This document shows positions 1 to 64,000 of a stretch of DNA of 64,000 nt, in pieces; within the stretch, counting starts at the first letter, position 1; the number at the start of each line of letters is the position of its first letter. The notes beneath the pieces were generated by a model that was not told the DNA's origin, did no database searches, and was given only the letters and a program-made list of their open reading frames with translations. The DNA is from Gilliamella sp. wkB171. GTDB taxonomy: Bacteria > Pseudomonadota > Gammaproteobacteria > Enterobacterales > Orbaceae. Location of the stretch: assembly GCF_001693755.1 (NCBI RefSeq), contig NZ_LYST01000048.1, forward strand, positions 1 to 64,000, given 5' to 3'. Both the position numbers and the translations under genes were made by a program.

Positions 1-232
1 AATTTAGTGTTTCTATTTGTTGTCTTTATTATTTTAATCAATATCATTTGCTTATTTGGAAAAAAGCAGCAAATCTGACTCGATTAAAAAAATTATTGAC
101 AACTATAATGATAAAATTTTGAATATACAGATCAACAGTTTTGATTAATATTAGGCGGATTATCAAAATAATAAGCACATATTTTGTAGGTAATATAGCT
201 GGCTGACAAACGAATTAAAAGTAATTATTCAA

Positions 233-261
233 TTGAGACCTATACTTGATTCTGTTATACT
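233..261 (+). promoter_or_regulatory. Probable sigma-70 promoter of pyrG-eno
   Basis: A TTGAGA hexamer (233-238) and a TATACT hexamer (256-261) are 17 bases apart, close to the sigma-70 consensus. The site is about 95 bases before the pyrG start. No gene is visible in 1-354, so this leader appears to serve pyrG. The assignment is by motif only. Confidence 0.6.
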
Positions 262-333
262 ATCTTCCCGTCTGATTCATCGTATATTGTGTTGGTTTTT
301 ATGGTTTAAAAACGCACAATATTATTCTAATAA

Positions 334-1992
<1,659 letters not shown>

Positions 1993-2008
1993 TTTATTTT
2001 TACATTAG

Positions 2009-3340
<1,332 letters not shown>

Positions 3341-3370
3341 TTAATTTTTAACGAAAATTAATCGTTATTT

Positions 3371-3404
3371 AAAAACGGTGATAAATTCACCGTTTTTTAT
3401 TTTC
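3371..3404 (+). terminator. Rho-independent terminator of eno
   Basis: The inverted repeat AAAAACGGTG / CACCGTTTTT (3371-3380 and 3388-3397) has a 7-base loop and runs into a T-rich tract. It lies 31 bases after the eno stop codon and closes the pyrG-eno unit. Confidence 0.9.
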
Positions 3405-3566
3405 ATTTTATTTAATATAACCTTATATAAGGATAGTTGCACTGACTTATATTGTGTTGTACCCTTATTGCCTTGATTTTATGACTTATCTTTAATATTG
3501 CATATTAAGTAATACTTGAGTCATTTTATATTTTTTTAAATTAACCGAGTTTAGTTTTTTCTGATT

Positions 3567-4511
3567 ATGAATAATATTACAAATATGCCCCAGCCTAAAA
3601 GTAAATGGCAACTTTTTCATTGGCTTTGTGTAGGCAAACTTCCACTTAATGAACTTTGGCTTAAACCGACTTATCGGTATAAGTTCTTTTTTCGCACACT
3701 TTTTTTAAGCCCAATTACACTCAAATTGCTCGATAAATTGAGACAATATCCTTTACTTGGTTATTACCTTTCCTGCCAAACCAATTTACCTTGTAAATTA
3801 CAACGGCCGTATTTATCATCATGTTTGACACAAAAAGAGCGTTTAGCCGCTTTAGTTTATCATTATGATTTTTTATCAAAGCAATCCGGCAATATGTCTA
3901 AGGCTTTTTATAACCCAGAATCGCCTTATATTTTGGCTAATATCGACGCTAAAAACGAAACTAACATACAAATAGCTATTCAAGCACGGAATAAATATGC
4001 GCGTGAAGGTGAATTGAGTCTCTATTTTTATGATAATGACGGTATTGATTTAGCAACTTTAACCTTCACCCTTGTAGAATATCAAAAAAAATCTACGCTA
4101 TTTATTGCTGGTTTACAAGGAACAGGGCATCATGAAGCACGAAGTCGAGTACAAAAAGCAACAAAGCAGTGCTATGGACTTTTTCCAAAACGTGTAGCGG
4201 TAGAAGCGGCGTTAATTATTGCTAAATATTTTAATTTAGAACAAGTGATTGCTGTTGGTAATAACACACATGTGTACAATAACTGGCGATATAATAGCCG
4301 ACAAGAAAGAATCTTATCGGATTACGATGATTTTTGGTTAACAATTGATGGTAAACCAGATTCCAGAAACTTATTTATATTACCGACCGAAATTAATCGA
4401 AAATCGATTGACGAAATAGCGAGTAAAAAACGCTCGGAATATCGTAATCGTTATGCATTATTAGATCAGCTTAAAGTTAGCATTGAAGAAAGTTTATCCT
4501 CATTACGTTGA
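3567..4511 (+). CDS. VirK/YbjX family protein (DUF535)
   Basis: The 314-residue protein belongs to the VirK/YbjX (DUF535) family, seen from the C-terminal blocks ALVYHYDFLSK, LFIAGLQGTGHHEARSRVQKATK, LFPKRVAVEAALIIAK and NWRYNSRQERILSDYDDFW. Family members in Shigella and Salmonella affect envelope or virulence traits, but the biochemical activity is not known. No signal peptide or membrane segment is evident. The start is uncertain because no strong ribosome site precedes the first ATG, and a second in-frame ATG at 3585 is possible. In E. coli ybjX is also close to lysO (ybjE), which follows here after 82 bases. Confidence 0.85.
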   Translation: MNNITNMPQPKSKWQLFHWLCVGKLPLNELWLKPTYRYKFFFRTLFLSPITLKLLDKLRQYPLLGYYLSCQTNLPCKLQRPYLSSCLTQKERLAALVYHYDFLSKQSGNMSKAFYNPESPYILANIDAKNETNIQIAIQARNKYAREGELSLYFYDNDGIDLATLTFTLVEYQKKSTLFIAGLQGTGHHEARSRVQKATKQCYGLFPKRVAVEAALIIAKYFNLEQVIAVGNNTHVYNNWRYNSRQERILSDYDDFWLTIDGKPDSRNLFILPTEINRKSIDEIASKKRSEYRNRYALLDQLKVSIEESLSSLR

Positions 4512-4593
4512 TAATGAGGATATATTGGAGCAGAGTTTTATTTCTAATTTTTATAACTATAATATTTGAAGATAAACATGGAAAGGAATAAAA

Positions 4594-5502
4594 ATGTATT
4601 ATGGTATTTTGATTGCATTTGTCCCATTGTGTTTAGGTTATTTGATTAAGATTAAAGATCAAAAATGGCTAGCCAAAATTAATCAGATACTTGGCTATAT
4701 GGTCTATTTTATTCTTTTTATCATGGGGGCTGAATTAGCTCAGTTAGACAATTTAATCACAAATTTACAACATATTTTGATCTATACCGCTGTTGTTTTT
4801 GCCTGTACTTTTGGTGGTAATTTTTTGGCATTAATCTTATTTGATCTATTTTTGCCTTGGAAAACAGCGAATACCCGCTCGTCGTTTGAATCTCGTTTTA
4901 AATTGATTTTTGAATCTTTAAAAGTATTTATTGCCTTGATACTTGGTTTTATTGCGGGCTTTTTACCTTTGTTTTTTTGGCAATATACTGGCAGCATTAT
5001 TCAAATAGTGTTAGTTTTACTTCTATTGCTCATTGGTATCCAGCTACGTAGTAACAATATCTCGTTTAAACAGATTTTGTTAAATAAAATTGGTTTAACG
5101 ACGTCTTTAGTCGTGGTCATAAGTACTTTTTTAGGTGGAATATTAGCTGCTTTTATTTTGGATTTTCCAACTCGTGTTGGGCTTGCTATGTCATCGGGAT
5201 TTGGCTGGTATTCTTTGTCCTTAGTTTTGATGACAGAAGCGCATGGTCCAATCATTGGTAGTGCAACCTTTTTAAATGATATTTTGCGTGAATTGTGTGC
5301 AATAATTCTTATTCCAACCTTAATAAGACGCTATAAACTTACTGCGTTAGGTTTGTGTGGCGCAACTTCTATGGACTTTACTTTACCAATGTTACAAAAA
5401 GGCGCCGGCATCACTATTGTGCCACCAGCAATTGTACAAGGGTTTGTATTGACTTTATTAATGCCAATATTAATGACACTTTTCAATTATGGTGGATTTT
5501 AA
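4594..5502 (+). CDS. lysO: Lysine exporter LysO family protein
   Basis: LysO (YbjE, DUF340) is an inner-membrane lysine exporter that also exports the analogue thialysine. The 302-residue product is almost entirely hydrophobic, with about eight predicted transmembrane segments. It shows the family blocks GFGWYSLSLVLM and GSATFLNDILRELCAIILIPTL, followed by GATSMDFTLPML. An AAAGGA ribosome site lies 7 bases before the ATG. In enterics lysO is controlled by ArgP; I see no recognisable site here. The neighbouring VirK/YbjX gene is also near lysO in E. coli. Confidence 0.9.
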   Translation: MYYGILIAFVPLCLGYLIKIKDQKWLAKINQILGYMVYFILFIMGAELAQLDNLITNLQHILIYTAVVFACTFGGNFLALILFDLFLPWKTANTRSSFESRFKLIFESLKVFIALILGFIAGFLPLFFWQYTGSIIQIVLVLLLLLIGIQLRSNNISFKQILLNKIGLTTSLVVVISTFLGGILAAFILDFPTRVGLAMSSGFGWYSLSLVLMTEAHGPIIGSATFLNDILRELCAIILIPTLIRRYKLTALGLCGATSMDFTLPMLQKGAGITIVPPAIVQGFVLTLLMPILMTLFNYGGF

Positions 5503-5560
5503 TGATAAAAGCATTAGTTGTATTCAACTCATAAATCACTCAGGCTAATTTAAAAACTAT

Positions 5561-5590
5561 TTTGCTAATTGAGTTAGTTCAATTAGCAAA
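5561..5590. terminator. Perfect 12-bp hairpin after lysO, possible weak terminator
   Basis: TTTGCTAATTGA (5561-5572) and TCAATTAGCAAA (5579-5590) form a perfect 12-bp stem with a 6-base loop. No U-rich tail follows on the plus strand, so it may be a weak terminator or an RNA-processing hairpin. The 580-base gap 5503-6082 otherwise holds only the operator-like sites upstream of dhaM. Confidence 0.4.
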
Positions 5591-5828
5591 GGACAGGATT
5601 AAATTAGCTGGTCATTTGTCTAAATATTAAATAGTTTTTAAATTCTTCTAAGCATCAACATCAACTTATTCATTCCATTACTAAGTTTTAAAAGCAATTT
5701 ATTTATATTGTTTTGAAACTATCAAAAGTAGCAAATTAAGCTAGATTACCCGTGTAACTGTAAATATTGCATAGGGTGATGCTTTTTATCTTATTAGCTA
5801 ATCAATAATTGAATCTTTTGTTTTGCAT

Positions 5829-5867
5829 GTAAACTTATGCTCATTTTAACAAAATGGTTTTGAACAT
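5829..5867. promoter_or_regulatory. Candidate operator of the dha cluster, shared with the rpiB-like gene
   Basis: The 18-mer AACTTATGCTCATTTTAA at 5832-5849 recurs with a single mismatch (C to T at the ninth base) at 57031-57048, upstream of the RpiB-like gene. A half-site TGAACAT follows at 5861-5867. SorC-family regulators bind imperfect palindromes, and a SorC-family gene ends this cluster, so it is the natural candidate binder. The shared motif is seen directly; the regulator assignment is inference. Confidence 0.5.
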
Positions 5868-6082
5868 TTTTTTTACATCATCTATCAATCTGTTAACGAT
5901 ATTATTTTTCATATATCACGCTAATATAGTTAATTATTCTATTTTATTTTGCTATCAAAATTATCACTATCTAAAAGTTAGATCTGAATCACAAATTTAT
6001 TATAAAACAATTTCCGCCTTAATTTTATTCGATATAATTGAACAAAAGATTGTTAATGAGACATATGTTCAAAGGGGTAAGC

Positions 6083-6466
6083 ATGATTAGTATTATTTTA
6101 GTCTCTCACAGTAAAAAAATTACTGATGGATTAAAAGAAATGATCGAAGAGATGGTCGATTCAACCGGTGATGTAAAAATTTATTCAGCAGGCGGAACAG
6201 AGGATGGACGATTAGGAACAGATTCAGTTGCGATTTATAACATCATCGAACAATCAAAAGATCACAAAAATATACTGGTATTTGCTGATATAGGTAGTGC
6301 CATTTTAAGCACAGAAACCGCTATTGATCTTATCGAAGATGAACAATTAAGAAAAAAGGTAACGTTAGTTGATGCTCCCCTTGTAGAAGGCGCATTTGTC
6401 GCGTCAATACAAGCCATGGTTGATGAGGATGTTGAAGGTATTTTAGCTGAACTACAAAATATTTAA
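6083..6466 (+). CDS. dhaM: Dihydroxyacetone kinase phosphotransfer subunit, single-domain DhaM
   Basis: DhaM is the PTS-type phosphoryl carrier that rephosphorylates ADP bound to DhaL, so ketose phosphorylation draws on phosphoenolpyruvate through EI and HPr. The 127-residue protein is one EIIA-mannose-like domain with the phosphorylatable His9 in IILVSHSKKITDGL and the block FADIGSAILSTETAIDL. It lacks the HPr and EI domains of the three-domain E. coli DhaM and so resembles the Gram-positive type. The start at 6083 follows an AAAGGGG ribosome site; an upstream in-frame ATG at 6038 would add 15 residues outside the family. It is the first gene of the cluster. Confidence 0.9.
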   Translation: MISIILVSHSKKITDGLKEMIEEMVDSTGDVKIYSAGGTEDGRLGTDSVAIYNIIEQSKDHKNILVFADIGSAILSTETAIDLIEDEQLRKKVTLVDAPLVEGAFVASIQAMVDEDVEGILAELQNI

Positions 6467-6481
6467 AAAGTGAGCGTTAGG

Positions 6482-6955
6482 ATGAAATTTTTTCGAAGCT
6501 TTGTGGGTTATTGTATCGCTGGAATGATTGTAATGTCAGTGTGGTCACAATTAGGTACTTACGGCATTTTCGGTGGTTTTTTGGCGGCGGTAATCATTAT
6601 TGGTCCAATGTGGTATATGAATCATTATATCAATCTGACTGGCAATGAAGATGATGCTGCTTTTGTTGATATGGGACTTGCCATTGCAGTATGTGGCATT
6701 ATGCGTGATACCTTTATTCAAGGTGGACATGCATTTGTCTCTTCTTTACCTACCATATTGCTTGTGATTGTCGGCGCTACTTTAGGTGGTATTACTGCTG
6801 CTTTCATTGAAAAAGATATGGCGAAGAAAACAGAATTTATTAATGAGAATCCAAGAGAACCTGGTTTAAGACGATCTGATTTTGAAAAGTTGAAAGAAGC
6901 AAAAGAAAAGATCTTGCGTAGCAAACAAATCAAAGTTTTTCAAAAAAAGAAATAA
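6482..6955 (+). CDS. Membrane protein of the dha cluster, Lin0368-type putative glycerol transporter subunit
   Basis: A 157-residue membrane protein with about three hydrophobic segments (near residues 5-22, 27-45 and 80-105) followed by a basic C-terminal tail of about 45 residues. From context and general appearance it resembles the small membrane proteins (lmo0350/Lin0368 type) encoded beside dhaKLM in Listeria, which are annotated as putative glycerol transporter subunits. I recall that family from its neighbourhood, not from an alignment. A GTG at 6470 is an alternative start; AGTGAG before the ATG at 6482 is the better-placed ribosome site. The gene lies 15 bases after dhaM. Transport of a C3 or C4 polyol or ketose is inferred. 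Confidence 0.7.
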   Translation: MKFFRSFVGYCIAGMIVMSVWSQLGTYGIFGGFLAAVIIIGPMWYMNHYINLTGNEDDAAFVDMGLAIAVCGIMRDTFIQGGHAFVSSLPTILLVIVGATLGGITAAFIEKDMAKKTEFINENPREPGLRRSDFEKLKEAKEKILRSKQIKVFQKKK

Positions 6956-6977
6956 TTAGCTGAAATATAGGGAGCAA

Positions 6978-7331
6978 ATGATGATGTCAATTAAATTGGC
7001 TATTGCAACAATAATCGGTGGTTTTATCTTCCCTTTTGTTATACGCATGGCATGGGGGCGTATGGTTGACAATTGGGGACCAATTGGTGGTTGGATGGCG
7101 GCAGCATTTATTGTCGGTACTGTATGGTGCATTAATCATGGAATAGCAACGCCAATGATTACACAAAGTGGTTCAGTATGGGTCGATCAAGGGTTAGCCG
7201 CTGGTGTTGGGATTTGGGTAGCCTCAGCTTTAACCGGTGGAAACAAACGTAAATCAGTTAAAAATATTGTTGCAGCAGTCTGTGCAGGTATTGTTGGTGG
7301 GTATGTATTATCACTTTTTTTAGTGAATTAA
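6978..7331 (+). CDS. Second small membrane protein of the dha cluster
   Basis: A 117-residue protein with about four hydrophobic segments, including ATIIGGFIFPFVIRMAW and AAVCAGIVGGYVLSLFLV. It probably forms a pair with the preceding membrane protein, as similar pairs do in Listeria dha clusters. GGAG at 6971 precedes three consecutive ATG codons (6978, 6981, 6984), so the exact start is uncertain by one or two residues. Pairing and transport function are inferred from position; no catalytic motif can be seen. Confidence 0.7.
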   Translation: MMMSIKLAIATIIGGFIFPFVIRMAWGRMVDNWGPIGGWMAAAFIVGTVWCINHGIATPMITQSGSVWVDQGLAAGVGIWVASALTGGNKRKSVKNIVAAVCAGIVGGYVLSLFLVN

Positions 7332-7372
7332 GTAACAAGTAAAACATGTAAAGGATAGACCGAGGTGATGTA

Positions 7373-8371
7373 ATGAGAAGATTAATTAATGATGGCTATG
7401 ATGTTGTAGAAGAGATGCTAGAAGGTTACTGCTTAGCGCATAGTGAATATGTTGAATTAAAAAAAACGTGTAATCGCGTAGTCGTAAGCAAAAAAATCAG
7501 TACAGAGCCAAGAGTGAGAATAATTATTGGCGGTGGTTCAGGACATGAACCCGCATTTTTAGGTTATGTTGGCAAAGATTTTGCCGATGCGGCAGCAGTC
7601 GGTAATGTGAACACTTCACCTTCTCCTGAATATTGCTATGAAGCAGTAAAAGCGGTTGATTCTGGTAAAGGATGCTTATTTGTTTATGGTAACTATGCTG
7701 GCGATGTTATGAACTTTGATATGGGCGCTGAATTAGCGGCTGAAGAGGGTATCCGAGTTGAAACTGTAACAGTAACTGATGATATCTATTCTTCAAAAAA
7801 CATTAGTGATCGCCGTGGGGTAGCGGGTGATGTATTTGTGTTCAAAGTCGCTGCCAGTGCTGCCGCCAAAGGTTATGACTTAGATAAAGTTAAAGCTTTA
7901 ACCGAAAAAGCTAATGCCAATACTTATTCAATGGGCGTTGCACTATCATCTTGTACATTACCGGTTACAGGTGAGGTGATTTTTGAAATGCAAGAGGGTG
8001 ACATGGAAGTTGGCATGGGCATTCATGGTGAACCCGGTATTGAAAGAACTAAGCTAGAAAAGGCCGATGTTGTTGTTAGCCAATTAATCGATCATCTTTT
8101 ACAAGACTCCAAAATAAAAGCCGGTGATGAAGTGCAATTACTGATTAATGGATTAGGTGGTTTGGCATTGATGGATCAGTATATTTGTTACCGCAAAGCA
8201 CATCTTTTATTAGCACAAAAGGGCATTAAAATCTATAAACCACTAGTGGGCAATTACGTGACTTCGATGGATATGGTGGGGATGTCGATCTCTGTTATCA
8301 AGTTAGATGATGAACTAAAACAGCTATTAGACCATCCATGTGATGCGCCTTATTTTAAAATTGCTTATTAA
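7373..8371 (+). CDS. dhaK: Dihydroxyacetone kinase subunit DhaK
   Basis: DhaK binds dihydroxyacetone (or a related ketose such as erythrulose) as a hemiaminal on a histidine; DhaL supplies the phosphate. The 332-residue product has family length. The substrate-binding His218 is in GMGIHGEPGIER, and IIIGGGSGHEPAFLGYVG near the N-terminus is the other conserved block. GAGGTG precedes the ATG by 6 bases. DhaL follows after 18 bases. Related DhaK proteins in erythritol and threitol pathways phosphorylate erythrulose instead of dihydroxyacetone, and the two isomerases of this regulon make that worth considering here. Confidence 0.93.
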   Translation: MRRLINDGYDVVEEMLEGYCLAHSEYVELKKTCNRVVVSKKISTEPRVRIIIGGGSGHEPAFLGYVGKDFADAAAVGNVNTSPSPEYCYEAVKAVDSGKGCLFVYGNYAGDVMNFDMGAELAAEEGIRVETVTVTDDIYSSKNISDRRGVAGDVFVFKVAASAAAKGYDLDKVKALTEKANANTYSMGVALSSCTLPVTGEVIFEMQEGDMEVGMGIHGEPGIERTKLEKADVVVSQLIDHLLQDSKIKAGDEVQLLINGLGGLALMDQYICYRKAHLLLAQKGIKIYKPLVGNYVTSMDMVGMSISVIKLDDELKQLLDHPCDAPYFKIAY

Positions 8372-8389
8372 CTACCAAGGAGAGGAAAA

Positions 8390-9040
8390 ATGAGCGCCCT
8401 GATGCTAAATAAATCTTATTTTATCGAAACATTTAAAAAAATCGCCGATATGGTCGAAAAAAATCGTGACCACCTCAGTAAATTAGATTCTGACATTGGC
8501 GACGGTGATCATGGTATTAATTTAACCATAGGTTTTCGTGAAGTAGAAAAGCAATTGCCACTGTTATCTGACTCAACAGCAGATATTGCTGAATTAATGA
8601 AGAAAGTAGGAATGATTTTATTGAGCAAAGTCGGCGGAGCATCAGGGCCTTTATATGGTAGTTTTTTTATGAAAATGGCAAACCATACAACTGGAAAACA
8701 AGCTGTAACATTCAAAGAGTTTTGTCAAATGTATCAAGATGGCGTTGAAGCTGTCCAAATGCGAGGAAAAGCCGAACTTAATGATAAAACAATGATAGAT
8801 GCACTGATTCCGGGTCTTAAAGTATTAAACAATTATAAAGAAGGTGATGACCCTATAAAAACGTTAGAAATTTGCGTTGATGAAATGAAAAAAGGTTCTG
8901 ATTTAACTATTCCATTGGTTGCAAAAAAAGGGCGATCCATGCGATTAGGTGAACGAGCTATTGGACACAGGGATGCGGGATCTGAATCAGCTTGGATGAT
9001 TATGAATGAATTCTTACAGCAATTAAAACTCGAGAAGTAA
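8390..9040 (+). CDS. dhaL: Dihydroxyacetone kinase subunit DhaL
   Basis: DhaL is the ADP/ATP-binding subunit that passes phosphate from DhaM to the ketose held by DhaK. The 216-residue protein keeps the three magnesium-binding aspartates of the family, Asp33, Asp38 and Asp40, in LDSDIGDGDHG. The nucleotide-contact blocks GGASGPLYGSFF and the C-terminal GERAIGHRDAGSESAW are also present. A strong AAGGAG ribosome site lies before the start, 18 bases after dhaK. With dhaM at the head of the cluster the PEP-dependent kinase is complete. Confidence 0.93.
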   Translation: MSALMLNKSYFIETFKKIADMVEKNRDHLSKLDSDIGDGDHGINLTIGFREVEKQLPLLSDSTADIAELMKKVGMILLSKVGGASGPLYGSFFMKMANHTTGKQAVTFKEFCQMYQDGVEAVQMRGKAELNDKTMIDALIPGLKVLNNYKEGDDPIKTLEICVDEMKKGSDLTIPLVAKKGRSMRLGERAIGHRDAGSESAWMIMNEFLQQLKLEK

Positions 9041-9122
9041 TTCTCCAGAAGTAAATTAATTATTTTAATTGAATTAATAATAATTAATTAGTTAGTAAAT
9101 GTGTTTATAAGAGGATTTTAAT

Positions 9123-10235
9123 ATGGATAAGGTTTTTGTTAGTCCTAATAGATATGTACAAGGTAAAGATTTGCTGACTCGTGCAGAAGCATACATCAAA
9201 CCCTTTGGGACCAATTTTTTAATCCTAGCAGATAAGAATATTTGGAATATTGCAGCCAATCAACTAGCTGATTCACTCGAAAAAGCCGAATTATCGATTA
9301 CTAAAGCCATTTTTAACGGCGAATGTTCAATGGTAGAAATTAACCGATTACTTGATGAGTTTAAATCAAAAAAATTTGATGCAATTATTGGTGTAGGTGG
9401 TGGTAAAACACTAGATACGGCTAAAGCACTTGCAGCCAAATATAATATACCTAAAGTTTGTGTACCAACTACGGCATCAACCGATGCACCAACGGCTAAA
9501 GTTTCAGTCGTTTATACTGAAGATGGTGTTTTTGACTTTTTATGGCACCATTATAAAAATCCAGATTTGGTATTAGTTGACACTCGAGTGATTGCAAATG
9601 CACCGGTAAGATCGTTAAAATCAGGTATAGCTGATGGGCTGGCAACTTGGGTTGAAGCCAGAACCTCCATTCGCAGTTGCCATAAAACTGATGCTGGTGG
9701 TATAGCAACGATTGCTGGTGAAGCAATTGCCAGAGAGTGTGAAAAAACCATATTTGAGTATGCATTACTTGCTGTTGAATCGAATGAAAAGAAATTAGTT
9801 ACCCCAGCGTTAGAAGCTATTGTTGAAGCTAATACTTTACTAAGTGGTCTTGGTTTTGAAAATGGTGGTTTAGGTGCAGCTCATGCTATTCATAATGGTT
9901 TTACTGCCGTATCAGGTGATGTGCATCATCTAACGCATGGTGAAAAAGTGGCATATGGCACAATTGCTCAACTTGTGCTAGAAGGTCGACCAATTGCTGA
10001 GCTTGAAAGGTATATCGATTTATATATTAAGTTGGATTTACCAATCACTTTAGAACAAGTGCATTTAGATAAAATTACAGAAGAAGAGTTTCAATTGATT
10101 GGCGAAAAAGCCATTGCTCCAGTTGAAACTATCCATAGTCTGCCTTTTGCGGTGACGGCTGATGATGTTATACAAGCTATCAAAGCAACAGATTATTATG
10201 TGAAGAGTTATAAAAAACGTTTAGGTATCGCATAA
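9123..10235 (+). CDS. gldA: Glycerol dehydrogenase family protein
   Basis: GldA-type enzymes are NAD- and metal-dependent dehydrogenases that oxidise glycerol to dihydroxyacetone and also act on other vicinal diols. The 370-residue product carries the NAD-binding block VGGGKTLDTAKALA and the metal ligands Asp171 (SGIADGLATW), His254 (GAAHAIHNGF) and His272 (LTHGEKVAYG), spaced as in characterised GldA. Its place directly after dhaL suggests it supplies the ketose for DhaKLM. A comparable dehydrogenase (GolD) sits in the Listeria gol cluster. The true substrate, glycerol or a C4 polyol, cannot be told from sequence. A large hairpin follows before the next gene. Confidence 0.9.
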   Translation: MDKVFVSPNRYVQGKDLLTRAEAYIKPFGTNFLILADKNIWNIAANQLADSLEKAELSITKAIFNGECSMVEINRLLDEFKSKKFDAIIGVGGGKTLDTAKALAAKYNIPKVCVPTTASTDAPTAKVSVVYTEDGVFDFLWHHYKNPDLVLVDTRVIANAPVRSLKSGIADGLATWVEARTSIRSCHKTDAGGIATIAGEAIARECEKTIFEYALLAVESNEKKLVTPALEAIVEANTLLSGLGFENGGLGAAHAIHNGFTAVSGDVHHLTHGEKVAYGTIAQLVLEGRPIAELERYIDLYIKLDLPITLEQVHLDKITEEEFQLIGEKAIAPVETIHSLPFAVTADDVIQAIKATDYYVKSYKKRLGIA

Positions 10236-10336
10236 CACCAAAACAACACTTGCTTTTAGAACAACTATCGTTATTGCTTAAATAAGTTGCTTTTTGCCGT
10301 AATAATGAGAGTGTTGCTAAAACAAGATAAATGATT

Positions 10337-10390
10337 AAAAAATGGGGAAGAATAGTCAGGTAATAAATAACTATTCTTTAACCCATTTTT
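10337..10390 (+). terminator. Nested hairpin terminator or attenuator between gldA and the TIM-like gene
   Basis: AAAAATGGG at 10337 pairs with CCCATTTTT ending at 10390, and inside it GAAGAATAGT pairs with ACTATTCTT. The long stem ending in T residues should stop or reduce transcription from gldA, so the downstream isomerase and regulator may have their own promoter or lower expression. The gap 10236-10450 holds nothing else I recognise. Confidence 0.6.
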
Positions 10391-10450
10391 ACTATTGGAA
10401 GCCTATTAAAAAAAGCGATGAAAAGCATTACATCAATACAAGGATAAATT

Positions 10451-11230
10451 ATGAAAAAAATATTCATAGGCACCAGCTGGAAAATGAATAAAACCTTAGC
10501 CGAAGCATTGTTATTTTGTGAACAACTAAAAACTTACTACCCCGAAGATTTAAAAAGTCATATCCAACCGTTTATCATACCTCCTTTTACTTGTGTTCGT
10601 GATGTGGCGGAATACTTATATCAACACAAAATAAATTGCTTAACCGGTGTCCAGAATATGCATTTTGAAGAAGCGGGTGCTTTTACCGGTGAAATATCTC
10701 CAATTATGGTAAAAGATACCGGTGCTAAAATAGTTGAATTAGGGCATTCTGAGCGCCGTGAATTTTTTGGTGAAACCGACATGACAATAAATAAAAAAGT
10801 TCATGCTGCACTAAAACACCAATTAACACCGTTAGTTTGTGTTGGGGACAGCGCTCAAGAAAAATCTTGGGGCGTCTCGAGTGAAACTGTTGTAAAGCAG
10901 ATGAAGATTGCATTGTCAGGAATTGATCATAATCAAGCGAGTCAGGTTATTATTGCTTATGAACCAATATGGGCGATTGGTGAAAAAGGCGTTCCGGCAA
11001 CACCTGAAGGGGCTGAATTTATTCATCATAACTTACGCTTAGCGCTCTCTGATCTCTATGGTTCAGAAGTAGCTAATAATATGATTTTACTCTATGGTGG
11101 TAGTGTCAATCTTGAAAATTCGACCCAATTAATTACTCAGCCCAATATTGATGGCCTATTTATTGGTCGCAGTGCATGGCAAGCAACAGGTTTTTGTAAT
11201 ATATTATCCGCTATAAATCAGCAACGATAA
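10451..11230 (+). CDS. TIM-like isomerase, probable L-erythrulose-1-phosphate isomerase (EryH/LerI type)
   Basis: The 259-residue protein has the triosephosphate isomerase fold: catalytic Lys11, His99 in ELGHSERR, and Glu171 in AYEPIWAIG. It departs from true TpiA at two sites. The usual Asn of NWK is Ser9 (GTSWKMNK), and loop 6 reads WAIGEKGVPAT instead of the canonical WAIGTGKTAT type. It also has QNMH and ends GLFIGRSAW. As I recall them, these features match Brucella EryH and mycobacterial LerI, which isomerise L-erythrulose 1-phosphate to D-erythrulose 4-phosphate. A second, operon-specific triosephosphate isomerase, as proposed for the Listeria gol cluster, is the alternative. The SorC-type regulator follows after 22 bases. 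Confidence 0.8.
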   Translation: MKKIFIGTSWKMNKTLAEALLFCEQLKTYYPEDLKSHIQPFIIPPFTCVRDVAEYLYQHKINCLTGVQNMHFEEAGAFTGEISPIMVKDTGAKIVELGHSERREFFGETDMTINKKVHAALKHQLTPLVCVGDSAQEKSWGVSSETVVKQMKIALSGIDHNQASQVIIAYEPIWAIGEKGVPATPEGAEFIHHNLRLALSDLYGSEVANNMILLYGGSVNLENSTQLITQPNIDGLFIGRSAWQATGFCNILSAINQQR

Positions 11231-11252
11231 TATTGATAAACAAGGCGAACTA

Positions 11253-12227
11253 ATGGATAGATTTGATGATAAACAAGAAGCAGAACTACTCACCGAGATA
11301 GCTGTTGCCTATTATGAGTATGAACAAACTCAAGAAGAGATAGCACAGCGATTTGGCATTTCGCGTATTAAAGTCGGTCGCTTGTTAAAAAAAGCTAGAG
11401 CTGAAGGGATTGTTGAAATCAATGTCAAATATCATCCAATATTTAGTTCACGGATAGAACAACAATTTGTTAACCATTTTGGTATTAAGCGTGCACTGAT
11501 AGCTTTAGATCATCAAGATGAAGACGAACAGCGACGGCAAGTTGCGGCACTTGTTTCTAACTATTTATCAAGTAATTTAAAAAATGGTATGACTGTTGCG
11601 GTAGGGCAAGGTCGAAATGTTGCTGCTATTGCCAGTCATGTTGGGGTGTTTCCTGAAAAACAATGTAAATTCATTTGTGGTATTGGTGGAACGCAACGAG
11701 TTGGTGAAATTATTGATGCTGATCATATTAGTCGAAGCCTAGCTAGAAAATTTAATGCCAGCAGTGAAACGCTTTATGCACCAGCATATGTCGAAAACCG
11801 CGAGCTTAAACACGCTTTTATGCAAAATCGTGTCATAAAAGATACGTTAGAACGTGCATCTAAAGCTGATATTGCTTTAGTTGGTTTAGGGGATATGAAC
11901 GAAAATTGTTATATGGTGCAATTAGGTTGGTTTACCCCACAAGAGATCACCTATGCGACATTAAATCAAGGGGTAATTGGTGATATTGCTGGCTATGGTT
12001 TTTTCGATATAAATGGCAACCCAGTTGATACGGTGATGAATGATCGAGTCATTGGTTTAAGTATTGAAGAGTTACGTAATATTCCCTGCGTAATTGCTAT
12101 TGCCTCAGAAAACACCAAATCAACCGCTATTTTAGGGGCGTTGAGATCAGGAGTAATTGATATTATTGCTACCAGTGCATCGAATGCGAGAACAGTGCTG
12201 AGTTTGCAGCAAAATACAGCTAAGTAG
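11253..12227 (+). CDS. SorC-family transcriptional regulator of the dha cluster
   Basis: The 324-residue protein has an N-terminal helix-turn-helix (residues about 20-55, TQEEIAQRFGISRIKVGRLL) and a C-terminal sugar-phosphate-binding domain with VAVGQGRNVAAIA, ICGIGGTQRVGE and DIALVGLGDM. This is the SorC/DeoR-like architecture that includes EryD, the erythritol-operon repressor of Brucella. It ends the dha cluster and is the best candidate to bind the motif shared by the dhaM and rpiB-like upstream regions. The effector is probably a phosphorylated C3 or C4 ketose; that is inference. Confidence 0.88.
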   Translation: MDRFDDKQEAELLTEIAVAYYEYEQTQEEIAQRFGISRIKVGRLLKKARAEGIVEINVKYHPIFSSRIEQQFVNHFGIKRALIALDHQDEDEQRRQVAALVSNYLSSNLKNGMTVAVGQGRNVAAIASHVGVFPEKQCKFICGIGGTQRVGEIIDADHISRSLARKFNASSETLYAPAYVENRELKHAFMQNRVIKDTLERASKADIALVGLGDMNENCYMVQLGWFTPQEITYATLNQGVIGDIAGYGFFDINGNPVDTVMNDRVIGLSIEELRNIPCVIAIASENTKSTAILGALRSGVIDIIATSASNARTVLSLQQNTAK

Positions 12228-12245
12228 ATAGCTGTATAAATCACA

Positions 12246-12410
12246 TATTGGCGCTTTTATCTTCTTATTATCTTTTTCATCTTTATCGTTGCTAACGTTG
12301 GCGGGGGATTAACACCATCAGGTGATCCGCCGTTATTTATTGGTTTTTTAAAAGAGTTGATTTTTTTGGCTGTTAAGCAGATGCTTTGCCCGGTTAATAT
12401 TATTGATTAA
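12246..12410 (+). pseudogene. Fragment of a sodium:proton antiporter/citrate-transporter-like gene
   Basis: Frame 12276-12410 reads FIFIVANVGGGLTPSGDPPL, then FIGFLKELIFLAVKQM, and ends in a stop. The block ANVGGGLTPxGDPPLFxGFLxG is characteristic of NhaD-like/ion-transporter-superfamily sodium:proton antiporters of about 450 residues. No start codon or upstream part is found, so only a remnant survives. The rest of the 868-base gap 12228-13095 contains no supported gene, although scattered short open stretches near 12430-12720 could be more decayed coding DNA. Confidence 0.65.
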
Positions 12411-13095
12411 TTGAAGATAAATGTTCCGCCCCCCATTTTAAAAATGATTAATTTTGCTAACAAGTTTAAAAAAATATCGGCGATTATGTATAAAAATATT
12501 GTTTTTGGGGCTTTTAGCGTATTTCGAAAAACTAAAAAATAGCACAAAATTTTACCGATATTTATGATGATCTTAATATTGAAGTCAAATATAGATTGGA
12601 AAACATCAATTTGAAATAACTTACAAATTTGATGGTAGGGATGCATCCTATACTTTTATTTATGAAAGTAATAAAACAAAATTAATAACAGTCTATTTTT
12701 CAGATTAAATATTCACAAAAAATTCAGATCATTTAATGCAAAAATAGAAAAAAGCTATAGCAAAGAATTGGTTTGTTCCACTTTTCGTTTAATTGTTTTT
12801 TGTTATTCTTACAATTTTCTGTAACTAATGTCATTTCACTTTTAATCGTGGATGTTATCATTATACCGTATTGTCATTATCAGCTATAAAAGCTAGGTTT
12901 TGTCAGAACGCTATAGTAAAAGTAAACCATTTGATTGGCAATATTTGAATGAAAGCGTGAATTACAGAAAGAATCGAATATTCAAATAGATATGAGCTTA
13001 ATTTATTATCGTTATTTATAATTGCAGATAGCACTTTTTGAACGCTTTGATAAAATAGTTGCAAATAGACGCTATTATCCCAATAGGAATTTAAA

Positions 13096-14100
13096 ATGAG
13101 TGTGCAAATAGAAAAAGTCATATTACATAAATTAATTAGAAAAAGTGACACTGAAATCGAATTACAGCTTCGTGATACAATACTCAGTAATCAACAAGCG
13201 GTTGTGAATTTAATTGAAGATATCAATCGTATCTATAATAACAAAAGCAAAGCTTATGGACTTTTTAATAGTGAAAGTTTGTTTGAACAATCGCTTAAAG
13301 AATTACGTTTAGGTAATCAAGATTTTCTCCACTTTAGTCAAGAATCAACTAAACAATTACGTAATGAACTTGCCAAATATCCGTTTGCCGAAGGGGGAAC
13401 AGTGGTATTTTGCCTTTATCGCTATTTAGCGGTGGAATATCTAATTATTGCCGTGTTAAATAGCTGTTCAAGCATGCTTGTGAATGAAGATTTGGATATT
13501 TCCGAAACCCAATATTTAGATATCGATCATGCCGACATTATTGCGCGAATTGATATAACAGAATGGGAAACTCAAACTGATTCAAAACGCTATTTGACTT
13601 TTTTAAAAGGTCGAGTAGGGCGAAAAGTGTCAGACTTTTTTATGGATTATTTAGGCGCTAGTGAAGGATTAGATGCCAAAGCGCAAAATAAAACGTTAGT
13701 CAAAGCGGTTGATGATTATTGCCAAGAGATGCAATTTGATAAACAAGACAAAAACGCCGCGCGTGAAAATGTTTATAATTACTGTCAAGGTCAATTGCAA
13801 GCAGGCGAAGAGATAGAACTCAAAAACCTAGCCAATGAATTACCAGTCAGTGACGATAACAACTTTATGCAATTTGTTAAAAACAGTGAGTATGATTTAG
13901 AAGACACCTTTCCAGTTGATCGCAGCGCATTACGTCAATTAAAGAAATTTTCAGGTAGTGGTGGTGGATTAACCCTCAGCTTTGATTCCGATCTGTTAGG
14001 CGAACGCATAAAATGGGATCCGCAAACTGATTCTTTGGTGATTAAAGGTATTCCACCTAATTTACGCGATCAACTGCAACGTAACAGTGGCTCAAATTAA
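13096..14100 (+). CDS. yejK: Nucleoid-associated protein YejK/NdpA
   Basis: A 334-residue homologue of YejK (NdpA), a nucleoid-associated protein of gammaproteobacteria. E. coli YejK is 335 residues. Recognisable family blocks are the N-terminal VEKVILHKL-like start, [12 protein letters not shown], the central [22 protein letters not shown], and the C-terminal [15 protein letters not shown]. The role in chromosome organisation is known only in outline. GGAATTT before the ATG is a weak ribosome site. nfo follows on the same strand. Confidence 0.93.
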
Positions 14101-14120
14101 CTATTAGGATGAATAACAGT

Positions 14121-14966
14121 ATGAAATACATTGGTGCACATGTGAGTGCTTCGGGCGGTGTTGACAACGCACCGATTAATGCCTATCAAATTGGTGCAAC
14201 TGCCTTTGCCTTATTTACTAAAAATCAACGACAATGGCATGCAAAACCATTAGAGTCATCGATAATTGATAGCTTTAAAAAGCGTTGTGAAAAATATGGC
14301 TTCACGAGTAAACAAATCCTACCGCATGATAGCTACCTAATTAATTTAGGTCATCCCGATTCTGAACAACTTGAAAAATCGCGTACTGCTTTTCTAGACG
14401 AAATGCAGCGCTGTGAACAGTTAGGTTTAACACTGTTAAATTTTCATCCGGGTAGTCATTTAAAACAAATCTCAGTTGATGAATGCATCAAGCGTATAGC
14501 TGAGTCGATTAATATGACTTTAGATAAAACCAAAGATGTAGTGGCCGTTATTGAAAACACAGCCGGACAAGGTTCTAATTTAGGTTATAAATTTGAACAT
14601 TTAGCACAAATAATCGATCAAGTTGATGATAAAAGCCGGGTAGGTGTATGCATTGATACTTGTCATGCTTTTGCTGCCGGTTACGACTTACGCACTGAAA
14701 AAGCCTGCCAAGAAACCTTTGCTGAATTTGAAAAAATTGTTGGGTTCAAATACTTGCGTGGTATGCACTTAAATGATGCCAAAAGCGAACTTGCTAGCCA
14801 TGTCGATCGCCACGACAGCTTAGGTAAAGGTAACATTGGCAAAACCGCTTTTAAATATATCATGCAAGATCCAAGAATAGATGAAATCCCTTTAATTTTA
14901 GAAACCATTGATTCTGATATTTGGGCTCAAGAAATTGCTTGGTTAAAAGAACAAGTATCAGCATGA
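14121..14966 (+). CDS. nfo: Endonuclease IV (AP endonuclease)
   Basis: Nfo cleaves DNA 5' to abasic sites and acts on some oxidised bases in base-excision repair. The protein starting at ATG 14121 is 281 residues and begins [18 protein letters not shown] like E. coli Nfo; an ATG at 14109 would add four residues. Zinc-site motifs are visible in order: [56 protein letters not shown] and LILETID. The stop overlaps the start of the next gene by four bases (ATGA). Confidence 0.95.
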
Positions 14967-15985
14967 AAAAATTTTTATTACAGGGTTTATTTTGGGGATT
15001 CATTTTATCATGCCTTAATTCTTATAGTTGTGCGGCAATGCTTGGCGAAAACAAGTTAATAGAATGGGATAAAACAACAATTCAGTCTCAATATCGGTCG
15101 GATATTCGCATGTATAGCCCATTTACTGTTTATAATATTGAAAATGAACCTGAATCTACTTTTGTTTCATTATCTGATGATGTGCATTTATATGATGAGA
15201 ATAATCAACAAGCTATTTTTTTAATTCCTGGAGATGAAAAAGAGAGTTACCAAAATGAACAATATTTACTGACAGATTCATACCGTGCTAAATTTTTTGA
15301 GTTGGCGGGTTTATCAGAAGACGATAAGGTTTTTATATACGATTATAAACATAATGACTTAACATCATTGCCGATTAGTCAGTTAAATGCTTTTGCTGTG
15401 GTGGATACGACTTATTATAAAGCTCCTTTTAAGCAGAACGATTATATATATGGTTTTAAATTAGATGAAAAACTATTTGATCACCATTCAGATTATCTGG
15501 TGTCTTTTGGTAAAGAGAATCCATTCGCTCAAGAACAATTAACGCCATTATCGTGGAAAAAAATTAGCAAAGACGATTTCCCAGTACTTGATAAAAATAT
15601 TGAAATTGCCTCTTTTGGATGCCATTGGCCGACAGATGACTTAGTGAAAGGGGATAGCTATTTGTCCGAAGTAAATGGTTTACAATTTTATCTACAAGAC
15701 TATCAAAAGCCATCCGATCCTGATACGGTTTTAGAGCATTTGATTATTTTAGATTCGGATTCGAATATGATAACCAATGTTAGTCTTTGTTATAGTGAAG
15801 GTGGTGGTTTTAAACCATTGAATAATTTAGCAGATAAAAATGAACCAATAGAACAATGGACAGGTAAACTTTTAAAAAATGAACCCCCTGTTATTTTTGA
15901 TTTTATTTATGGCTGCGCACCTCTTTTTCAATTTATTAATCTAAAGCATCAGTTTTTTGCGCCAAAATACTATTGTCTTGAATAA
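14963..15985 (+). CDS. Hypothetical secreted protein
   Basis: I do not recognise this protein. The start is set at 14963, where ATGA overlaps the nfo stop and opens a signal-peptide-like N-terminus ([20 protein letters not shown], cut probably after the SCAA region). The mature part of about 315 residues is acidic and soluble, with several cysteines (near [20 protein letters not shown] and the C-terminal YYCLE) that could form disulfides in the periplasm. The four-base overlap indicates translational coupling to nfo, but no shared function is apparent. Confidence 0.75.
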
Positions 15986-16101
15986 TATTAGGTTTAATTT
16001 TGTTTAAAAAGTCATATAAGTTGTATTTAAATTTTGGGTGAGGAGTTAAATAATCCTCAAGATATTATAATAATATGAAATAAGTGAAATAAGGAAATAC
16101 T

Positions 16102-18645
16102 TTGAGTCAATCTACATTACAAGCTAAAGATAACGATATAACTCCATATCAATCCATTCCTCAACGCCTGCTGCCAGATAATTTTCGACAAACCTTACAA
16201 CAAAATATTGATAATCAATTGGCAATAATAAAAATAAAGGTTGAGGATGAACAAGCAGTTAACAAAACTTGTAATGTTAGTCTTTCAAACCAACAGCAGC
16301 GTTATGACATATTGAAATCAATAACCTCGAACGATCTTGATAATGTTTTTGCTTATTTAAATGGTTTGGTACAAAAAAACAATTTAGATTTGGATAATAA
16401 TGAATTAGATATATTTGATAAATATGAATTGTCACTCGCCTTATACCAAGATAGTTTGCAACAACTACCTGAGTGTAATTTATGGCATGTATTACGAGCT
16501 TATTATTTAGAAAAGCCTAAATATGTCAACAAAGATCTCTCATCATTATTGGAACAAGAATTATATTGTCGAGTTGATCTGCGATTATTAGCTGATGTGT
16601 TACAAAGTATTACTGGGAGCACGACAATAAAAGATAACATTGCCGGTGCTTTTTTATTTTATTTTTCCTTACCTTTTTTAGAAAAATATATACTAAATCA
16701 AGAACATCTTATTTGGCCATTTTTTGCCGAAAATTTGCATTATATTGATCAGGCATTGGGACTATTCGGTGAAACTAATTTAGAATGTTATAAAACAGCA
16801 AATGCTTTAGCGATTCTTTCCCTTTTTCCACAGTTACCTAAACCGTATATTCCATTATTACAGGAGTGGGCTCTAGGCGCTGGTCGTCGCTTTCGTTTAC
16901 AGTCACAACTTATTTTAAACAAAATTCCTAATATCCATCTAGAAGTTGAAAAAGCATTATTATCAACAAAACAAGATATACGAATAGTTGCGAGTGATTG
17001 GTTAGCGAAATTAGGGGGGGATTCGTCGATCAAATCACTAAAGCGTGCTTTATCAATAGAGAAAAAAGAAGCGGTAATTGCATCTATTCTCAGCGCATTA
17101 AGTCAATTGGGTGAAGATATCTCTTATTATTTATCGCCTGATTATCTGCTAAATGAAGCAAAAAAAGGATTGAAAACCAAAAAACCAGTCAGTCTTGATT
17201 GGCTTGAACCTTATATGCTACCAGAATTAATGTGGCAAAATGGTCAGAAAGTTGCTGTTGAAATTATTTATTGGTGGATCATCTTAGCGGTAAAATTAAA
17301 ACAAACCACTGATAATGGCTTGTTTGATTTCTATTTAAAATTATTAGATGTAAAAAGCCAACAAAAACTTGGGTATTTTGTGGTGCAAATGTTCATTATA
17401 CAAGATACAGAACTAACATCCGATAAATACACACGTTATGTCAGATCTGCACTAAATACCAAAGGCATGTTGGCTTTGTGTAAATATAGTGAGCCTTATC
17501 AAATTGCTGATATTGTACGTCCTTATTTGAAATTTCATTCCTCAAAACGTAGTGAAATATCAGCGGTATTTGAGGCGATTGTCACGATTAATCATGCGGT
17601 AATTACTCAATTAATTTATTCTACTTCACTGCGTTATAGTTCAAATATTGTTCGTAAGAACGCCAAAAAAATACTTGAAGAATTTGCGCAAGCGCAAGCA
17701 TGCAGCCTTGAACAACTCATTGAAAGAATGGTTCCAACAGCTAATTTAAACGAGCGAGGTGTATTAGATTTTGATTATGGAGATCGTAAATTCACAGCTC
17801 AGCTCGATCACTGTTTACAATTAGTGATAAAAAATGAAGCGGGTAAAATACTCAAATCGTTACCAGAAGCAACAAATAGTGAAAATGTTGAACAAATCAA
17901 AGCTTATAAAATATTACTAACCAGTAGTAAAAAAGAGTTGAAACAAGTTATCAACAATCAAACAAAGCGGTTATATGACATGATGTCTATTGGGCAAGTG
18001 TGGTCTTACCAAGATTGGTTTGCCAATTTATACCAACATCCTATCATGAATAGAATGATTGAATCGTTGATCTGGCTTGAAGTCGATAATAACAACATAG
18101 TCATTAACAGCTTTAGACCGACAGAAGATGGTTGCTTGATTAACATAAATGATGATGAAGTCACTTTAAATCCTGAGCATTATATTAAGTTAGCGCATAG
18201 CGTCTATTTGTCAGATGATCAAGTAGAAGGATGGTTAAATCATCTTAAGGATTACAAAGTTACGCCTCTATTTACTCAATTTGCTAATCATTTACCTGAT
18301 TTGAGTCAAGTGATTGACAATAAACTAAATGATTATTATGGCAAGGTTATCAAGCTAAATATCTTAAAAAACATATTATATTCGAAAGGCTATCATAGCA
18401 TTACTGACTGGGATTGTATTGATGGATTCGCTAAATTATATTCAAGCTTAGGTATTCGAGCACGTATTATGGTCAGCCAATTTTATCGTACAACAACAAA
18501 TAGTGATGAGACTGTAAAACTTTATGATTTGTATTTTACTCAGCAAATAGGAACAATTGAAAAAACGATTCCACTTGATCGCGTTCCGCAAATTATATTA
18601 GCTGAAAGTTATGCCGATTATTGTTTAGTAGCGAAAACAAAATAA
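16102..18645 (+). CDS. DUF4132/HEAT-repeat protein, short MolR/YehI-like paralogue
   Basis: An 847-residue protein starting at TTG 16102 after AAGGAAA. HEAT-like helical repeats occupy about residues 230-350, for example NKIPNIHLEVEKALLSTKQD, where the two paralogues are most alike. The DUF4132 domain is at about 540-735, with GVLDFDYGDRKFTAQLD, IWLEVDNNNIVINSFRPTED and HLKDYKVTPLF. It lines up with residues of about 365 onward of the 1213-residue protein encoded next, so it is a shorter paralogue lacking the N-terminal part. E. coli YehI (once called MolR) is the nearest family member I know; its biochemical role is unknown. It heads the MoxR-vWA module. Confidence 0.8.
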   Translation: MSQSTLQAKDNDITPYQSIPQRLLPDNFRQTLQQNIDNQLAIIKIKVEDEQAVNKTCNVSLSNQQQRYDILKSITSNDLDNVFAYLNGLVQKNNLDLDNNELDIFDKYELSLALYQDSLQQLPECNLWHVLRAYYLEKPKYVNKDLSSLLEQELYCRVDLRLLADVLQSITGSTTIKDNIAGAFLFYFSLPFLEKYILNQEHLIWPFFAENLHYIDQALGLFGETNLECYKTANALAILSLFPQLPKPYIPLLQEWALGAGRRFRLQSQLILNKIPNIHLEVEKALLSTKQDIRIVASDWLAKLGGDSSIKSLKRALSIEKKEAVIASILSALSQLGEDISYYLSPDYLLNEAKKGLKTKKPVSLDWLEPYMLPELMWQNGQKVAVEIIYWWIILAVKLKQTTDNGLFDFYLKLLDVKSQQKLGYFVVQMFIIQDTELTSDKYTRYVRSALNTKGMLALCKYSEPYQIADIVRPYLKFHSSKRSEISAVFEAIVTINHAVITQLIYSTSLRYSSNIVRKNAKKILEEFAQAQACSLEQLIERMVPTANLNERGVLDFDYGDRKFTAQLDHCLQLVIKNEAGKILKSLPEATNSENVEQIKAYKILLTSSKKELKQVINNQTKRLYDMMSIGQVWSYQDWFANLYQHPIMNRMIESLIWLEVDNNNIVINSFRPTEDGCLININDDEVTLNPEHYIKLAHSVYLSDDQVEGWLNHLKDYKVTPLFTQFANHLPDLSQVIDNKLNDYYGKVIKLNILKNILYSKGYHSITDWDCIDGFAKLYSSLGIRARIMVSQFYRTTTNSDETVKLYDLYFTQQIGTIEKTIPLDRVPQIILAESYADYCLVAKTK

Positions 18646-18663
18646 AGATATTAAGAATAGGGA

Positions 18664-19138
18664 ATGTTTAATAAAGTAAAAGGTAAAATTGCCTCACTGT
18701 TTAGCCGTTTTCAATCGCCAGTCAGTGAAAAAAGAGATTGATACGCCGTCTGAACAGCTAATATTAACTATTTTGAATCTTTATGAAAACGCAATCAAAC
18801 AATCCCTGAAAACATTTTAAGATATGTTATGCTAGGAGATAATTACGCAATTTTGAATAAATAAATTAACGCAAGATTGCCATTATAGCATTGATGACAT
18901 AATGGATTTTATGTCTTATTCCTGTTCTTTGCTCGGTATCAATTATTGTTATTATTACAATAGTGATAGCGCATCGCCTAATGCAAGGATCGGATTTTAT
19001 GAACAATGGACGGATAATTATAATTAATAAGGAAACGACTGATTACACGCTTGGTTTGGTTAGAAATCATTAAAAACAATCAAATTATAACTAGCTTTAG
19101 ACCGGCGGAAGATGGCTACTTAATTAATATAAATGATT
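18664..19138 (+). pseudogene. Decayed, internally deleted DUF4132 gene copy
   Basis: Three-frame reading of this stretch yields successive pieces of a DUF4132 protein. They are a start at 18664 (MFNKVKGKIASLFSRF), then TPSEQLILTI and NILRYVMLGDNYAIL, which match the QLIATIF and ITQYVLQGDEANVL region of the next gene. ARIGFYEQWTDNYN follows, matching ARIDFYQCWTDDYT. Near 19053-19137 come RLVWLEIIKNNQIITSFRPA and EDGYLININD, which match the C-terminal LVWLELDENGNIVNSFRPTED region. Stops, frame changes and loss of the roughly 900-residue middle make this a dead copy between two intact paralogues. Confidence 0.8.
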
Positions 19139-19173
19139 AATAAAAAATATCCTGCATAGGAGAATCAAGGAAT

Positions 19174-22100
19174 ATGAAAGAAACACATGCTCAATCTGCG
19201 CAACAATTAATTGCAACAATATTCGAACCACTAAACACACTCGATAAAAGTTTGCCAGAGCGTATTACTCAATATGTTTTACAGGGGGATGAAGCTAACG
19301 TTTTAAGTGATCTAGAACAATTATGTCAAACTAGCGATAACGCTTATAAACTCTTTGAATTACTATATAGACCCTGTGATTTTTATGGAACAAGCTTTTA
19401 CGATAAACCAAAACCACCTAAAAAAGCCAGAATAGATTTTTATCAATGTTGGACTGATGACTATACACTTGAACAAATAAGGCGTTTTGGATGTGTTTTG
19501 AGCGCAATTTGTTACCATTTGCATTTAGTTAAATTAATTAACCAACAGTTGCCGGCATGGTTTTTATATCTATTATATGATGGTTTGATTAGCACAATGC
19601 CATCTTTTTGTAAAAATGAAGAAGACATTGAACAACGAAAAAGTTGGTCAATTGAACAATTACACCAACTACTCGAAATGGAACAAACTGGATTGGGTGA
19701 AAAGTTATTATTGGCGATATTTGATCGGCAAAATATGACGAGCAATGATTTAAGTGACTTTCAGTATTTTTATAACATCGATGGATTATTATCTTATATT
19801 AAAAATCATCTTAAATTATTTAGTCAGCTACCCGATCAGGATATTGCTGTTTTGGGGCAGGTAGAACAATTAAAGTACATTAAAAAGCATTCTGAACTTC
19901 AGCTACCACTGATTGAGTTTATTACTCAGCAAGCATTACATACTGCCAAACAAGTCAGTCAATTAGCGACAGATATGCTAATGGGTTTTCCTGTTGAAGA
20001 TGTTCAACCAAAACTACAACACTTTTTAACGTCGGGCTCGGTTAAACAACGTAGTAATGCCGCTCAATCACTGGCAAGAATATCGTCAGATTCTGCAATA
20101 TTACAACAAGCATTAGCAAGTGAAACCAATAAAACCGTTATTGGCGCCATTGAAAGCGCTTTGCTACGACTTGAAACTGCTAATAATGCAAAACAACAAA
20201 CAAATTTAGTTATTCCTAGTTTTGAACCCATTATCGATATCGATTTACCATCGATGGCACAAGACATTTTGCGGCAAAATTATCAAGACTATCACAAACT
20301 AAAACATAATGAATCATATGACACACTAACTGAAAAAAATTTAGATGATATTTATCATTATTTAAATGGTAAAATTCAATACACGACGTTACTTCAAGGG
20401 ATTAATAAAAACGTCGATTATCATTTTTTACTGACTAAAAATAGACTACAAAATTTACCCGAATTCACCCTTTATCACTTATTTAGAGCAATGCGATTAA
20501 TTGATCAAAATGGTGGTACTTATTGTTTTGAAAGGGTATATACAAAAAATGACTTTGTTAAAAATTTCGATCTTAGGCAAATCGCCGATGTAATGGCGAA
20601 AATTGATTATTGTCAAGATGTGCTCTATGCTGTTGCTTTACCATTTATAACCAGTGAGACTTATCATCCTTTTTATGAAAATCAACCAGATAAATTATGG
20701 CCATTTTTTGCTGATCATGAATTTTTACTTGATGAAGTTTTAGGCTTTGCTGAGAGCAATAAATGTTGGTCCTACATTAAACTTGATAAAGTTAGTGCAA
20801 TAAAAATATTACAACTTTTTCCTAGTCTGCCGACTAAATATGTTAATTATCTTTTTGAACTCGCACTAAAAGAAAACAAACTAATACGGCATGCAGCACA
20901 AAACACTCTAAAAGTCATTCCTAATATTCATGATCAAGTTGAACAAGCTTTACTATCGCCCAAACAAGAAGAGCGAATTGCAGCGGCAGATTGGTTGGCA
21001 CTATTAGGACAAAAATCGTCAATTAAAGCATTACATCATGCATTAAAAAAAGAAAAACGCGAAATTATACAAGCATCATTATTGATTGCTTTAAAAAAAT
21101 GTGGTGAAGACATAAGTCAACAACTAACCACTGAAAAATTATTAGCTGAAGCAAAACAAGGTTTAAAAGGTAAAAAACCTAATGACTTTGACTGGTTTGA
21201 TATTAGCTTAATGCCTGCACTTACTTGGCAAAGTGGCGAGGCGGTCGAACCACAAATTATTCAGTGGTGGGCTTGGTTAGCGGTTAAGTTAAAAGAGCCT
21301 GTAAACCCACTATTAACGATTTATAGTCAATTGTTAAGTAAACCAAGCCAACAACAATTAGCTGAGTTTATTTTACGTAGTTTTATCAAGCAAGATACTT
21401 TAAGACCAAGCATTAACGAAGCCGAAGCGCAAGCTAACCTAATGGCTAATCAACGTTTGCAAGAATACTTAGGTTATTATAAACAATACCCGAGTTTATA
21501 TCCTGCTTATGCCAATATTACATTGGAACAAGTATTTGAGGAGATAAAAAAAGAGACATTAGCTACCTACCTTGGTTCTGCAATTAAAGCAAAGGGTGTA
21601 TTAGCGTTAACTACCGGTATTGAAGGGGGTGTTGCTGTTTCGTTATTACTTGATTTTATGAAACATCACCAAAAACGGCGGGCTCAAATTGAAGCGATGC
21701 TAGAACCCCTTGCACAAAGTGATGATCCACTGATTACTCAATTGTTGCTCTCAATAGCTCGACGTCATCGCATGGCAACAATACAAGAAAAAGCACGTTC
21801 CTTAGTAGAAACTATTGCTGAACGTAATGGTTGGACATTAGACGAATTAGCAGATCGCACTATATCAACAGCTGGGTTGGATGATAGTGGTGTGTTAACT
21901 CTCGATTATGGTGAACGCACCTTTAACGCAACGTTAGATGATAAGTTTAAATGGCACTTAAAAAATGCCGATGGTGACGAAATTAAGGCCTTACCTGAAG
22001 CACGTAAAAGTGAAGATCCAGCCTTAGTAAAAGATGCAAAAAAACAATTTAGTAACAGTAAAAAAGAACTGACTCAATTACTGGATATGCAAATTAATCG

Positions 22101-22815
22101 TTTTTATGAAGCGATGTGCACTCAGCGCAGCTGGCGAGTTGATGATTGGCAAACATATCTACAACCGCATCCAATTTTGGGTCGACTTATTCAACGCTTA
22201 GTATGGTTGGAACTCGATGAAAACGGTAATATTGTTAATAGCTTTAGACCAACTGAAGATGGTAGTTTGGTCAATAATCAAGATGACGAAATTGTGTTGA
22301 ACGAAAATAATCATATTACCGTTGCGCATTCAGCGCTATTAACTGCTGATATCACAGCAAATTGGCAAACTCATCTTAAAGATTACAAAATTATTCAATT
22401 ATTCGATCAATTCAATCATCCATTACCGGATATTCGTCACTTTAAAGATGACATAATTGATAAATATTATGGTTGCTTAACCGATAGTTTTACCATACGA
22501 AAAATCCTAACTAAATTGGGTTATAAACGTAATGATATACAAGATGCGGGTTACTTTGATAGTTATTATAAATATTTTGCTAGCCTTAAACTGTATATTA
22601 ATATTGAATTCAGTGGTAGCTTTGTCCCTGAAGAAAATATACCGGCAGCGCTTTTCAATCTGTACTTTAGTAAAAATACAACGTTTAAAGATAGATTAAT
22701 TGCACTTGATGAGTTACCGCCCGTGTTACTTGCTGAAGGCTATGCCGATTATATGGCGGTAGCAGATGCATCAAGCGGTTTTGATCCAAATTGGCAAGAC
22801 AAGTTAATTTGGTAA
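19174..22815 (+). CDS. DUF4132/HEAT-repeat protein, full-length YehI (MolR)-like
   Basis: A 1213-residue protein close in length to E. coli YehI. The N-terminal 340 residues are helical and contain HEAT-like units (QLATDMLMGFPVEDVQPKLQ, then NAAQSLARISSD). A second HEAT region lies at about 575-660. The DUF4132 domain is at about 895-1090, with GVLTLDYGERTFNATLD and LVWLELDENGNIVNSFRPTE. The C-terminus VLLAEGYADYMAVADASSGF is echoed in the remnant just downstream. An AGGAG site lies ahead of the ATG. In E. coli the gene stands beside yehL, yehM, yehP and yehQ, as here. It probably acts as a scaffold or substrate-recognition partner of the MoxR ATPase; that role is inference. Confidence 0.85.
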   Translation: MKETHAQSAQQLIATIFEPLNTLDKSLPERITQYVLQGDEANVLSDLEQLCQTSDNAYKLFELLYRPCDFYGTSFYDKPKPPKKARIDFYQCWTDDYTLEQIRRFGCVLSAICYHLHLVKLINQQLPAWFLYLLYDGLISTMPSFCKNEEDIEQRKSWSIEQLHQLLEMEQTGLGEKLLLAIFDRQNMTSNDLSDFQYFYNIDGLLSYIKNHLKLFSQLPDQDIAVLGQVEQLKYIKKHSELQLPLIEFITQQALHTAKQVSQLATDMLMGFPVEDVQPKLQHFLTSGSVKQRSNAAQSLARISSDSAILQQALASETNKTVIGAIESALLRLETANNAKQQTNLVIPSFEPIIDIDLPSMAQDILRQNYQDYHKLKHNESYDTLTEKNLDDIYHYLNGKIQYTTLLQGINKNVDYHFLLTKNRLQNLPEFTLYHLFRAMRLIDQNGGTYCFERVYTKNDFVKNFDLRQIADVMAKIDYCQDVLYAVALPFITSETYHPFYENQPDKLWPFFADHEFLLDEVLGFAESNKCWSYIKLDKVSAIKILQLFPSLPTKYVNYLFELALKENKLIRHAAQNTLKVIPNIHDQVEQALLSPKQEERIAAADWLALLGQKSSIKALHHALKKEKREIIQASLLIALKKCGEDISQQLTTEKLLAEAKQGLKGKKPNDFDWFDISLMPALTWQSGEAVEPQIIQWWAWLAVKLKEPVNPLLTIYSQLLSKPSQQQLAEFILRSFIKQDTLRPSINEAEAQANLMANQRLQEYLGYYKQYPSLYPAYANITLEQVFEEIKKETLATYLGSAIKAKGVLALTTGIEGGVAVSLLLDFMKHHQKRRAQIEAMLEPLAQSDDPLITQLLLSIARRHRMATIQEKARSLVETIAERNGWTLDELADRTISTAGLDDSGVLTLDYGERTFNATLDDKFKWHLKNADGDEIKALPEARKSEDPALVKDAKKQFSNSKKELTQLLDMQINRFYEAMCTQRSWRVDDWQTYLQPHPILGRLIQRLVWLELDENGNIVNSFRPTEDGSLVNNQDDEIVLNENNHITVAHSALLTADITANWQTHLKDYKIIQLFDQFNHPLPDIRHFKDDIIDKYYGCLTDSFTIRKILTKLGYKRNDIQDAGYFDSYYKYFASLKLYINIEFSGSFVPEENIPAALFNLYFSKNTTFKDRLIALDELPPVLLAEGYADYMAVADASSGFDPNWQDKLIW

Positions 22816-22860
22816 AATTAACTAAATATAGCTAGCAAAATACTCACAATGTATGTTTAA

Positions 22861-22983
22861 AAGGCTGAACCAAAATATTCAATGATTACCAGTTTGTTAC
22901 TGGTCGAAAGCTATAGTAATTATAGAATAGTAGCTGATAGAACAGCTGGTTTTGATTCAGATTGGGAGAATAAAGGATTATGG
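22861..22983 (+). pseudogene. Remnant C-terminus of another DUF4132 copy
   Basis: The frame beginning at 22861 reads MITSLLLVESYSNYRIVAD, then RTAGFDSDWENKGLW, without a stop. It matches the last 33 residues of the preceding gene (LLAEGYADYMAVADASSGF, then DPNWQDKLIW). It is separated from that gene's stop by only 45 bases, so it is the tail of a lost tandem copy. Its end runs into the first codons of the MoxR gene, whose ATG lies at 22980. Confidence 0.75.
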
Positions 22984-24074
22984 CAAAACAACAAGTTATT
23001 AGGTTAAGTGCTGAACAACGTTATAGTAAAGAATTGGAAAAACTGATTAAGGCCGATAGCGAAAATAATAAACCTGAAGGTTGGGTTTTATCCCCTAAAT
23101 CGGTGCGTCAATTTATTTTAGGTAACGATCGTTTGGGCATCAGCCGTAAATTTTTTGGTGACGATCCTTTAGTTGATCGATCTATTGTTTCATTATTGGG
23201 TAAACAAGGATTAATGCTGGTTGGTCAACCGGGTACGGCCAAATCTATGTTATCCGAATTATTGGCTGCCGCCATCAGTGGTGATTCAAATTTGACGATC
23301 CAAGGTACGGCTGGTACTAGTGAAGATCATATCCGATATTCTTGGAATTATGCCTTATTGTTGGCCGAAGGACCAACCGAACGTGCATTAGTTGGTTCGC
23401 CAATTTATCAAGGTATGAAACAAGGTAAAATTGTTCGTTTTGAAGAGATAACTCGCTGTCCACCAGAAATTCAAGATATCCTTGTTTCGATTATGTCTGA
23501 AAAACAGATGATGATCCCCGAAATGGGGGCAAATGCGATTATTAGTGCTAAACCTGGTTTTAATATTATTGGCACTGCTAATTTACAAGATCGTGGTGTG
23601 CATGAAATGTCTGCTGCATTAAAGCGACGTTTTAACTTTGAAACTGTTAATCCAATAAATAATAAAAATTTTGAGATTGAATTAATACAAAGGCAACTTG
23701 AACAAGAATTAGGTGAATTAAAAACACAAATAGTTATTCCGGTTGATGTCATTGAATTACTTGTTACGGCTTTTCAAGAGTTAAGGCAGGGTCAAACTCA
23801 AGATGGCGCAAATATAAAAACACCTGATGCCGTGATGTCAACAGCCGAAGCGGTAAACATTGCCTATGCTTCAGCATTAGATGCTTATTATTTTAGCGAT
23901 GGAACCTTAAATGCAGGACAAATCGCCAAACAGCTTATTGGGGTGGTTTTAAAAGATAATGCCGATGATATAAAACGAATCCAATTTTATATGGATAATG
24001 TTGTGCGTGAACGCGCAAAAAAATCCGATACATGGCACAGTTTTTATCAAGTATCGAAAACGTTCTGGAAATAA
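22980..24074 (+). CDS. MoxR-type AAA+ ATPase, YehL-like
   Basis: A 364-residue AAA+ ATPase. Walker A is in LVGQPGTAKSMLSELL (about residues 80-95), Walker B in KIVRFEEITRCPPEIQD (about 148-164), sensor 1 in IIGTANLQDRG, and a conserved arginine pair in ALKRRFNFE. MoxR ATPases work with vWA-domain partners as chaperones that remodel or activate target proteins. The downstream vWA gene and E. coli yehL-yehM-yehP-yehQ order support this role. The ATG follows AAAGG by 3 bases and overlaps the decayed DUF4132 tail. Confidence 0.88.
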   Translation: MAKQQVIRLSAEQRYSKELEKLIKADSENNKPEGWVLSPKSVRQFILGNDRLGISRKFFGDDPLVDRSIVSLLGKQGLMLVGQPGTAKSMLSELLAAAISGDSNLTIQGTAGTSEDHIRYSWNYALLLAEGPTERALVGSPIYQGMKQGKIVRFEEITRCPPEIQDILVSIMSEKQMMIPEMGANAIISAKPGFNIIGTANLQDRGVHEMSAALKRRFNFETVNPINNKNFEIELIQRQLEQELGELKTQIVIPVDVIELLVTAFQELRQGQTQDGANIKTPDAVMSTAEAVNIAYASALDAYYFSDGTLNAGQIAKQLIGVVLKDNADDIKRIQFYMDNVVRERAKKSDTWHSFYQVSKTFWK

Positions 24075-24083
24075 CGACTTAAC

Positions 24084-26609
24084 ATGACGCTTAGCCAAGA
24101 ATTATTACCCGATAGGTTATCACAAGCATTAAATAAACTTGCTGCTTTGCAGCAAGAGCAGATCTATTTTGCCCCCATACGTCATCATAGCCCATCATGC
24201 AGTTTTGCACTTAAAAAATTGATTGAGCAAACAAAACCAACGCATATATTGATTGAAGCACCAGTTAGTTTTACACCGTTAATTGAACAACTGTTACATG
24301 ATGATACACGTCCGCCCATTGCGATACTTTGTCAGACAGAAATTGACACAATACCGTTAGTAACAGAAAGTGAAGATGATAGTGTATCTAAACACTCTAC
24401 CTGTTCGGTTTTTTACCCATTTTGTCATTACTCGCCAGAATGGGTGGCAATACAAATGGCAAAAGAGCAACATGCCACACTACAATTCATTGATCTGCCT
24501 TGGGCTTTGCAATGTGATCAAGAAATAGCTGCTGATTTCGATAAAAGCCGCTCGCTACTTTCCGAAACTTATCTAAAACACAGCCAATACATTCAATATT
24601 TAATGAAAAAATTGCATTGTCGTGATCATGATGAAGTATGGGAACATCTTTTTGAACTGAAAGATTATAATGATATCGCTGATTGGCAAAATTTCTTTAT
24701 TGATACCTTTATTTGGTGTGCAATGGCAAGGCTTGATTATTCACCGTCTTCACTAGCCGCAGAAGGTTCAGTTCAGCGTGAACAGTATATGTTAACAGCG
24801 ATAGGTCAATTAAAGAAATCTCAACCTGATGCAAAAATTGTGGTAGTAACAGGTGGTTTTCATACCTTACCTTTACTGGAAGGGTTATGGCACGATCAGC
24901 TTGTGCTACCTAAAAAAGCTGAGATGACTCGATTTAATCATCAACAAAAAAGTGGTGATAAAGATCAAAATTGGTTAATTCGTTATAGCTTTGATCGCCT
25001 TGATTCCTTAAATGGTTATGCGTCAGGAATGCCTTCGCCTGCTTATTATCAAGCGGCATGGCAGTCAATGTTGCTTTATGATAAATCAACCACCAATGGC
25101 AAATCTTGCGTCGCATTTCGCCAATCTTTAACTGCTGATGTGCTTACCAATATTGTTGATAAATTACGGCAACAAAACAGTGACAATATTATCGGTTTTG
25201 TCCCATTTCGTTCTGCAATAGCACAATCAATGTTATTAGCCAACTTACGAGAACATCATGGACCAGGAAGATATGATCTGCTTGATGCGATTCAATCCTG
25301 CTTTATCAAAGAGAGTATCAATGATTCTCGTCATGAGTTTTGGTTAACCGTGCAAAATTGCCTATCGGGCAATTTGTTGGGTGAAATACCTAAAGATATT
25401 GCACAACCTCCGTTAGTGAATGAAGTATATTTAACGCTAAAAAAATATCGATTTAAGTTAGATTATTCCAGTCCTAAACTTACGCATATCGATATTTATC
25501 GCAAATCACAGCATCGGCAACGTAGCCGCTATTTACATTTATTGGCTTTTTTACAAGTGGGTTTTGCCAACCGAATAGATGGTCCTGATTATATTCATGG
25601 TAAACGCTTAACTATTATGTTTGAAGATTGGCGTTATGCTTGGACCCCCATGGTCGAAGCGCGTTTAATTAAATTATCTGAACAGGGGACGCAGTTAGCG
25701 CAAATCGCAATCAAGCAATTACAATTAGCGACAGAACAATCTGGACATTCAAGTATTGTGGCGGTTGAACAGTTAATTCAAGGCGCTTTGATGGGGCTTG
25801 AATCTTGTTTTGATTATTTATTAAATAATCTATCTAATTGTATGGAGAACGATAACGAACTAGACAATCTAATCAATTGTGGTCATCGCTTACTTTACTT
25901 ATGGCAAGGGCAAAATTTTTTACAACTAAAAAATACCGCAACGTTACTGATATTATTAGTTAAAATAATTAAACAGAGTCTTTTCTTGTTAACCAAGTTA
26001 AAACAACCAGAGCAAGAACAGCAACAAAAAAATATCAAAACATTACTTTCATTTAGAGACTTACTAAATTATTTACCAGAGCAACTTAATGTTAAACAAT
26101 TTAAACACGATTTTTATCATAATCTGCATCGTTTACAACCTGAGTTAGCTCAACTGCCATTAATCTGTGGTGCTATTGATAGTCTTAGCTACTTAGATAC
26201 GTACTTAAGCCAACAACAACTAGAAGATAAAATAAAAATTAACTTTAGTTTAACAACACCAGATGATCACGCAATTAACTATTTTATCGGTATTATGCAG
26301 TGTACCCCGCAATTGATTATTCATTCAACTTTTCTACTTGATAGCTTAGATCACTTAATGATTGATTGGTCACCAGAACGATTTATTGAAATATTGCCTG
26401 ATTTACGTTACGCCTTTTCTCAATTAAACCCGACACAGAATGCTTCGTTGGCTAGTCAGATTGCTAAAAAATATCATATTGTCGATGATGAATTAAATTT
26501 TTACCAATACAACTTTAGTGAAAAAGAGTTAAACAAAGCACTTTCTTTAGAATTATTGATAACCAAACATATTCAACAACAGCATTTGCAAACATGGTTT
26601 AAACAATAG
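24084..26609 (+). CDS. DUF5682 family protein, YehM-like
   Basis: An 841-residue protein of the DUF5682 family, as in E. coli YehM. The hallmark is at the N-terminus: FAPIRHHSPSCSFALKKLI followed by HILIEAPVSF, then FYPFCHYSPEWVAIQMA, with paired histidines that could bind metal or catalyse a reaction. VVVTGGFHTLPLLEG near residue 255 is another conserved block. The C-terminal half is helical without recognisable motifs. It starts 9 bases after the MoxR gene and ends 8 bases before the vWA gene, so it is firmly in this operon. Activity is unknown. Confidence 0.8.
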   Translation: MTLSQELLPDRLSQALNKLAALQQEQIYFAPIRHHSPSCSFALKKLIEQTKPTHILIEAPVSFTPLIEQLLHDDTRPPIAILCQTEIDTIPLVTESEDDSVSKHSTCSVFYPFCHYSPEWVAIQMAKEQHATLQFIDLPWALQCDQEIAADFDKSRSLLSETYLKHSQYIQYLMKKLHCRDHDEVWEHLFELKDYNDIADWQNFFIDTFIWCAMARLDYSPSSLAAEGSVQREQYMLTAIGQLKKSQPDAKIVVVTGGFHTLPLLEGLWHDQLVLPKKAEMTRFNHQQKSGDKDQNWLIRYSFDRLDSLNGYASGMPSPAYYQAAWQSMLLYDKSTTNGKSCVAFRQSLTADVLTNIVDKLRQQNSDNIIGFVPFRSAIAQSMLLANLREHHGPGRYDLLDAIQSCFIKESINDSRHEFWLTVQNCLSGNLLGEIPKDIAQPPLVNEVYLTLKKYRFKLDYSSPKLTHIDIYRKSQHRQRSRYLHLLAFLQVGFANRIDGPDYIHGKRLTIMFEDWRYAWTPMVEARLIKLSEQGTQLAQIAIKQLQLATEQSGHSSIVAVEQLIQGALMGLESCFDYLLNNLSNCMENDNELDNLINCGHRLLYLWQGQNFLQLKNTATLLILLVKIIKQSLFLLTKLKQPEQEQQQKNIKTLLSFRDLLNYLPEQLNVKQFKHDFYHNLHRLQPELAQLPLICGAIDSLSYLDTYLSQQQLEDKIKINFSLTTPDDHAINYFIGIMQCTPQLIIHSTFLLDSLDHLMIDWSPERFIEILPDLRYAFSQLNPTQNASLASQIAKKYHIVDDELNFYQYNFSEKELNKALSLELLITKHIQQQHLQTWFKQ

Positions 26610-26617
26610 GAATACGT

Positions 26618-27787
26618 ATGACTAACGATAATCACATCGATGATAAAACTACCAATGAACAAATTAAACGTTGGCGTTTAATTTTAGGAAGTTATGCAGA
26701 TGAGGATTTAGGTCAAATTAATTTTAATGCGCATGATAAGCAAATCGATCAATCATTAGCGTATCTTTATCGACACGAATATCGTGCTCGAGGTTTATTG
26801 ACCAATGACAAAGCTGATTCAGAAATAAAAGCGGGTGATAAAAGTCGTTCTGTTTATAACACGATAGATTGGTTAAAACTGACACGTAAATTGTTTCCTA
26901 AAAGTACCTTTGAACGGATGCAAAATCAAGCGATAGAGCGTTATCACTTGGATGGAGTTTTAAACGATCCGAAAGTCATACGAGATCTTGAACCTAGTGT
27001 AAACTCAGTACGTTTACTGATGAATTTACGGGGTAAATTGAGTTATGACGTTCGTCAAGAAGTACGGATATTAATTAAAAAAGTGGTGGACGAAATTTTA
27101 CAAAAGATTCAAACGAATTTTGTCAATGCGATCACTGGTAAAAAAAATCGATTTAGGCGCTCTTTAATCAAAAATAACCAGAACTTTGATTGGCGAGCAA
27201 CAATCAATGCTAATCTAAGGCATTTTGATCAGAACAAACAGCAAATTATTATCGAAAAAGCAATTTTCAATTCACGCAAAATAAGACAATTACCTTGGGA
27301 TATTATTTTATGTGTTGACCAAAGTGGATCGATGGATAGTTCAATTCTTTATTCAGCAATTTGTGCCGCTATCATCGCTAAACTACCGGCGATTAATTTG
27401 CATTTACTGGTGTTTGATACTCAAGTTGTCGATTTAACACATATAGCCGAAGATCCAGTTGAAGTGCTCATGACTGTACAATTAGGCGGTGGAACAGACA
27501 TTGGTAAAGCACTTAATTATGCTGAACAAAAAATTAAAAACCCGAGCCGAACGGTGGTAGTGGTGGTGAGTGATTTTTATGAAGGCGCAAATGTAACGCA
27601 TTTATATCGAACTGTCACTCGTCTTAATGCTAATCGAGTAAAAATGCTGGGTTTGGCTGCTTTAGACTATCAAGCTAATGCTGTTTATGATATGCAAATA
27701 TTACAAAAACTTGCTGATCGCGGTATGCAGATTGCCGCCTTAACCCCCGAGCATTTTGCTGGCTGGCTTGCCGAGGTGATACGATGA
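26618..27787 (+). CDS. vWA-domain protein, YehP-like
   Basis: A 389-residue protein with a basic, helical N-terminal half and a C-terminal von Willebrand factor A domain from about residue 225. The MIDAS metal site is complete: DQSGSMDSS (DxSxS), the threonine in GGGTDIGKAL, and the aspartate in VVVSDFYEG. vWA proteins pair with MoxR ATPases as adaptors that bind targets through the metal site. An AGGAATAC ribosome site lies close upstream. Its last codons overlap the next gene (ATGA), showing tight coupling to the SWIM protein. Confidence 0.87.
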   Translation: MTNDNHIDDKTTNEQIKRWRLILGSYADEDLGQINFNAHDKQIDQSLAYLYRHEYRARGLLTNDKADSEIKAGDKSRSVYNTIDWLKLTRKLFPKSTFERMQNQAIERYHLDGVLNDPKVIRDLEPSVNSVRLLMNLRGKLSYDVRQEVRILIKKVVDEILQKIQTNFVNAITGKKNRFRRSLIKNNQNFDWRATINANLRHFDQNKQQIIIEKAIFNSRKIRQLPWDIILCVDQSGSMDSSILYSAICAAIIAKLPAINLHLLVFDTQVVDLTHIAEDPVEVLMTVQLGGGTDIGKALNYAEQKIKNPSRTVVVVVSDFYEGANVTHLYRTVTRLNANRVKMLGLAALDYQANAVYDMQILQKLADRGMQIAALTPEHFAGWLAEVIR

Positions 27788-29892
27788 GTTGGCAACAAAC
27801 CTACTTAAATTATGATCAAGAAGCGTTAGCACTTTATGCTAATATTGGTTTAATTCGCCGTGCACGCAAAGATATCGAAGCTGATAAAGTCCTATTGCAA
27901 GAAGAACAACCCGATTTTCTTCTGTTTAGGGTCGATGGTCAACAGGTAAAACTCACTGCGCAAGGAATTCAAAAAGCAACTTGCAGTTGCCCAGCTAGTG
28001 GACACTGCAAACATATTATTGCGGCCATTTTATGGTTACAAATTCAGACCAATCATCAAACGAATAATAATGCAACATTATCGCAAAATTCAGAGACTGA
28101 TCAGTCAGTGTCACCATTAAAAGATGCATTAAGCGAGCTACTAACAATCGATGCTGGCGTGCTACTTAAACAAGCAGGTAAAGCTAATGTGCGCCTTGCT
28201 TATCAATTGGTTTTTGATTGGCAGCAACTGCCGCCATTAACCGTAGAAAATCAAAAAGGGCAATTACGTATTCAAATACCACAAAGTGATATGCCGATTA
28301 TCTATATGGCTGGGACCGGTTTTGCTGGTATGATTTCACAGCTACCCGAAAAACAGAAAACAGCTGTACATTTAGCGGTTATTGCTTACCTGTTTCAACA
28401 ACATCACCAGCCATGGACTTGGCCAATCGAAAACAACTTAACGGATAAACCAATTGATCGGTTAACCGATGATGAAATAGCATTAATTAAGCAAGTTGAA
28501 GAACATATTTATACATTAATAACCCATGGATTATCTTATGTGAGTCAAAGCCAAGCGACACAATTACAGTTGCTTAATATGTCTGCTCGATCGCAAAATC
28601 TTCCTAGTTTAGCCGCAATGCTAAGACAACTTTGTCAACTTGTTGAACAACAAGCCAATCGACATTTTACCGTTGACGAACAAGACATACTGTTGTTCTT
28701 AGCTCGCCTTAAAGCGTATCTGGAAAAATTATTACATTGTCAAGGTGAGCAGCTCACCACAGTACGTGGAGGGCAAAAACGTCATTACCAAAATGATGCT
28801 CAATCAATTGACTTACTACCATTGGGGGCTTATTGGTGGCAAAGCAAAACCGGCGCAATCGGGGCGACCTTTTACTTTTGGGATCCAATAGCGCTACAAT
28901 ATTATGAGACAACCTTAGCCAGACCTAATAACTCGGATATCGACTTTAATCGACAAAGCATATGGCAAAGTGCATCAATTTGGCAAACGATGCCTTGTGA
29001 CTTAATGAACAACGCTTTCACCTTATATGAACCACGTTTATCGCATGATGGTAAATTATCAAGTCGTGGTTCACAGATAAAATTACAACCAATAGGTTGG
29101 AATTTGCAGCAGTATCAGCAATTTCGCCAACAAGTAGGCTTTGATAACTGGCCACTATTAAGTCACTATTTACAAAATTACGATGCTAATATTTCACTTT
29201 TCAACCAAGTGCTCTTTATTCACGTTACCAAAGCACAACAACCTTATTTGGACGAAATCAGACAATGTTTGGTGTGGTGTGTTAAAGATTCACAGAATAA
29301 TGACCTACTATTACGCATCTTCTGGGATGGTAAACAAAAACAGCGTATTGAATCACTTTATTTGCTACACGAAATAGAGTTACAACCCTTAACCGTGTTA
29401 GTAAAATGTGTAAAAAATGATAATAATTTAGATCTTGAACCGTTTGCACTATTTTATAAACAGACACTAACGGATGATATCAATATTTTAAATCTGGATT
29501 TTGACAATGAATCGTTATACCAAATATCAAATAATAGCGGTGACTATTATAAACAACCCGAAATACTATTTCAAAAACAACCTCAGCAGATTGCTTACCA
29601 ACACGATCCGATTGTTATCTACATTATCAAGCCGACGCTCAATTTTTGTGAAACGATAACGAGTTCGGGACGACTTAAACTGAACAATGACGATAAAAAG
29701 CAATTAGCGCAATTGCAAAGTCAATGCGATACCTTAGGACTAAACACATTAAGTCAAGTTTTGACAAAAATAGGCAACCACCCAAACATCGAAGTCGTTC
29801 ATATTTTACAAGCCGTGTACCTATGCCATCTAATGCAGAATGCACATTACCAATTACCCATTATGATTAGGAATGATGGTGAAGAAGAGTAA
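27784..29892 (+). CDS. SWIM zinc-finger protein, YehQ-like
   Basis: A 702-residue protein whose N-terminus carries a SWIM zinc finger, CSCPASGHCKHIIAAILW at about residues 63-80, giving the CxCx(n)CxH pattern. SWIM fingers are thought to bind DNA or proteins. The remaining 600 residues are mostly helical with no motif I recognise; repeated QQ and WQ patches are present. It starts by ATGA overlap with the vWA gene and is the last gene of the module, as yehQ is in E. coli. No terminator is evident in the following 120 bases. Confidence 0.82.
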   Translation: MSWQQTYLNYDQEALALYANIGLIRRARKDIEADKVLLQEEQPDFLLFRVDGQQVKLTAQGIQKATCSCPASGHCKHIIAAILWLQIQTNHQTNNNATLSQNSETDQSVSPLKDALSELLTIDAGVLLKQAGKANVRLAYQLVFDWQQLPPLTVENQKGQLRIQIPQSDMPIIYMAGTGFAGMISQLPEKQKTAVHLAVIAYLFQQHHQPWTWPIENNLTDKPIDRLTDDEIALIKQVEEHIYTLITHGLSYVSQSQATQLQLLNMSARSQNLPSLAAMLRQLCQLVEQQANRHFTVDEQDILLFLARLKAYLEKLLHCQGEQLTTVRGGQKRHYQNDAQSIDLLPLGAYWWQSKTGAIGATFYFWDPIALQYYETTLARPNNSDIDFNRQSIWQSASIWQTMPCDLMNNAFTLYEPRLSHDGKLSSRGSQIKLQPIGWNLQQYQQFRQQVGFDNWPLLSHYLQNYDANISLFNQVLFIHVTKAQQPYLDEIRQCLVWCVKDSQNNDLLLRIFWDGKQKQRIESLYLLHEIELQPLTVLVKCVKNDNNLDLEPFALFYKQTLTDDINILNLDFDNESLYQISNNSGDYYKQPEILFQKQPQQIAYQHDPIVIYIIKPTLNFCETITSSGRLKLNNDDKKQLAQLQSQCDTLGLNTLSQVLTKIGNHPNIEVVHILQAVYLCHLMQNAHYQLPIMIRNDGEEE

Positions 29893-30059
29893 AAAATAGA
29901 ATTAGATCGAACAAAAAGCAAATATTCAATTTGAAAAAGTATATTAAAGCTAGCTTGAAGATTAAGTAATAAAAGTTTTGTAAAAAGTTTAAGTAAATAT
30001 ACACGTTTCAATATAAAAATCTTGTTTTACATTCTCACCAATCAACCCTTTTTTTTACA

Positions 30060-30173
30060 CTAAATTAAAATTGATTAAAATCAATATATTAAAAAAGGGT
30101 TAAAAAAAAGGGTTTTTGAACAAAAATCTTGTTTGCCTTTTTATAAACAGGGTTTATAGTATACCAGTTTCTA
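30060..30173 (+). promoter_or_regulatory. CRISPR leader with overlapping FNR-like and IHF-like sites
   Basis: The AT-rich stretch directly before the first CRISPR repeat contains TTGATTAAAATCAA (30071-30084), a perfect match to the FNR consensus TTGATnnnnATCAA. AATCAATATATTA (30079-30091) matches the IHF consensus WATCAANNNNTTR and overlaps it by six bases. IHF is known to bend type I leaders for spacer integration. The FNR reading would tie adaptation or transcription to oxygen and is motif-based only. The rest of 29893-30060 holds nothing recognised. Confidence 0.55.
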
Positions 30174-30261
30174 GTTCAACACTGCATAAGTGGTTTAGAA
30201 AAATTATAATGCAGTAGGTGCACACCGGTACAAGTTCAACACTGCATAAGTGGATTAAACA
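30174..30261 (+). CRISPR. Minimal type I-F array: two repeats, one spacer
   Basis: GTTCAACACTGCATAAGTGG occurs at 30174 and 30234, a 60-base period equal to a 28-base repeat plus a 32-base spacer, which is the type I-F arithmetic. The first repeat ends TTTAGAAA like other I-F repeats. The second is degenerate over its last eight bases, as expected for the leader-distal end. CACT/AGTG around the loop GCATA could form the Cas6f hairpin. The spacer is 30202-30233. cas1 follows about 160 bases later on the same strand. A 63-codon open frame over this region is a shadow. Confidence 0.8.
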
Positions 30262-30422
30262 ATTTACTGTTTTAACCTCCGATTTTTTGATGTCTTTTTA
30301 TTCATATAAGCTAAAGATTAGCTTTGATTTTGTTTTATCTTTGATTATTTTTACCTCGTTTTTTGCGCATTATCATGCTAATTTATGGTCAATATTTAAA
30401 TTGAATTAAGTTAGTGAAAAAC

Positions 30423-31376
30423 ATGGATATGATTCATTCTTCCGATCTTAAAACCATCTTACATTCAAAACGTGCCAACATTTATTACCTAGAGCATTGC
30501 CGTGTATTGGTTAATGGTGGGCGCGTTGAGTATGTTACCGATCAGGGGCAACAATCGCTTTATTGGAATATCCCTATTGCTAATACTACTTGTATTTTGT
30601 TAGGAACCGGTACCTCTTTAACGCAAGCAGCTGTACGCGAGCTTTCCCGTGCTGGCGTGATGATTGGGTTTTGCGGTGGTGGTGGAACGCCGCTTTTTTC
30701 CTCTACCGAAGCTGAATTTGCGTGTCAGTTTTTCTCTCCTCAAAGTGAATATCGTGCAACGGAATACCTACAACGTTGGTGTCAATTTTGGTTTGACGAT
30801 GAACGTAGATTGCAAGCGGCTAAAATGTTGCAACAAAGTCGCCTTGAAATCATTCGCGAGTGTTGGTCAAAGTTTGATTGGACGATAGATCAAAGTCAAT
30901 TAGACAGCATTATAAATGATGCAATAACGCAATTTGCTAATGTTAATAATAGTCAAGCATTGCTCGCAGCAGAAGGGCGTTTAAGTAAAACATTATATGC
31001 TATGGCGAATCAATTAACGTTAAGGGATGATAAGTTTAAACGTGAACAAGGTACCCATGGTAAAAGTTATGATCCGGCTAACCAATTTTTAGATCATGGC
31101 AACTACTTAGCTTATGGGCTTGGTGCAACCGCTTGTTGGGTGTTAGGGTTACCGCATGGATTGGCGATTTTGCATGGTAAAACTCGGCGCGGTGGTTTAG
31201 TATTTGATGCCGCTGATATTATTAAAGATGGCATAGTTTTACCGCAAGCTTTTTTGTCTGCAAAGCAAGGCGACAGTGAAAAAGCGTTTCGGCAAGCATG
31301 CATTTCACAATTTGCACAGTTAGGTGCGTTGGATCGAATAATTGATACATTAAAACAGATAGCAGAAAAAGCATGA
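30423..31376 (+). CDS. cas1f: CRISPR integrase Cas1, type I-F
   Basis: Cas1 integrates new spacers at the leader end of the array together with the Cas2 part of Cas2-3. The I-F family blocks are all present: LKTILHSKRANIYYLEHCRV, NIPIANTTCILLGTGTSLTQ, GFCGGGGTPLFS, QSEYRATEYLQRW, FLDHGNYLAYGLGA, and LPHGLAILHGKTRRGGLVFD with the catalytic region. The start at ATG 30423 matches the Pseudomonas aeruginosa I-F Cas1 N-terminus; a GTG at 30414 would add three residues. The product is 317 residues. The stop overlaps the cas2-3 start (ATGA). Confidence 0.96.
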   Translation: MDMIHSSDLKTILHSKRANIYYLEHCRVLVNGGRVEYVTDQGQQSLYWNIPIANTTCILLGTGTSLTQAAVRELSRAGVMIGFCGGGGTPLFSSTEAEFACQFFSPQSEYRATEYLQRWCQFWFDDERRLQAAKMLQQSRLEIIRECWSKFDWTIDQSQLDSIINDAITQFANVNNSQALLAAEGRLSKTLYAMANQLTLRDDKFKREQGTHGKSYDPANQFLDHGNYLAYGLGATACWVLGLPHGLAILHGKTRRGGLVFDAADIIKDGIVLPQAFLSAKQGDSEKAFRQACISQFAQLGALDRIIDTLKQIAEKA

Positions 31377-34300
31377 ATATTTTATTAGTAAGCCAATGTA
31401 AAAAACGGGCATTAACCGAAACCAGACGAATTATTGATCAGTTTGCTGAGCGTTGTGGCGTACGGACATGGCAAACAGCCATGACTGAAGATGGATTACA
31501 AACCCTATATAAATTGTTGCGCAAAACGGCTCGCAAAAATACTGCCGTTGCTTGTTATTGGACTCATGGTAAAAATTTGACTGATCTACTATGGATTGTT
31601 GGCGATCGTAGTCAATTTAATCAGCAAGGTCGAGTACCAACTAATCGTACTAAACGCAATATATTAAAAAGTGGTAATGAAAGTAGTTGGCATTATGCAA
31701 CAACGATTCAATTAATCACAACGATTGCCGGTTTATTACATGATCTTGGTAAAGCGACTATTGGTTTTCAATCTAAATTACGCGCAACAGAGCAAGTGGC
31801 TGGCGATCCATACCGTCATGAATGGATTTCGTTACAATTATTTTTATTAATGATTCAAGACTGCACAACAGATCAAGCTGTTTTTGAACGTTTGGCAAAT
31901 TTTTCTCAATATCAGCAGCAATACCCCAATTGGTATCAAAAACTTAACAAAACTGAAAAAACCGATCTGATGCAGTATCCTTTATTAACACAGTGGATAG
32001 CTTGGTTGATTGTATCGCATCACCGAATGCCATTTTTAATTGATTCATTAAATGGTGATAAAAATAAGAAACAAACCAGAGATTTATATATTTCAGGTTT
32101 AAAAACAACCAGTTTTTATAAAACTCTTACCGCTGTTGAAAAATGGGTAAAAAATAGTTTTAGCCAACATCCTTCGCCTAATCAGTTTTGGCAACTAAAA
32201 AGCGATATAACGTTAAGCCAAGCGTGGTTAAAAAAACTTAGCCGTTATGCTAATAAGACGCTAACTCATCCACCTTTAATGCAATTAACGAATATTGATG
32301 CCTTTTTATTGCATATGTCGCGTTTAAGTCTAATGGTGGCTGATCACAATTACTCAAGTTTATCTTTTGTAAACACCGAGGCAGATAGAAATAATACAAT
32401 TTTAATTGCCAATACTAAGTATGATGAAGAAAAAGGAAAAAAAATAGCTAAACAGCGTTTAGATGATCACCTTATTGGTGTTGCCAATCTTTCAGCGCGT
32501 TTTGCGCGTTTACTACCGAAAATGATTGATGAATTGCCAGCCATTAATCAGCATAAGCCTTTTACCAAGCGAACGACTATCGATCGATTTCAATGGCAAA
32601 ATCATGCATATGATATCGCTAAGCATTATCAATCATTAAGTGATGAACAAGGCTTTTTTGGTGTAAATATGGCATCCACTGGTTGCGGTAAAACGCTTGC
32701 CAATGGTCGAATTATGTATGCACTGGCGAATCCTAAACGTGGCGTTAGATTTACCATTGCCTTAGGTTTACGGGTTTTAACCTTGCAAACCGGTAAAGCG
32801 CTGCGTGAAAAACTACAGCTTAGCGATGAACATTTAGCGATCTTAGTTGGTGGGCGAGCAACGCAAACGTTATTTGAGTTAGAGAATGAAGAAAAGTTAC
32901 AAAAATCAAATTTAGAAAAGCAAAATATCTCAAAAGATAATTTAGAACAAGAGGGTAGCGAATCGATAGAATCATTGGTCGATGACTATGTTGATGTGGC
33001 AGAAAGTGGTATTGCCGATAGTGAATTAGGCACAATCATTGAAAATAGCAAAGCTCGTCAACTAATTTATGCGCCGATTGTTACATGTACAATTGATCAT
33101 ATTATTCAAGCCAGCGAATGCATACGAGGCGGCAAATATATTGCGCCGACTTTAAGGTTACTTACCTCAGATTTGATTTTAGATGAGCCTGATGATTTTG
33201 ACCAAAATGACTTGCCAGCTTTGGCGCGGCTCGTTCATTTAGCTGGGCTTTATGGGAGCAAAGTGTTGTTGTCATCGGCAACTTTAACGCCTGATTTAAT
33301 TGCGGGTTTATTTGCGGCTTATCAAGCGGGACGAAAAATATGGAATCAAAACCATCAACGTAATAATGATTCGATCGTCTGTGGTTGGTTTGATGAGTAT
33401 CAGCAATCAATTACGCCAATTACTGATAATGCGGCATTTAGCCAACAACATCAGCTATTTGTCAATGAGCGCATTAATGAACTTGCTAAGGGCGAAGTGC
33501 GTCGTCAAGGACATATTCTAGAATTATTGGATTACCAGTATAAAAAACCAGAAAATGAAAAATTAAATTATGACTTACTAGCTAGTCAATTATTAAAACA
33601 AGCTTATCAATTTCATAAAAATTTTCATCAGACAAATATAAATTTACAGAAAAAAATTAGTATAGGTTTAATACGCTTTGCTCATACTGAAGATTTAATT
33701 GCCTTAACTAAACATATTTATCAGCAAACTAAAATTCCTAAAAATACAGTATTTCATATTGTCGATTATCATGCTAGACAGTTATTATTATTGCGTAACC
33801 AATTAGAGCAAAAGTTAGATAGAATTTTAAATCGTACTGATCCAAAAGCAATTTTTAAGCAACCAGAAATTATTGATGCGATCAAGGATAGTGAGCAAAA
33901 AAATCATATTTTTATTGTGATAGGTACACCAGTAACCGAAGTCGGGCGAGACCATGATTACGATTGGGCCATTATTGAACCGTCATCAATGCGTTCAATT
34001 ATACAGTTAGTTGGTCGTGTATGGCGCCATCGCCCCAATAAAATTGCTAAAAGCCCTAATGTTGCTATTTTAGGCAGTAATATTGAATCAATTAAGCAGG
34101 GTGTGAACTATGGTGTCGGTTCAGCGTGTTTCTGTAAGCCTGGTTTTGAACAAAAACCTTTTTTACTTACGACACATCAAACCAATAAATTGATACCACA
34201 ACAACAATTAGCAAATATTGATGCCACACCACGCATAACTAATTCAACACAAGATGAGTTTACCCTTGCCGAATTGGAGCATAAAGTAATGGCACATCTA

Positions 34301-34744
34301 TTTGCGCTTAATGCACGAAATAGTAATTATGTTACGAGTTATTGGCAACCCGATTTAGCGCATCATCATTGTTCGCATTTACAATTAATTTCACCTTTTA
34401 GAATGCAAAATCATCAAGAAGATGAATTTATTTGTCAGCTTGATGAAGATGGCAATTATTCGTTCAGTTATGCCGATATTGCTTGGCAAACTCCAGATGC
34501 ATTTTGTCAGGATACAAAAAATTATCTAATTTCATATGATGACAGTTGGACATTCGATCACCCGTATATTCAACCTTGGCTAACTAATACGGTTCAACAA
34601 GCGTTAGAAAAATTGGCAGACCATTTTCCCAATAAAAATCAATATCGATTAGCTAATGAATTTTGCAGCGTTACCTTAAACAGGCAATATCGTTGGTATT
34701 TCCACCCATATTTGGGTTTTTATCAGATTAAAAATAGTGGTTAG
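31373..34744 (+). CDS. cas3f: Cas2-Cas3 fusion helicase-nuclease, type I-F
   Basis: A 1123-residue fusion typical of type I-F. Residues 1-95 are the Cas2-like domain (MNILLVSQCKKRALTETRRI). The HD nuclease carries His123-Asp124 in LLHDLGKATIGFQ. The SF2 helicase has Walker A at about 435-441 (STGCGKTLANG), DEPD at 604-607, SSATLTPDL, and the arginine-finger motif QLVGRVWRHRP. The protein unwinds and degrades the DNA target after Csy recruitment and assists Cas1 in adaptation. All motifs are intact. Unlike most I-F loci, csy1 does not follow directly: 750 bases with degenerate repeats and a small gene intervene. Confidence 0.95.
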   Translation: MNILLVSQCKKRALTETRRIIDQFAERCGVRTWQTAMTEDGLQTLYKLLRKTARKNTAVACYWTHGKNLTDLLWIVGDRSQFNQQGRVPTNRTKRNILKSGNESSWHYATTIQLITTIAGLLHDLGKATIGFQSKLRATEQVAGDPYRHEWISLQLFLLMIQDCTTDQAVFERLANFSQYQQQYPNWYQKLNKTEKTDLMQYPLLTQWIAWLIVSHHRMPFLIDSLNGDKNKKQTRDLYISGLKTTSFYKTLTAVEKWVKNSFSQHPSPNQFWQLKSDITLSQAWLKKLSRYANKTLTHPPLMQLTNIDAFLLHMSRLSLMVADHNYSSLSFVNTEADRNNTILIANTKYDEEKGKKIAKQRLDDHLIGVANLSARFARLLPKMIDELPAINQHKPFTKRTTIDRFQWQNHAYDIAKHYQSLSDEQGFFGVNMASTGCGKTLANGRIMYALANPKRGVRFTIALGLRVLTLQTGKALREKLQLSDEHLAILVGGRATQTLFELENEEKLQKSNLEKQNISKDNLEQEGSESIESLVDDYVDVAESGIADSELGTIIENSKARQLIYAPIVTCTIDHIIQASECIRGGKYIAPTLRLLTSDLILDEPDDFDQNDLPALARLVHLAGLYGSKVLLSSATLTPDLIAGLFAAYQAGRKIWNQNHQRNNDSIVCGWFDEYQQSITPITDNAAFSQQHQLFVNERINELAKGEVRRQGHILELLDYQYKKPENEKLNYDLLASQLLKQAYQFHKNFHQTNINLQKKISIGLIRFAHTEDLIALTKHIYQQTKIPKNTVFHIVDYHARQLLLLRNQLEQKLDRILNRTDPKAIFKQPEIIDAIKDSEQKNHIFIVIGTPVTEVGRDHDYDWAIIEPSSMRSIIQLVGRVWRHRPNKIAKSPNVAILGSNIESIKQGVNYGVGSACFCKPGFEQKPFLLTTHQTNKLIPQQQLANIDATPRITNSTQDEFTLAELEHKVMAHLFALNARNSNYVTSYWQPDLAHHHCSHLQLISPFRMQNHQEDEFICQLDEDGNYSFSYADIAWQTPDAFCQDTKNYLISYDDSWTFDHPYIQPWLTNTVQQALEKLADHFPNKNQYRLANEFCSVTLNRQYRWYFHPYLGFYQIKNSG

Positions 34745-34836
34745 TGAAATTTGTATCCAGAAATAAGTGTTGTACGCAAAATATCTCATCAACCTTGTTA
34801 TGGCTAGCTATAAATAAGTAATTAAACTATACTTAT

Positions 34837-34928
34837 ATTCACTGCCGAACAGGTAGTTTAGAAATATGAAACTTCATTCAACTTTATTAGAAGTTAGAGA
34901 GTTTACCGCCGTGTAGGCGGTTTTTATT
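34837..34928 (+). CRISPR. Degenerate type I-F repeat pair between cas3 and csy1
   Basis: ATTCACTGCCGAACAGGTAG at 34837, continuing TTTAGAAA to 34864, fits the canonical I-F repeat with a CTGCC/GGTAG stem. A second copy begins at 34901 with GTTTACCGCCGTGTAGGCGG but then runs into T residues. The period is 64 bases, leaving a 36-base spacer instead of 32. The stem sequence differs from the array before cas1, so the two arrays may have separate origins. The second copy probably also works as the cas1-cas3 terminator. Confidence 0.55.
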
Positions 34929-34931
34929 TTA
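34905..34931 (+). terminator. Terminator after cas1-cas2/3 made from a CRISPR repeat hairpin
   Basis: ACCGCC (34905-34910) and GGCGGT (34916-34921) enclose a five-base GTGTA loop and are followed by TTTTATTTTAT, a good rho-independent terminator 160 bases after cas3. It coincides with the second degenerate CRISPR repeat. Confidence 0.65.
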
Positions 34932-35002
34932 TCTTATTCCCCTATGACACTTTATTCAAGATTTATTTATATGTCGTTTTTTTGAAAGAAATGATGACAA
35001 AC

Positions 35003-35075
35003 TTGTAATTTTTATTTTTTTGGTTAGAATATAAAAAAACCCCAGATGCGGCAACATCTGAGGTTTGAATTTTAA
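35003..35075 (+). promoter_or_regulatory. Putative promoter and 5' hairpin of the gene embedded in the cas locus
   Basis: TTGTAA (35003-35008) and TAGAAT (35025-35030) are 16 bases apart and could form a promoter that starts near 35037. The transcript would open with a hairpin made of CCCAGATG and CATCTGAGG arms (about 35040-35063). Read on the minus strand the same hairpin is followed by seven T residues, so it may also block transcription entering from the right. Confidence 0.45.
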
Positions 35076-35103
35076 CCCCACTACCAAAAAGGAGTATAAA
35101 ATT

Positions 35104-35427
35104 ATGAATAATGATAAATTATACATAATGAAAAATCAATTTCAGACTGATAAGTTAGTGTTAAATAAATTGCAAAATTTTGCAATCAGCACTTCGGCTG
35201 CTAATGATGAGTCTGTAATTTTTTTGCCAAAATCGGTTGAAGACTTTTCAATTACAGAACTAATGAAAATATTAAATATTTCGACAACCAAAGAAATCGA
35301 ATATTTAATTAAGAAATTAGAACTTGATCAACCTAAATATCGATATCTTAATGCTGCGAATAAGTGGCTGTATAACAATAAAGCACTTAATTTATTAGTG
35401 TCGTATATAAGATTTAAAGCATCATAA
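35104..35427 (+). CDS. Unknown small protein embedded between cas3 and csy1
   Basis: I do not recognise this 107-residue protein. The start at ATG 35104 follows GGAG by nine bases; an upstream in-frame ATG would place the ribosome site inside the gene. Residues about 40-75 (SITELMKILNISTTKEIEYL) look like a winged-helix or helix-turn-helix unit, and RYLNAANKWLYNNKALNLLV recalls C-terminal parts of phage antirepressors. It has its own putative promoter and a terminator 13 bases after its stop, so it looks like an inserted regulatory gene. Candidate roles are a cas regulator, a toxin-type or phage-derived gene, or an anti-CRISPR-like factor; none is proven. Confidence 0.6.
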   Translation: MNNDKLYIMKNQFQTDKLVLNKLQNFAISTSAANDESVIFLPKSVEDFSITELMKILNISTTKEIEYLIKKLELDQPKYRYLNAANKWLYNNKALNLLVSYIRFKAS

Positions 35428-35440
35428 TGATATTTACTAA

Positions 35441-35473
35441 GGTCCATAATTTTTTATGGGCCTTTTTATTTTT
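35441..35473 (+). terminator. Terminator between the embedded gene and csy1
   Basis: GGTCCATAA (35441-35449) pairs with TTATGGGCC (35454-35462) around a TTTT loop and is followed by TTTTTATTTTT. It ends only 21 bases before the csy1 ATG, leaving almost no room for a csy1 promoter after it. Confidence 0.8.
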
Positions 35474-35494
35474 AAAGGAAATTAAGGAGGGCCA

Positions 35495-36874
35495 ATGGAA
35501 GATATTTCTTGGCAAGATATAAGAAAGGTTATTGTCGACTTTCTTCAGCAGCGGCTTACTAATAATGCTAATTATAAAAGTGAAGTGACAAAACTGGATA
35601 AAGCTAAGCAAGCAAATGATGTATTGGCAATTAATGAATCTCAACAAAAAATTAATGATTTAATTAAACGATTTGATTTTGAAACTTGGATGGAAGATGC
35701 CGCAACTAGACGAATTTTATGGATAGATATTGGAACGAATATTAGTAAGGGCATTAATTCCTCGAGTCTAGGTGATAATATCAACTATGCTGCACAAACT
35801 AAGCCAACTGATTCAAATTATGTATCATCAGCTACGCCATTAACTTTGAATTTCGATTGCTCAGGTAATGCTGCCGCATTGGATATTTTTTCTTTATTAA
35901 ATCAATCTGTAACGGATGATATGACTTTATTACAATTGATTATACAAGAACATCCTGCTGTTTTGCCGGCGTTATCGGATGATGAGCAAAAGGCAGCGGT
36001 TTATTTAGCTAATTTAAAAAAAGCGATTTTTAATAATTTTGATACTCCAAAAGCATCCGAACTTAATAAACAATTATATTGGCCAAATAGTGAAGATACT
36101 TATCTTTCAGGGGTTAATAATCATTACCGTCTGTTAATTCCATTGTATCCATCATCATTGTGCCACTTGGTGTATCAAAAAGTACAAACAAGATTTTCTG
36201 ACGAGAATAAAAAGGCTCGTGAACAAAGAAGAATTAAAGGAATTGAACATCAATCTTATTTTTCGTTTCATCACTTAGCCGTGGTTAAGTTAGGGGGCAG
36301 CAATCCGCAAGGCGTCAGTCAATTAACCAGTAATCAAGGTGGACGTAATTTTTTATTACCGTCAATGCCGCCTAAATTTGAAAAATCCCCTTTTCCATCA
36401 ATTAATAGGGTGCAAGAAACCATTTTCACAAATTCAATGCAATATTTTTGTCGCTTTGGCTTTAGATTGTTGTTTGATATGGTTCAAGCGCCAAAAAACA
36501 ATGTTGAAGAGCGTGACAATCGCAAAGATGCTTTTGCCGTTATTTTATCGTTATTACTTAAATATGCCAGACATATTCAAAAAACCATGCCGGCGGGCTG
36601 GAGTCGTGATTACTCGCTCAAATTTAATCAAAAATTATGGTTAGATCCAAAGCGATCTAATTTAGACGGTGAGCAAGATTTTAAACAAAAGTATGATAAA
36701 GGTGAATGGATAGTTGAACTAGAAAAAGACTTTGCTTTTTGGATCCAAAATGCTCTAGTAAAAAAATTTGAAAATATTCAACAGCAATTTAGTGATCCTG
36801 AATTTATGGAGTGGCGTAAAGAATTAAGCGCCGCTGTCAAAGCAAGTCAGCGTAAAAAGGAGGGGATCTTTTAA
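35495..36874 (+). CDS. csy1: Csy1 (Cas8f), type I-F Cascade large subunit
   Basis: Csy1 (Cas8f) caps the 5' end of the crRNA in the Csy complex and takes part in PAM recognition. The 459-residue product has the usual length and ends in basic helices. Family blocks include FDFETWMEDAATRRILW, LRLLIPLYPSSLCHLVYQK-like text at about 205-225, and SNPQGVSQLTSNQGGRNFLL near residue 270. A very strong AAGGAGG site stands 5-10 bases before the ATG. The terminator just upstream suggests that transcription reaches csy1 by readthrough or from a promoter inside the embedded gene. Confidence 0.93.
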   Translation: MEDISWQDIRKVIVDFLQQRLTNNANYKSEVTKLDKAKQANDVLAINESQQKINDLIKRFDFETWMEDAATRRILWIDIGTNISKGINSSSLGDNINYAAQTKPTDSNYVSSATPLTLNFDCSGNAAALDIFSLLNQSVTDDMTLLQLIIQEHPAVLPALSDDEQKAAVYLANLKKAIFNNFDTPKASELNKQLYWPNSEDTYLSGVNNHYRLLIPLYPSSLCHLVYQKVQTRFSDENKKAREQRRIKGIEHQSYFSFHHLAVVKLGGSNPQGVSQLTSNQGGRNFLLPSMPPKFEKSPFPSINRVQETIFTNSMQYFCRFGFRLLFDMVQAPKNNVEERDNRKDAFAVILSLLLKYARHIQKTMPAGWSRDYSLKFNQKLWLDPKRSNLDGEQDFKQKYDKGEWIVELEKDFAFWIQNALVKKFENIQQQFSDPEFMEWRKELSAAVKASQRKKEGIF

Positions 36875-37797
36875 TGGAAACATTAAATTACTATCTGTTT
36901 TTTGATCATGTCAAAATTCATAATGCTAATGCGATATCCAGCCCATTAACCTACGGATTTCCAGCTATTTCAGGTTTTGTTGGTGCTATTCATGCATTAA
37001 ACCGTAAAATTGAATCGACCGATCCTATTTATTTAGATGGAGTATTGATTGCTTGCCATGAGTGTGATGTACAAGTTTATCGACCTAATGATTATAGTGA
37101 TTATACTTTTCGATTAACCCGTAATCCTGTGGCCAAAAATGGTGATACCCGCGCAATTATCGAAGAGGGGCGAGTGCATCTTGATGTTTCATTGCTGATT
37201 GAAGTCAAAATAGAAAATTTTGAAGCACTTTATGATGACGATCAAAAGAATGAATTTGTTAATCAAATGAAACAAAAACTGTATCAACAACGCATTGCTG
37301 GTGGTCATGTGTTAGAAATTGGTGAGGCAAGATTAATTCCCTCTGATGCATCAGACGAAACATTAGCAAATTTGTTATTACCTGCTTTTGTATTAGTTGA
37401 AGCACAGCAAGATCTGCAAGAGATCACAGCTGAGTTACAACAACAAGATCCCAATGCAACCGCGCTTGATGCTTTAATCGAAACAGCAATGTTGCATCAC
37501 CATCCTCAAGAGAAAGAACACTGGCAGACCACATCAGTCAAACAGGGACGAGGTTGGTTAGTCCCGATACCATTAGGGTATCAAGCAATATCACCGTTAT
37601 TTGCTGCTGGTAAGTTGCAAGAAGCTCGGAGTAATGAACATCAATCACAATTTGTTGAATGTATTTATGGCTTGGGTAAATGGGTATTTCCATTGCGCTT
37701 AAAGGAAAACTTATCACAAGCATTTTGGCGCTATCAATGCAGTACATTGCAATCAAATGGTGCAGAGATTTATATCATTAATCAACAAAATAATTAA
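36874..37797 (+). CDS. csy2: Csy2 (Cas5f)
   Basis: Csy2 (Cas5f) pairs with Csy1 at the crRNA 5' handle in the I-F effector. The 307-residue protein shows the Cas5f blocks SSPLTYGFPAISGFVGAIHAL at the N-terminus (RAMP-like fold) and GRGWLVPIPLGYQAISPL near residue 225, followed by FVECIYGLGKWVFPLRL. Its start overlaps the csy1 stop by one base (TAATG), so the two are translationally coupled. Confidence 0.93.
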   Translation: METLNYYLFFDHVKIHNANAISSPLTYGFPAISGFVGAIHALNRKIESTDPIYLDGVLIACHECDVQVYRPNDYSDYTFRLTRNPVAKNGDTRAIIEEGRVHLDVSLLIEVKIENFEALYDDDQKNEFVNQMKQKLYQQRIAGGHVLEIGEARLIPSDASDETLANLLLPAFVLVEAQQDLQEITAELQQQDPNATALDALIETAMLHHHPQEKEHWQTTSVKQGRGWLVPIPLGYQAISPLFAAGKLQEARSNEHQSQFVECIYGLGKWVFPLRLKENLSQAFWRYQCSTLQSNGAEIYIINQQNN

Positions 37798-37830
37798 ATA
37801 ATTTTAGCGTTATACAATAAGGAATTTATT

Positions 37831-38859
37831 ATGAGTAAAAGTAAAATCACTACCGCATCTGTTTTAGCTTTTGAACGCAGTTTTGATATTTCTGATGCTG
37901 TTTTTTCACAGCCAAGTACTGCTAATCCTGAAATATTATCTCCGGTTCGATTAACCGAAAAATCAGTACGCGGAACTATCTCTAATCGCCTTAAAAATGC
38001 CATTGCTAGCGATCCCGCTAAATTAGATGCCGAAATTCAAAAACCTAATTTACAAACTGTCGATGTTGCTGCGTTAGATGCCGATAAAGATACTTTAGTG
38101 ATAACATGGAGCTGTAAAGTGTTACCTTTTACCGGTAAACCATCAGTATGTAATGATGTTGAATATCAAGCACAGTTAACAACGACAACTCAAGAATATA
38201 TTAAAGATGTTGGCTTAAAAGCGTTAGCGAAACGATATGCCATTAATATTTTAAATGGTCGTTGGTTATGGCGTAACCGTATGGCAGCCGAGCAAATTAA
38301 TATTATCGTGAGTTACCAAGCGCACAATGATAAAGATGAAGCTAAGATAATTAACGTCGCTAACGTTGATGCCAAAAATTATCAGCTTAACAGTTTTGAT
38401 TATGATGATAAATCTGTTCAAGCATTGACTGATCTTATTGAAGCAGGATTAACCAATAAAAAATTTGTGATCTTTGATGTTACCGCAACACTAAAAATGG
38501 GCTTAGGACAAGAAGTTTACCCATCGCAAGAATTAATTTTAGATACTGGTAAAGAAAAAAGCAAAGTGCTTTATGACAAAAATGGTCAAGCAGCGATGCA
38601 TTCGCAAAAAGTGAGTAATGCAATTCGTACTATTGATACCTGGTATGATGAAAAAGCGGAATTTCCAATTGCGATTGAACCTTATGGTTCGGTGACCACT
38701 ATGGGGCATGCTTTCCGCCAACCTAAACAAAAATTGGACTTTTATAACTTGTTTGATAACTGGGTTTTGAAAGGGGAAAAGCCAAGTTTGGAACAACAAC
38801 ATTATGTGATTGCAGTATTAATTCGTGGCGGTGTATTTGGGGCGAGTGGTAAGGAGTAA
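37831..38859 (+). CDS. csy3: Csy3 (Cas7f), Cascade backbone
   Basis: Csy3 (Cas7f) is the six-copy backbone that wraps the crRNA spacer. The 342-residue product carries the family blocks TASVLAFERSFDISDA, NGRWLWRNRMAAEQINI, VFDVTATLKMGLGQEVYPSQ, KVSNAIRTIDTWYDE and EPYGSVTTMGHAFRQP. It lies 33 bases after csy2 with an AAGGAAT ribosome site, and csy4 follows after 5 bases. No break is seen, so the effector set looks complete. Confidence 0.95.
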   Translation: MSKSKITTASVLAFERSFDISDAVFSQPSTANPEILSPVRLTEKSVRGTISNRLKNAIASDPAKLDAEIQKPNLQTVDVAALDADKDTLVITWSCKVLPFTGKPSVCNDVEYQAQLTTTTQEYIKDVGLKALAKRYAINILNGRWLWRNRMAAEQINIIVSYQAHNDKDEAKIINVANVDAKNYQLNSFDYDDKSVQALTDLIEAGLTNKKFVIFDVTATLKMGLGQEVYPSQELILDTGKEKSKVLYDKNGQAAMHSQKVSNAIRTIDTWYDEKAEFPIAIEPYGSVTTMGHAFRQPKQKLDFYNLFDNWVLKGEKPSLEQQHYVIAVLIRGGVFGASGKE

Positions 38860-38864
38860 GCAAG

Positions 38865-39434
38865 ATGCATACACACTATTTTGAACTGCGCGCCATACCA
38901 CAAATTGAGATAACTGAAGTGCAGGTGATTAATCAAGTGATGCAAAAACTGCATCAAGTCTTGGTTAATTTTCAGGGAAATATTGGTATTAGTTTTCCTT
39001 GTTATAATGTGCGCCGAACACTAGGCGGAATTATTCGCATTTTTGGTACTGAAGCCGAGTTACAGGAATTTAAAAGTGCGCTACAGCAACAGGCTGCCAT
39101 TGCTGACTATGTATTGATTCTACCAATCACAGCCATACCAACTGAAGTTAAGGGCTATTTACGTTTAACGCGGGTTAATCCTAAAGGACAAAGCGCATTA
39201 AGACGTGCTGAAAAACGCTTAACCGCTCAAGGTAAATGGTCTACTGACGTAAAACAAAAAATGATAGATAAATGGGGAAGTGTTAATCTTACTTATCCGC
39301 ATTTACATTTTTATAGTCAAAGCACTGAGCAAAGCTTTATTTTATGGATAAAACAAGAAAAAAGCTCAACTGCGGTAGAGGGAGTTTTTAATAGTTATGG
39401 TCTAAGTAAAACGGCTACCGTGCCTGACTTTTAA
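38865..39434 (+). CDS. cas6f: Csy4 (Cas6f), crRNA endoribonuclease
   Basis: Csy4 (Cas6f) cleaves the pre-crRNA on the 3' side of the repeat hairpin and stays bound to the 3' handle. The 189-residue protein has the probable catalytic His30 (KLHQVLV, equivalent to His29 of P. aeruginosa Csy4), the arginine-rich helix RVNPKGQSALRRAEKRL for hairpin binding, and the C-terminal SQSTEQSFILWI and GLSKTATVPDF motifs. It closes the csy operon. No repeat of either class is visible in the 378 bases after it, where I-F arrays usually sit. Confidence 0.93.
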   Translation: MHTHYFELRAIPQIEITEVQVINQVMQKLHQVLVNFQGNIGISFPCYNVRRTLGGIIRIFGTEAELQEFKSALQQQAAIADYVLILPITAIPTEVKGYLRLTRVNPKGQSALRRAEKRLTAQGKWSTDVKQKMIDKWGSVNLTYPHLHFYSQSTEQSFILWIKQEKSSTAVEGVFNSYGLSKTATVPDF

Positions 39435-39812
39435 GTGATATCAATAACGCTGTATTTAATCTATTGGTGGTTCAATAGGTTAAATATGGCTTTAACTTAA
39501 GTGATTTTTAGTCTTGATTTAATTATATTCACGTAATAAGTAACATCATAATGATTATCCAATTTTTCTTGAAACTAGCAGCAAAGTTATCTAAGTTTGA
39601 ATTCTATAAACCTAAAGGATAGTCAAAATACTTGTTATATCTGAGCGAAATAAATTTCTTGAGGGGCATGGTTATTCATTTAAATTGTGATTAATTCTAT
39701 CTACATTCGCCGGTTTAAGCACAGTCAAAAATGGAGTAATTCATCGATAAATAACGTTATAGCTTTGTCTTGAGATAGGATAAATTTTAAATTACGATCG
39801 TTAGAATCTGGA

Positions 39813-40232
39813 ATGGGCGGGCTAGTTTTTGAATTTACGACTCCTCCTTTCAAAAATACTCATTGGAATGCAACGTCCAAATATCTGGCAGAAAGTGCAT
39901 TTAGCTTTATTGAAGGTATTATCTATTATAATGTTTCTAATTATCAGAATTTTGGAAATTGGGGAGTAACGCAGGTTACTCTACAACAATGGTTACTGAT
40001 AAAACCTCAATTATTCAAACTTAAACAGAAAGTGATAAATGCGCAAAATTTAACTGAACAGCAAGACGATCTGTTTGATTTTGCATTTATTTTTGATAAA
40101 TCTTGGCAAAAAGAGATGTCAAAAAATTTTCTGAAATATAAATTGGGTTTTTCACAAATGATTAGTGACCTAATCATTTGGATTGATAAGAATATGCAAA
40201 AATACCGTTCTCTCTATATTTTGGGTGTATAA
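39813..40232 (+). CDS. Hypothetical protein, possibly 5'-decayed
   Basis: I do not recognise this 139-residue protein. It is rich in aromatic residues and lacks a signal peptide or membrane segment. The frame stays open upstream for 28 more codons (39687-39770, with INSIYIRRFKHSQKWSNS) beyond a TGA at 39771, so the gene may be a truncated remnant. No convincing ribosome site precedes the ATG. It sits next to the CRISPR locus in 39435-40289, a stretch without other genes. An immunity-type small protein is one possibility, without real evidence. Confidence 0.4.
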   Translation: MGGLVFEFTTPPFKNTHWNATSKYLAESAFSFIEGIIYYNVSNYQNFGNWGVTQVTLQQWLLIKPQLFKLKQKVINAQNLTEQQDDLFDFAFIFDKSWQKEMSKNFLKYKLGFSQMISDLIIWIDKNMQKYRSLYILGV

Positions 40233-40289
40233 CATCTTTACTCATAAATATTTGCATGTTAGCAAATCACTTTATTTAGCAAGCTTTGA

Positions 40290-42434
40290 TTAAGTCGATT
40301 TTTTGTCTAATTCGCTAACAAGACTGATTAATTCCGGCAATATATCGAGTATTAGTGCTAATTGTTGCATAACGAGTAAATCATTATTGGCTTGTTCATC
40401 TTGGATCGAAATCGACTCGATATAATTTGCGACCGATTGTTTAATCGGTTGATATTCGCTATTTAACTGTTTATCAGTCAATAAATTAATGATATAAACC
40501 GACAAATCATCAAACAATTCTAATGTATGATTAGAAATAGATTTATCACGATGTGCACCTAGTGTCGATAAATAGCTGATTAGCGTATGGTTTAAAGTTA
40601 ATAATCGAAAACCTTTATCAATTAATGCAGGATTCATATGCGGCTCTTTAGTCATTAAGCTAATTAATGATGATAAATCTGCATTACTATCATGGGCTGA
40701 TCGCCTTGCTAAACGGTATTTGGGATCATTAGTTTTTCCAGTCAGATATTGACTACCAATTAGGGCTAAATAGTGGCTGTCGTCATGACAAACCCGATCA
40801 ACTAATTTAGGAAGATTTCTAAACTTCCAATCGGGCCAAATAAAACTTACCGCAAACCAGGCAATAAAACAGCCTATCAAGGTTGCAATAATTCTAGACA
40901 ATGCGACCTCAATACTGCTTTCTCCAATTAAGCTAAAACTAAAAAAGACCAGTAATGTAATAAATGCTGTCGCATAGGCATATTGTGAATTTTTAAATAA
41001 GAAAAACAACCAACCGGTAATAATGATTAAGATAAGTTGTTCTTCAATAGTCGGGAATAGATAGGTTAAAGGTATGCCAATGACGATCCCTAATATTGTG
41101 CCAAATACTCGCAATTTTAGTCGATGTTTTGTTGTGGCGTAGTTAGGTTGGCATACAAAAAGACTGGTCAGAATAATCCAATAACCGTGTGAAAGGTCGG
41201 TACAATAAATAACACTATAGCCAACAAAGAGCACAATACTCATTCTAATAGCATGACGAAATAGGGCTGATTTGATGGTTAAATTTTGTTTTATTTTGGC
41301 GAAAATGTCATGAAAGCTGGTAAGTTCATCATCAACCAATTGATTCTCTTCTTGCTGTTTGGCAAGATGCTGCTCTGTATCAATATTGGCAAGTAACAGA
41401 TCAATAGATAACAGGTTTTGATATAAATTTTGTAATGATTTTATTAAAAGTGACGAACTTTTATTGTGACTTTGATATTGAGATATCGCTTCTTCAAGGT
41501 AAGAAAAATAGCGCGCAAATAAAGGATCATGATGATATGTTTGATTCATTTTGATAGCAAAAGCAAGTTTGGCACAGGCTTTTGCTTGTAAATTTAAAAT
41601 TCGCGCAAATCGAAACAAAATATCACTATGTTTAAAATTATCACTTAACGCTTGATATTGTCCATGTGCTGAACTAGCTCGTTCATGAATATCCTGAGCC
41701 ACAAAGTAATAACTCAACATTTTTTTGACATAAGATTGCCCACGATAGCCTTTCAGACGATTAAACAGTGAACGTTTAGTTTGATTAAATGCATTGATTA
41801 ATTGAGTATTACTTTCGGTTAATTGTAAGGTTTGTTTAGTAAATCCATCGGTCTCGTCTGGATCAAACATTGCCGCTTTAGCATCAAGATACTGGGCTAA
41901 TCTAATAAAACAGTTTGATAAACTTTGTTGAGTTGTGCGGATAGGTTGAATGATAGATTCAATTAACGACACAATGTTGTACCAAAGTGCACCTAATAAT
42001 AAAAAGCAAGGTAAAGTATAATTGTCAGCATATAAATTATGGCCTAGCATTGTATAAGCAGCAATCAATAATGATCCAAACGCAATGACGCCGTAGCGTT
42101 GTCCTAGTGAGCCAAGCATAATAAAAGCAAAAGTTGAAAAAACTAATCCCACAATAAAAACCAATGGAAAATCAAATAGTAATTCAACTGAAAAAGTTGC
42201 AATAGCAAAACAAAATAGCGTTAAAACTATATTAATACAACGGCTAAGTAAGCGGGTGTCAATCTCGGTCAGTCCAGCAGCCACAACGCCTAAAGTTAAC
42301 GGGATGACTAAATTGACATGACCAAAATACCATGGAACTAGGGTAGAGCCGGTCAGACTAATTAGCATACGAATACTAAAAAGGAGATTACTGCTATAAA
42401 AAACTTTACGTAAAGTCAGGATTAAAGGATGCAC
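40290..42434 (-). CDS. yccS: YccS-family inner membrane protein (FUSC superfamily)
   Basis: A 714-residue membrane protein matching the YccS/YhfK group of the fusaric-acid-resistance (FUSC) superfamily; E. coli YccS is of similar size. The N-terminal hydrophobic bundle (residues about 20-160) contains VIPLTLGVVAAGLTEID and TLFCFAIATFSVELLF, followed by LGSLGQRYGVIAFG. A cytoplasmic helical region follows, then a second bundle at about 395-520 (HGYWIILTSLFVCQPNYATT). The arrangement suits a small-aromatic or organic-acid exporter, but the substrate is unknown. It is transcribed leftward, alone. Confidence 0.9.
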   Translation of the reverse strand: MHPLILTLRKVFYSSNLLFSIRMLISLTGSTLVPWYFGHVNLVIPLTLGVVAAGLTEIDTRLLSRCINIVLTLFCFAIATFSVELLFDFPLVFIVGLVFSTFAFIMLGSLGQRYGVIAFGSLLIAAYTMLGHNLYADNYTLPCFLLLGALWYNIVSLIESIIQPIRTTQQSLSNCFIRLAQYLDAKAAMFDPDETDGFTKQTLQLTESNTQLINAFNQTKRSLFNRLKGYRGQSYVKKMLSYYFVAQDIHERASSAHGQYQALSDNFKHSDILFRFARILNLQAKACAKLAFAIKMNQTYHHDPLFARYFSYLEEAISQYQSHNKSSSLLIKSLQNLYQNLLSIDLLLANIDTEQHLAKQQEENQLVDDELTSFHDIFAKIKQNLTIKSALFRHAIRMSIVLFVGYSVIYCTDLSHGYWIILTSLFVCQPNYATTKHRLKLRVFGTILGIVIGIPLTYLFPTIEEQLILIIITGWLFFLFKNSQYAYATAFITLLVFFSFSLIGESSIEVALSRIIATLIGCFIAWFAVSFIWPDWKFRNLPKLVDRVCHDDSHYLALIGSQYLTGKTNDPKYRLARRSAHDSNADLSSLISLMTKEPHMNPALIDKGFRLLTLNHTLISYLSTLGAHRDKSISNHTLELFDDLSVYIINLLTDKQLNSEYQPIKQSVANYIESISIQDEQANNDLLVMQQLALILDILPELISLVSELDKKST

Positions 42435-42804
42435 GATATATCTATTTTATTAAAGTCATTTTAATAACAATAAGCATACTATATTGTGATGGCAAGGAAA
42501 AGAGATCGCCAAAATGACTTAGTAAGAATTTACATTTAGTCAGCTAAGTTTAACTGTTAAGTTTTAATCTTTACAAAAAATGAATAGAAGATCTTCGGTA
42601 AATCAAAATTTGTTATATTGTTAATGAAAGGGTTGTTGATCTTAATTTTATCTTATTTTTTATAGATGCTTATTTGCCAACTAATGGCAAGATGTTCATA
42701 AATTGTCGTTATAGTAAAACAAAATAAATATAGCAGTATGACAAGTTATAATTCTACGTTAGAATAGTCACAATTTGCTAGAAATAAAATAAGGATTAAC
42801 TAGT

Positions 42805-43143
42805 ATGACAACTGAAATGACAACACTTGAAAAAATTAAAAAACAGATTGCTGATAACCCAATTATTTTGTACATGAAAGGGTCGCCTAAGTTGCCAAGT
42901 TGTGGTTTTTCAGCCCAAGCAGTGCAAGTTTTATCACAATGCGGTGAACCGTTTGCTTATGTTGATATTTTACAAAATCCTGATATTCGTGCCGAACTAC
43001 CAAAATTCGCTAATTGGCCGACTTTTCCACAACTTTGGGTTGAAGGTGAGTTAATTGGTGGTTGTGATATTATGTTAGAAATGTTTCAAGCTGGTGAATT
43101 ACAAACCTTAATTAAAGAGACTGCTAAAAAACATAAATCTTAA
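42805..43143 (+). CDS. grxD: Monothiol glutaredoxin GrxD
   Basis: GrxD binds and transfers iron-sulfur clusters with glutathione and BolA-type partners. The 112-residue protein has the monothiol CGFS signature (KLPSCGFSAQAVQVL), the glutathione-site WPTFPQLW and GGCDIM. AAGGATTA ahead of the ATG is the ribosome site. The gene faces rnt across a shared bidirectional terminator, and grxD and rnt are also neighbours in E. coli. Confidence 0.96.
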   Translation: MTTEMTTLEKIKKQIADNPIILYMKGSPKLPSCGFSAQAVQVLSQCGEPFAYVDILQNPDIRAELPKFANWPTFPQLWVEGELIGGCDIMLEMFQAGELQTLIKETAKKHKS

Positions 43144-43170
43144 TTAAATTGTATGTGCATATTTAAACAG

Positions 43171-43199
43171 AAAAGAGAGATATTATCTCTCTTTTTTTA
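43171..43199. terminator. Bidirectional terminator between grxD and rnt
   Basis: AAAAGAGAGA (43171-43180) pairs with TCTCTCTTTT (43186-43195) around TATTA. T residues follow on the plus strand and, because the stem ends in A-T pairs, also on the minus strand. It serves both converging genes. Confidence 0.85.
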
Positions 43200-43847
43200 T
43201 TCTGATTGATCAGGTTGTTCGTTAGTCTGTGGCAGTGGCCAACCTCCTAATCGTTTAAATCGATTGACAATTTCGCAAAATAAAATAGCGGTTTTTTCGG
43301 TATCATAAAGTGCTGAATGTGCTTGTTTATGATCAAAGGCAATATTTGCAGCTTCGCACGCTTTTGCTAATACGGTTTGCCCAAAAACTAAACCACATAG
43401 TGATGCTGTATCAAATGTCGCAAAGGGATGAAAAGGATTACGTTTAATTCCGGCACGTTCTGCCGCTGCCATTAAAAAACTATGATCGAAGTGTGCGTTG
43501 TGGGCAACAATGACTGCACGGGTACAATCAGAGGCTTTAATTCCAGTACGCACCATTTTGAATATGGATTCCAGTGCGAGTTTTTCGTCAACAGCTGCCC
43601 TTAATGGATTATTAGGATCAATGCCATTAAAAGCTAAAGCACTCGGTTCTAAAATAGAGTTTTCAAAAGGATTAACGTTAAATTGTAGCGTTTCATCAGG
43701 CTCAAGCCAGCCGTCATCATTCATTTTAAGGGTAATGGCGGCAATCTCTAAAATAGCATTGAGTTTAGGATCAAATCCTGAGGTTTCTATATCAATCACG
43801 ACTGGGTAAAAACCCCGAAAGCGTTCACATAATTTTGTGTTTGGCAC
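43197..43847 (-). CDS. rnt: Ribonuclease T
   Basis: RNase T is a 3'-5' exoribonuclease that trims tRNA and other stable RNA ends. The 216-residue product matches E. coli Rnt in length and carries the DEDDh exonuclease set: DIETSGFDP near residue 18, [12 protein letters not shown] near 115, and [11 protein letters not shown] near 180. [13 protein letters not shown] at the N-terminus is typical. It converges on grxD. The 894-base gap 43848-44741 upstream of it contains no gene I can support. Confidence 0.95.
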
Positions 43848-44741
43848 AATTGTTTATCTTAGTTTGTCAAAAATGGAGGTTATTATGCCAGTTTTTGTTG
43901 TTTTCGCCTAGTTTTACCTAAGTCATCTTAGCATTTAAGCGATAATTTAATCTTCGGTTGAATCTTATAAATCAATCTAAATGGGGGGATTGTTTTTTGA
44001 TAGTTCAATCTCTTCAGTCCATTGTGAATTAAGACATTTATAATGTTTAGGCAGATGTTTTAAACGTTGTTACAAAAGTTTGTAATACTTCCTTAAGCTT
44101 GACTAATTTGATTGCAAGTGATTAATGTTTATAAATAATAAGAAGTTGCTGCTAAACTTGGAAAGTAACAAATTAGTACACTAAATTCTTGATTAGCTTG
44201 TTCTTTATTATCCAACAAGACCAAGATTTCAGACTAAAGTTAGTGATTTTCATTAGAATAATAATCCCAATTGTTTTATTTCTGATTAATCGAATGTTTG
44301 TTTTAGCAAATTGTTAATCTTTATAAAGTGCGTTAGCGTATTGCAATACTATTTCAGAAGTTGTGTGATAAAGACGAGTTGATGCATTTTCATAAAAAGG
44401 GTAAAGCCTCGTTTTCACGATAGCTATCTTAAATAGCTAGTTTAACCTTCACTTATTATTTGCCTTCTACTTATAATTGAAACCTGACAACATTCTTAAT
44501 CTATTTTATTTAAATTAATAAACATTAAAATGAATATGATAGATACTAATTGAGTAATTAAAACATTGGTCAGCTAGGGTGGTAAAAATCAATTAGTCAT
44601 AATATCAGATGAGTTATTTCAAGAAAGTGTCTATAATTGGCGCTAAACAAAAGGGCTAAACGTTTATCTGCTAATTTTCAGCTTTTTGTTAATGTTGTTT
44701 TAGATTAACTTTATGATTGAGTAAAAGTAGCGAGGAGCATT

Positions 44742-45500
44742 GTGCATAATTACGAACTCCAACAAATCATTAATACAGAACTGCAAGTTTTACGCTATCG
44801 TGACTATGCCCCTAGTGGATTGCAAGTGCAAGGGCGAAGTGAGATAAAAAAAATTGTAACAGGTGTCACGGCTTGTCAAGATTTATTAGATAAAGCGGTT
44901 GAATTGCAAGCCGATGCGGTGTTAGTTCATCATGGCTATTTTTGGAAAAGTGAACCACAAACAATTACTGGCATTAAATATAAGAGACTTAAGACATTAT
45001 TATCTCATGATATTAATCTGTTTGGTTATCACTTACCGCTAGATGGCCATCCCACACTTGGAAATAATATCTTATTAGCTAACATGCTTAATATTTCGGT
45101 TGAACCGCGCACTGATATCACCGATTTACTTTTTAAAGGAACACTAACCGAACCGTTAACCGCTCTTGAATTTAAGCATAAATTGGAAAAAATCTTGCAT
45201 AACAGTCAGCGTTCTATTTTATTTTGTGGAGATAATGCACCTAAAGTGATAAAACGCGTTGCTTGGTGTAGCGGCGGCGGGCAAGATTTTATCGAAGCAG
45301 CGGCTCAGCAAGGTTATGATGCATTTTTTACCGGCGAGGTTTCTGAACGCACTATCCACATTGCACGTGAATATGGTATAAATTTTTATGCAGCAGGTCA
45401 CCACGCAACGGAACGTTATGGTATTAAAAAGCTTGGCGAATGGTTAGCTAAGGAATATAGCCTTGAAGTTATTTTTATTGATATTGATAATCCTGCATAA
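44742..45500 (+). CDS. ybgI: Nif3-like dinuclear metal-centre protein YbgI
   Basis: A 252-residue Nif3/YbgI-family protein. E. coli YbgI is a hexameric toroid with a dinuclear metal site. Metal-ligand motifs are visible in order: VLVHHGYFWK, YHLPLDGHPTLGN, and HHATERYG near the C-terminus. A ring-cleavage or GTP cyclohydrolase-related hydrolase role has been proposed for the family; it is not settled. The GTG start at 44742 follows GAGGAG by five bases and matches the E. coli N-terminus. It stands alone between two gaps. Confidence 0.93.
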   Translation: MHNYELQQIINTELQVLRYRDYAPSGLQVQGRSEIKKIVTGVTACQDLLDKAVELQADAVLVHHGYFWKSEPQTITGIKYKRLKTLLSHDINLFGYHLPLDGHPTLGNNILLANMLNISVEPRTDITDLLFKGTLTEPLTALEFKHKLEKILHNSQRSILFCGDNAPKVIKRVAWCSGGGQDFIEAAAQQGYDAFFTGEVSERTIHIAREYGINFYAAGHHATERYGIKKLGEWLAKEYSLEVIFIDIDNPA

Positions 45501-45597
45501 CAAAAGTTGAATTTAACTAAGAAATATCGCATACTTATTCGCAGATTTTTTATTCTTTAAAGTTGTTGTTTAAACAGATAATATGAGAGGTCATTTT

Positions 45598-46476
45598 ATG
45601 TTTACAGGAAGTCTGGTCGCCCTTATCACACCAATGGATTCTAAAGGAAATGTGGACCACGTAAGCTTAAAAAAATTGGTCGAATATCATATTGCTAATG
45701 GCACATCAGCTATCGTGTCTGTTGGAACAACGGGTGAATCAGCGACACTTAATCATCAAGAACATATCGATGTTATAAAGCGTACTGTTGATTATGCGCA
45801 AGGGCGAATCGATATTATTGCTGGAACAGGCTCTAATGCCACTAAAGAAGCAATTGAATTAACTCGTCAAGTTGAAAATATTGGGGTAGTGGGGTGTTTA
45901 ACTGTTGCTCCCTATTATAACAAACCGACTCAAGAAGGTATGTATCAGCATTTTAAAGCTATTGCTGAATGTACTGCATTACCTCAAATTCTTTATAATG
46001 TGCCAGGTCGCACAAGTAGCGATATCAAACCTGAGACCGTTGGTCGTTTATCAAAAATCAAAAATATTGTTGCATTGAAAGACGCAACAGGTGATCTTTC
46101 TCGCGTATATAAAACGCGAAAATTAGTGGGAGATGATTTTAAACTGTTAAGTGGTGATGATGCTACATTTTTAGATTTTATGATTTTAGGTGGTGATGGG
46201 GTGATTTCTGTTACTGCTAATGTTGCAGCAAAACAAGTTGCTACAGTTTGTCAATTAGCTGCAAACAACCAAATCAAAGAGGCTAGAGCGTTAAATGAAA
46301 GTTTATTAGCATTACATAATAATTTGTTCATTGAACCCAACCCCACGCCAGCAAAATGGGCTTGCCTAAGATTGGGCTTAATCGCTGATGGTACAATTCG
46401 TTTACCGATGATATCGCTGACCGATGCTTCAATTCCAGCGGTGGAACAAGCATTAAAAGATGCTAATTTACTGTAA
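45598..46476 (+). CDS. dapA: 4-hydroxy-tetrahydrodipicolinate synthase
   Basis: DapA condenses aspartate semialdehyde with pyruvate, the first committed step toward lysine and diaminopimelate for the cell wall. The product from ATG 45598 is 292 residues and begins [14 protein letters not shown] like E. coli DapA; an ATG at 45583 would add five residues. Present are [11 protein letters not shown], the Tyr in [11 protein letters not shown], the Schiff-base lysine in [12 protein letters not shown], and [20 protein letters not shown]. bamC follows, the enteric order, and dapE is nearby. Confidence 0.96.
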
Positions 46477-46515
46477 TTTATTTTCGTATAACTTTTAATT
46501 TATAAGCAGACATCT

Positions 46516-47280
46516 ATGTTTAATAAAACCGTATTGCAAAATAATGTCATAAAAAAAGTCGCTATTTTGACCGCTGTTGCTTCTTTCTTTCTTGTAGGAT
46601 GTGGAAGCGATCAAAACTATAAACGTGAAGTTGATGGTAATGATGACTATTTAAATTCACCAAGTTTAAAACCATTAATTGTTCCACAAGGTATTACAGT
46701 ACCAGCAGAAGTTGCTGACTTTTTTGTGAATAATGGCAAAATCGATGGGCCGTTAGGAAAACAAGTTGATATTCGCCCACCTATGTTGCCGCTTTCAACG
46801 ATTTCTGAAGCTTTTGTGGTCTATAACAATGGTATGGTAACGTTCAATGTACCATTAAGTTATAATCTATGGGATCGAATTCCTAATATTTTAACTAGCA
46901 AAAATATTCCTATTGATGGTCGTGATAATCAAACTATTAAAACGGCTAAGGCATATATAGTACGTGCTGACGAATCGCAACAAACTGAAGCTTCGTACGT
47001 ATTTAAGCGAAAAATTATGGGTAACACTGAAACCATTACACTTGGCTTGAACTCGCTAACTCGTGGTGCTGAAGATATTTCTACCCAACCAGCAGAAGTA
47101 CAACGTTACGTAGTTGGTTTATTTAATATCATCATGGATGAGGTTGCACCAGAATCAGTTCGACAACCACCAGTGAAAGATCCTAAAGATGATGATGCCA
47201 AAAAGGACACTAAGTCAGATAAAGATTCTGAGTCCATGAAGGCTTTAAAAGAAGATCTTAAAGACAGCAACCGTCGATAG
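46516..47280 (+). CDS. bamC: BamC lipoprotein, lacking the C-terminal domain
   Basis: BamC (NlpB) is a lipoprotein of the BAM complex that inserts outer-membrane proteins. The 254-residue product has a lipobox (FLVGCGSD, lipidated Cys29), the N-terminal BamD-binding segment (EVDGNDDYLNSPSLKPLIVP) and one helix-grip domain (about residues 90-215). E. coli BamC is about 344 residues with two helix-grip domains. Here the second is replaced by a short charged tail, PKDDDAKKDTKSDKDSES. No decayed second domain is evident in the 221 bases after the stop. It sits between dapA and purC, as in E. coli. Confidence 0.9.
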   Translation: MFNKTVLQNNVIKKVAILTAVASFFLVGCGSDQNYKREVDGNDDYLNSPSLKPLIVPQGITVPAEVADFFVNNGKIDGPLGKQVDIRPPMLPLSTISEAFVVYNNGMVTFNVPLSYNLWDRIPNILTSKNIPIDGRDNQTIKTAKAYIVRADESQQTEASYVFKRKIMGNTETITLGLNSLTRGAEDISTQPAEVQRYVVGLFNIIMDEVAPESVRQPPVKDPKDDDAKKDTKSDKDSESMKALKEDLKDSNRR

Positions 47281-47443
47281 TTGTCGTTATCGAGTTGGTT
47301 GTCGTGATAAATAGAGTTTTTAATTCAAAAGTCGTCTGGTGCGTTATTGGTTTATCGTAATCGATGACTTTAATAATAAGTAGTGTGTTGATATTTACGC
47401 TTTCAATAAATCCGAAGTAAAGATAACAACAATGAGTTCGAAT

Positions 47444-47470
47444 TTAAGGAGCGAAAAGCTCCTTAATTAT
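47444..47470 (+). terminator. Hairpin terminator after bamC
   Basis: TTAAGGAGC (47444-47452) and GCTCCTTAA (47458-47466) make a perfect nine-base stem with a GAAAA loop, followed by TTATTTATT. The T tract is interrupted, so termination may be partial, with readthrough into purC 36 bases on. Confidence 0.55.
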
Positions 47471-47501
47471 TTATTGGCTATTATGATATAAGGTTATAAG
47501 C

Positions 47502-48212
47502 ATGAAAAAGTTGGATGAGCTTTATCGTGGTAAAGCAAAAACTGTTTACACAACAGACAACCCGGAACTACTAATATTGGAATTTCGTAACGATACTTCT
47601 GCTTTTGATGGTTTACGTATTGAGCAGTTAGATCGCAAAGGAATGGTTAATAATAAATTCAACTATTTTATTATGACACTATTACGTGATGAAGGCATTC
47701 CTACACAAGTTGCAGCCTTAATATCAGATAATGAAGTTTTAGTTAAAAAATTAGAAATGATTCCTGTTGAATGTGTCGTGCGTAATCGCGCAGCAGGCTC
47801 TTTAGTTAAACGTTTAGGCGTTGAAGAAGGCACTGTCCTTAATCCTCCAACTTTTGAATTATTTTTGAAAAATGATGCATTGCATGACCCAATGGTTAAT
47901 GAATCGCACTGTAAAGCTTTTGGCTGGGCGACAGATGAACAATTAGCTACAATGAAAGAGCTGAGCTTTAAAATTAATACAATATTGACTGAACTATTTG
48001 ATAAAGCTGGTTTGATTTTAGTTGATTATAAACTTGAATTTGGTTTATACAAAGGTGAAGTAACCTTAGGTGACGAGTTTTCTCCTGATGGTTGTCGTCT
48101 ATGGGAAAAAGAGACGTTGAAAAAAATGGATAAAGATCGTTTCCGTCAAAGCTTAGGCGGTGTAATAGAAGCTTATGAAGAAGTCGCTAAGCGCATTGGT
48201 GTACCTTTGTAA
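47502..48212 (+). CDS. purC: SAICAR synthase
   Basis: PurC ligates aspartate to CAIR in purine synthesis. The 236-residue product is almost the length of E. coli PurC (237). Motifs include [60 protein letters not shown] and [12 protein letters not shown]. It overlaps the start of the DUF441 gene by one base (TAATG). Confidence 0.96.
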
Positions 48213-48667
48213 TGTTTGCTCAGTTCGATATCTCTTTCTTTCTTCTATTAGCTTTAGCTGCACTGTGTTATGTGACGCATAATAACACAGTGACCTTTGC
48301 CGTTTTGTTATTATTACTGTTCAAATTAACGCCACTATCAACATATTTCCCTTTTTTAAATCAATATGGTTTAACTATTGGCATTGTGATATTAACTGCT
48401 GCAATGATGGTTCCATTGGCTAATGGGACTTTAAAAATTCACGATATTTTAAAATCCTTTACTACTTGGCAATCAATGTTGGCTATCCTGGTAGGGATTG
48501 CTGTTTCGTGGTTAGGTACTCGGGGAGTATCATTAATTGGTGCTCATCCGACCATAATTAATGGTTTAATTATTGGTACATTAATTGGTGTTGCTTTTTT
48601 CAAAGGTATCCCAGTTGGACCATTGATAGCGGCAGGTATTTTATCGCTCGTGATTGGAAGAAGTTAG
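48212..48667 (+). CDS. DUF441 membrane protein (YeaL-like)
   Basis: A 151-residue inner-membrane protein of the DUF441/UPF0756 family, as E. coli YeaL. Four to five hydrophobic segments alternate with the typical blocks GLTIGIVILTAAMMVPLANG and VGIAVSWLGTRGVSLIGAHP, ending GPLIAAGILSLVIGRS. Function is unknown. It is coupled to purC by a one-base overlap and tmcA starts 3 bases after it, so the three form one unit. Confidence 0.9.
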   Translation: MFAQFDISFFLLLALAALCYVTHNNTVTFAVLLLLLFKLTPLSTYFPFLNQYGLTIGIVILTAAMMVPLANGTLKIHDILKSFTTWQSMLAILVGIAVSWLGTRGVSLIGAHPTIINGLIIGTLIGVAFFKGIPVGPLIAAGILSLVIGRS

Positions 48668-48670
48668 CTT

Positions 48671-50611
48671 ATGTCAGGTCCAGATAGCACAAGAAAGCTC
48701 TGGGTATTAAAAGGCGAAGCAACACAATTATTGAATCAATTGCGTGATACAATAAATCAGCATCAAGCTGATTGGATCACCATTACCACACAAAATAATT
48801 TACCCCCTTTTTTGACTAAAACTTTTTTACCCAATCAAACCAAATCGTTATTAGGTCGAGAATTTTTGCATGCGATTTTTGATGCAACGCAAGGTTTTAA
48901 TTTAGATGCTTTTGCCATGCTGGTTGGGACTTTGGTTAAAGGAAGTATACTTATATTACTTTTACCAGAAGATTTTAACCATTGGTGTGATCAAGATAGC
49001 ATACGCTGGAATGAGAACAGCCAAGCTATTGAAGTTCCCAATTTTGTCAAACATCTTGAGCAAATCTTAAAGGATTTTGACATTGAATCTAACCAACGCG
49101 ACTTTCCAAATATTCAAACAGCACAGCTTAGTTTAACAGAACAACAAACTATCCTTGAACGTCTACTAATAAGTGATGCGCCAATTAAAGTGTTAATGGC
49201 TAAACGCGGACGAGGAAAATCAGCTTTAGCCGGTCTATTTAGCCATTATCACCAATCAATTATTATTACTGCACCTAACAAAAGTGCTTTAACTACGTTT
49301 TTTCATTTCGCCAAATCATCGGTTAAATTTGTTGCACCCGATGAATTAATAGAGGTTGGATTTGGTGGTCATGTTGATTATTTAATTATTGACGAAGCTG
49401 CCATGATTCCACTTCCGATGCTGGAAAACTTATTGCAATTTGCATCTGAGAATAATTGCCCAGTATTATTAACTACAACGATGGAAGGTTATGAAGGGAC
49501 AGGACAGGGTTTTTTATTACAATTATTTAAAAATAAATCGTGTGAGTTTTTCTACTTAACAAACCCAATACGTTGGCAAGCTGGTGATCAGCTTGAAGCT
49601 ATTACTGATTGTTTACTGCTAAATGGTTTATTTTGTCAAAAACAAGATAGACATCTGATAAATCAATCGATTGAATATAACAGGGTTAGCCGTAATAATA
49701 TTACTGCGTTAAAACAGATTTTTTATTTATTAAAAACTGCGCATTATCAAACAACTTTAATTGATTTAAGACGTATTTTTGATGCAAATAATCAAACTGT
49801 TTGGCAAGCAAAGCAAGAAAATCATCTTATTGCTGGTGCCATCACGATAGATGAAGGTCAGTTATCTGACAGTTTAATTGAAGCCGTGTGGCAAGGTACG
49901 CGCCGACCTAAAGGTAATTTAGTTGCTCAATCGTTGGTGGCGCATGCCGGTGAAAAATTAGCAGCTAAGCTTGCATCAGTTAGAATTAATCGTATTGCCG
50001 TTACGGAGTCTCATCGTCGTCAGCATATTGCTCAGCAATTGGTTGAACGCATTTATCAGCATGGGGCTATACAAGGTAAAGATTTTATTTCGGTGAGTTA
50101 TGCTTTTAATCAAGCAAACGATCAGTTTTGGTCTGCATGTGGATTTGTACTGGTTCACGTTGGTAGTCGTAAAGAAACAAGCAGTGGTAGTTATTCCGTA
50201 ATGGCATTAAAACCTATCACCAAGCAGGGATTATCCTTGACCATGCAGTTAAACAAAAAATTGCAGCGTAACTGGTACTGGTTAAAAAATATTATCGATC
50301 TACCATTAGCTGATCGTTTTCAGCTAAATAGCGATCAGCAACTAACCCATCAGGATCTTGATGAACTTCGTGGATTTTGTTACTATCACCGCCCTTATGA
50401 AGCAACTTATGCTGCACTTTGTCGATTGAATCAATTTAATAATCATCAACAAAACGCTTTCAATTTACCTATCTTAAAATCATTATTGCAAGATGATAAT
50501 AAATTAATACATGTGATAAAACAGTATCAATTAACAGGAAAAGCAGCTTTAATGCAGGCAATAAAGTATGAAGTTAAGCAGTGGTTTAACAATGTTGATA
50601 ACAAGGCTTAA
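48671..50611 (+). CDS. tmcA: tRNA(Met) cytidine acetyltransferase
   Basis: TmcA makes N4-acetylcytidine at the wobble base of elongator tRNA-Met using acetyl-CoA and ATP. The 646-residue protein is slightly shorter than E. coli TmcA (671). It contains the RNA-helicase-like module with Walker A at about 177-187 (MAKRGRGKSALAG) and DEAAMIPLPML, then the GNAT acetyltransferase part with RINRIAVTESHRRQHIAQQL and ISVSYAFNQANDQFWSACGF. It begins 3 bases after the DUF441 gene. Confidence 0.94.
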   Translation: MSGPDSTRKLWVLKGEATQLLNQLRDTINQHQADWITITTQNNLPPFLTKTFLPNQTKSLLGREFLHAIFDATQGFNLDAFAMLVGTLVKGSILILLLPEDFNHWCDQDSIRWNENSQAIEVPNFVKHLEQILKDFDIESNQRDFPNIQTAQLSLTEQQTILERLLISDAPIKVLMAKRGRGKSALAGLFSHYHQSIIITAPNKSALTTFFHFAKSSVKFVAPDELIEVGFGGHVDYLIIDEAAMIPLPMLENLLQFASENNCPVLLTTTMEGYEGTGQGFLLQLFKNKSCEFFYLTNPIRWQAGDQLEAITDCLLLNGLFCQKQDRHLINQSIEYNRVSRNNITALKQIFYLLKTAHYQTTLIDLRRIFDANNQTVWQAKQENHLIAGAITIDEGQLSDSLIEAVWQGTRRPKGNLVAQSLVAHAGEKLAAKLASVRINRIAVTESHRRQHIAQQLVERIYQHGAIQGKDFISVSYAFNQANDQFWSACGFVLVHVGSRKETSSGSYSVMALKPITKQGLSLTMQLNKKLQRNWYWLKNIIDLPLADRFQLNSDQQLTHQDLDELRGFCYYHRPYEATYAALCRLNQFNNHQQNAFNLPILKSLLQDDNKLIHVIKQYQLTGKAALMQAIKYEVKQWFNNVDNKA

Positions 50612-50665
50612 AATAATTTAATTAAAACTTAATATAAAATCATATTTTATTAGAAGGGACAAAAT

Positions 50666-51481
50666 GTGAAATTAAATAATTTCGAAAAAACAAATACCAA
50701 CATGCACAGTAACCAAACAGATTACCAGCCAAAAACTGGTCTAGAATATTTTATTAAAGGCTGGTCATTAGCTTTCAGCCCAAGCATTCGCCATTATGTC
50801 TTTTTACCTTTACTTGCTAATATCGTGATTATGTCTTTATTGTTTTATTGGTTTTTGGTATCCATAACCGGTATGGTGGACTGGGGATTATCTTTTGTTC
50901 CTAGTTGGCTTCAATGGTTAGGGTATATCATTAGCTTTATTGTTGTTGTGACACTCGCTATCGTATTTTGCTATTTTTTTAGTACAGTTGCTAATATTAT
51001 TGCTGCGCCATTTAATGGGCTATTAGCCGAGCATGTTGAATCTCAATTAACCGGTATGCCGGCACCTGATACTTCTTGGATAAGTTTGATTATGGATATA
51101 CCTAGAATAATGGGACGAGAATTACAAAAACTGATTCATTATCTATTATGGGCAAGTCTAATTTTTCTAACCTATTTTATTCCGGTTATTGGGCAATCGG
51201 TCACGCCTGTTATATGGTTTTTATTTACTGCTTGGCAAATTAACATTCAATATGCCGATTATGCGTTTGATAATCATAAAATTACCTTTCCTCGAATGCG
51301 TGAGTTACTAAAGCAGGATAAAACGGATAATTTGATTTATGGTATTTTAGTCAGTTTATTTACGATGATTCCGATTTTAAATCTTGTTATTATGCCTATT
51401 GCGGTTTGTGGTTCAACCGCTATGTGGGTCGATCGCTATCGCCATCAAGTCATATTCAATGACGGCCATAATAATCGTTAA
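50666..51481 (+). CDS. cysZ: Sulfate transporter CysZ
   Basis: CysZ is an inner-membrane sulfate uptake protein feeding cysteine synthesis. The 271-residue product has four or more hydrophobic segments and family blocks GLEYFIKGWSLAFSPSIRHYVFLPLL-type text (residues about 25-50), ANIIAAPFNGLLAE and QYADYAFDNHKITFPRMRE. GTG at 50666 follows GAAGGG; an ATG at 50702 would be closer to the start of E. coli CysZ and is a real alternative. It converges on ypfN. Confidence 0.9.
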   Translation: MKLNNFEKTNTNMHSNQTDYQPKTGLEYFIKGWSLAFSPSIRHYVFLPLLANIVIMSLLFYWFLVSITGMVDWGLSFVPSWLQWLGYIISFIVVVTLAIVFCYFFSTVANIIAAPFNGLLAEHVESQLTGMPAPDTSWISLIMDIPRIMGRELQKLIHYLLWASLIFLTYFIPVIGQSVTPVIWFLFTAWQINIQYADYAFDNHKITFPRMRELLKQDKTDNLIYGILVSLFTMIPILNLVIMPIAVCGSTAMWVDRYRHQVIFNDGHNNR

Positions 51482-51508
51482 TGATTAACTTTGAGGTTGG
51501 TTAATCAT
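51481..51508. terminator. Hairpin between converging cysZ and ypfN
   Basis: ATGATTAAC (51481-51489) and GTTAATCAT (51500-51508) form a perfect nine-base stem. It overlaps the ends of both converging genes but lacks a clear T tract on either side, so it may be an RNA-end hairpin instead of a strong terminator. Confidence 0.4.
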
Positions 51509-51659
51509 CGTCATCATCATTATAGGGGATAGGTTTTATCCCTTTCTTTTTTTCCAGATAAGATTTGTAGTTAAGTTTGCTAAGCGATTTAATCGTATTA
51601 ATAAAAATACCAATTAAAATAACTACAATTATCCACCAATAGTCTTTGAGCCACTCCAT
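51501..51659 (-). CDS. ypfN: Small membrane protein YpfN (UPF0370)
   Basis: A 52-residue protein encoded from ATG at 51659 to TAA at 51501 on the minus strand. It has one membrane segment (WLKDYWWIIVVILIGIFINT), a basic linker and an acidic end of five aspartates. E. coli YpfN has the same WLxxYWWILxxIF start and an aspartate-rich tail, and lies next to dapE as here, which makes the call secure despite the size. Function is unknown. Confidence 0.85.
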   Translation of the reverse strand: MEWLKDYWWIIVVILIGIFINTIKSLSKLNYKSYLEKKKGIKPIPYNDDDDD

Positions 51660-51765
51660 CTAATCACCTTTGGTTATGGTCGAGAATAATCGCAATCATC
51701 GTTTACTGCTAAAAATAAAACTAGCAACATATTCTTTTGTTATCAGTAACGATAATCTTTATTCA

Positions 51766-52905
51766 CTAAATCGATAATAGTTTTTCTAAAATGTTATGAT
51801 ATATTGCTGTTAACGTGATGATATCCTGACAATTTACATTCTCATTAATTTTATGAATAGTCTTATTCACTACGCCTAATTCTATCACTTGGCAGCCTAA
51901 TTGGGCGATAAAGCGGCCATCAGAGGTTCCACCACTTGTCGATAGTTTGGTCTCTAATTGTGTTAATTGTTTGATAGCATGTGTAGCTGCATCGGTAAGT
52001 TCCCCTTTCGGCGTTAAAAAAGGTTTACCCGATAATCGCCAAGTTAGGCTATAGCTTAATTTATGCTTTTGTAAAATTTGCTCAACCCGAGATTTAATGA
52101 CATCGTCAGTCAATTCGCTACTATAGCGAAAATTGAATTGGACTTTTAAATCCCCCGGTATGACATTTTCGGCACCTGTTCCACCATTAATATTTGCTAC
52201 TTGCATCGTAGTTTGTGGAAAATATTCATTGCCATTGTCCCAAATTGTTGTAACTAATTCATTCAAAGCTGGAGCAAAGCGATGCACCGGGTTATCAGCA
52301 AGGTGGGGATAGGCGACATGCCCTTGGATACCGTGGACTATTAAATTCGCTGTGAGCGAACCTCGGCGTCCATTTTTAATTTGATCACCAAGTTTTTGAT
52401 CACTAGACGGTTCACCAACAATACAATAATCAATGCGTTCTTGACGTTTTTTAAGTAGATCAACAACTTTGACTGTACCATCAGATGCATCGGCTTCTTC
52501 ATCCGAGGTAATTAAAAAAGCAACACGACCAGAATGATTGGGATTGTTTTTAACAAATTGTTCAGCTGCACATACCATTGCCGCAACGCCACTTTTCATA
52601 TCTGCCGCACCACGCCCATATAGGATGCCGTTTTCATCGACTGTAGGTTGAAAAGGAGGATATAGCCATTGGCTTTCATCACCTGCTGGCACGACATCGG
52701 TATGTCCTGCAAACATTAATGTCTTTTGTGAAGGATCGCCATGATATGCCCATAGATTTTTGGTGTGACCTAAATTTACTTCTTCTATAGTAAAGCCTAA
52801 AGGTTTTAATCGTTCAATAATCATTTTTTGACAGTTTTTATCATCAGGACTTATTGATTTTTCAGCGATCAATGCTTTAGTTAAAGTAATAACAGGGTCT
52901 GTCAT
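51766..52905 (-). CDS. dapE: Succinyl-diaminopimelate desuccinylase
   Basis: DapE removes succinate from N-succinyl-LL-diaminopimelate, a late step to lysine and peptidoglycan. The 379-residue product carries the dizinc-site motifs of the M20 family: [37 protein letters not shown] and VGEPSSD. The C-terminal [13 protein letters not shown] and [13 protein letters not shown] complete the set. It starts 12 bases after yffB. Together with dapA it gives two steps of the same pathway in this window. Confidence 0.96.
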
Positions 52906-52917
52906 AATTATCTCGGT

Positions 52918-53274
52918 TTATTTTTGTGTAGCAAAAAATTGTGAATAGCTTTCGTCAGAAAAGCCTAATAAAGCGCGTTTTCCATCAATGAGTAAAGGAC
53001 GTTTTAATATTGATGGATTGGCTAACATAATATCTTTTGCCGCTTGTTCATTATCAACGTTGGCTCGAATGGTTTCATCAAGTTTACGCCAAGTTGTACC
53101 GCGAGTATTGAGTAAACTTTGCCAGTTAACTAACTGTAAAAATGAATCTAAAAGTTCTGGTGATAAACCATCAGTTTTATAATTATGAAACTGATAGCTA
53201 ATATTATGTTCATCAAGCCAAGTGAAAGCTTTTTTCATTGTATTACAATTTTTAATACCATAAATGATATACAT
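52918..53274 (-). CDS. yffB: ArsC-family reductase-like protein YffB
   Basis: A 118-residue protein of the ArsC/Spx thioredoxin-like family, as E. coli YffB, which also precedes dapE. It begins MYIIYGIKNCNTMKKAFTWL, with the single Cys10 of the family, and contains LLNTRGTTWRKLDE and the C-terminal KRPLLIDGKRALLGF. A glutathione-dependent thiol reductase role is suggested for the family; the substrate is unknown. It heads the yffB-dapE-ypfN unit. Confidence 0.9.
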   Translation of the reverse strand: MYIIYGIKNCNTMKKAFTWLDEHNISYQFHNYKTDGLSPELLDSFLQLVNWQSLLNTRGTTWRKLDETIRANVDNEQAAKDIMLANPSILKRPLLIDGKRALLGFSDESYSQFFATQK

Positions 53275-53812
53275 TAAAATCTTTCCTAATCTGAATTGTT
53301 ATAAAAAGATTATAACAGTTATCTGCTAAGTTCGGCAATTTGCGATTAATGTGAGCTAGTGGTTTGGATAAGGATATAGTATTTAATTAACTATAGTTTT
53401 AGTTTAATTGTATTGGTGGTTGAGGTATTTTTTAGATAGGTGAAGATGATCTTTTTCCTAATGTTAATAAAAATAAGATAGCGATTGATAAGAAAGCTAG
53501 ATCTTAAGGTTTAGAGTGTTAATTTTAGTTGTTAATTTGCTCGTTAGACGATAACTATAAAAATCTATTGCTATTATCCTAATAAATAGGGTTTATCAAC
53601 AAGTTTTAGGATAAACATACGGTTTAGTATAAATTGTGGTTTATGTATTACCATTTTATAAAAAAATATATAAAATTGCGTTACAAATTCAATGAAAAAT
53701 CTCATTTTTACACCATAATTCCATAATCATTTCTATTTTTTTAATGTTTATTTGCTTTTTTATATTGAAAAAAACATTATCATTGCGCGATATTCGCGTT
53801 TTTAAACTAAAT

Positions 53813-53831
53813 TATTCTGATAATCATGATT
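53813..53831. promoter_or_regulatory. Candidate Fur box upstream of feoA
   Basis: The 19-mer starting TATTCTGATAATCATGA matches the Fur consensus at 14 of 19 positions, with the central GATAATCAT complete, 49 bases before feoA. A second partial match (CATTATCATTG, 53775-53785) lies upstream. Iron repression of feo operons by Fur is well known. The 605-base gap 53275-53879 holds no gene I recognise. Confidence 0.55.
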
Positions 53832-53879
53832 TAAACGATACAGATTAAAACGAATAATTCAGCAATATCTAGGAGCACA

Positions 53880-54122
53880 ATGTCAGTCCTAACTTTAAAT
53901 CACCTCGCCTTAGGGCAGGAGGCGGTTATATCACGTCTATTGCCTGAATCGTTGCCATTTCGTCGGCGACTGTTAGCTATGGGTGTCACGCCAGGTTGCA
54001 GAGTTTTAGTGATTCGAGCCGCACCATTAGGCGATCCACTGGAAATTAAAATACGCGGTTTTTTATTATGTTTGCGGCGTAGTGAAGCGGCAACTATCGA
54101 AGTTATGGAGGTTGAGTCATGA
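53880..54122 (+). CDS. feoA: Ferrous iron transport protein A
   Basis: FeoA is a small cytoplasmic SH3-like protein needed for FeoB-dependent ferrous iron uptake. The 80-residue product shows LPESLPFRRRLLAMGVTPGC, then VIRAAPLGDPLEIKIRGFLLCLRRSEA-type ending (residues about 45-70). TAGGAGCACA is a well-placed ribosome site. It overlaps feoB by four bases (ATGA). Confidence 0.94.
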   Translation: MSVLTLNHLALGQEAVISRLLPESLPFRRRLLAMGVTPGCRVLVIRAAPLGDPLEIKIRGFLLCLRRSEAATIEVMEVES

Positions 54123-56455
54123 ACGTTGCACTCATTGGTAACCCAAATTGTGGTAAAACGACGCTGTTTAATTTACTTACTGGTGCAAAACAGCGAGTCG
54201 GTAATTGGCCGGGTGTGACTGTTGAGCGTAAAACCGGTGTGCTTAATTATCAAAATAACCAATATACTATTGTTGATTTGCCCGGCACCTATGCTATTGA
54301 ATCTGATCCGTTGTCAGTGTCACAAGATGAGTTAGTCACGCGTCAATTTGTCTTGAGTGAAAAAGCGAGTGTAATAATCAACATTATTGATGCCACCAAT
54401 TTACAACGTAGCTTATATTTGACATTACAATTAATTGATTTACAGCTGCCAATGGTTGTTGTCTTAAATATGACTGATGCGTTAAAAATGACAGGTGAAC
54501 AAATTGATACTGAAGAGTTGTCACATATACTCGGTTGTCCAGTAATTGCTATATCATCTAAGAAAAAAACGGGCATTGATTTATTATATCAACAAATTGA
54601 GAAAATTAGCTCAACTAAGCAAGTGACTAAATCTGCAATGAATACCTTAGGTCATGATCAGGAAGCAGTAATTACTCGTTATATGGACGAATTGCCGCCA
54701 AACAGTCAGGTTCATCAATTTAATCGTTGGCAATTGATTGATGCTTTATTAGACGGCTCACGTTATCAATTAACCCCATGCGAATCAGAAAAACTTAACG
54801 CTTGTCGATTATTACTTTCTGCATGGTGTGATTATGAAATTGATGTCGCGTTAGCCAGTGCTCGTTATGACGTGATTGATAATGTGTGTAAAAACGTTAT
54901 TAATAAACCTCGGGAGCTAAGTTCTACTTTTTCTGAAAAGCTCGATAAAATTGCGCTAGGACGGATAACAGGTATACCTTTCTTTTTGCTAGCGATGTAT
55001 GCTATGTTTACAATCGCTATCAATTTTGGTTCAATTTTTATCGATTTTTTTGATGGTTTTTTTTATACGATTTTTGTTGAAGGTCTATCTTATCTATTGC
55101 ATCAACTCGATGCGCCTATCTGGATGAATATTATTTTAGCTGACGGCATTGGAACGGGTATTAAGACGGTATCAACCTTTATTCCGGTTATTGCAGCTAT
55201 GTTTTTTGTCTTATCTTTCTTAGAAGATTCTGGGTATTTAGCCCGTGCGGCAATGATGGTTGATAGAGCCATGCGCTGTATTGGGTTGCCTGGTAAAGCT
55301 TTTGTGCCAATGCTGGTGGGTTTTGGCTGCGGGGTACCTGCGATTATGGGAACCCGAACACTAGAAAGTACACGTGATCGTATTATGTCCATTTGTATGA
55401 TTCCTTTTATGTCTTGTGGTGCAAGGTTACCTGTTTATGCCTTATTTGCTGTTATCTTTTTTCCACGTCATGCATCAATGGTCGTTTTTTCTTTATATTT
55501 GCTTGGTATATTCGTTGCACTCGCTACCGGTTATATTTTAAAACTAACCTTATTAAAAGGTCAGCCAACCCCTTTTATTATGGAAATGCCTGTTTATCGA
55601 ATTCCGACATTACAAAGTATGTTTAAATTAACTTGGCAAAGGTTAAAAAGTTTTATTGCTAAAGCTGGTAAAGCCATTGTAATTATGGTGACGGTACTGA
55701 GTTTACTAAATTCATTGGGCACTGATGGTCGATTTGGACATGAACAATCTAATGATTCAATACTTGCTGCATTTAGTCAAACCATTACACCTGCACTTGC
55801 ACCGATGGGGCTTGATAAACAAAACTGGCCAGCAACAGTTGGGCTTTTTACGGGTGTTTTTGCCAAAGAGGCTGTTATTGCGACATTGAACTCACTTTAT
55901 TCTATGGATAACCAACAACTCCAACGCGATAACTTCGATTTTAATAACAGTATTAAAGCTTCAATATTATCGATTCCTAAAAATTTACTCGATTTTACTG
56001 ATACTATTTTAGATCCATTAGGATTCTCATCTTTGAAAGAAGATATTGATGATATTGAAAATGATTTAGCAATTGACTCTACTACAGTTGCTAAGATTAA
56101 AACTTCATTTATGACGTACAATGTTGCCATTGCCTATTTGATTTTTATCCTACTTTACACGCCTTGTGCGGCAGCATTGGGGGCGATTTATCGTGAAGCG
56201 GGAATTAAATGGATGGTATTTGTTGCCCTGTGGACATTTATAGTAGGTTGGCTGGTTGCGACGATATATTATCAGATAACTTTATTAGGGCAATCAGTCT
56301 CGGCAATTTATTGGTTGATAGGGTGTGCTGCATTTATTGGTACAATGATTTTATTAATGCGTTGGTTTGGGCAATATTCGTCTTTAAGTATATCGGCCAA
56401 ATCACATTACGATGCTACAAATGGATCTCGCTGCTGTGATCCATCATTAAAGTGA
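54119..56455 (+). CDS. feoB: Ferrous iron transporter FeoB
   Basis: FeoB is the inner-membrane Fe(II) permease with a cytoplasmic G domain. The 778-residue product has full enteric length. G1 is GNPNCGKTTLFN at residues 7-18, then GNWPGVTVERKTG (G2), DLPGTYAIES (G3) and VVLNMTDAL (G4). The membrane part from about 285 contains the Gate motifs MLVGFGCGVPAIMGTR and MIPFMSCGARLPVYALF, whose cysteines are implicated in iron passage. feoC follows after about 50 bases. Confidence 0.96.
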   Translation: MNVALIGNPNCGKTTLFNLLTGAKQRVGNWPGVTVERKTGVLNYQNNQYTIVDLPGTYAIESDPLSVSQDELVTRQFVLSEKASVIINIIDATNLQRSLYLTLQLIDLQLPMVVVLNMTDALKMTGEQIDTEELSHILGCPVIAISSKKKTGIDLLYQQIEKISSTKQVTKSAMNTLGHDQEAVITRYMDELPPNSQVHQFNRWQLIDALLDGSRYQLTPCESEKLNACRLLLSAWCDYEIDVALASARYDVIDNVCKNVINKPRELSSTFSEKLDKIALGRITGIPFFLLAMYAMFTIAINFGSIFIDFFDGFFYTIFVEGLSYLLHQLDAPIWMNIILADGIGTGIKTVSTFIPVIAAMFFVLSFLEDSGYLARAAMMVDRAMRCIGLPGKAFVPMLVGFGCGVPAIMGTRTLESTRDRIMSICMIPFMSCGARLPVYALFAVIFFPRHASMVVFSLYLLGIFVALATGYILKLTLLKGQPTPFIMEMPVYRIPTLQSMFKLTWQRLKSFIAKAGKAIVIMVTVLSLLNSLGTDGRFGHEQSNDSILAAFSQTITPALAPMGLDKQNWPATVGLFTGVFAKEAVIATLNSLYSMDNQQLQRDNFDFNNSIKASILSIPKNLLDFTDTILDPLGFSSLKEDIDDIENDLAIDSTTVAKIKTSFMTYNVAIAYLIFILLYTPCAAALGAIYREAGIKWMVFVALWTFIVGWLVATIYYQITLLGQSVSAIYWLIGCAAFIGTMILLMRWFGQYSSLSISAKSHYDATNGSRCCDPSLK

Positions 56456-56506
56456 TCATAAAACTTATTGGAGAAGAGCAAGCCTAGCGTTTGTCTTTTT
56501 ACTCAT

Positions 56507-56746
56507 ATGTTAATTTCGATTCGAGATTATATTCAATTAAAAGGGCGAGCAAATCTACAAGATATTGCTCGCTATTTTCATTTACCTGAAAGCGCAGTTG
56601 AACAAATGATGTTGTTTTGGATTAAAAAAGGCAAGATAAAGCTCTATATTATGGAGGATTCAAATGCTTGTGGAACAAAAAAATGTGTCAGTTGTGTAGG
56701 TTGTGACCTAACTGGTCAACGCATTTATACTTGGGCATCATCTTAA
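56507..56746 (+). CDS. feoC: FeoC-like iron-sulfur winged-helix protein
   Basis: FeoC is a winged-helix protein that stabilises or regulates FeoB. From ATG 56507 the product is 79 residues: LISIRDYIQLKGRANLQDIA forms the wing-helix part, and four cysteines in CGTKKCVSCVGC give the iron-sulfur motif. The start is set by match to E. coli FeoC. A TTG at 56468 could extend it by 13 residues and lies beside a GGAGAAG sequence, so the true start is not certain. Confidence 0.85.
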   Translation: MLISIRDYIQLKGRANLQDIARYFHLPESAVEQMMLFWIKKGKIKLYIMEDSNACGTKKCVSCVGCDLTGQRIYTWASS

Positions 56747-57027
56747 ATAACTTCAGTTAATTTATCCTTTTTCAACGAGATGTATCAACAGATAAAATAA
56801 ATTTGCGTCATTTCATTTTTTCATGCTTTTAGCGTGTATCAAATGTTTTTATGTTTAACCTTTGATTGTTTTTGTGAAAGAAATTCAGGTTATCAAGGCT
56901 TTTAAGTAAAAAATATTCAATAATTTTAGTCTTCTATCCATCAATAGCTTAATAAATATTTTATTTTCGAGACCTTTATCACATAACTGAAATAATTTAT
57001 ATTTAAATAATAACAAATGATATTAAT

Positions 57028-57048
57028 ATGAACTTATGTTCATTTTAA
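57028..57048. promoter_or_regulatory. Candidate operator of the rpiB-like gene, shared with the dha cluster
   Basis: ATGAAC-TTAT-GTTCAT (57028-57043) is a perfect inverted repeat of six bases around four, and AACTTATGTTCATTTTAA (57031-57048) repeats the dha-cluster upstream motif with one mismatch in 18. It stands 23 bases before the rpiB-like start. The gap 56747-57070 holds nothing else recognised. Confidence 0.55.
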
Positions 57049-57070
57049 TGAAAGTTAGTAAGGAGAAAAC

Positions 57071-57526
57071 ATGAAATCTATTGCAATAGGTGCAGATGAT
57101 GCTGCTTTTGAGTTTAGAAATAGTATTGTTGAATATTTAACTAAGCAAGGTATTGAGCTCGTTGATTATAGTAGTGATAAGCAGTCAGAAAATAGTTTAT
57201 ATCCTGATGTTGCTAATGCTGTTGCATCTGCTATTAAAGCCGGAAAACATGAGCGAGGTATTTTAATTTGTGGAACTGGAATTGGTGTAGCGATTGCTGC
57301 CAATAAAGTTCCCGGTATCCGCGCCGCTCAGTGCCATGATGTTTATTCGGCTGAACGTGCCAGAAAGAGTAATAATGCACAGATTATGACTATGGGGGCT
57401 AGAGTCATCGGTGTAGAATTAGCGAAAAAGCTCGTACAAGCATGGCTAGAATCGGAATTTGAAGGTGGCGGATCAACGGCTAAGGTTGAACGAATCTGCT
57501 ATTACGATAAGTTATATTCAAAGTAA
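57071..57526 (+). CDS. RpiB/LacAB-family isomerase, probable erythrulose-4-phosphate isomerase (EryI/DerI type)
   Basis: A 151-residue RpiB-family sugar-phosphate isomerase. It keeps the catalytic cysteine (Cys67 in ICGTGIGVAIAANKVPGIRA), followed by HDVYSAERARKSNNAQI and MGARVIG. The canonical N-terminal CDHxG motif of ribose-5-phosphate isomerase B is here ADDAAF, so the usual His is Asp10. As I recall them, the central blocks are nearer to Brucella EryI and to the RpiB-like protein of the Listeria gol cluster than to RpiB. AAGGAG lies before the ATG. Conversion of D-erythrulose 4-phosphate to D-erythrose 4-phosphate is inferred; ribose-5-phosphate isomerase is the alternative. Transaldolase and transketolase follow. 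Confidence 0.78.
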   Translation: MKSIAIGADDAAFEFRNSIVEYLTKQGIELVDYSSDKQSENSLYPDVANAVASAIKAGKHERGILICGTGIGVAIAANKVPGIRAAQCHDVYSAERARKSNNAQIMTMGARVIGVELAKKLVQAWLESEFEGGGSTAKVERICYYDKLYSK

Positions 57527-57739
57527 CTAGGTTGTAATAAATTTTTTTAGTTAAAGTAAATTTAAATTCATAAAAAAATATAAAATACTGTAGTGGAACT
57601 CGCGTGTTTTTATCGACATTTTTAACTTTCTTAGTTCAAAATAACAATATAAATAGCGATTTGATAGTGTCGTTTTATTATTGAATAAATGATATGATAA
57701 CTCAATTTGAAATAGCAATGTTGTAGAGGACATAGATGT

Positions 57740-58690
57740 ATGAGTCAATTAGATGAATTCAAAAAATTAACCGTTGTAGTTGCTGATACTGGTGATATCG
57801 ATTCAATTAAACAATTTTCGCCTGAAGATGCAACAACTAACCCTTCTTTAGTACTTAAAGCCGCTCAACTTCCTCAATATCGTCATTTAATCGATTCTGC
57901 TGTTGAAACTGCTAAAAAATTAGGTGGCAGTAAAGAGCAACAATTGATCAATGCTTGTGATCAAGTTGCTGTAAATATAGGCGCTGAAATTTTAAAAATT
58001 ATTCCAGGACGCATCTCAACAGAAGTTGACGCTCGCCTGTCATTTGATAAACAAGGTTGTATTGAAAAAGCTCGCCGAATTATCGAACTTTATAAACAAA
58101 AAGGGATCGATAAATCAAGAATCTTAATTAAAATTGCTTCAACCTGGGAAGGTATTAAAGCTGCTGAAGTTTTAGAAAAAGAGGGTATTAATTGTAATTT
58201 AACGTTACTCTTTTCATTTGCACAAGCGCGAGCCTGTGCAGAAGTGAATGCCTTTTTAATTTCACCTTTTGTCGGTCGTATTTATGATTGGTATCAAGCT
58301 AAAAAACCTATTGAACCTTATGTCGCCGATCAAGATCCTGGGGTTGTTTCGGTTCGTAATATTTATAATTATTATAAACAACATGGTTATAAAACCATTG
58401 TTATGGGCGCAAGTTTCCGTAAAGTCGACCAAATCTTAGCTTTAGCTGGTTGTGATAGATTAACTATTTCGCCTAATTTGCTATCAGAAATGCAACAATC
58501 TAACGCGCCAGTAGTACGAAAATTAGATCCTAATCAAACCATTGTTGCGCGCCCTACATTAATGACTGAAGCTGAATTTAGATGGCAACATAATAGTGAT
58601 GCAATGGCGGTTGAAAAATTAGCTGAAGGTATTCGTGCTTTTGCTGTTGATCAAGGTAAATTAGAAGACATGATTGGTGCACTTCTCTAA
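57740..58690 (+). CDS. tal: Transaldolase
   Basis: Transaldolase moves a dihydroxyacetone unit between sedoheptulose 7-phosphate and glyceraldehyde 3-phosphate, giving erythrose 4-phosphate. The 316-residue product is a TalB-type enzyme with the Schiff-base Lys131 in [11 protein letters not shown], the conserved [20 protein letters not shown], and [14 protein letters not shown]. It stands between the rpiB-like gene and transketolase, with a strong terminator just after it. Confidence 0.96.
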
Positions 58691-58705
58691 TTATGTACTA
58701 TCGTC

Positions 58706-58734
58706 AGGGGGAGCGTTTCCCCCTCTTTTTTATT
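58706..58734 (+). terminator. Terminator after transaldolase
   Basis: AGGGGGA (58706-58712) pairs with TCCCCCT (58718-58724) and is followed by CTTTTTTATTTT. A strong GC stem of this kind is striking in AT-rich DNA; transketolase probably has its own promoter in the next 90 bases. Confidence 0.9.
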
Positions 58735-58824
58735 TTCTATCGTTATTTCTTAACGATTTTTGTAAGTGTAATTTAACTTGCAAATAGTAATGATATTTAA
58801 ATTAAATATTTTGGAGATTACAAA

Positions 58825-60831
58825 ATGAATGCAATAACTTTATCTCACCGCGAACTCGCGAATGCGATAAGAGCATTAAGTATGGATGGCGTACAAAAAG
58901 CAAAATCAGGTCATCCAGGGGCTCCTATGGGAATGGCCGATATGGCAGAAGTTCTTTGGCGAGGTTTTTTAAAACATAATCCAACTAATCCTCATTGGGC
59001 AGACCGTGACCGATTTGTATTATCAAATGGCCATGCGTCAATGTTGATTTATAGCTTATTACATTTAACTGGCTATAATGTCACGATAGATGATTTGAAA
59101 AATTTTCGTCAATTGCATTCAAAAACGGCAGGGCATCCTGAATATGGTCATCTACCAGGCATTGAAACCACAACAGGACCATTAGGTCAAGGTATCGCTA
59201 ATGCGGTTGGTATGGCAATTGCAGAAAAAACATTAGCGGCCCAATTCAATAAAGCAGGTCATAACATTGTTGATCATCACACTTATGTATTTATGGGTGA
59301 TGGCTGTATGATGGAAGGTATTTCTCATGAAGTCTGTTCATTAGCGGGCACCCTTAAATTAGGTAAACTTATCGCGTTTTATGATGATAATGGTATTTCA
59401 ATTGATGGTGAAGTGGAAGGTTGGTTCACTGATGATACTGCAAAACGTTTTGAAGCTTACGGCTGGCATGTGATTCGTGGCATTGATGGTCATGATGCGA
59501 AAGCGTTAGCTGAAGCTATCGAACAAGCACAAGCCGTAACTGATAAACCATCATTATTAATGTGTAAAACAATTATTGGTTTTGGTTCACCAAATAAGGC
59601 CGGTAGTCATGAAAGCCATGGTGCGCCATTAGGTGATGCTGAAATCGAAGCCACTCGCAAAGCATTAGGATGGACATACCCACCGTTTGAAATTCCTAAA
59701 GAGTATTATGAAGCTTGGGATGCAAAAACAAAAGGTCAGCAAATTGAACAAGAGTGGAATGCGCGTTTTGATGCTTATGCTAAAGCCTATCCTGAATTAG
59801 CGAAAGAGTTCAAACGTCGTGTTGAAGGTCAATTGCCAAATAATTGGCAACAAACAGCTAAAGATTTTATTGATAAATTACAAGCTAATCCAGCAACTAT
59901 TGCAACGCGTAAAGCTTCGCAAAATGCGATCGAAGCTTTTGCACCAGCACTACCAGAATTTCTTGGTGGTTCAGCCGACTTAGCACCAAGTAACTTAACC
60001 ATGTGGTCAGGCTCTAAAGAGATATTGGCTAATCCTGATGGCAATTATATTCATTATGGCGTGCGTGAATTTGGTATGTCAGCGATTATGAATGGTATTG
60101 CTCTACATGGCGGATTTATTCCATATGGTGCAACTTTCTTAATGTTTATGGAATATGCCCGTAATGCAGTAAGAATGGCTGCGTTAATGAAGATTCGTTC
60201 ATTATTTATCTATACCCATGATTCAATTGGTCTAGGTGAAGATGGACCAACGCATCAACCTGTTGAACAAATGGCTAGTTTGCGCGTTACTCCAAACGTT
60301 AGTACTTGGCGACCGTGTGACCAAGTTGAATCAGCAATTGCATGGCAATATGCAATTGAACGTAAAGATGGTCCAACAGCATTAATCTTCTCAAGACAAA
60401 ATCTTAAACAACAAGATCGTACAGCACAGCAATTAGCTAATGTTTATCGTGGTGGTTATGTTCTAAATGATTGTACAGGCACGCCAGATCTTATCATAAT
60501 TGCGACTGGCTCTGAAGTTGAACTTGCGGTAGAAGCTTATCATCAACTTACCCAAGCAGGTAAAAAGGTTAGAGTCGTTTCAATGCCTTCAACAGATGCC
60601 TTTGACAAACAAGATCCATCTTATAAAGAATCAGTTTTACCTTCATCAGTAACAGCAAGAATTGCTATTGAAGCTGGTATTAGTGATTATTGGTATAAAT
60701 ATGTAGGTCTAAATGGCAAAGTAATCGGCATGACAACGTTTGGTGAATCAGGACCAGCAGAGCAATTATTTAAAGCATTTGGTTTTACTGTTGAAAATGT
60801 AATTGCCCAAGCCAATAGTTTGTTAAAATAA
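58825..60831 (+). CDS. tkt: Transketolase
   Basis: Transketolase transfers two-carbon units with thiamine diphosphate in the pentose phosphate pathway, and can use erythrose 4-phosphate as an acceptor. The 668-residue product has family length. The N-terminal domain has [18 protein letters not shown] and the TPP/Mg motif [18 protein letters not shown]; the middle domain has [35 protein letters not shown] and RPCDQVE. GGAG lies before the ATG. It follows tal, as in several gammaproteobacteria. Confidence 0.97.
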
Positions 60832-60850
60832 CAAAATTATCAATCTAACC

Positions 60851-60891
60851 AAAAACACCATAAGTAGTAAATTGCTTATGGTGTTTTTATT
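60851..60891. terminator. Long bidirectional terminator after transketolase
   Basis: AAAAACACCATAAG (60851-60864) and CTTATGGTGTTTTT (60875-60888) form a perfect 14-base stem with T residues on both strands. It ends tkt and also the convergent gene at 60922. Confidence 0.92.
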
Positions 60892-60921
60892 ATCTATTTA
60901 ATAAGTTATTTTTATAAAAAA

Positions 60922-62523
60922 TTAATTAAAGGGATTTGGATCTTTTTTCAATTTATCATACTCGTATAAATTATTCATGTTCCAATCTTTGACTTTGATA
61001 TTTTGTTGTTCGGGTATTGCTGTAATTTCATGTTGCATATAATCATGTTTGACATCTAATTCAATCCCCATCCATTTGCTTAGTAAATAAACAAACTGAA
61101 AACCAGAAATTTGTTTGTTGATTCGTAGTTGAGACTGATTATTTGAATCAAAGAAAATTAACGGTACTTGATAACTATTTTGATAGTCGGCATTGTGCCT
61201 TAAGTCTTGATACTGATCTGCATGAGCAAGTCCATGATCTGCAAAATAGACAACGGAATAATCTTGATAATATTTTTTTAGTGTATCTATGGTTGCAGCA
61301 ATGAGGTCATCTGTCTCCTTAATACTGCTTACATAACATGAAATATTTTCATTATTAAGATCAAATTGAACGGGAAGTTCTAGTCGCCTACAAAAATGCG
61401 GATGTGAACCGATAAGATGCATAACAATCAGTTTGGGATTATCATCATTTTTTGAAAGAATATTATCTAATTCTGGTAATAACAAAGTATCATATTTTCC
61501 TCGTGAAGACTTACCATTAAACTCTCCTGATTTGGTATAAAAAGAGTATTTTGCATAAGCGGCGATACGAGGTACAGTAATTTCAATTGCTCCTAGCTTC
61601 CCCTGATTTGAAAGCCAATAGGTGTCAAATCCTGCTTGGTTAGCAATACTGACAATATTATTATTTAATTGGCTATTAACTTCTTTGGAAGTAGGAAAAA
61701 ATGATTCACTAATTAAATGCGGTATCGATGCTTGAGTATGTGGGGCTGGTGCAATCAATCCATCCCAAATGATATAGGCATTTTTATCAGTAAATGGCGT
61801 ATTGATATATTTAAAACCGTAGGCGCTCATATAATCTTTACGAACGCTTTCGCCAATAATGATAATATAGGTTTTGTATTTAGGAGTAATCGATGAAATT
61901 GGAATTAAATTGTTATTTTCTAGTTGCTTAGCTTGTTCTTGTTTTTCTTTTAAGTAAAGTTTTACACAATCGTAAAATGATACAGTAAATTCTAAAATAG
62001 GGTATTTTACCGTGTGTATAAAAGTTGATGAAATTGAAGTGAAAGTGTTCGAATTGTATTTAATAATAGCTTTAACTGGCCTGTAACAAAGAAGCAAGAT
62101 GGCAAAAATAATTAAGTAACAATTATTAACTTTCGGAAATGGCAATTTTCTAAAAATTACAATAAAAACTAAGATTAATAATAATGGAAAAGTATAAAAA
62201 TAAAATGAGAGTTGGGAACAAAACTCTTCAAATTCATCTAAATTTGTTTCTGCTATTGCACTGACAACAGCAACATTTGGGGAACCATAATAGAATCCAG
62301 CAGGGAAATATAATGCAGCGATTACAAAAAAAATACCAAAAAAAATTCTGCCAATAGTAAATCTTGCGAAAAATATGAGTGAAAAGTATGTAAGTAATAT
62401 ACGATCGAATCGTTGTGGATAGCCTAATAAATAGACTAATAATACTGATAGACAAAGGCAAATGATATGTTGCAGCAATATTCTTTTTTTTAAAATCACA
62501 AAATTAAAACTTTTTCTGAACAA
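60922..62523 (-). CDS. Phosphoethanolamine transferase-like membrane sulfatase-fold protein
   Basis: A 533-residue protein with about five N-terminal membrane segments (to about residue 170) and a large periplasmic alkaline-phosphatase/sulfatase-fold domain. Motifs match the EptA/CptA/OpgE group: IIIIGESVRKDYMSAYGFKY, the probable nucleophile threonine in APHTQASIPHL, LIGSHPHF, and YFADHGLAHAD. Such enzymes transfer phosphoethanolamine from phosphatidylethanolamine to lipid A, core or glucans. The exact acceptor cannot be told. It converges on tkt. The 470-base gap 62524-62993 upstream of it contains nothing I can support. Confidence 0.82.
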   Translation of the reverse strand: MFRKSFNFVILKKRILLQHIICLCLSVLLVYLLGYPQRFDRILLTYFSLIFFARFTIGRIFFGIFFVIAALYFPAGFYYGSPNVAVVSAIAETNLDEFEEFCSQLSFYFYTFPLLLILVFIVIFRKLPFPKVNNCYLIIFAILLLCYRPVKAIIKYNSNTFTSISSTFIHTVKYPILEFTVSFYDCVKLYLKEKQEQAKQLENNNLIPISSITPKYKTYIIIIGESVRKDYMSAYGFKYINTPFTDKNAYIIWDGLIAPAPHTQASIPHLISESFFPTSKEVNSQLNNNIVSIANQAGFDTYWLSNQGKLGAIEITVPRIAAYAKYSFYTKSGEFNGKSSRGKYDTLLLPELDNILSKNDDNPKLIVMHLIGSHPHFCRRLELPVQFDLNNENISCYVSSIKETDDLIAATIDTLKKYYQDYSVVYFADHGLAHADQYQDLRHNADYQNSYQVPLIFFDSNNQSQLRINKQISGFQFVYLLSKWMGIELDVKHDYMQHEITAIPEQQNIKVKDWNMNNLYEYDKLKKDPNPFN

Positions 62524-62993
62524 TTAATTTGGTGATTAATTATATAGTTAAATAAATTTTGTGCAATTATTATCTATAGTTATTTCTTATTAATAACGTC
62601 GATTTATAAGTTTATTTTTAAGATGTAAATTTTATAAACTCAATTATCAAGGCTCGACTAAAACAGTCGTTAGTACATAGTGATTCAATCAAATCTTTAA
62701 AGGTTTTATTTGTAAGATGATTATTAAGAGTATTAAATTTAAATTTCGTTTAATGCATTAGATTTGTAACAAGCAGTATCTCCGTTAGGATTGAAGAATT
62801 ACCCTATAAAAAAACTGCTTATTACTTATATCGTTAACCTTTAAAAGTGGGTGCTTTTTAAAGATCATGAAACGTAATATCACAAAAAGATCAACTAATT
62901 AATTTAGTTTTAAATATTATTCAGGCAATTTTTTAACGTTAAAGTTAGATTTACCCATTAAAAATTAGGTTTATTATTCTTTACTTATTAACA

Positions 62994-64000
62994 TTATCTC
63001 GATGCTCGTTCTAGAATAACATCGATAGGTTGTCTTTGAATATAAACCATTCTTGTAAGCAATAAAATTGCTGCAACACTCAGACCTGATATAAATCCTA
63101 TCCAAAAACCAGCAGCCCCTATTGGTTCGATAATAATATTTGTTAATCCCAAAATATAACCAACGGGTAAGCCTACTACCCAATAAGAAATAAGCGTAAT
63201 AAAGAAAATACTTTGTGTATCTTTATAACCACGCAGTACATTACTTGCAACCACCTGTAAATAATCAGAGACTTGATAGATAGCCAATAAAATAATTAAT
63301 TGTATGCAGATAGAAATAACAGTACTTTCGGTGGTGAAAACTTCAATTATTGGTGATTTAAATATTACTAATATCAGTGCCACAATAATTGCTAACATTA
63401 ATGATATTGTTAAACTGATATAAGCGCTTTGCTTTGCTAAAATTGGCTTGCTTTTACCCAATAAAAAACCGACACGAATACTCGTTGCGACACCTAATGA
63501 TAGGGGAATAGCAAATGTTAAACTACTGATGGTAAAAATAATTTGATGGGCAGCAACGGTTGTTTGGCCTAATGGTGCTATCAATAATGCGACAACTGCA
63601 AATAAACTGACTTCGAAAAAGTAGGCTAATGCTAAAGGCGTACCAAGAACAATAATATTTTTGATGATTGAAAAATCAAATAGTTTTACCATTGGTGTTT
63701 TACGTACATCTTGCTGACTTGAGGTGGTTAATGTGTATATTCTTATTAACGCGAACATTAACCAAAATATAATTGCGGCAGTGATACCGCAACCTACACC
63801 GCCAAAAGCTGGTAACCCTAATTTACCATATATTAATATGTAATTAATGGGAATATTGGCAAGTAATGCAATAAATATAATTACCATTGCTGGTTTAGTA
63901 TTTGATAACCCTTCACATTGATTACGGTAAACAAAAAAGAGTAAAAAAGCCGGTACTCCCCACATAATTGCACGTAAAAACGATACCGCCACATTAACCA
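62994..64000 (-). CDS. MATE-family multidrug exporter, 5' part outside the window
   Basis: The frame stays open to the window edge, giving at least 334 residues of a MATE (NorM/MdtK-type) efflux protein whose full length is near 450. Visible family text includes NVAVSFLRAIMWGVPAFLLF, CEGLSNTKPAM, FGGVGCGITAA and IPLSLGVATSIRVGFLLGKS. A dozen hydrophobic segments would be expected; about nine are in view. These exporters drive drugs and dyes out with sodium or proton gradients. The GTG at 63992 is not the true start. Confidence 0.9.
   Translation of the reverse strand, partial: VNVAVSFLRAIMWGVPAFLLFFVYRNQCEGLSNTKPAMVIIFIALLANIPINYILIYGKLGLPAFGGVGCGITAAIIFWLMFALIRIYTLTTSSQQDVRKTPMVKLFDFSIIKNIIVLGTPLALAYFFEVSLFAVVALLIAPLGQTTVAAHQIIFTISSLTFAIPLSLGVATSIRVGFLLGKSKPILAKQSAYISLTISLMLAIIVALILVIFKSPIIEVFTTESTVISICIQLIILLAIYQVSDYLQVVASNVLRGYKDTQSIFFITLISYWVVGLPVGYILGLTNIIIEPIGAAGFWIGFISGLSVAAILLLTRMVYIQRQPIDVILERASR

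Follow-up and report, generated by a model that had tools for sequence, protein, structure and literature searches.

A SorC-family regulator and its 35-bp tandem operator probably unite a ketose kinase operon and an rpiB2-tal-tkt locus in Gilliamella sp. wkB171

Two gene clusters lying 51 kb apart in a 64,000-nucleotide stretch of the Gilliamella sp. wkB171 genome (NZ_LYST01000048.1, positions 1 to 64,000, hereafter the window; part of contig C48 of assembly G000 in our set) carry the same two-part operator, and this operator very probably belongs to one SorC-family regulator encoded in the first cluster. According to Pfam and NCBIfam profiles, this first cluster comprises dhaM, two DUF6905 genes, dhaK, dhaL, a gldA-like gene, a triose-phosphate isomerase paralogue (TIM2) and the SorC gene; the second comprises rpiB2, tal and tkt (Table 1). 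The fuller reading, in which a DeoR-type tetramer of the SorC protein represses both loci and these encode the parts of a single tetrulose-phosphate route, is judged likely. In the open-access literature searched, no earlier description of this regulon was recognised.

An earlier note on the window had proposed such a regulon from two similar strings, AACTTATGCTCATTTTAA at 5832-5849 upstream of dhaM and AACTTATGTTCATTTTAA at 57031-57048 upstream of an rpiB-like gene. As described there, the two 18-mers are identical at 17 of 18 bases, and the second lies within a perfect inverted repeat, ATGAAC-TTAT-GTTCAT (57028-57043), which is matched exactly nowhere else in the assembly (2.67 Mb, 59 contigs). 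The 16 bp around the motif on the dhaM side (GTAAACTTATGCTCAT, 5829-5844) differ from this palindrome at three positions. On its own, the 18-mer pair is at chance level and not significant. When pairs with members at least 1000 bases apart were counted on either strand, the window contained 23 distinct 18-mer pairs differing by no more than one base, compared with 9, 15, 16, 16 and 24 in five dinucleotide shuffles, and a claim of significance from the window alone was rejected on these counts. The 18-mer pattern with up to three mismatches matched three times in the window against a shuffle mean of 0.89, a count reached by 7 of 100 shuffles. It is conservation in relatives that carries the case for the regulon.

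Table 1. Positions in the window of operators, promoter elements and genes at both loci
Feature	Position	Strand	Basis
CRP-like site (presumed)	5978-5993	+	TTAGATCTGAATCACA; conserved block in dhaM promoter alignment; centre about 60 bp upstream of inferred start
O2, weaker upstream tandem operator of dhaM	5810-5844	+	TGAATCTTTTGTTTTG, 3 bp, GTAAACTTATGCTCAT; holds most of the site of the earlier note
-10 box of dhaM, TATAAT	6033-6038	+	TATAA in 10/10 aligned promoters
O1, principal tandem operator at dhaM	6038-6072	+	TTGAACAAAAGATTGT, 3 bp (TAA), TGAGACATATGTTCAA; promoter alignment
dhaM, phosphoryl-donor EIIA-man-type subunit of PTS-dependent ketose kinase	6083-6466	+	TIGR02364, 141 bits (cut-off 98)
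Two paralogous small DUF6905 proteins	6470-6955, 6978-7331 (span 6470-7331)	+	PF21846 in both
dhaK-like kinase subunit, diverged from true DhaK	7373-8371	+	PF02733; TIGR02363, 366 bits (below cut-off 406)
dhaL-like kinase subunit	8390-9040	+	TIGR02365, 204 bits (cut-off 138)
gldA-like polyol dehydrogenase, optional operon member	9123-10235	+	NF006941, 479 bits (cut-off 336)
TIM2, TIM paralogue	10451-11230	+	Best solved relative 11ef, 234.7 bits
Putative repressor of the two loci, a SorC-family regulator of the DeoR subclass	11253-12227	+	Pfam/NCBIfam; orthologue alignment
CRP-like site (presumed)	56968-56983	+	CGAGACCTTTATCACA; conserved block upstream of rpiB2
Tandem operator of rpiB2-tal-tkt	57009-57043	+	AATAACAAATGATATT, 3 bp (AAT), ATGAACTTATGTTCAT; 0 mismatches to family pattern
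rpiB2	57071-57526	+	NCBIfam profile; orthologues of at least 77% in the same 13 genomes as TIM2
tal, transaldolase	57740-58690	+	Profile match; relatives
tkt, transketolase	58825-60831	+	PF00456, 565 bits

Alignment of upstream regions of rpiB2 (n = 14, including G003) and dhaM (n = 10) revealed that the conserved unit consists of two palindromes with centres 19 bp apart. The idea of one SorC regulon is supported, with the difference that its operator unit is a 35-bp tandem and not a single 18-mer motif. Likewise, the site recognised at 5832 proved to be half of a weaker operator copy, O2, while the main dhaM operator, O1, had been missed. O1 overlaps the TATAAT box, stops 10 bases short of the dhaM start codon, and is recognisable by alignment in all ten dha promoters (diverged in G011) and by pattern, with up to two mismatches, in eight of them. 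O2 was found in seven of the ten, the exceptions being G011, G026 and G027; in those seven promoters, identity amounts to 0.80 and 0.72 in its two sites, compared with 0.33 across the linker of 3 bp and 0.37-0.38 in flanking sequence. Its matrix score is 9.2; the two main sites, themselves part of the training set, score 38.9 and 30.7. A phased loop of DNA joining O2 to O1 was also considered and found to be unsupported, because their distance varies from 199 to 211 bp (199, 205, 205, 206, 208, 211 and 211 bp, with 208 bp about the figure in this genome).

Around these operators, a promoter scan found no consensus -35 element for dhaM, and a scan for sigma-70 hexamers there yielded 4 against a shuffle mean of 5.5, with nothing above the shuffles; no promoter or terminator was found by scanning between gldA and TIM2, and no promoter was assigned to rpiB2. 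Each upstream region contains a conserved block which, by comparison with the CRP consensus, we take to be a presumptive CRP site, and the presence of such CRP-like sites upstream of both promoters suggests catabolite control. As for the neighbouring genes, a terminator-like 12-pair stem on the minus strand (5561-5590; 0.1 expected) closely follows the LysO-like gene ahead of the dhaM promoter region, and the rpiB2 promoter is immediately preceded by co-oriented genes for the ferrous iron transporter FeoB and a FeoC-like regulator (54119-56746).

When one mismatch or none was allowed, the full operator was confined to the two loci in the whole assembly (57012-57042 and 6041-6071), as judged by a pattern drawn from these and related sites; the motif is therefore not scattered over unrelated positions, and the same scan found no further regulon members. 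The regulon of this genome probably consists of just the two loci. Four additional places appear at two mismatches, of which C19:1674 and C39:220962 are inside ORFs, C39:218762 overlaps an ORF start and C21:52499 lies between two convergent ORFs. With a looser pattern allowing up to three mismatches, 41 matches were obtained against 21 for the reversed control (the control not being split by mismatch), so that further weak sites may exist.

The operator was traced through 44 Orbaceae genomes. Orthologues of the SorC protein, defined by at least 82% identity (other SorC matches reach at most 30%), were detected in 23 of these genomes, TIM2 orthologues (at least 70%) in 13, rpiB2 (at least 77%) in the same 13, and dhaK (at least 89%) in 10, the sets being nested within one another; G003 adds a diverged rpiB2 copy at 65%. 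Using the pattern AACAAAWGWT-N8-GAACNTWTGNNCA with up to two mismatches, matches were obtained in 22 genomes, all of them among the 23 that have the SorC orthologue, whereas the 21 that do not have it gave none (Fisher p 2e-11, a value that ignores genome relatedness); the reversed pattern, as a control, gave five matches over all 44. As these genomes are related, the contrast overstates independence. One-by-one inspection of the 37 pattern rows placed the site upstream of rpiB2 or tal in all 22 genomes; among these rows, G038:46797 precedes pdxA2-DUF1537, and G031:2467808 lies elsewhere, probably by chance. The one SorC genome missed by the pattern, G041, has a site before tal with a matrix score of 28.6. 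The operator is kept upstream of both loci in relatives, where its absence would have refuted the proposal of the earlier note, and it follows the regulator gene.

That it tracks SorC and not the enzymes can be seen in eight genomes (G006, G016, G017, G022, G037, G039, G040 and G042), which contain SorC without rpiB2, TIM2 or dhaK orthologues and nevertheless retain the operator before tal. Ten genomes that have no SorC orthologue possess other SorC-type proteins, and the operator is absent from them. In the 400 bp upstream of tal, a simple tandem score exceeded 18.0 in 0 of 21 copies from SorC-less genomes and reached at least 19.5 in 6 of 25 copies from SorC genomes; in the other 19, rpiB2 lies in between or the site is farther away or weaker. 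In G003 (L128), the rpiB2 gene looks degraded (65% identity, a shortened frame from the usual start) downstream of an intact operator, with TIM2 and dhaK orthologues absent, and this locus is possibly a regulatory relic. In G022 (C34:77876-78430), a decayed second tal copy with five stops is found between SorC and the intact tal.

Gene order in relatives also brings the loci together. In G026, a single stretch reads rpiB2-tal-dhaM-DUF6905x2-dhaK-dhaL-gldA-TIM2-sorC, and in G038 the order is TIM2-sorC-rpiB2-tal-tkt, so that genes split over the two loci of the window are joined; G043 has TIM2-sorC-tal-tkt. According to the earlier note, the enzymes of both loci stand together in one Listeria operon, gol.

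Beyond the Orbaceae, 69 loci (L281-L349, out of the best 80 of 193) were collected from Enterobacterales, Pasteurellaceae and Tolumonas. They are redundant and not independent, with many from Serratia, Pantoea and Erwinia, and three (L284, L315 and L344) are assigned only to Enterobacterales, of which L284 could be from Orbaceae. In these loci, SorC is accompanied by combinations of TIM2, rpiB2, dhaKL, pdxA2-DUF1537, tal and tkt. A palindromic 10-bp matrix built from Orbaceae sites picked out 37 site pairs exactly 19 bp apart in this set from the best 80 of 193, compared with an average of 0.0 in shuffles and 7 pairs at the next commonest spacing in the range 10-60; stricter thresholds left 34 and 13 pairs at 19 bp against 0.2 in shuffles. 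With the full matrix, 47 of the 69 loci (best 80 of 193) beat 20 shuffles and 22 did not. Forty-five of these 47 best sites are intergenic, where non-ORF sequence averages 12%, and in the same selection from the best 80 of 193 they face rpiB2 (18), pdxA2 (17), tal (1), SorC (1) or other ORFs (10), with 15 of the 47 within 250 bp of a locus end.

Taken together, these observations make it very improbable that the motif is a chance repeat or the site of a different, for example global, regulator. Although the 18-mer pair by itself is indeed at chance level, such an origin is at odds with the co-occurrence of the operator with SorC across genomes, the recurrence of the 19-bp geometry outside the family, and the restriction to two places in the assembly at one mismatch or fewer. 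More generally, a string match at chance level can be settled by tracing the presence of the regulator across genomes.

The SorC protein encoded at 11253 matches PF04198 (269 bits over residues 62-317) and has N-terminal HTH/Sigma70_r4-type matches. It scores 169 bits against the DeoR equivalog model, below the cut-off of 420, and is consequently placed in the DeoR subclass without being DeoR itself. The prototype of this subclass is Bacillus subtilis DeoR, which binds as a tetramer to ATTGAACAAAATTTCAATTACCAATTTACATATGTTCAA, needs both halves of it, and contacts DNA bases through R34 and R39 (PMC11229326, in part). In an alignment to 8r7y, and with a numbering offset of 5 that we inferred, these residues correspond to R38 and R43 of the SorC protein, neither of which varies among nine orthologues. 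Protein family, HTH type and a two-part operator are common to the two proteins, tetramer binding being that of DeoR (PMC11229326, in part). The half sites of the dra-nupC-pdp operator, TTGAACAAAA...ACATATGTTCAA, are nearly identical to those of O1, TTGAACAAAAGATTGTTAATGAGACATATGTTCAA, and in both systems TTGAACA-type half sites occur in two half-operators and the operator overlaps the promoter (PMC11229326, in part). The systems differ in spacing, which is 22 bp between centres in DeoR, as counted from the printed operator, versus 19 bp here, and in function: DeoR governs deoxyribonucleoside genes and binds deoxyribose 5-phosphate (PMC11229326, in part), whereas the predicted targets here are a ketose kinase, C4 isomerases and tal-tkt.

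With regard to the enzymes, two of the three kinase subunits, DhaM and DhaL, exceed the cut-offs of their DhaKLM equivalog models, while DhaK falls below its own (Table 1), with the DhaK of a PTS-dependent DHA kinase as its best solved relative (250 bits). The DUF6905 pair, a candidate that may act as ketose transporter, sits between dhaM and dhaK in nine of ten dha operons (not in G011). TIM2 is closest, among the matches listed, to L-erythrulose-1-phosphate isomerase, at 234.7 bits compared with 193 for the best solved triose-phosphate isomerase, and shares with it the stretches IGTSWKMNKTLAEA and IGRSAW. Another TIM, with 32-36% identity to TIM2, is present in all 44 family genomes (on contig C39 in this one), and TIM2 is probably not the housekeeping enzyme. 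What had been described as an rpiB-like gene is probably of the D-erythrulose-4-phosphate isomerase type and is followed by tal and tkt. This assignment of RpiB2 is made by context only, because the protein scores 183 bits against the curated D-erythrulose-4-phosphate isomerase model (cut-off 240; the model is named for rhizobia) and passes the RpiB subfamily model (196 bits against 135), its best solved relatives being ribose-5-phosphate isomerases.

These assignments leave room for the same regulon and operator to serve a dha locus devoted to dihydroxyacetone or glycerol, with gldA oxidising glycerol, the kinase yielding DHAP, TIM2 acting as an extra triose-phosphate isomerase, and rpiB2-tal-tkt serving pentoses. 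The kinase subunits that pass curated DHA-kinase models, the fit of gldA to a glycerol dehydrogenase subfamily, the fact that the nearest solved relative of DhaK is a DHA kinase subunit and those of RpiB2 are ribose-5-phosphate isomerases, and a TIM2 score of 379 bits against a triose-phosphate isomerase equivalog cut-off of 293 are all compatible with it. We nevertheless consider it unlikely: DhaK misses its equivalog cut-off, TIM2 is nearer to the tetrulose enzyme than to any solved triose-phosphate isomerase among the matches listed, and every family genome already has a second TIM. Moreover, gldA is complete in only five of ten dha operons (with a remnant in G035), whereas the dhaM-dhaK-dhaL-TIM2-sorC core is kept in all ten, which points to a ketose and not glycerol as the core substrate. 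The shared distribution of TIM2 and rpiB2 is likewise not predicted by a triose route.

Related four-carbon systems can be set beside these loci. The Brucella linkage of ery, tpiA2 and rpiB to which the earlier note appealed is borne out by the part of PMC3522698 drawn on here: in the eryABCD locus with deoR-tpiA2-rpiB, a SorC-type repressor, EryD (COG2390), has a TIM paralogue and rpiB in its vicinity, in a setting of four-carbon polyol catabolism. An operator for EryD was sought there without success, in that an EryD box could not be defined (PMC3522698, in part). Rhizobia have the module eryR-tpiB-rpiB (PMC3599248, in part). Unlike the Brucella and rhizobial ery systems, the operon in the window contains no eryA, eryB or eryC and has a DhaKLM-type ketose kinase instead, and because this enzyme set is absent, it is not filed as an ery operon. 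Another parallel is the LerI/DerI module, engineered in E. coli, in which L-erythrulose-1-phosphate isomerase and D-erythrulose-4-phosphate isomerase convert L-erythrulose 1-phosphate to erythrose 4-phosphate (PMC10733421, in part). The best solved relative of TIM2 is of the same kind as the first enzyme of that module. The present module is predicted from sequence, with RpiB2 below the curated DerI cut-off. TIM2 would fit LerI, and RpiB2, less surely, DerI. Given the RpiB2 score and the nearest solved relatives of RpiB2 and DhaK, the four-carbon nature of the substrate is no more than probable.

In the preferred reading, the SorC protein would act as a tetramer, a dimer of dimers, on the 35-bp operator of two imperfect palindromes with centres 19 bp apart. 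O1 would cover the -10 box and the start region of a predicted dhaM-DUF6905x2-dhaK-dhaL-gldA-TIM2-sorC operon and thereby repress it, with the weaker O2 about 208 bp further upstream and the third operator just before a predicted rpiB2-tal-tkt unit. Both loci would be repressed when the substrate is absent. The predicted repressor would leave the DNA in response to one of the sugar phosphates formed along the route, for which erythrose 4-phosphate or a tetrulose phosphate is the likeliest candidate. Release by a sugar phosphate is also the mode of DeoR and CggR. The PTS-driven DhaKLM kinase is expected to phosphorylate a ketose, for which L-erythrulose is the best guess; TIM2 would form D-erythrulose 4-phosphate and RpiB2 D-erythrose 4-phosphate, which transaldolase and transketolase could hand to glycolysis. 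If the two loci are halves of one route, their joint switching is explained.

An evolutionary variant is compatible with this explanation for the window and must also be weighed. The SorC regulator may primarily control tal-tkt, the genes of the non-oxidative pentose phosphate branch, in response to erythrose 4-phosphate or a related sugar phosphate, with the tetrulose genes recruited later; we regard this order of events as possible but not favoured. In five genomes (G037, G039, G040, G041 and G042), SorC adjoins tal-tkt without TIM2, rpiB2 or dha genes, the operator lies between SorC and tal in four of them (all but G041), and zwf-pgl are adjacent too in three, where the order is zwf-pgl-sorC-tal-tkt (G037, G039 and G040; zwf and pgl by Pfam in G037). 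Opposed to this, 66 of the 69 outside loci (from the best 80 of 193) have, within 6 kb, genes for a C4 isomerase, a kinase or pdxA2/DUF1537, and 47 of those 66 lack tal or tkt in that stretch; in the same set from the best 80 of 193, tal or tkt occurs in 21 of the 69 loci, stands alone in only 2, and none of the genes is found in L297. As C4 genes prevail in these loci, the tal-tkt-only state may be a reduction. In addition, tal carries its own conserved sequence block around position -75, whether or not the genome has SorC. In the Orbus-group loci L119, L121 and L122, zwf-pgl directly adjoin the SorC gene, and the neighbourhood of zwf-pgl and SorC suggests control of the oxidative pentose phosphate branch too; in the Orbaceae pattern scan, no match before zwf was listed at two mismatches.

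Genomes without the dha operon offer a further view of how these genes are combined. In several of their loci (L120 of G038, L127 of G043, L115 and L126 of G012, and L282-L295), TIM2 or rpiB2 is often located beside pdxA2-DUF1537, many such loci include a KdgT-like permease, and the tandem operator often precedes pdxA2. These arrangements suggest that pdxA2-DUF1537 is an alternative C4 acid-sugar entry module. In G038, an unusual fusion protein (L120:11903-13636), a DUF1537-type kinase whose N-terminal sorbitol-PTS EIIBC-GUT_N domain is joined to sugar-binding and nucleotide-binding domains, adjoins the KdgT-like permease.

Tentatively, SorC could be regarded as a dedicated sensor of four-carbon sugar phosphates in Enterobacterales and Pasteurellales, which would set tal/tkt capacity and exchangeable C4 entry modules through the 19-bp tandem operator. 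If this is true, the exchangeable modules would be dhaKLM-TIM2-rpiB2 here and pdxA2-DUF1537-TIM2-rpiB2 elsewhere, and SorC would regulate carbon entry into the pentose phosphate pathway, in a role comparable to that of CggR in glycolysis. For the SorC regulator of Orbaceae, other Enterobacterales and Pasteurellaceae, the analysis predicts an exact operator, and it assigns 'tpiA2', 'rpiB' and 'dhaKLM' paralogues that lack annotation to a single predicted tetrulose pathway.
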